From an uncultured Burkholderiaceae bacterium (GTDB taxonomy: Bacteria > Pseudomonadota > Gammaproteobacteria > Burkholderiales > Burkholderiaceae): DNA of 21,486 bases. Position 1 is the stretch's first letter; every line of letters begins with the position of its first letter. The stretch lies in the NCBI GenBank assembly GCA_937871985.1, contig CALMPB010000418.1, positions 1-21,486 on the forward strand, given 5' to 3'. The notes below the pieces were generated by a model. The model saw only the letters and a list, made by a program, of their open reading frames with translations. It searched no databases and was not told the DNA's origin. The translations under genes and the position numbers were made by a program. This document shows positions 1 through 21,486 of this stretch, one piece after another.

Positions 1-372
1 GCCGATGCGCTGGCGAAGTGGTTGCCGCCTTATGGGTTTACCTGCATGGTTCATCAGATGGATGCGCGGGTTGGCGGAACTCACATGATGTCCTTTCGCA
101 ACTTCGGCACGGGCAATGGGCATTCGTTCGGCGGGGAGTATCTGGAATTGGTGCCGTTCGAGAAAATCCGTTATACGGATCGGTTCGACGATCCGAATCT
201 GCCTGGGGAGATGCGGGTCACGGTTTCGCTGCGGGAAGTGGTGTGCGGAACGGAACTCAGCATTGTTCAAGAGGGTGTGCCAGAGGTTATTCCGGTGGAG
301 ATGTGCTATTTGGGCTGGCAGGAATCGCTGGCTCAACTGGCAAAGCTCGTGGAGCCGACGATTCCGGATTGA
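1..372 (+). CDS. SRPBCC/AHSA1-like protein, 3' part only
   Basis: The reading frame is open from base 1 to the TGA at 370-372 and gives 123 residues with no start, so the N-terminus lies outside the window. The visible part (KWLPPYGFTC near its start, then GGTHMMSFRNF, GGEYLELVPFEKIRYTDRFDD, and a C-terminal helix ending in LGWQESLAQLAKLVEP) has the order of the Bet v1-like/AHSA1 fold: a glycine-rich strand, an 'E-hxP-xxRI' strand, then a long C-terminal helix with Trp and 'L..L'. Proteins of this family bind small hydrophobic ligands or Hsp90-like partners; the ligand here cannot be told. An in-frame ATG at 46 and a TTG at 22 are internal to the fold and are unlikely starts. The family call is from motif pattern only. 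Confidence 0.7.
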   Translation, partial: ADALAKWLPPYGFTCMVHQMDARVGGTHMMSFRNFGTGNGHSFGGEYLELVPFEKIRYTDRFDDPNLPGEMRVTVSLREVVCGTELSIVQEGVPEVIPVEMCYLGWQESLAQLAKLVEPTIPD

Positions 373-473
373 TTGGCATCGTGGTCGGGGCGGCGGGCAG
401 GCGAAACTGACTGACGAAGGCAGACCAGGCGTCTACGCGCTAAGATGGCGCCAAAGTCATTAAAAGAAGCCTC

Positions 474-2045
474 ATGAACGATAAATCCAATACTCCCGCC
501 CTCGCAACTACGGTTACTTCCGACGACTCGGCCGCTGAAAAACCTGTTGCCCATCGGGGCTGGATTCTGGCGGCGCTGATGCTGACCATGACTCTGGCCG
601 CCATGGACATTACCATCGTGGCCACGGCCGTGCCGCAGATCGTGGGCGATCTGGGCGGCTTCAATCTGTTCAGTTGGCTGTTCTCCATTTATCTGCTGGC
701 GCAGACGGTCACCATTCCCATCTACGGCAAGCTGGCCGATATGTACGGGCGCAAGCCGGTGCTGATCGGCGGCACCATCCTCTTTCTGGTGGGCTCGGCG
801 CTGTGCGGCACGGCCTGGGGCATGATTCCGCTGATCGTGTTCCGCTGCCTGCAGGGCCTGGGCGCGGGGTCCATCATGGCCACGGTCAATACGCTGGCCG
901 GCGATCTGTATTCGTTGGAAGAACGGGCCCGCATCCAGGGCTGGCTTTCCAGTGTATGGGGTGTCGCAGCCATCGCGGGGCCGACGCTGGGCGGGGCTTT
1001 CGCGGAATACGCGACGTGGCACTGGGTCTTTCTGATCAATCTGCCCATCGGGCTGGTGGCTTTGTTCCTCATCGGGCGTTATCTGCACGAGCATGCGCCG
1101 GCGCGGCGCCATGCGGTCGATTATGCGGGAGCCATCCTGATGATGCTGTCGGGAGCGACGGTGGTATTCGGCATGCTCCAGGGCGGTAATGCCTGGGCCT
1201 GGTTTTCAACGCCCAGCATCATCACCTTCGGATTGGCGGTGGTTCTCATTGCCGCGACCATTGTGCGTGAGCGGCGGGCACCGGAGCCGATCATGCCCGG
1301 CTGGATATGGCGCCGCCGCGTGCTGCTGGGTTCGAACCTGGGCGCGGCGGGCATGGGCCTGGTGATGATGGCGCCCAGCACTTACCTGCCGGTGTTTGCG
1401 CAGTCCGTCCTCAAGCTGGGAGCCATTTGGGCAGGCCTGGTGCTTGCCAGCATGAGCATAGGCTGGGTTCTGGCGTCCTCGTGGTCGGGCAAGCTTTATC
1501 TGCGCATCGGCTTTCGCGATACGGCGCTCGCGGGGGCCGTCCTGATGACGGCGGGAGTGCTGGGCTTCATCGTGTTGCCCCCCTCCCCGTCGGCCTGGCT
1601 CGTCGTGGCGGATCAGGTACTGTTGGGCTCGGGTTTCGGGCTGTTGTCCACACCGCTGCTGGTGGGCGTGCAGTCCATCGTGCCCTGGAACCAGCGCGGC
1701 GTGGTCACCAGCGCGAACATGTGGTCGCGCTATCTGGGGCAAAGCCTGGGCGCGGCAATCGTGGGGGCGATCTTCAACGCCACGATGCAGAACAGCATCG
1801 AGAAAGCGCCGGCGGAACTGGCCGGAACCCTGCCTCCCGTCGACAACGTCGTCGGGGCATTGCAGTCCAGCACGCTGGGGACCACGGGCCATGAATACCT
1901 GCTGTCGGCCTTCGACACCGCCACGCACCACGTCTATAACGGCATGGCTCTTGCCGCGGCCGCAACCGTGCTGCTGATCCTGTTCGTGACGCCACGCCAT
2001 CCGGGCGTGGATGCAGGCGCTCCGACGACGGTGCCCAATCCTTGA
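474..2045 (+). CDS. MFS drug efflux transporter, DHA2 (EmrB/QacA) family
   Basis: The 523-residue protein has a length typical of 14-helix DHA2 proton-driven exporters of the inner membrane. Visible signatures are the first-helix motif around Asp45 (LAAMDITIVATAVPQIVGDL, 41-60), MFS motif A between helices 2 and 3 (GKLADMYGRKP, 85-95) and antiporter motif C in helix 5 (WGVAAIAGPTLGGAF, 162-176). The N-terminal 28 residues are hydrophilic and cytoplasmic. ATG 474 is the first start in the frame; a purine-rich AAAAGAAG lies a few bases upstream. No emrA-like adaptor gene is adjacent, so it may work alone or with an adaptor elsewhere. The substrate cannot be predicted. Confidence 0.92.
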   Translation: MNDKSNTPALATTVTSDDSAAEKPVAHRGWILAALMLTMTLAAMDITIVATAVPQIVGDLGGFNLFSWLFSIYLLAQTVTIPIYGKLADMYGRKPVLIGGTILFLVGSALCGTAWGMIPLIVFRCLQGLGAGSIMATVNTLAGDLYSLEERARIQGWLSSVWGVAAIAGPTLGGAFAEYATWHWVFLINLPIGLVALFLIGRYLHEHAPARRHAVDYAGAILMMLSGATVVFGMLQGGNAWAWFSTPSIITFGLAVVLIAATIVRERRAPEPIMPGWIWRRRVLLGSNLGAAGMGLVMMAPSTYLPVFAQSVLKLGAIWAGLVLASMSIGWVLASSWSGKLYLRIGFRDTALAGAVLMTAGVLGFIVLPPSPSAWLVVADQVLLGSGFGLLSTPLLVGVQSIVPWNQRGVVTSANMWSRYLGQSLGAAIVGAIFNATMQNSIEKAPAELAGTLPPVDNVVGALQSSTLGTTGHEYLLSAFDTATHHVYNGMALAAAATVLLILFVTPRHPGVDAGAPTTVPNP

Positions 2046-2048
2046 GCG

Positions 2049-2066
2049 GACGGGCAGCCGCCCGTC
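2049..2066 (+). terminator. GC-rich hairpin just after the MFS gene
   Basis: A perfect 7-bp stem (GACGGGC / GCCCGTC) with an AGCC loop begins 4 bases after the stop codon. No T-run follows, so it is at best a weak or Rho-assisted 3' end, or an mRNA-stabilising hairpin, between two convergent genes. The rest of the gap up to 2194 shows nothing else of note. Confidence 0.4.
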
Positions 2067-2194
2067 ATCGCGCCCAAGGACGGCACGGCGCGGCACTCAA
2101 GCTTGTCTAGAGCTCAGGTGGCACGCCCTGACGCGAACGGTATGGCGGCATGCCATCCCGCCCGCGTTGCCGATTACGACCCATACCTTCAAAC

Positions 2195-3577
2195 CTAGCT
2201 CGCGTACGCGGCGGCCACGTCGCTCTTGAGCTTGTCGAGCGCGGTCTTCGGGAAATAGCGCCCCCTAAGGACGACACCGGAGATCTTGCCAAGGTTGTCG
2301 ACTCCGTCGATCGGGTTGGCATCCAACAGGACGAGGTCGGCGTTCTTGCCCTCTTCCACCGTACCCATGCTGGATTGACGCTTCAGGAATTCGGCTGGAT
2401 TCAGCGTTGTCGTCTGCAGCACCTCGAGCGGTGACAGGCCCGCGGCGGCCAGTTCGTGGAACTCTTGCTGCAGGCTGAATCCCGGAACGACCCAGGCACC
2501 GCCAACGTCCGAACCGGCGAGCATTTTCACGCCGTTGCGCTTCATCAGCAATGTGACGCGCTTTTGCAGCTCGTAGTAGTCATGCAGGGTCGAAACCGCG
2601 GTGGTCGGCATGGTCGAGAACTGGTCGGCCGTCTGCTGCCAGAGCGCAAGCCTGGACTTTGCCACGTAAACAAGATTCGGAGCCTGCGTATAGACGGGAT
2701 CGTCACCCCAGTCCTGAGTGCGCAGCCGGATGAGCGTCGGCGTCTGCCACGTGTTGTTGCGCACGAAGGTCTGGCTTAGCGACTTGCACAATGCTTCATC
2801 ATAGGTGTCCAGGACGCGCTGGTAGAACGGCGCATTCTGGGCGCCGTCGTAAGCCCTGGGGTTGAGAATGAAATTGCTGAGGCTGAAGGGAGGCGGCGGC
2901 GGGGGAAATGGCTTGAAGCTCATCGCCAGGAAATCCGCGCGGATGCTCTGGGCCTGCGTGGAGCAATCCATGATCAACCCGATGCCCGCGCCAAGGTGAT
3001 CCACCGACGGGATGCCGCGGTTGCTCGCGTCAAAAGCGCTTTCAGCCGGATCCAGGTGCTCCTCGACGCCGTCGAAGATGACTTCCGGCGCATCGATGCG
3101 GCCTGCCGCGCTGTCGGCATTCACTTGCTTGCCGCGCGCTATATTGGCGTCGGTCGTGCTCTCCTCGCGAAACGCCGTGATTCCGTTGGCGATCAGCAGG
3201 GGAAAAAACGTAGGCTGCAAGTCGGCGGTCTCGACCACATGGGCGTGCATGTCGACGAAGCCCGGCACGACGTACTTACCGAGGGCATCCACCGCTTGCG
3301 CGGTGCCCGCCGTACGCACCGGGTCGCTGGTGATCGTCTTGATTTTCCCACCATCCACGACGATGGTTTTTCCGGACGTCATGGAACCGTCGCGTGTATC
3401 GACGATCGTCGCGTTGCGGATCACGACGCCCTGCGTCACCTCGACCCAATCGCCGCCGCCGTCGTTGCATGCCGTCAGCAGCGATCCCGCCGCGGCGGCG
3501 CAAAGAACGCCAAGAAGCCGCTTCCTGATCTTGATGCTTGCATTTGTCCCGTCTCGATTTATTTTCTTGATGCTCAC
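2195..3577 (-). CDS. Lipoprotein metal-dependent amidohydrolase (imidazolonepropionase/prolidase-like), shortened core
   Basis: The start is set at GTG 3577 because AAAGGAGAG lies 6-7 bases upstream on the coding strand; the longer open frame to 3634 has no comparable site. The 460-residue product has a signal peptide with an LTAC lipobox (Cys37), so it should be a lipid-anchored envelope protein. The amidohydrolase landmarks are HAH (111-113) after GFVDM, a likely third His in EEHLDPAE (His174), SVDHLG (His194) and GSDVGG (Asp357), then the closing beta-strand domain NADLVLLDANP. From memory of the family, a strand carrying the carboxylated bridging Lys (IKVY-like) normally lies before the third His; here about 50 residues seem to be missing, without a frameshift. 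A run of seven prolines in PFPPPPPPF (224-231 region) is also unusual. Hydrolysis of a cyclic amide or dipeptide would be the family activity, but it may be altered or lost. Confidence 0.85.
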   Translation of the reverse strand: MSIKKINRDGTNASIKIRKRLLGVLCAAAAGSLLTACNDGGGDWVEVTQGVVIRNATIVDTRDGSMTSGKTIVVDGGKIKTITSDPVRTAGTAQAVDALGKYVVPGFVDMHAHVVETADLQPTFFPLLIANGITAFREESTTDANIARGKQVNADSAAGRIDAPEVIFDGVEEHLDPAESAFDASNRGIPSVDHLGAGIGLIMDCSTQAQSIRADFLAMSFKPFPPPPPPFSLSNFILNPRAYDGAQNAPFYQRVLDTYDEALCKSLSQTFVRNNTWQTPTLIRLRTQDWGDDPVYTQAPNLVYVAKSRLALWQQTADQFSTMPTTAVSTLHDYYELQKRVTLLMKRNGVKMLAGSDVGGAWVVPGFSLQQEFHELAAAGLSPLEVLQTTTLNPAEFLKRQSSMGTVEEGKNADLVLLDANPIDGVDNLGKISGVVLRGRYFPKTALDKLKSDVAAAYAS

Positions 3578-3628
3578 ACGTCTCTCCTTTTGAATTGTCG
3601 ATCCGGCATCCGTCTTCGCGCCGCCGGT

Positions 3629-3681
3629 CTGCAAGAGGTTCTCGAGCTGGCCACCACGCCCAGTTCGAGAACCTCTTGCAG
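3629..3681 (-). repeat. Near-perfect 22-bp inverted repeat (hairpin) upstream of the amidohydrolase gene
   Basis: The arms at 3629-3650 and 3660-3681 match at 21 of 22 positions as reverse complements (core TGCAAGAGGTTCTCGA), separated by 9 bases. It lies 52-104 bases before the GTG start at 3577. No T-run follows on either strand, so it is not a standard intrinsic terminator. A TATAGT hexamer at 3695-3690 (minus strand) would place transcription start almost exactly at the hairpin base, but no good -35 goes with it. It could be a 5' mRNA-stabilising stem, an operator or a remnant of a mobile element's ends. Confidence 0.75.
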
Positions 3682-3931
3682 CAGGCCGAACTATAGGTGC
3701 TGCGGCAATGATTGGGGAGATGGCATTTCCGCCAAACCGATACTTCTATGACATCAATGAATCTGGATTTCAGAGCTTCTTGATATCAAGGGCGGGCACC
3801 CGCCTTGAATAGCCGGGCCGCGGCCACTTCGCCGCCCGAAGAAACTGGCGCGCAACCCATCCAGAACGTCATCGCAAAGCGCCTCGCGTCATCCGCAAAA
3901 TGCCCTCGAACCTAGGGAAATCCATAGCTTA

Positions 3932-3967
3932 AATCGTATTAACAATTATAGTAATCTGATTTTAAAT
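3932..3967 (+). promoter_or_regulatory. Probable promoter with overlapping dyad, upstream of the ThDP-enzyme operon
   Basis: In an AT-rich stretch unlike the surrounding DNA, TTAACA (3939-3944) and TTAAAT (3962-3967) are separated by 17 bases, a plausible sigma-70 -35/-10 pair. An imperfect dyad, AATCGTATTAA (3932-3942) against GTAATCTGATT (3951-3961), matches at 8 of 11 positions and covers the -35 hexamer, as expected for a repressor operator. The MarR protein encoded at the end of this operon is the obvious candidate ligand, but that is inference. The remainder of the 3682-4001 intergenic region has no supportable gene. Confidence 0.5.
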
Positions 3968-4001
3968 AAAAAAAATACTTTCATTTTTACAATACAGCAG
4001 C

Positions 4002-5717
4002 ATGCCACTCATGAAAGAATCCGCATTCGATTCAGTTGCTTACCGCCTTCTCGCCGGACTTGGCGCTCGAGGTATTTCTACTATTCTGGCCAATGCCGGG
4101 ACCGATTTTGCTCCCCTGATCGAGGCACGGGCCTTGGGCCGGCTTCGCGGAACAACGATGCCGCGCTTCGTCAATGTTCCTCATGAACAAACGGCCGTAT
4201 CCGTTGCGCATGGAGCGCACTTGGTCGACGGTTTGCCGCAGGTGGTCGGCGTTCACCATACGGTGGGCACGGCAAATACCGTCTCGGCAGTCATAACCGC
4301 CTCCCGCGAGCGCATCCCATTGATACTATTCGCCGGCCGCGCGCCTTCAACCGAACACGGAAGCATCGGCTCGCGCGATGTCGTCGTGCACTGGGGCACC
4401 GACACTTTCGACCAAGGGGGCATGCTGCGGGAATACACCAAATGGGACCACGAGTTGCGCGAAGGCCAATGCGTCGAGGACATTCTCGACCGCGCCATCG
4501 ACATCGCAATGACCGCTCCGCGCGGCCCCGTCTATCTCACCTTGCCGCGCGAAGTTCTCGCTGCCCAGCCCGCCTCGGCCGCCCCGGCCGGCAGACCCAG
4601 AACCGGGGCGACCGGCGCGCATCCGGCCAAAGCAGCCATAGATCAATTGGCTGACTGGCTGATAGCGGCGCAGCGCCCATTGATCATCACGTCGTCGGCG
4701 GGCCGCGACGCTGCCGTGCCGGAAGCACTCGCGGCCGTGGCTGACGCCGCGGCGGTGCCGGTCATCGAACACTACCCAAGGGTGGTCAACCTGCCCGGCA
4801 CGCACCCATTCCACGCCGGATTCAGCCCCGCCAACTTGATCGTCGATGCAGACCTGGTCATCGTGCTCGACTGCGAAGTGCCCTGGCTGCCCCGCGAATC
4901 CAAGCCCCCAGCAAACGCAAAGATCGTGCACATCGGAACAGACCCGCTATACAAGCGCATCCCGGTTCGCTCTTTTCCCGTCGATGCCGCTATTGTCAGC
5001 GAGACCGGCGCCGCGCTCGTCGCATTGCAAGAAGCGCTGAAGCAACGATGCACATCCGACACGCCAGCCATGACACAACGCCGCAAGCTGGCCCAGCAGC
5101 GCAAGCATCTCCAGCATTGCGCCGTGCAAAACAAGCGCCAAGACACGCCCGAACGCACGGCCATCGATCTTCCATGGCTCAGTGTCTGCCTACGTGACAT
5201 TGCCGACAGCCACACCATTGTGCTCAATGAGTACGGTCTGGATCTGAGCCTGATGGAATTCGCGGATACCGGAACCTTCTTCAGTGCCGGTATCTCGGGC
5301 GCTCTCGGCTGGACGATGGGCGCGGCGCTTGGCGTGCAAATGGCTGCTCCGCACAAGACCGCCATCGCGGTGGTAGGCGATGGGTCTTATATTTTCGGCA
5401 ACCCCGTTTCCTGCCATTACCTGGCCCAGGCGGAGCACTTGCCTATTCTCACCGTCGTTATCAACAACGGCGGCTATGCCGCGGTGCATCGCGCCGTCGA
5501 GGTCGTATATCCATCGGGCATCGCCCTCCAAGAACCAACGATGCCACTGGCCCGCTTCCATCCCCAGCCCGACTATGAAGGCGTGGCGGCCGCATGCGGC
5601 GCCCACGCGGAACGCGTCGAATCGCGCGAACAACTACCCGAACGGCTGCGCGCGGCATTGCATATCGTACGCACCCAACGCAGGCAAGTCCTGCTCAACG
5701 TAATCTGCCAACCCTGA
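4002..5717 (+). CDS. ThDP-dependent enzyme of the acetolactate synthase/benzoylformate decarboxylase superfamily
   Basis: The 571 residues have the usual Pyr, central and PP domain order. Glu62 in VPHEQTAVSVAHG is the conserved glutamate that activates the thiamine diphosphate aminopyrimidine. The central Rossmann-like domain runs from about 205 to 345. The PP domain carries the cofactor/Mg motif GDGSY (459-463) followed about 27 residues later by VVINNGGY (486-492). Family members decarboxylate or ligate 2-keto acids or cleave C-C or C-S bonds; the active-site substrate residues cannot be assigned here. It is not the biosynthetic acetolactate synthase by context: there is no ilvH or ilvC, and a RidA gene and an ABC importer follow at short spacing. 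ATG 4002 is the first start; ATG 4011 is an alternative and neither has a strong Shine-Dalgarno. A thi-box riboswitch was looked for upstream and not seen. Confidence 0.88.
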   Translation: MPLMKESAFDSVAYRLLAGLGARGISTILANAGTDFAPLIEARALGRLRGTTMPRFVNVPHEQTAVSVAHGAHLVDGLPQVVGVHHTVGTANTVSAVITASRERIPLILFAGRAPSTEHGSIGSRDVVVHWGTDTFDQGGMLREYTKWDHELREGQCVEDILDRAIDIAMTAPRGPVYLTLPREVLAAQPASAAPAGRPRTGATGAHPAKAAIDQLADWLIAAQRPLIITSSAGRDAAVPEALAAVADAAAVPVIEHYPRVVNLPGTHPFHAGFSPANLIVDADLVIVLDCEVPWLPRESKPPANAKIVHIGTDPLYKRIPVRSFPVDAAIVSETGAALVALQEALKQRCTSDTPAMTQRRKLAQQRKHLQHCAVQNKRQDTPERTAIDLPWLSVCLRDIADSHTIVLNEYGLDLSLMEFADTGTFFSAGISGALGWTMGAALGVQMAAPHKTAIAVVGDGSYIFGNPVSCHYLAQAEHLPILTVVINNGGYAAVHRAVEVVYPSGIALQEPTMPLARFHPQPDYEGVAAACGAHAERVESREQLPERLRAALHIVRTQRRQVLLNVICQP

Positions 5718-5734
5718 GCCCACAAGGAGCCGCC

Positions 5735-6094
5735 ATGTCCGCAATCGTACGCCAGCACAAAAACACCCGCATGAGCCAGATCGTCATCCACAATGGTGTT
5801 GCTTATCTGTCGGGACAGGTGTGTCCGGACTTTCTGCAAAGCAGCCCTCCCATCGAGGAGCAGACGAGCAGCGTGCTCGCCTGCATCGAAAAACTGCTGG
5901 CCGATGCGGGGACCAGCAAGTCGAAACTCTTGACGGCGCAGATATGGCTGGCCGACGTTGCCGAGTTCGACAGAATGAACGCCGTCTGGGAAGCCTGGAT
6001 CGATCCCGCAAATCCACCCGCTCGCGCCACTTGCGGCGTCACATTGGGGCATCCCAACGTTCGTGTGGAAATCACCGTCAGCGCCGCGATTTGA
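5735..6094 (+). CDS. RidA (YjgF/YER057c/UK114) family protein
   Basis: ATG 5735 is preceded at a good distance by AAGGAG (5724-5729) and sits 17 bases after the ThDP-enzyme stop, so the 119-residue product is the right one although the frame is open further upstream. 119 residues is a normal RidA length. The signature region PPARATCGV (95-102) contains Arg97, matching the arginine that binds the substrate carboxylate in active imine/enamine deaminases, and Glu112 in VRVEITVSA matches the second key residue. RidA proteins form trimers and hydrolyse reactive enamine/imine intermediates. Next to a ThDP lyase and an importer, it probably deals with an unstable intermediate from the imported compound. 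The exact subfamily was not determined. Confidence 0.9.
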   Translation: MSAIVRQHKNTRMSQIVIHNGVAYLSGQVCPDFLQSSPPIEEQTSSVLACIEKLLADAGTSKSKLLTAQIWLADVAEFDRMNAVWEAWIDPANPPARATCGVTLGHPNVRVEITVSAAI

Positions 6095-6135
6095 ACTGAC
6101 CTGCCATCCCTATTTCTACCTACTGGAGAATGCAC

Positions 6136-7128
6136 ATGCATGCCCTCAAATGGATTCTGCTGTTTGCAACGCTTATCGGCTTCGTTCCAGCCGCGCCGGC
6201 CCAGTCGCTCCCCACCATCAAGGTTGCCTTCAACGTGCCCGGCGACGAGGCCAAGCTGCTGATGCGCGCGCACCCCGAATACTTCCCCGCCATCGGCCGC
6301 GACTACCAAATAAGCTGGATGCAGTTGCAGGGAACAGCCACGGTGTCGCAGGCATTGATCGCGGGCACAGCGGATTGCGGCGTCAACGCGCCGCTGACTC
6401 TCGCCCAGGCCATCGCGGGCGCGGGACTCAAACCAATACTCATCGGCGCGATCATCGGTGAATCGCCGAAATCCTTCACCAGCTATTGGGCGGTCAAGGA
6501 AGACTCCCCGATACGGACGGTGAAGGATCTGAAAGGCAAAACGGTGGCGGTAAACACCATCGGTTCGCAACTGGATGCGTTTACGCGCATATGGCTGAAG
6601 CAGAACGGCCTCGACCCCAAGCACGATGTGAACATCGCCGAAGTCCCGTTTCCCCTGAGCGAAGCAGCGCTGCGCCAGAGAAGGGTGGACGCAATCGTCC
6701 TGGTGCAACCTTTTGCCACAAGAGCGGAAAAAACCGGCGGATTGCGCAAACTGGGCGCATTGCGCGACGTGCAGCCCAATCTGTTGAATCTGGTCGAAGC
6801 ATGCCGCCAGGATTTCGTCGATGCCCATCCAAAGGTAGCGGCTCAATATGCCCGGGACTTTGCCGCGGCGTCCAAACGCTTCTCGGAGGACCACGCCGCC
6901 TCCATCGATCTCCTGTCGGGCATCCTGAAAATGCCCAAGCCCGCCCTGGAAAGCTTCATGTTCACATCCCACGACTACCAGCGCTATCCCGACGGAGCCC
7001 TCGATGTCCAGGTCGTGCAGAAAAGCTTCGACCTCTTCCACGACAATGGATTGCTGGCGAAAAAACTCGACGCGAATGCGTATATCCGCCCCGGAATCTC
7101 GCTGGTCGCCCATCAGGACTCGAAATGA
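6136..7128 (+). CDS. ABC transporter periplasmic binding protein, NitT/TauT (SsuA/NMT1-like) type
   Basis: Two ATGs are possible, at 6130 and 6136. GGAG at 6125-6128 is too close to the first and 7 bases from the second, so 6136 is preferred (330 residues). Residues 1-23 form a Sec signal peptide (charged MHALK, hydrophobic WILLFATLIGFV, then APAQS). The mature part shows the family pattern: a strand IKVAFNVPG, a 'GTADCGVNAPLTLAQA' loop, and then VKDLKGKTVAVNTIGSQLD, where 'D-LKGK-VAV' is typical of sulfonate/nitrate/HMP-pyrimidine binding proteins. Its stop overlaps the ATPase start, so it belongs to the same importer. The ligand is unknown; the NMT1-like fold does not by itself mean thiamine precursors. 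Confidence 0.88.
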   Translation: MHALKWILLFATLIGFVPAAPAQSLPTIKVAFNVPGDEAKLLMRAHPEYFPAIGRDYQISWMQLQGTATVSQALIAGTADCGVNAPLTLAQAIAGAGLKPILIGAIIGESPKSFTSYWAVKEDSPIRTVKDLKGKTVAVNTIGSQLDAFTRIWLKQNGLDPKHDVNIAEVPFPLSEAALRQRRVDAIVLVQPFATRAEKTGGLRKLGALRDVQPNLLNLVEACRQDFVDAHPKVAAQYARDFAAASKRFSEDHAASIDLLSGILKMPKPALESFMFTSHDYQRYPDGALDVQVVQKSFDLFHDNGLLAKKLDANAYIRPGISLVAHQDSK

Positions 7129-7925
7129 CAAGCGCCCGCCCCCAAGCCTCCCAGGACGCGGTGCTTGAGCTCGATGGCATCGGCAAGCACTTCGACAGCC
7201 CGGCATCTACGTTCGTTGCCCTGGACGGCATCAACATGCAGGTGCAGCCAGGAGAATTCGTATCCATACTGGGCCCCAGCGGCTGTGGCAAGAGCACGCT
7301 GTTGTACATGATAGGAGGCTTCATCCCGCCAAGCTCGGGCGCCATCCGCGCGGCGGGAGCTCCGGTCGTCGGGCCCGGACGCGATCGCGGCATCGTCTTT
7401 CAGGACGCGGCCTTGTTTCCATGGTTGACCGTCGCCGCCAATATCGGCTATGGCCTGCGCGAAGGCGGCATGAGTCGCCGCGACGTAACACGAACCGTCG
7501 CCACCATGCTGTCGCTCGTGCACCTGGATGGCTTCGCCGATTTCTATCCCGGCCAGCTATCCGGCGGTATGCGCCAACGTGTAGCGATCGCGCGCACATT
7601 AGCCTACGACCCAGCCATTCTGCTCATGGACGAGCCGTTCGGCGCGCTTGACGCCTATACGCGCACGGTGCTGCAGGACGAACTGCTCTCCATCCAGGAT
7701 CACCAAAAAAAGACCGTCGTCTTTGTGACGCACAGTGTGGACGAAGCCGTCTATCTTTCGGATCGCGTGGTGGTGCTGAACCGTTCGCCCGGGCGGATCC
7801 ACGACGAGGTCCAGATAAATCTGCCGCGCCCGCGAATCCGCCAGGAACTGCTCCGATGCGATGCCTATCAAGAACATGTGATATCGCTGGGCAAAACCAT
7901 GATGCACATGCACTCCCATGAGTAG
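7125..7925 (+). CDS. ABC transporter ATP-binding protein, NitT/TauT type
   Basis: ATG 7125 overlaps the preceding stop as ATGA, giving 266 residues; the frame is open much further upstream but that part is only the shadow of the binding-protein gene. All ATPase elements are intact: Walker A GPSGCGKST (50-58), Q-loop in VFQDAALFPW, signature LSGGMRQRVAIAR, Walker B ILLMDEPFGALD and switch His in VTHSVDEA. The Phe-Pro-Trp after the Q-loop is common in nitrate/taurine/sulfonate importers (SsuB/TauB/NrtD). It energises import through the two permeases encoded just downstream. Confidence 0.93.
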   Translation: MTSARPQASQDAVLELDGIGKHFDSPASTFVALDGINMQVQPGEFVSILGPSGCGKSTLLYMIGGFIPPSSGAIRAAGAPVVGPGRDRGIVFQDAALFPWLTVAANIGYGLREGGMSRRDVTRTVATMLSLVHLDGFADFYPGQLSGGMRQRVAIARTLAYDPAILLMDEPFGALDAYTRTVLQDELLSIQDHQKKTVVFVTHSVDEAVYLSDRVVVLNRSPGRIHDEVQINLPRPRIRQELLRCDAYQEHVISLGKTMMHMHSHE

Positions 7926-8691
7926 CTCGATCAAGCACCGTCCGTGGGCGGCAAGGGCGCTGTACTACCTGGCAACATTGGCCGCCCTGCTGCTCATCTG
8001 GCAATGCCTGGCCAATGCGGCTCAGGCGGACTACCTGCCAGGCCCGATCAAGGTGCTTCCCCGGCTCGTAGAGCTCATGGGTGAAGCCGCGCTATGGAGT
8101 GCGCTGGCATCGAGCTTGTTGCGCCTGGCCATCAGCTTCATCCTGGCGCTGGTCGGCGGCGTCGCGCTCGGCCTGGCCATTGGCCGGATTCCAGTGCTGC
8201 GCGCCTTGGTCGACCCTATTCTTTCATTGAGCTACCCCATTCCCAAGGCGGCGATATTGCCCATTGTGATGCTCTGGTTCGGCGCCGGCGACATCTCCCA
8301 GATCTTCGTCATCGCCACAACCGCGACGCTGCCCGTGATCTACCACACCGCGGACGGAGCAAGCCGCGTCAACGAACAATTGCTATGGGCTTCCGCCTCG
8401 ATGGGCAGCAAGCCGCTGACGCGCCTTTGGCGCATAGTCCTGCCGGCCACGCTGCCGGAAATCGCCGCTGGCAGCCGCACGGCCATCGTCATGGGCTTGA
8501 TCGTAATGGTAACGGCCGAGATGATCTCCCGCACGAACGGCATAGGCAGCCTGCTCTTCGTGCATTTCGATATGGGGCAAAACACAGACATGTATGCCCT
8601 GATCCTCCTGCTCGGCATAGTAGGGCTTGCCCTGGACAACCTACTCGACTGGCCGTTTCGCCGCCTGACGCACTGGACAATGAAACGATGA
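7918..8691 (+). CDS. ABC transporter permease 1, NitT/TauT type
   Basis: The start overlaps the ATPase gene by 8 bases (7918-7925), indicating translational coupling. The 257-residue protein has about six membrane segments and a clear BPD_transp_1 EAA loop (LLWASASMGSKPLTRLWRIV, followed by LPATLPEI) that docks on the ATPase. It is similar in layout to, but clearly different in sequence from, the next gene, so the importer is likely built from two non-identical membrane subunits instead of a homodimer. Confidence 0.92.
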   Translation: MSSSIKHRPWAARALYYLATLAALLLIWQCLANAAQADYLPGPIKVLPRLVELMGEAALWSALASSLLRLAISFILALVGGVALGLAIGRIPVLRALVDPILSLSYPIPKAAILPIVMLWFGAGDISQIFVIATTATLPVIYHTADGASRVNEQLLWASASMGSKPLTRLWRIVLPATLPEIAAGSRTAIVMGLIVMVTAEMISRTNGIGSLLFVHFDMGQNTDMYALILLLGIVGLALDNLLDWPFRRLTHWTMKR

Positions 8692-9443
8692 ATACGCCTA
8701 CGACTTCCCCGCCGCGCTGGCTCAGCCTGGTTCCCATTCTCGTCCTGCTGATCGCCTGGGAAGCTTTTTGCCGGCTCGGATCCATTTCGCCGGGCGTGCT
8801 TCCTCCCCCGTCGTCGGTGGCAATGCACGCCGCCGCGTTCTTTACAGATCCACATTCCCTGGTTCAATTCGGCATTACCATGCGGCGGCTGGCAGCGGGC
8901 CTGATCCTGGCCGTGATTGTGGGAGTCATGCTCGGTATTTGCGCATCGCTGTTTCGCTGGGCCACCGAGGTGCTCGAAATCCTGATCGGCATTTTGGCGC
9001 CGCTGCCCAAGATCGCCATTTACCCCGCCCTGCTGCTGACCCTGGGCTTTGGGGACGCCTCGAAAGTCGCCCTGGTCACGATAGACGCCATGTTTCCCAT
9101 CACGATCGCCACCTTCCAGGCGGTGCGGCTGATAGACAAAAAACTGCTGTGGTCGGCCGCCGCCATGGGCACCTCGCGAATCCATGCCCTGCACAAGGTC
9201 GTACTGCCGGCTTGCCTGCCATCCATCATTACCGGCGTACGCGTGGGCTCGGTCATCGGCTGCATCGTGGTGCTGCTGGCGGAAATGCTGGCATCCACCG
9301 ACGGCCTCGGGCACATGCTGGTGACAGCCTCACGCAGTTTTCGCACGGCGGACATGTTCGTCCCCATCGTCATCATGTCACTCATCGGCTTTTCACTGGA
9401 CAAGGCGCTGGGACGCGGCGCGCGCGCCGCCGCGCACCGCTGA
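8688..9443 (+). CDS. ABC transporter permease 2, NitT/TauT type
   Basis: ATG 8688 overlaps the previous stop as ATGA; this gives 251 residues, and the much longer open frame upstream is out of register with the permease fold. The first helix (LSLVPILVLLIAWEAF) follows a short cytoplasmic N-terminus, then come about five more membrane segments and the EAA loop (LLWSAAAMGTSRIHALHKVV, then LPACLPSII). It is the second membrane subunit of the importer. The C-terminus is a short basic and alanine-rich tail. Confidence 0.92.
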   Translation: MNTPTTSPPRWLSLVPILVLLIAWEAFCRLGSISPGVLPPPSSVAMHAAAFFTDPHSLVQFGITMRRLAAGLILAVIVGVMLGICASLFRWATEVLEILIGILAPLPKIAIYPALLLTLGFGDASKVALVTIDAMFPITIATFQAVRLIDKKLLWSAAAMGTSRIHALHKVVLPACLPSIITGVRVGSVIGCIVVLLAEMLASTDGLGHMLVTASRSFRTADMFVPIVIMSLIGFSLDKALGRGARAAAHR

Positions 9444-9474
9444 AACCGCTCCCAACTCATGGCACAATGCAAAC

Positions 9475-10056
9475 ATGAAAACCGTCGAGCCGACTGAGCC
9501 CCCCGTCAAAAAACGCCGAACGCGAAAAAAGGAGCTCCCGTTTTCCGTACCCGCCTACCCCCGGCCAGACGAACAGCTGGTCGAGAAGATGAGCGCGCAG
9601 ATCTTCAACGGACATTTCTTCGACGAATACCTCGCGGCGTTGCTGGCTCGCGCGAGCGCGGCCGTTTCCGCCGAATTCAACGAGGACGTGACTCGAACGG
9701 GACTGCCGATACTCCACTGGCGTGTATTGGCCACGCTGTACGACGCGAATGAAATGCCCATGTCGAAAATCGCGGAGCTGACACTGATTCCCCTGCCCAC
9801 GCTAACCCGGCTGGTCCGGCGCCTCGAACTGGCCGGCAGCGTACGTCTCGATAAAGACCCTCAAGATCGGCGTACGACGCGCGTTCATATCGAGCCAGCC
9901 GGCCGAGAAAAGGTGGGAGGCCTGGTCGCCATGGCCAAGGAACGCCAGCGTGTCCTGCTCGAAGGCGTCGAAAACGCCGAAGCCCTGAAAACATCATTGC
10001 GCCATTTGATCGCATTCTGCGCCGCCCGTCGCCGCAGGCATAAAGTCATTACCTAA
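9475..10056 (+). CDS. MarR-family transcriptional regulator
   Basis: The 193-residue protein carries a basic N-terminal extension (KKRRTRKK, 12-19) before a MarR winged-helix domain: ILHWRVLATLYDANEMPMSKIAEL (79-102), recognition helix PLPTLTRLVRRLELAG (106-121) and a wing with the family hallmark DPQDRRTTRVHIEPAG (128-143). Long helices on both sides would form the dimer interface. It starts 31 bases after the permease gene on the same strand, so it is probably the last gene of the importer operon and may control that operon, the next cluster, or both, in response to the imported compound or its product. The Shine-Dalgarno is weak. The cluster of arginines at the C-terminus (AARRRRHK) is unusual for MarR proteins. 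Confidence 0.9.
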   Translation: MKTVEPTEPPVKKRRTRKKELPFSVPAYPRPDEQLVEKMSAQIFNGHFFDEYLAALLARASAAVSAEFNEDVTRTGLPILHWRVLATLYDANEMPMSKIAELTLIPLPTLTRLVRRLELAGSVRLDKDPQDRRTTRVHIEPAGREKVGGLVAMAKERQRVLLEGVENAEALKTSLRHLIAFCAARRRRHKVIT

Positions 10057-10147
10057 TCCATCAAGCCGGCGCCTTGCCGCCACGCCAATCCCCGCAAACC
10101 CGCGTGCCGGCTACCGGCCCGCTCAGGCTCAAACACGCCCATATACC

Positions 10148-10183
10148 CAAAACGCATATGCAAATACCCTTATATTCGTTTTG
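10148..10183. promoter_or_regulatory. Inverted repeat, candidate operator between the MarR gene and the AhpD-like gene
   Basis: CAAAACGCATAT (10148-10159) and ATATTCGTTTTG (10172-10183) are reverse complements at 11 of 12 positions, separated by 12 bases, so the half-site centres are 24 bases apart (about two helical turns, same face). It lies in the AT-rich part of the 10057-10245 gap, just before a possible promoter. This is a plausible operator for the neighbouring MarR protein, or for another regulator with widely spaced half-sites. Confidence 0.5.
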
Positions 10184-10207
10184 TATTTAACCCATCATCT
10201 ATAGAAT
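10181..10207 (+). promoter_or_regulatory. Possible promoter for the AhpD-like/flavoprotein cluster
   Basis: TTGTAT (10181-10186) and TAGAAT (10202-10207) resemble -35 and -10 hexamers, but the 15-base spacing is short. The -35 would overlap the right arm of the inverted repeat ending at 10183. The AT-rich context supports a promoter here; the exact hexamers are uncertain. Confidence 0.35.
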
Positions 10208-10245
10208 AAATCCCCATATAACCCGCTACACAAGAGAACCCATCA

Positions 10246-10788
10246 ATGAGCCGCCTCGCTATACAAACCATCGAAACAGCCCCCGCCGAAGCCAAAGAAC
10301 GCCTCGAAAACGTCAAGAAAAGCAATGGTTTCATCCCCAATCTCATTGGCGTGCTCGCCAACGCCCCTACCGCCCTCGAAACCTACCAGGTGGTCGGCGC
10401 CATCAACGGCCGCAACTCCCTTTCGGCCGCCGAGCGCGAAGTGGTCCAGATCACCGCCGCCGCCAATAATGGCTGTGGCTTCTGTGTGGCCGGCCACACC
10501 GCCATCGCCCGCAAAAAGCTGGCCATGCCCGAGGACATCATCGAGGCGCTGCGCGGCACCAAGGCGCTCAGCGAGCCTAAGCTCAATCAACTGGCCCGCT
10601 TCACGCTGGCCGTCATGGAATCCAAGGGCCAGGTCGCCGACGACCAGCTCAACGATTTCCTGGCCGCCGGCTACAACCAGCAGCAGGCCCTTGAAGTCGT
10701 CCTGGGCGTCAGCCTGGCCACGTTGTGCAATTACGCCAACAACCTGGCCAAAACGCCCATCAACCCCGAACTCCAACCCTTCGCCTGA
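10246..10788 (+). CDS. AhpD-like/carboxymuconolactone decarboxylase family protein
   Basis: The 180-residue protein is all-helical by appearance and contains the AhpD-type redox motif CGFCVAGH (Cys77, Cys80, His84) after LSAAEREVVQITAAANNG, exactly as in alkylhydroperoxidase-D-like/peroxidase-related members of the CMD superfamily. Members with this CxxC plus His act as disulfide-linked peroxidase or thiol reductase subunits, unlike the true gamma-carboxymuconolactone decarboxylases, which lack the pair. ATG 10246 has a weak AAGAGA upstream. It opens a plus-strand cluster with a flavoprotein and an ABC importer and may remove a peroxide or reactive product of that pathway. The substrate is unknown. 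Confidence 0.88.
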   Translation: MSRLAIQTIETAPAEAKERLENVKKSNGFIPNLIGVLANAPTALETYQVVGAINGRNSLSAAEREVVQITAAANNGCGFCVAGHTAIARKKLAMPEDIIEALRGTKALSEPKLNQLARFTLAVMESKGQVADDQLNDFLAAGYNQQQALEVVLGVSLATLCNYANNLAKTPINPELQPFA

Positions 10789-10817
10789 TTTTTCCCGTCA
10801 GGCCGCCCTCAAACGAA

Positions 10818-10835
10818 GCGCCCCCTTGGGGGCGC
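10818..10835. terminator. Strong GC hairpin between the AhpD-like and flavoprotein genes
   Basis: GCGCCCCC and GGGGGCGC form a perfect 8-bp stem with a TT spacer; with a minimum loop about 7 pairs remain. An outer partial pairing of GCCGCCCTC (10802-10810) with GAGGGGC (10844-10850) is possible, and TTTT follows at 10851-10854. It may be an intercistronic attenuator or an intrinsic terminator, or one copy of a dispersed palindromic element; no second copy was noticed in this window. Confidence 0.45.
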
Positions 10836-10880
10836 AGCAAAACGAGGGGCTTTTGTTACCGCATCACAAGGACCACAGCC

Positions 10881-12047
10881 GTGAGCCAAGCCGATTCCGC
10901 CACCCCATTCTTTCAGGCCATCGCCGAGCAGATCCGAACCGAACTGGCTCCGATCACTCAGGCCATTGACCAGAAAGGCCTGTACCCCGGCGAATTCATG
11001 CATCATCTGGGGGCTCTGGGCGGGTTCGGCGCGGCGCTGTCCGCCGCGGAAGGCGGCTCGGGCCTGAGCCTGGCGGAACAAATCGAGATCACCACGCAAG
11101 TGGGGCGCGAATGCGGCTCCACCGCATTCCTGGTGTGGTGCCAGTCCAGTTGCGGCTGGTACCTGAAACACTCGCCCAACACCCCGGTGCGCGAACGCTA
11201 TCTGGAACGGGTGGCGCGGGGCGAACTGCTGGCCGGCACGGGCATGTCCAATGCCGTCAAGCATTTGGCCGGCATCGAAAAAATCCATCTGCGCGCGCAG
11301 CGCGAAGACGGCGGCTACGTCGTCAATGGTTCGCTGCCCTGGGTTTCCAATGTCGGCGACGGCCATCTGGCCATCGTGGCCGCTTCGGTCGAGGACGGCG
11401 GCTACATCATGTTTGCGGTTCCCAGCACCTCGGAAGGCCTGGAAACCAGGGCATGCCTGGAGTTCTCGGGCCTGGAGGGAACCCAGACCCTGAATCTGCG
11501 TTTTCGCAACGTCCATGTTCCGGACGACGATGTCCTGGCGCATCCCGCGCAGTTCGCCGCCTACGTCAAGCGCATCAAGCCCGGCTTCGTGCTGGGCCAA
11601 ACGGGCATGGGCTTCGGCATTGTCGAAGGCTGCCTGGCCATCATGCGCGAAAGCAATGCCAGCACCGGCCACGTCAATATCTTCCTCGACGACCAGGAAG
11701 CCGATCTTGCCGCGCAACTGGCCGCCTTGAAGACGCAGGCGGCAGTTCTGGCCCGGCAGGCCCAGGCAGGCGGCATCCCCATCCTGCCCGTGCTGAAACT
11801 GCGCGCCGCCGTCAGCGAACTCACGCTGAAGGCCGCCAACTCCGCTGTCCTGCATGCCGGCGCCAAAGGCTACCTCATGCTGCACCCGGCGCAACGGCGC
11901 CTGCGCGAAGCGGTGTTCGTGGCCATCGTCACCCCGGCGCTCAAGCATCTGCGCAAGGAAATCCACGACATCGAACAGGCCGCCAACGAGCAGAACGATG
12001 CGGGACACCAGGCGCAAAGCACACGTTACTCATTGTTTGCCAACTAA
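10881..12047 (+). CDS. Acyl-CoA-dehydrogenase-fold flavoprotein, divergent
   Basis: GTG 10881 is chosen because AAGGA (10868-10872) lies 8 bases upstream and the residues before it look non-coding; this gives 388 residues. The order matches the acyl-CoA dehydrogenase superfamily: an N-terminal helical domain (GEFMHHLGALGGFGAALSAA, then EGGSGLSL), a middle beta domain (GTGMSNAVKHLAG, VNGSLPWVSN, FRNVHVPDDDVL) and a C-terminal helical bundle ending RRLREAVFVAIVTPALKHL. The usual C-terminal YEGT-type segment carrying the catalytic Glu of many dehydrogenases is not apparent, and no CoA ligase, hydratase or thiolase is nearby. It may therefore be a flavin-dependent oxygenase/oxidase of the DszC/SfnC kind acting on a small imported compound rather than a beta-oxidation enzyme. 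The function is inferred. Confidence 0.82.
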   Translation: MSQADSATPFFQAIAEQIRTELAPITQAIDQKGLYPGEFMHHLGALGGFGAALSAAEGGSGLSLAEQIEITTQVGRECGSTAFLVWCQSSCGWYLKHSPNTPVRERYLERVARGELLAGTGMSNAVKHLAGIEKIHLRAQREDGGYVVNGSLPWVSNVGDGHLAIVAASVEDGGYIMFAVPSTSEGLETRACLEFSGLEGTQTLNLRFRNVHVPDDDVLAHPAQFAAYVKRIKPGFVLGQTGMGFGIVEGCLAIMRESNASTGHVNIFLDDQEADLAAQLAALKTQAAVLARQAQAGGIPILPVLKLRAAVSELTLKAANSAVLHAGAKGYLMLHPAQRRLREAVFVAIVTPALKHLRKEIHDIEQAANEQNDAGHQAQSTRYSLFAN

Positions 12048-12075
12048 ATAAGATCCATACAGGTAAGAATTTTCC

Positions 12076-12915
12076 ATGACGACACCGACGCCCGCGGGCG
12101 ACAACATCGTCCTGGGCGCGCAAGGCATCGAATTACGCTATTCGCGCCCGAACCAGCCGCCCAACACCGTGTTGCGCGACTTCTCGCTGCAACTGGCCAA
12201 AGGTGAAATCGTCGCCCTGCTCGGCCCCAGCGGGGTCGGCAAGTCGTCCCTGCTGCGCGTGCTGGCGGGCCTGCAGGCCGCCAGCGAAGGCACGGTGCAC
12301 GTCCATGGTGAACGCCTGCACGGCCCCCACCCCCGCCTGAGCTTCGTGTTCCAGGACGCCGCCCTGCTGCCGTGGCTGAACCTGCAGGAGAACGTCGGTT
12401 TCGGCCTGGACTTCAAGCACCAGCCCGTCATTTCCAAGGCCGAAAAACAGGCCAGGATCAACGCGGCCATTGCCGACGTCGACCTGCTGGGCGCGCAAGA
12501 ACGCTATCCCTCGGAGCTGTCTGGCGGCATGGCGCAGCGCACCGCGCTGGCCCGCAGCCTGGCCCGCCAGCCCGAAATCCTGCTGCTGGACGAACCCTTC
12601 AGCGCCCTGGACGAAATCACCCGTGCGGACATGCAAGCCCTGCTCCTGCGCATCACCGCCAAATACGACACCTCGGCCATCCTGGTTACGCACGACATCG
12701 ATGAAGCGCTGACCGTGGCCGACCGCATCCTGCTGATCGGCCATGCCCCGGGGCGCCTCATCGGAGAATGGCGAGTCGAGGACGCCCATCCGCGTGACAC
12801 CACCACTCCGGAAATCACCGGCATCCGCGTCCAGATCATGCAGGCGCTGCGCGACGCGCGGAACACTGCACACCACACCGAACAACCCGCTTACCAGCAG
12901 GCCCTGAATTCGTAG
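12076..12915 (+). CDS. ABC transporter ATP-binding protein, NitT/TauT type (second system)
   Basis: The 279-residue ATPase has Walker A GPSGVGKSS (50-58), Q-loop Gln93 in VFQDAALLPW, signature LSGGMAQR (148-155), Walker B ILLLDEPFSALD (168-179) and switch His206 in LVTHDIDEA. The leucine-proline-tryptophan after the Q-loop and the 'GRLIGEW' tail are usual for nitrate/sulfonate/taurine importers. It starts 28 bases after the flavoprotein gene with AGGTAAG upstream, so it is probably co-transcribed with it. Its partners are the binding protein and the permease downstream; it is not the same protein as the first system's ATPase. Confidence 0.93.
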   Translation: MTTPTPAGDNIVLGAQGIELRYSRPNQPPNTVLRDFSLQLAKGEIVALLGPSGVGKSSLLRVLAGLQAASEGTVHVHGERLHGPHPRLSFVFQDAALLPWLNLQENVGFGLDFKHQPVISKAEKQARINAAIADVDLLGAQERYPSELSGGMAQRTALARSLARQPEILLLDEPFSALDEITRADMQALLLRITAKYDTSAILVTHDIDEALTVADRILLIGHAPGRLIGEWRVEDAHPRDTTTPEITGIRVQIMQALRDARNTAHHTEQPAYQQALNS

Positions 12916-12925
12916 GAAGACCACA

Positions 12926-14131
12926 ATGACCAAACCCGCAGACTCCTTCGGCTCCGTGAAAGCCCGCCGGCAATTCCTGAAGCTGTCCACCATGTTCACC
13001 GCCATGGGCGCCCTGCCGCTGCTGCAGATGCATAATGCGGCGCGCGCCGCCGAACCCGACGCGCCCCTGCGCATCGGCTACCTGCCCATCACCGACGCCA
13101 CGCCGCTGCTGGTGGCCCACCACAACAACCTGTTCCAGAACCAGGGCCTCAACGTCGACAAGCCCCGCATGTTCCGCAGTTGGGCCCAATTGGTCGAGGC
13201 GTTTCTTTCCGGCCAGGTCAACGCCGTGCACCTGCTGTCCCCCATGACGGTCTGGGCCCGCTACGGCAGCCAGTCCAAGGCCAAGGTCGTCGCCTGGAAC
13301 CACATGTCGGGCTCCGCGCTGACCGTGCTGCCGCACATCAACGACCTGCAGGATCTGGGCGGCACGACTGTTGCCATCCCGTTCTGGTATTCGCTGCACA
13401 ACATCGTGCTGCAGCACCTGTTCAAGAGCAAGGGCATCGAAGCCATCAGCGACGGCACGCCCACGGCCAAGCAGGTCAAGCTGGTCGTCATGGCGCCCTC
13501 CGACATGGTGCCGGCGCTGGCCAACAAGCAGATCGCGGGCTACATCGTGGCCGAGCCGTTCAATGCTTCGGCCGAGGTTCTCAAGATCGGCAAGATCCTG
13601 CGCTTTACCGGCGACGTCTGGAAGGACCACGCCTGCTGTGTCGTGTTGATGCACGAGCAAGACCTGGAGCAGCGCCCCGAATGGAGCCAGAAGGTCGTGA
13701 ACGGCATCGTCCAGGCCCAAGCCTGGATTCTGGATCACCGCAAGGAAACCGCCCAGATTCTATCCAAGGAAAACGCGCAGCACTACACGCCGCACTCCTA
13801 CGAGTCCCTGGCGCGGGTTCTGGAACCCGAGCTCATGAACACCGCGCTGTACGAATCGACCGGCGCCATCGTGCACGATGGCTGGAAGGAAAAACGCATC
13901 GACTTCCAGCCCTACCCCTTCCCCAGCTACACCGAAGAACTCATCCGCAAGCTCAAGACCACGCTGGTGCTGGGCAAGAACGATTTCCTGGGCAAGCTCG
14001 ACCCCGCTTTCGTCGCTGGCGACCTGGTGGACGACCGCTACGTCAAGAAAGCCATCCAGGGCGTGGGCGGCATGGCCAAGTTCGGTCTGCCCGAGTCTTA
14101 TGAACGCAAGGAAACCATCAGCAGCACCTAA
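12926..14131 (+). CDS. ABC transporter binding protein, NrtA/SsuA-like, with twin-arginine signal
   Basis: The start has AGGAAG 8 bases upstream and lies 10 bases after the ATPase gene. The N-terminus KARRQFLKLSTMF (12-24) fits the Tat consensus RRxFLK, followed by a hydrophobic stretch and a likely AxA-type cleavage near residue 41 (AARA-AEP). The mature domain begins LRIGYLPITDATPLLVAHHN, the pattern of NrtA/CmpA/SsuA-type binding proteins, and continues with AQLVEAFLSGQVNAVHL and IVAEPFNAS. At 401 residues it is longer than a usual SsuA and nearer to NrtA-like proteins. Tat export suggests folding in the cytoplasm, possibly with a bound cofactor or ligand. The ligand is unknown. Confidence 0.88.
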   Translation: MTKPADSFGSVKARRQFLKLSTMFTAMGALPLLQMHNAARAAEPDAPLRIGYLPITDATPLLVAHHNNLFQNQGLNVDKPRMFRSWAQLVEAFLSGQVNAVHLLSPMTVWARYGSQSKAKVVAWNHMSGSALTVLPHINDLQDLGGTTVAIPFWYSLHNIVLQHLFKSKGIEAISDGTPTAKQVKLVVMAPSDMVPALANKQIAGYIVAEPFNASAEVLKIGKILRFTGDVWKDHACCVVLMHEQDLEQRPEWSQKVVNGIVQAQAWILDHRKETAQILSKENAQHYTPHSYESLARVLEPELMNTALYESTGAIVHDGWKEKRIDFQPYPFPSYTEELIRKLKTTLVLGKNDFLGKLDPAFVAGDLVDDRYVKKAIQGVGGMAKFGLPESYERKETISST

Positions 14132-14138
14132 CCCGGAC

Positions 14139-14158
14139 GGCGGGCGCCACCGCTCGCC
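14139..14158 (+). other. Intercistronic hairpin between binding-protein and permease genes
   Basis: GGCGGGC (14139-14145) and GCTCGCC (14152-14158) form a 7-bp RNA stem with one G-U pair and a 6-base loop in the 45-base gap. Hairpins in this position are known in other importers (malE-malF) to protect the upstream mRNA so that the binding protein is made in excess. No T-run follows, so it is not an intrinsic terminator. Confidence 0.45.
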
Positions 14159-14176
14159 GCCCATCGAAGCACTATC

Positions 14177-14956
14177 ATGAACAGAAGTTTAAGAACCGCG
14201 AATTTGAGTTCCAGGCTGGCGCTGAGCATCGCAGGCCTGGTCGCCCTGGTCGTGCTGTGGGGAATCGGAACGTACTGGCTGAAGGGCAGCATCGAAATGG
14301 CCCGTCTGCTAAGCCCCAGCCCCACCTTCCATAGCCTGTACCATCTGCTGGCCGACAATCAGCTCACCATACACACCATGATGAGCATGAAGCGCGTCCT
14401 GGTCGGATTGGGGCTGGCCCTGGTAATGGGCATCCCCATCGGGCTGGCCATCGGCTCGTCGCGCGCGCTGGAAAACAGCACCAGCAGCGCCTTCCAGTTC
14501 CTGCGCATGATTTCCCCGCTGTCGTGGATGCCCATCGCCGTCATGGTGTTCGGCATCGGCGACGCGCCCATCTATTTCCTGCTTACCTTCGCCGCCATCT
14601 GGCCCATCATCCTGAACACGGCAGCGGGCGTGCGCCAGCTCAACCCCAGGTGGCTGATGCTGGCGAAAAGCCTTAGCGCCACGCGCAGCGAAGTGCTGTT
14701 CAGAATCGTCCTGCCCGGCATACTGGGGCATATTCTTACCGGCGTGCGCCTGGCCATCGGCATCATCTGGATCGTGCTGGTGCCCTGCGAAATGCTGGGC
14801 GTCAGCTCGGGCCTGGGCTATTTCATTCTGGACACCCGCGACCGCCTGGCCTATTCGGAACTCATGGCCGTCATCGTCCTGATCGGGGCGCTGGGCTATT
14901 TGCTGGACGTCATCGCGCAAAAGCTCTACCAATACTGGACCCACACCCCAGGTTAA
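14177..14956 (+). CDS. ABC transporter permease, NitT/TauT type (second system)
   Basis: The 259-residue protein has a first helix at about 15-36 (LALSIAGLVALVVLWGIGTY) and about five further membrane segments. The EAA loop reads PRWLMLAKSLSATRSEVLFR followed by IVLPGILGHIL, with the conserved Gly region altered (SLSATRSE where many have a-x-G). It is the only permease of this system and so probably forms a homodimer. ATG 14177 lies 45 bases after the binding-protein gene and has no clear Shine-Dalgarno. It is the last gene of the cluster; the following 182-base gap holds a small stem (15046-15059) and a possible miaB promoter. Confidence 0.91.
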   Translation: MNRSLRTANLSSRLALSIAGLVALVVLWGIGTYWLKGSIEMARLLSPSPTFHSLYHLLADNQLTIHTMMSMKRVLVGLGLALVMGIPIGLAIGSSRALENSTSSAFQFLRMISPLSWMPIAVMVFGIGDAPIYFLLTFAAIWPIILNTAAGVRQLNPRWLMLAKSLSATRSEVLFRIVLPGILGHILTGVRLAIGIIWIVLVPCEMLGVSSGLGYFILDTRDRLAYSELMAVIVLIGALGYLLDVIAQKLYQYWTHTPG

Positions 14957-15080
14957 TGTGCCGACAAGGCGCGCAAGGCAACCCCGTAGCCATCACAGAC
15001 AAGGCCTAGCCCAGGCGGCCCCTGCGGACGGTCTGGGTTCGGGAAGGGCGACGCCGCCCGCGATTTCCGGCCCGACACGG

Positions 15081-15086
15081 TACAAT
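15081..15086 (+). promoter_or_regulatory. Possible -10 element upstream of miaB
   Basis: TACAAT lies 52 bases before the miaB start, in an otherwise GC-rich gap. No convincing -35 hexamer is present 16-18 bases upstream, so the call is weak. Confidence 0.3.
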
Positions 15087-15138
15087 TGGCGGTTTAATCC
15101 ATTGCCCCCGGGATATACACCCGTCACGGCTGCCTACC

Positions 15139-16575
15139 ATGCAAGAAATCTCGATCAAGCGCGCCTCGGACGCGCCCGCCGGTTCCGGCGCGCCATCCAC
15201 GTCCATCCCCAGCGTCAAGCCCGCCGGCCCCACCCGCAAACTCTTCATCAAGACCTTCGGCTGCCAGATGAACGAGTACGACTCGGAAAAAATGGCCGAC
15301 GTCCTGCACGACAACCAGGGCCTGGAGCTTACCCAGAATCCCGAAGAAGCCGACGTCATTTTGTTCAACACCTGTTCGGTGCGCGAAAAGGCGCAGGAAA
15401 AAGTGTTTTCCGACCTGGGCCGCGTGCAGCACCTCAAGCAGGCCAATCCCAATCTCGTCATCGGGGTGGGCGGCTGCGTGGCCAGCCAGGAAGGCGAAGC
15501 CATCGTCAAGCGCGCGCCCTACGTCGACGTGGTGTTCGGTCCGCAAACCCTGCACCGCCTGCCCGCACTTATCGCGCAGCGCCGGCAAACCGGCCGGCCG
15601 CAGGTCGACATCAGCTTCCCCGAAATCGAGAAATTCGACGCCCTGCCCCCGGCCCGCGTCGAAGGCCCCAGCGCCTTCGTCTCCATCATGGAAGGCTGCA
15701 GCAAGTATTGCAGCTTCTGCGTCGTGCCCTACACGCGCGGCGAGGAAATCTCGCGCCCCTTCGACGACGTGCTGGTCGAAGTCGCCGACCTGGCCGACCA
15801 GGGCGTCAAGGAAGTCACCTTGCTGGGGCAAAACGTCAATGCCTATCGCGGCCCCATGGCCGGCAGCGACGAGATCGCCGACTTCGCCATGCTGCTCGAG
15901 TACGTGCATGAAATCCCCGGCATCGAACGCATCCGCTACACCACCTCGCACCCCAAGGAAATGACCACGCGGCTCATCGAAGCCCACGGCGCGCTGCCCA
16001 AGCTGGTTCCCTTCCTGCACCTGCCGGTGCAGGCCGGCAGCGACCGCGTGCTGGCGGCCATGAAGCGCGGCTACACCTCGCTGGAATACAAATCCATCAT
16101 CCGGCGCCTGCGCGCCGCGCGGCCCGACATGACCTTGTCGTCGGACTTCATCGTGGGCTTTCCGGGCGAAACCGAAGCCGACTTTGAAAAGACCCTGGAT
16201 CTCATCCGCAGCGTCGGCTTCGATCAATCGTTCTCCTTCGTGTATTCGCGCCGGCCCGGCACCCCCGCCGCCGACCTTGAGGACGACGTCAGCAAAGAAC
16301 AGAAACTCGATCGCCTGTACCGGCTGCAGGCCCTGATCAACGAAAACGCCACCGCCATCAGCAATGCCATGGTGGGCGGCGTACAGCGCGTGCTGGCCGA
16401 AGGCCATTCGCGCCGCGACGACAGCGAGCTGATGGGCCGCACGGAAAACAACCGCATCGTCAATTTCGCCGCGCCCGCGCGGCTGATCGGGCAAATGGTC
16501 GACGTGCGCATCCTGCAGGCCAATACCAATACGCTGAAAGGCGAAGTCGTCACCAACGCAACGGACCGCGCATGA
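15139..16575 (+). CDS. miaB: tRNA-2-methylthio-N6-dimethylallyladenosine synthase MiaB
   Basis: MiaB is a radical-SAM methylthiotransferase that adds the methylthio group to i6A37 in tRNAs reading UNN codons. The 478-residue protein has the N-terminal UPF0004 domain with the three auxiliary Fe-S cysteines (Cys42 in [13 protein letters not shown], Cys79 in [10 protein letters not shown], Cys113 in VGGCVASQ), the radical-SAM cluster motif CSKYCSFC (Cys187, Cys191, Cys194) and a C-terminal TRAM region. The first 32 residues are a variable, alanine- and proline-rich lead, so an internal start cannot be ruled out, but ATG 15139 is the first and no better ribosome site is seen. It heads the conserved block miaB-ybeZ-ybeY-corC-lnt and overlaps the next gene by 4 bases. 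Confidence 0.97.
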
Positions 16576-17588
16576 GCCAGAATCCGCGCCGCAGACTCCC
16601 CGTCGTCGTCACGCTCGAAGGCGACAATACGCACCTGGCCAATCTGTGCGGGCCGCTGGACGCCAACCTACGCCAGATTGCCGATGGGTGGAACGTCACG
16701 CTGAACCGGCGCGGCAACCGCGTCACCATCGACGGCGAGCAGGCCCAGGCCGCCGGCAAGGCGCTGGAACTGTTCCATCGCCGCGCCGTGCACAAGCCGC
16801 TGACCATCGACGATATCCAGCTTGGCCTGGTCGAGCTGGGCGCCGGCCACAGCACGCAGCCGGACGCCCCCGTTCTCGAAGAGCCCGAGCTGCCGGAACT
16901 GCCGCCAGTGGACGACCTGAGCGCCGGCCTGGTGCTGCGCACCCGGCGCACCGACCTGCGCCCCCGCACGCCGCGCCAGCGCGACTACCTCAACCAGATC
17001 CTGAAGCATGACATCACCTTCGGCGTGGGCCCGGCGGGCACCGGCAAGACCTGGCTGGCCGTGGCCTGCGCCATCGACGCTCTGGAGCGCGAGACCGTGC
17101 AGCGCCTGGTGCTGACCCGCCCGGCCGTCGAAGCGGGCGAGCGGCTGGGCTTCCTGCCCGGCGACCTGACGCAAAAGGTCGACCCCTACCTTCGCCCCCT
17201 GTACGACGCCCTGTACGACCTGATGGGCTTCGACCGCGTCCAGCGCCTGTTCGACAAGCAGGCCATCGAGATCGCGCCGCTGGCCTATATGCGCGGGCGC
17301 ACGCTGAATCACGCGTTCGTCATTCTCGACGAAGCCCAGAACACCACGCCCGAGCAAATGAAAATGTTCCTGACCCGCATCGGGTTCGGCAGCAAGGCCG
17401 TCATCAACGGCGATCCGTCGCAAGTCGACCTGCCGCGCGGCCAGCCCAGCGGGCTGACGCATGCCCTGGACGTGCTGGACTCGGTGCAGGGCATCGCCAC
17501 CACGCACTTTACCAGCCGCGACGTCGTGCGCCACCCGCTGGTGGCCCGCATCGTCGAAGCCTACGAAAAAGCGGGCGACCATGATTGA
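16572..17588 (+). CDS. ybeZ: PhoH-like ATPase YbeZ
   Basis: The 338-residue protein contains an N-terminal KH-like/RNA-binding region (about 10-75) and a PhoH P-loop ATPase domain with Walker A GPAGTGKT (153-160) and Walker [10 protein letters not shown] (249-257), followed by [17 protein letters not shown] typical of PhoH. It works with YbeY in rRNA processing and RNA metabolism. Its ATG overlaps the miaB stop (ATGA) and its stop overlaps ybeY by 8 bases, as in many proteobacteria. A short acidic and proline-rich linker (about 98-114) separates the two domains. Confidence 0.95.
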
Positions 17589-18072
17589 GCTGTCGCTGGC
17601 CATTCAGTACGGCACTCCCGCGCCGCAGCTGCCACGCTGGCGCCTGCGCCGCTGGGTGCAACGCGCCCTGGATGCCGCGCTGAACACCGCCCCGGCCGCG
17701 AACGGCGTCGACCCTTCCGGCATCGCCGCCGCGGCGCTGACCCTGCGCTTCGTGGATGCCGAAGAAGGCCGGGAGCTGAACAGCCAGTTCAGGGCTCGCG
17801 ACTACGCCACCAACGTGCTCACCTTCGAATACGGAGTGGACCCGGAAGGCACACTGCGCGGCGATATCGTTCTGTGCCTTCCCGTGCTGGAACGCGAAGC
17901 CCGCGAACAGCGCAAAAGCCTCGTGGATCACGCCGCCCACCTGACCGTGCACGGCGTGCTGCATTCGCTGGGGCACGACCATATCGACCCTGGCGAAGCC
18001 GCCGCCATGGAAGCCCTGGAAACGAACATTCTGGCCAAAATGGGCATTGCCGATCCGTATCAGGAACATTAG
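17581..18072 (+). CDS. ybeY: Endoribonuclease YbeY (rRNA maturation factor)
   Basis: ATG 17581 overlaps the ybeZ stop by 8 bases and gives 163 residues, a normal YbeY length; the longer open frame upstream belongs to ybeZ's coding region. The zinc site HGVLHSLGHDH (124-134) provides His124, His128 and His134, and the preceding RDYATNVLTF and RGDIVLC strands are family hallmarks. YbeY takes part in 16S rRNA 3'-end maturation and late 70S quality control. Confidence 0.96.
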   Translation: MIELSLAIQYGTPAPQLPRWRLRRWVQRALDAALNTAPAANGVDPSGIAAAALTLRFVDAEEGRELNSQFRARDYATNVLTFEYGVDPEGTLRGDIVLCLPVLEREAREQRKSLVDHAAHLTVHGVLHSLGHDHIDPGEAAAMEALETNILAKMGIADPYQEH

Positions 18073-18165
18073 GGCCAAATCAGCCTTGCTCCCTGACGGC
18101 TCTGTCATGAAACCCGACCCTGATTTAGGTTATGCTAAACCTTCCAGCAACTCGTCCTGTGGACA

Positions 18166-19053
18166 ATGTCAGAACCTAACTCTTCCCCCGACTCTGAACC
18201 TCGACCGTCGAAAGCCACCAATAAATCCATTTTTGCCAGAATCGTCTCGCTGATCCGCCCCGAACCGGAAGATCGCGAGGACATCAAGGCCGTACTCGAA
18301 GCGGCCCACGATAGACAGGTTCTGGACGGCGACGCCTTCGCCATGATCTCCGGTGCGCTCGACGTCGCCAACCAGACCGCGGGCGACATCATGGTTCCGC
18401 GCTCGCGCATGGACATGCTGGACATCAGCAAGCCGCTGAAAGAACTGCTGCCGGAAATCATCGATACCGGTCACTCTCGTTTCCCCGTCTACGAAAACGA
18501 CCGCGACAACATCGTCGGCATCCTGCTGTCCAAGGACTTGCTGCTTACCATCACCAACCCGGCCATCGACCTGCGCCCACTGGTGCGCCCCGCCGTATTC
18601 ATTCCCGAAACCAAGCGCCTCAACGTGCTGCTGCATGAGTTCCGCAGCAGCCGCAATCACCTGGCCATCGTCATCAACGAGCATGGTGGCACGTCGGGCC
18701 TGGTCACCATGGAAGACGTGCTGGAGCAGATCGTCGGCGACATCGAAGACGAATTCGATGAAGACGCGGCGAAAACCATCTTCAAGACCGGCTCCAACAG
18801 CTGGCGCGCCATGGGCGTCACCGAAATCGAAACCTTCAACGAGGCCTTCGGCACCGACCTGCCGCACGACGACTACGATACCCTGGGAGGCTGGTTCACC
18901 GCCCAGTTCGACCACATTCCACGCCGAGGCGATACTCTCAACCACGAAGGCCTTAGCCTCACCGTCGTAGGCGCCGACGCCAAGCGCGTGCTGTGGCTGC
19001 ACATCCAGCACGACGACCAGGCCGCCAACGCCCAGACCGAACAAGTCTCCTAG
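18166..19053 (+). CDS. corC: CorC/YbeX (HlyC/CorC family) CBS-domain protein
   Basis: The 295-residue cytoplasmic protein has a CBS pair (about 75-195: DIMVPRSRMDMLDI, then NEHGGTSGLVTMEDVLEQIV with the strand-helix signature GLVT-EDVLE-IVGDI-DE) and a C-terminal CorC_HlyC/transporter-associated domain (about 205-290, TLGGWFTAQFDHIPRRGD). Family members are linked to Mg/Co efflux; YbeX is also implicated in ribosome homeostasis in E. coli. The 94-base gap to ybeY is larger than the other gaps in the block and may hold an internal promoter. Lnt starts 3 bases after its stop. Confidence 0.95.
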   Translation: MSEPNSSPDSEPRPSKATNKSIFARIVSLIRPEPEDREDIKAVLEAAHDRQVLDGDAFAMISGALDVANQTAGDIMVPRSRMDMLDISKPLKELLPEIIDTGHSRFPVYENDRDNIVGILLSKDLLLTITNPAIDLRPLVRPAVFIPETKRLNVLLHEFRSSRNHLAIVINEHGGTSGLVTMEDVLEQIVGDIEDEFDEDAAKTIFKTGSNSWRAMGVTEIETFNEAFGTDLPHDDYDTLGGWFTAQFDHIPRRGDTLNHEGLSLTVVGADAKRVLWLHIQHDDQAANAQTEQVS

Positions 19054-19056
19054 ACC

Positions 19057-20682
19057 TTGAAACCCACCGCATCCTCCTTGCGCTACGGCCTGCAGCTGAT
19101 TCTGCTGGGAGCCGTGCAGGCGCTGTCGTTCGCGCCCAACCCCTTGCCGGCCCTGGTGCTGCCCTATGTGCAAATCATCGCGCTGGCCTGCCTGGCCGCC
19201 TATGTCACCGCGCGCTCTCCCGGCGCCGCCGCATGGACGGGCTTCCTGTTCGGGCTTGGCCAGTTCTGCGTGGGGCTTTACTGGATTTTCATCAGCCTGC
19301 ACCGGTTCGGCGGCCTGGACGCCCCGCTGGCCGCCGGCGCCGTGCTGCTGCTGGCCGCCGGCGAGGCGCTGTTCTTCGCCCTGGCCGGCGCCGCCACCCA
19401 ATGGCTGACCGCCTCATGGCGCCACGCCGGCGCATCGTACGGCCGCCAACTGCTGGCGCCCGCCCTGTGGGCCTCGTGCTGGGCCGGCGCCGAATGGCTG
19501 CGCGGCACGCTGCTTACCGGATTTCCATGGCTGAACACCGGGTATGCCCACGCCGACGGGCCGCTTGCCGGCTGGGCGCCGCTGTTCGGCGTCTACGGCC
19601 TGGCCTGGTTCGCCGCCTTCATCGCCGCAGCCATCGCCCAACTGAAGCAGGCGCGCGGCACGCCGCGTGAAGCCGCGGCGGCCACCGCCGTGGCTGCCGG
19701 CATCGCCGTGGCCCTGGCCGGCCTGGCCCTGGGCCAGCTACGCTGGTCCAGCCCCTCCGGCGCCCCCATCTTGGTACGCCTGGTGCAAGGCAATGTGCCC
19801 CAGTCGGAAAAGTTCGACCCCCAGTTCATGCAGCAAGGCATCGACACCTATATGCACCTGGCCGCCCTGCCGCCCAAAGTGGCCGGCGACGAACCCAAGC
19901 TCATCATCCTGCCCGAAACCGTCATGCCCCTGTTCCAGGACAGCTACCCCGAAGAACTCTGGCAGGACTGGCAAGCCATCGCGCGGGAACGCAACGCCAC
20001 CATCATCATGGGCATTCCCCTGCATGAAGAAAACAACGGCGTTCCCCGCTACACCAACAGCGCCATCGCCTTCGACGCCAATACACCACTGCCGGAGCTG
20101 CTGTCGGGCGCGCTGCCCTTGCGCTACGACAAGCACCACCTCGTACCGTTCGGCGAATTCATTCCCCCTGGATTCCGCTGGTTCGTCGACGCCCTGCAAA
20201 TTCCCTTGGGAGATTTCAACCGAGGCGCGGCACGCCAGCATCTATTCGACCTGGCCGGCCAGACCATTGCCCCCAACATCTGCTACGAAGACGTGTTCGG
20301 TGAAGAAATCATCCAGTCCGTCGCCGACAGCCCCAGCCAGGGGCCTGGCGCCACCATACTGATGAACCTGAGCAACCTGGCCTGGTTCGGAGATTCATGG
20401 GCGCTGCGCCAGCACCTGCGCATGTCGCGCCTGCGCGCCATGGAAACCGCGCGCCCCGTCATTCGCGCCACCAACACAGGAATGACGGCCGCCATCGACC
20501 CCGACGGCACCGTGCGCGCCGAACTGCCCGCCAACATCGTCGGCGTGCTCGACGTGGAAGTCCAGGGCGCCCGCGGACTCACGCCCTACGTCCGCTGGGG
20601 CGACACCCCCGTGCTCGCCTGGATAGTGCTTGTCCTGCTCCTGGGAGTAGCCGTGTGCCGCCGTGCGCGGCGTAATCCATAG
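19057..20682 (+). CDS. lnt: Apolipoprotein N-acyltransferase Lnt
   Basis: Lnt is an inner-membrane enzyme that adds the third acyl chain to the N-terminal cysteine of lipoproteins. The 541-residue protein has an N-terminal block of about six to seven membrane helices and a periplasmic nitrilase-like domain with the Glu-Lys-Cys triad: Glu287 in ILPETVMPLF, Lys359 in RYDKHHLVPFGEFIP and Cys409 in NICYEDVFGEE. A last C-terminal helix (WIVLVLLLGVAVC) precedes a basic tail. The start is TTG 19057, 3 bases after corC, with no ATG in the early frame; the weak start suggests translational coupling. A second TTG at 19078 is possible. Confidence 0.95.
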   Translation: MKPTASSLRYGLQLILLGAVQALSFAPNPLPALVLPYVQIIALACLAAYVTARSPGAAAWTGFLFGLGQFCVGLYWIFISLHRFGGLDAPLAAGAVLLLAAGEALFFALAGAATQWLTASWRHAGASYGRQLLAPALWASCWAGAEWLRGTLLTGFPWLNTGYAHADGPLAGWAPLFGVYGLAWFAAFIAAAIAQLKQARGTPREAAAATAVAAGIAVALAGLALGQLRWSSPSGAPILVRLVQGNVPQSEKFDPQFMQQGIDTYMHLAALPPKVAGDEPKLIILPETVMPLFQDSYPEELWQDWQAIARERNATIIMGIPLHEENNGVPRYTNSAIAFDANTPLPELLSGALPLRYDKHHLVPFGEFIPPGFRWFVDALQIPLGDFNRGAARQHLFDLAGQTIAPNICYEDVFGEEIIQSVADSPSQGPGATILMNLSNLAWFGDSWALRQHLRMSRLRAMETARPVIRATNTGMTAAIDPDGTVRAELPANIVGVLDVEVQGARGLTPYVRWGDTPVLAWIVLVLLLGVAVCRRARRNP

Positions 20683-20717
20683 ACCGGCGTGCGCTGCAGC
20701 AATTTTTTCACCCTGAC

Positions 20718-20746
20718 TTGCACACGATTAAAATTTGGTGCATAAT
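20718..20746 (+). promoter_or_regulatory. Probable promoter of the tRNA operon
   Basis: TTGCAC (20718-20723) and CATAAT (20741-20746) are exactly 17 bases apart in a sudden AT-rich stretch after lnt, about 110 bases before tRNA-Ala. The T-run at 20703-20708 just upstream, after GCTGCAGC, could be the end of the lnt transcript, but its stem is poor. The rest up to 20857 is an AT-rich leader without a gene. Confidence 0.55.
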
Positions 20747-20857
20747 TTCGCTTCTTTGCTAGACATGCATTGTTTTTAAGACCTAGCGTTCAGGCAGCAA
20801 TTCAAACGGCCGCTTAAACAACAAGCTTTAAAAGCAATACAATGTGTACGTACATGT

Positions 20858-20933
<76 letters not shown>

Positions 20934-20978
20934 GTAAAGCAGTAAGTAGTACAGTAGTCGAAGCAGTTGCAAGTTCCG

Positions 20979-21054
20979 GTCCCCTTCGTCTAGAGGCCTA
21001 GGACATCACCCTTTCACGGTGAGTACAGGGGTTCGAATCCCCTAGGGGACGCCA
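20979..21054 (+). tRNA. tRNA-Glu (anticodon TTC)
   Basis: Acceptor GTCCCCT pairs with AGGGGAC, anticodon stem TCACC/GGTGA encloses loop CTTTCAC (anticodon TTC, 21013-21015), the T arm has GGTTCGAATCC, discriminator G and an encoded CCA. It lies 45 bases after tRNA-Ala in the same transcript. Confidence 0.98.
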
Positions 21055-21118
21055 GTTCTTCTGGCAGCAGTATGTAGTGATGCAGTTGAAGTGACAATGT
21101 AGTTGAGTACGCCGCTGC

Positions 21119-21195
21119 GGAGCGGTAGTTCAGTTGGTTAGAATACCGGCCTGTCACGCCGGGGGTCGCGGGTTCGAGTCCCGTCCGCTCCGCCA
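21119..21195 (+). tRNA. tRNA-Asp (anticodon GTC)
   Basis: Acceptor GGAGCGG pairs with CCGCTCC, anticodon stem CCGGC/GCCGG encloses loop CTGTCAC (anticodon GTC, 21153-21155), T arm GGTTCGAGTCC, discriminator G and encoded CCA. It is the last tRNA of the operon and is followed 16 bases later by a strong terminator stem. The 3' half is a possible integration site for a genomic island. Confidence 0.98.
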
Positions 21196-21211
21196 AAGAA
21201 TTCAATAAAAA

Positions 21212-21240
21212 GCACTTACTCATGTAAGTGCTTTTTTTTT
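21212..21240 (+). terminator. Intrinsic terminator of the tRNA operon
   Basis: A perfect 8-bp stem (GCACTTAC / GTAAGTGC) with a TCAT loop is followed by nine T residues, and A residues precede the stem. This is a textbook Rho-independent terminator. Confidence 0.95.
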
Positions 21241-21254
21241 CGTCCCAACTCATA

Positions 21255-21304
21255 TTCCAAAGTCGGGTTTTTTGTTCCAAAGTTTGGACTATCCGACTTT
21301 CGGA
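21255..21304. repeat. Short direct and inverted repeats downstream of tRNA-Asp
   Basis: TTCCAAAGT occurs at 21255 and again at 21275, 20 bases apart. AAAGTCGG (21259-21266) is the reverse complement of CCGACTTT (21293-21300), and TCCGA-CTT-TCGGA (21292-21304) is a small dyad. The octamer CGAAAGTC or its complement is found at 21295, 21436 and 21472. No gene was seen between 21241 and about 21355. Confidence 0.45.
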
Positions 21305-21459
21305 CTGGCTGGAAAGCCGCGCCAGGCCTAGCTTTACGTGTTGGGCAACCTTAGAGAATACCGGTGCAAGGTGCCAGTAACCATACCCCATCTCCCCTAC
21401 TGATTTATGCGCCCAAATCGGCGCCCAGTGGCAGCCGAAAGTCGATACATTGGGGGCAA

Positions 21460-21486
21460 ATCTCGTTGACGGACTTTCGCACTGCC
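21460..21486 (+). CDS. Possible start of a P4-type tyrosine integrase gene, cut by the window edge
   Basis: One forward frame, open since a stop at 21352, ends with ISLTDFRTA, which resembles the N-terminal arm-DNA-binding (DUF4102) motif SLTDxxxRxAKP of P4-like tyrosine recombinases. The start is not clear: GTG 21364 and TTG 21466 are in frame, and the place where an ATG would be expected (21460) is ATC. The position, 260 bases past a tRNA gene and in the same direction, is typical of island integrases. Only nine residues are visible, so this is tentative. Confidence 0.3.

Follow-up and report, generated by a model that had tools for sequence, protein, structure and literature searches.

What does a RidA-type protein do when its gene lies between those of a ThDP-dependent enzyme and a high-affinity importer? 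Most work on Rid proteins treats them as imine hydrolases with a housekeeping or accessory role, and a locus of an uncultured Burkholderiaceae bacterium, found in a stretch of 21,486 nucleotides (contig CALMPB010000418.1, hereafter the window), places such a gene in a head-to-tail series on the forward strand: ThDP enzyme, RidA, binding protein, ATPase, two permeases and a MarR regulator. All seven open reading frames were confirmed at the coordinates of Table 1; the ThDP gene may possibly start at the ATG at 4011 instead of 4002, because its homologues begin near the second Met. A sequence-only reading had described the series as one transcription unit, and the layout bears this out: 17 nt separate the ThDP and RidA genes and 31 nt permease 2 and marR, the importer genes overlap as listed in Table 1, and the group is kept together in a related genome; the gap of 35 nt between the RidA and SBP genes was missing from the earlier reading. 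The protein types it named (ThDP enzyme, RidA, NitT/TauT-type importer, MarR regulator) likewise agree with the Pfam and NCBIfam assignments.

Table 1. Features of the seven-gene block and of the region upstream of it (positions in the window)
Feature	Position	Strand	Remarks
Conserved upstream block, probable promoter/operator region	3911..3995	+	predicted function
ThDP-dependent enzyme, benzoylformate-decarboxylase-like	4002..5717	+	PF02776, PF00205, PF02775 above cut-off; NCBIfam PRK08327 (NF006203)
RidA-type imine hydrolase, Rid2-like (predicted)	5735..6094	+	PF01042; Arg97, Glu112
Periplasmic substrate-binding protein (SBP), SsuA/TauA-like	6130..7128	+	
ABC ATPase	7125..7925	+	PF00005; ATGA overlap with the SBP gene (7125-7128)
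ABC permease 1	7918..8691	+	PF00528; 8-nt overlap with the ATPase gene (7918-7925)
ABC permease 2	8688..9443	+	PF00528; ATGA overlap with the permease 1 gene (8688-8691)
MarR-family regulator	9475..10056	+	PF01047 (40.8 bits, cut-off 24.6); counterpart in this position in G369 83% identical

The seven-gene group is rare, being present in one of 268 genomes of the family. In one other genome, G369, all seven genes recur in unchanged order with protein identities of 74-84% and with different flanks. A blastn comparison of the window with G369 gave one alignment, 3911-10028, in which homology starts in the upstream block and ends within marR. Because the whole set recurs in order in a different neighbourhood, it is confirmed that 4002-10056 is a conserved block whose recurrence is beyond chance. 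In G369 the ThDP and RidA genes were read directly as adjacent; a second RidA gene lies there 3' of marR. Among the 15 close relatives of the ThDP protein, 11 besides G369 have a RidA and/or SBP match on a contig of equal size, which was used as a proxy for linkage and suggests that both matches lie on the same contig; for ThDP and RidA together, contig sharing was inferred in this way in eight. No equal-sized contigs were found for the 104 more distant ThDP matches nor for the 96 more distant RidA matches. The neighbourhood in relatives had been set beforehand as the refuting test, and the outcome, an intact block in one genome and suggested linkage in 11 further relatives, did not refute the reading. 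The flanks in the window, an amidohydrolase and MFS gene on the left and a CMD-ACAD-importer group on the right, were considered as well; the amidohydrolase, MFS, CMD and second SBP were rejected as pathway parts, given that none was found around the G369 block by tblastn. Weaker tblastn matches around the G369 block were to ABC-ATPase-type stretches and, some 5 kb downstream, to one stretch resembling ACAD at 26%.

When a genome collection was scanned with the ThDP protein, 224 stretches matched, 145 were confirmed and the best 80 of these 145 were kept, none of them above 45% identity. No RidA or MarR relatives were found in these 80 loci with single-sequence phmmer at 1e-4, a search in which many loci were short, flanks were limited by contig ends and a divergent MarR could escape; an SBP-like match was present in only 10. 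Since RidA and MarR were not found there, the gene set is no general feature of PRK08327. The recurrent neighbours of the wider loci (TctC, Amidohydro_2, UbiD, AMP-binding, SDR, FAA hydrolase, class II aldolase and luciferase-like genes) suggest catabolism, an indication that is not transferable to the window. Among plasmid records, 763 share segments with the operon DNA, none over more than 80% of its length, and 29 have a hit to the ThDP protein at 1e-80, in every case with less than 60% identity, so that no close match was obtained.

The upstream block is also conserved: 73 of 86 columns (85%) are identical to the stretch 5' of the G369 operon (blastn E 3e-23 in a search against this single stretch), and its best ungapped score was 227, whereas 200 shuffled versions never exceeded 86. 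A 17-mer of this block has an exact match in one of the 268 family genomes, located 5' of the operon. Allowing one mismatch gave 4 matches in the 268 genomes and 1 for the reversed control; only the exact match was taken as meaningful, and no regulon for the 17-mer was found in these genomes. In a consensus scan, sigma-70 sites numbered 0 (2.4 expected) and terminator-like sites 7 (5.9 expected).

The ThDP protein scores 630.5 bits against NF006203 (PRK08327, thiamine pyrophosphate-requiring protein; cut-off 456), an NCBIfam family that has no assigned reaction. Its residues E62, H85, GDG 459-461 and NN 488-489 are conserved in 20 of 20 aligned sequences, and E62 and H85, which align with Glu47 and His70 of benzoylformate decarboxylase (BFD), are also invariant in the 80 wider loci. 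In BFD, Glu47 is the ThDP-activating residue and His70 is catalytic. The nearest solved chains by sequence profile are benzoylformate decarboxylases, at 144.3 bits. The close relatives form a subfamily of their own at residues 86, 87 and 133, which are H, T and T (HHT...T) in 16 of 16 sequences, 10 of them with RidA linkage seen directly or from equal-sized contigs; the wider relatives (best 80 of 145) show H[VT]x...Q, H86 and T133 occurring in none of the 80 and RidA not being found nearby.

For the RidA protein the closest solved chain is PSPTO_0102 (92.5 bits), with PA5083 at 68.8 bits; chains named RidA (chloroplastic), YabJ or UK114 reach at most 36.1 bits, and some chains that carry no subfamily name score between these and the Rid2 proteins. 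The protein has Arg97 and Glu112, as in imine hydrolases, presumably the conserved pair by comparison with E. coli RidA. Excerpts of the literature assign PSPTO_0102 and PA5083 to Rid2 (PMC5619798) and give the conserved Arg and Glu as the rule for imine hydrolases (PMC4433059). By sequence, the window protein is thus Rid2-like and a putative imine hydrolase. Rid2 proteins hydrolyse 2-imino acids, including iminoarginine, to 2-oxo acids, and for those characterised the 2-imino acids come from FAD-dependent amino-acid dehydrogenases or oxidases (PMC5619798, PMC4433059, PMC9714295).

The importer is of the NitT/TauT type, with matches to the NMT1-type SBP, ATPase and permease families of Pfam and NCBIfam. 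Of the binding proteins with solved structures, SsuA and TauA come closest to the SBP in sequence, and relatives of the SBP bind sulfonates and taurine; the sulfonate and taurine cut-offs are missed (112.8 for TIGR01728, cut-off 163.5; 41 for TIGR01729, cut-off 304.25). In an alignment of about 20% identity that was read by hand, the acidic residues E111 and E223 are no more than two positions away from Glu106 and Asp205, which bind the amine in TauA. Importers about 40% identical to that of the window are preceded by octopine-dehydrogenase-type and 3-hydroxyacyl-CoA-dehydrogenase-type genes in 9 of 11 examined, and an importer with a trailing MarR gene turns up repeatedly in related genomes in company with other enzymes, a point that the sequence-only reading had missed. 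In a tree the ThDP-linked SBPs and the others form separate long branches with full support; we therefore reject the idea that enzymes were exchanged only recently beside one common importer, and the shared importer-MarR layout is old.

We tentatively favour, at somewhat less than even confidence, an inducible catabolic operon in which import, Rid2 hydrolysis and ThDP cleavage act in series. The SsuA/TauA-like SBP, the ATPase and the two-permease channel would take up a small anion that probably bears an amine, such as an amino acid, an amino-sulfonate or a relative. The imine would be formed by an enzyme encoded outside the block (a PLP lyase, or a dehydrogenase or oxidase of amino acids), the Rid2-like protein would convert the resulting 2-imino acid to a 2-oxo acid and ammonia, and the BFD-like enzyme would decarboxylate or otherwise cleave this acid, feeding an aldehyde into general metabolism; the operon would be under the control of MarR via the upstream block. 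That the two enzymes form a dedicated pathway for one imported compound, with a ThDP subfamily (H86, T87, T133) that has co-evolved with Rid2 and depends on it, is a narrower proposal and rather doubtful.

The sequence-only reading had the imported compound itself as the ThDP substrate; cleavage would then free an enamine or imine for the Rid2-like protein. We consider this unlikely. The block encodes neither a dehydrogenase nor a PLP enzyme, the ThDP-RidA linkage in G369 and, by inference, in eight more relatives would suit it, and the altered residues of the close subfamily would fit an unusual substrate; however, no ThDP enzyme is known to us that supplies a Rid protein with an enamine. Because the RidA of the window is Rid2-like and characterised Rid2 proteins act on imino acids released by amino-acid dehydrogenases or oxidases (PMC5619798, PMC9714295, PMC4433059), such an enzyme encoded elsewhere is no less likely than the ThDP enzyme to catalyse the first step. 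A special case of the series is an amino-sulfonate route, in which cysteate or a similar compound is imported and its 2-imino form passes through sulfopyruvate or an analogue and, by the ThDP enzyme, to sulfoacetaldehyde or an analogue. The SsuA and TauA likeness, the positions of E111 and E223 and the binding of HEPES, MES and MOPS by SsuA (excerpts of PMC3839906) speak for it; yet it is improbable given the low SBP identity, the missed cut-offs, a block that has no sulfonatase or sulfoacetaldehyde acetyltransferase, and related importers that adjoin octopine-dehydrogenase-type or IlvD/EDD genes and no sulfonate genes.

A carboligase or synthase (glyoxylate-carboligase-like), with RidA merely clearing a damaging by-product, has a small probability: BFDs lead the sequence profile and the His70 equivalent is invariant, a His that, to our knowledge, carboligases and acetolactate synthases do not have. 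Chance neighbourhood of importer, ThDP and RidA genes from unrelated pathways would explain why RidA was not found, and SBP-like matches were few, in the best 80 of 145 wider loci, but it is largely contradicted by conservation, the block and its upstream region being kept in order between different flanks in G369 and linkage being suggested in further relatives by equal-sized contigs, and we regard it as highly improbable.

If the dedicated two-enzyme pathway is true, Rid2 would be an obligatory pathway enzyme and not damage control. A conserved operon that ties a Rid protein to one ThDP enzyme and a high-affinity importer is a defined and testable case of a route that may have to pass through the imine. 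The operon also gives a first functional lead for part of the large PRK08327 family and for an SsuA-like importer branch. The set had not been recognised as a described pathway, and in the open-licence literature we found no description of it, of a Rid2-ThDP pairing or of an octopine- or nopaline-dehydrogenase importer operon, and no mention of PRK08327; excerpts of PMC5320631, PMC10949508 and PMC9007349 contain nothing on the seven-gene set.

Several known systems resemble parts of the block. BFD is the nearest solved family both by sequence profile and by Foldseek, and shares the three ThDP domains and the Glu47/His70 positions (Glu62/His85 in the window protein); in contrast, identity is only about 22%, Thr34 stands where BFD has Ser26, no counterpart of His281 was found at the aligned place, where the alignment is loose and the nearby W295 is invariant, and the BFD equivalog NF005485 gives 156.9 bits, far under its cut-off of 493. 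SsuABC and TauABC share the binding-protein fold and the NitT/TauT-type ATPase and permease families, whereas the window importer has two different permease genes, scores below the sulfonate and taurine cut-offs and adjoins no desulfonating enzyme in the block. The octopine-dehydrogenase/3-hydroxyacyl-CoA-dehydrogenase operons of the same bacterial family have the order SBP-ATPase-permease-permease-MarR with an SBP about 40% identical, but carry PF02317 and PRK08269-type dehydrogenases upstream of the SBP, where the window has ThDP and RidA; neither type was found in the window by tblastn at 1e-6. DadA-DadY and DauA of P. aeruginosa likewise involve a Rid2 protein and the conversion of imino acids to 2-oxo acids known for the subfamily (excerpts of PMC9714295, PMC5619798), whereas the Rid2 gene of the window has no adjoining dehydrogenase and is accompanied instead by a ThDP enzyme and an importer.

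All seven open reading frames named in the sequence-only reading were found at 4002-10056 on the forward strand. In gene order they are separated by 17 nt, 35 nt, an ATGA overlap, an 8-nt overlap, a further ATGA overlap and 31 nt; the five spacings that the earlier reading had given were correct, and the 35-nt gap had been omitted. Since homologues of the ThDP enzyme begin near its second methionine, its gene may start at 4011 in place of 4002.

Features of the window and the evidence for each
Feature	Position	Strand	Evidence or description
ThDP enzyme, three-domain	4002-10056 operon, gene 1	+	Pfam, above cut-off
RidA protein	operon gene 2	+	Pfam Ribonuc_L-PSP, above cut-off
Binding protein, NMT1-type	operon gene 3	+	Pfam, above cut-off
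ABC ATPase	operon gene 4	+	Pfam, above cut-off
Two permeases	operon genes 5 and 6	+	Pfam BPD_transp_1, each above cut-off
MarR regulator	operon gene 7	+	Pfam, above cut-off
Second conserved operon (CMD operon)	10246-14956		CMD peroxidase-like, acyl-CoA-dehydrogenase-like, ABC ATPase, NMT1-type binding protein, permease
Inverted repeat	3629-3681		22-nt arms, 95% complementary, 9 nt between; at the start of a divergent amidohydrolase ORF
Inverted repeat	10148-10183		12-nt arms, 92% complementary; 5' of the CMD operon
tRNA-Ala, tRNA-Glu, tRNA-Asp cluster	20858-21195		

The conservation of the operon was analyzed in the family of G208, the genome nearest to the window by MiaB (81%) among 250 sampled genomes of one order. 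A relative of the ThDP protein at E 1e-165 or better is present in one of the 268 family genomes, G369 (76%), which is again the sole carrier of a close relative among 399 genomes from the order. G369 has the seven genes in the same order as the window, with protein identities, in gene order, of 76, 84, 77, 82, 77, 74 and 83%. A second RidA gene (71% to the window RidA; G369 locus L085:15695-16054) lies 3' of marR, and its DNA similarity takes in some bases 5' of the start. The flanks differ from those of the window: tgt-, secD- and secF-type genes are found upstream, and LysR-, 3HCDH- and ECH-type genes downstream. A single blastn alignment (74%) covers window positions 3911-10028, and in its part 5' of the ThDP gene the two sequences agree in 73 of 86 columns (85%). 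With the search confined to that one G369 stretch, the upstream block gives a blastn E of 3e-23; its ungapped score is 227, whereas 200 shuffled versions reached at most 86. Still further upstream, blastn between the window and G369 gave only short chance-like matches. A 17-mer of the block has one exact match in the 268 genomes, in front of the G369 operon; allowing one mismatch, four matches occur elsewhere, and one for the reversed control. We infer that the block probably carries a promoter and an operator.

For further relatives, linkage was judged by a proxy, the equal printed length of the cluster's longest contig, and gene context is suggested by these lengths. Among the best 120 of 3987 matches listed, the ThDP protein has 15 close relatives (P0002-P0016) at 52-92% identity, followed by a drop to 48%; their source names, among the matches listed, are Burkholderiaceae, Pigmentiphaga, Pusillimonas and Nevskiaceae. 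The binding protein search gave 20 matches at 63-100%, the window's own included, and then seven at 43-44%. For RidA, 23 matches were at 62-99%, and those beyond, in the best 120 of 464 listed, were mostly 59% or lower, with a single partial 72% match among those listed below the close group. Eleven of the 15 ThDP relatives share a length with close RidA (eight) and/or close binding protein (six) matches. P0003, the G369 gene, whose operon was read directly, is missed by the proxy, and P0002, P0013 and P0015 have no length match among the close RidA or binding protein matches. As controls, none of 104 more distant ThDP lengths equals a close binding protein or RidA length, and none of 96 more distant RidA lengths equals a close ThDP length. 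The length of P0016 (52%) is common to a RidA match and to no close binding protein match; therefore, the ThDP-RidA pair may be wider in reach than the importer.

With a threshold of E 1e-45, relatives of the binding protein are encoded at 32 places, spread over 30 of the 268 genomes: the G369 operon (77%) and 31 others (36-43%). We examined 11 of these lower-identity places, nine of them in longer regions. The order binding protein-ATPase-permease-permease is present in all nine longer regions, and a MarR gene lies 3' of the importer in seven. Genes for Octopine_DH (PF02317) and a PRK08269-type 3-hydroxyacyl-CoA dehydrogenase are located upstream at nine of the 11 places; at the other two (L101 and L105) the same importer type adjoins an IlvD/EDD dehydratase. 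Both importer-operon types are present in G369. In a tree of 35 binding proteins the branch of the window and the G369 operon (20 rows) is separate from the rest (100/100), which indicates that the two layouts, as judged from these sequences, diverged long ago.

The combination of Octopine_DH, PRK08269-type 3-hydroxyacyl-CoA dehydrogenase, NitT importer with two permeases, and MarR recurs in the family (L097-L100, L102-L104), and L101 also has 3-hydroxyisobutyrate-dehydrogenase-like and AP_endonuc_2 genes. The five CMD-operon genes are found in the same order in genome G402 (L111), with 51, 30, 59, 63 and 61% identity to the window, a few kb from an octopine-DH-type importer operon; the inverted repeat in front of the window copy is a possible operator. 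At four Rhizobiales loci (L042, L043, L058, L067) a wider-family ThDP gene has an importer ~6 kb upstream; between or beside the two are genes for SDR, class II aldolase and FAA hydrolase, together with TctC-type genes.

The window ThDP protein passes the NF006203 (PRK08327) model with 630.5 bits (cut-off 456), and scores far under the cut-offs of the 24 other families listed (of 51). Its closest solved chains in both single-sequence and profile searches are benzoylformate decarboxylases (BFD), which Foldseek also favours for the predicted model. With VIA-align, glyoxylate carboligase, acetolactate synthase, pyruvate oxidase and BFD fall within ~1 Z unit (32.2 to 31.0, best 50 matches listed), so the fold alone cannot choose among them; the mean pLDDT of the model is 76, and it is poor at 87-92 and 114-146. 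In the alignment with BFD, E62 and H85 correspond to Glu47 and His70, T34 occupies the place of Ser26, and no residue equivalent to His281 is seen. All 20 of 20 aligned sequences retain GDG 459-461 and NN 488-489, which form the motifs for ThDP and metal. Positions 86, 87 and 133, two of which adjoin H85 in the primary sequence, are H, T and T in all 16 close sequences, ten of them with evidence of RidA (window, G369 and eight via the equal-length proxy). They are N, N and Q in the next four relatives (P0017-P0020), and in 80 ThDP loci without a RidA match nearby position 86 is V in 72 and T in 8, position 87 is N in 56, and position 133 is Q in 80/80. In these sequences the residue change goes with RidA.

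The closest solved chains to the window RidA are PSPTO_0102 (92.5 bits) and then PA5083 (68.8). PMC5619798 classes both as Rid2, a subfamily with known activity in hydrolysing 2-imino acids to 2-oxo acids, and reports that Rid2 and Rid3 proteins deaminate iminoarginine. According to PMC4433059, the imine-hydrolase Arg and Glu are kept across Rid1-3 and the Tyr is variable in Rid2; Arg97 and Glu112 are present in the window RidA. PMC9714295 shows that DadY, a member of Rid2, functions in the breakdown of alanine alongside DadA, from which an imine is released.

In the most likely series, a compound would be imported, a 2-imino acid would be formed from it by an enzyme encoded elsewhere, the Rid2-like protein would hydrolyse this to a 2-oxo acid, and the ThDP enzyme would cleave the latter non-oxidatively; the two last steps are proposed because of the known chemistry of both families, and we infer the substrate and the step order. 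The sequence-only reading had proposed that the imported compound may itself be the ThDP substrate, and in that order the ThDP enzyme may act first, releasing an enamine. Our searches of the open-licence literature showed no account of the seven-gene set. Catabolic operons that include an ABC importer are a familiar kind; this one is a conserved and uncharacterised variant whose pair of enzymes is unusual.
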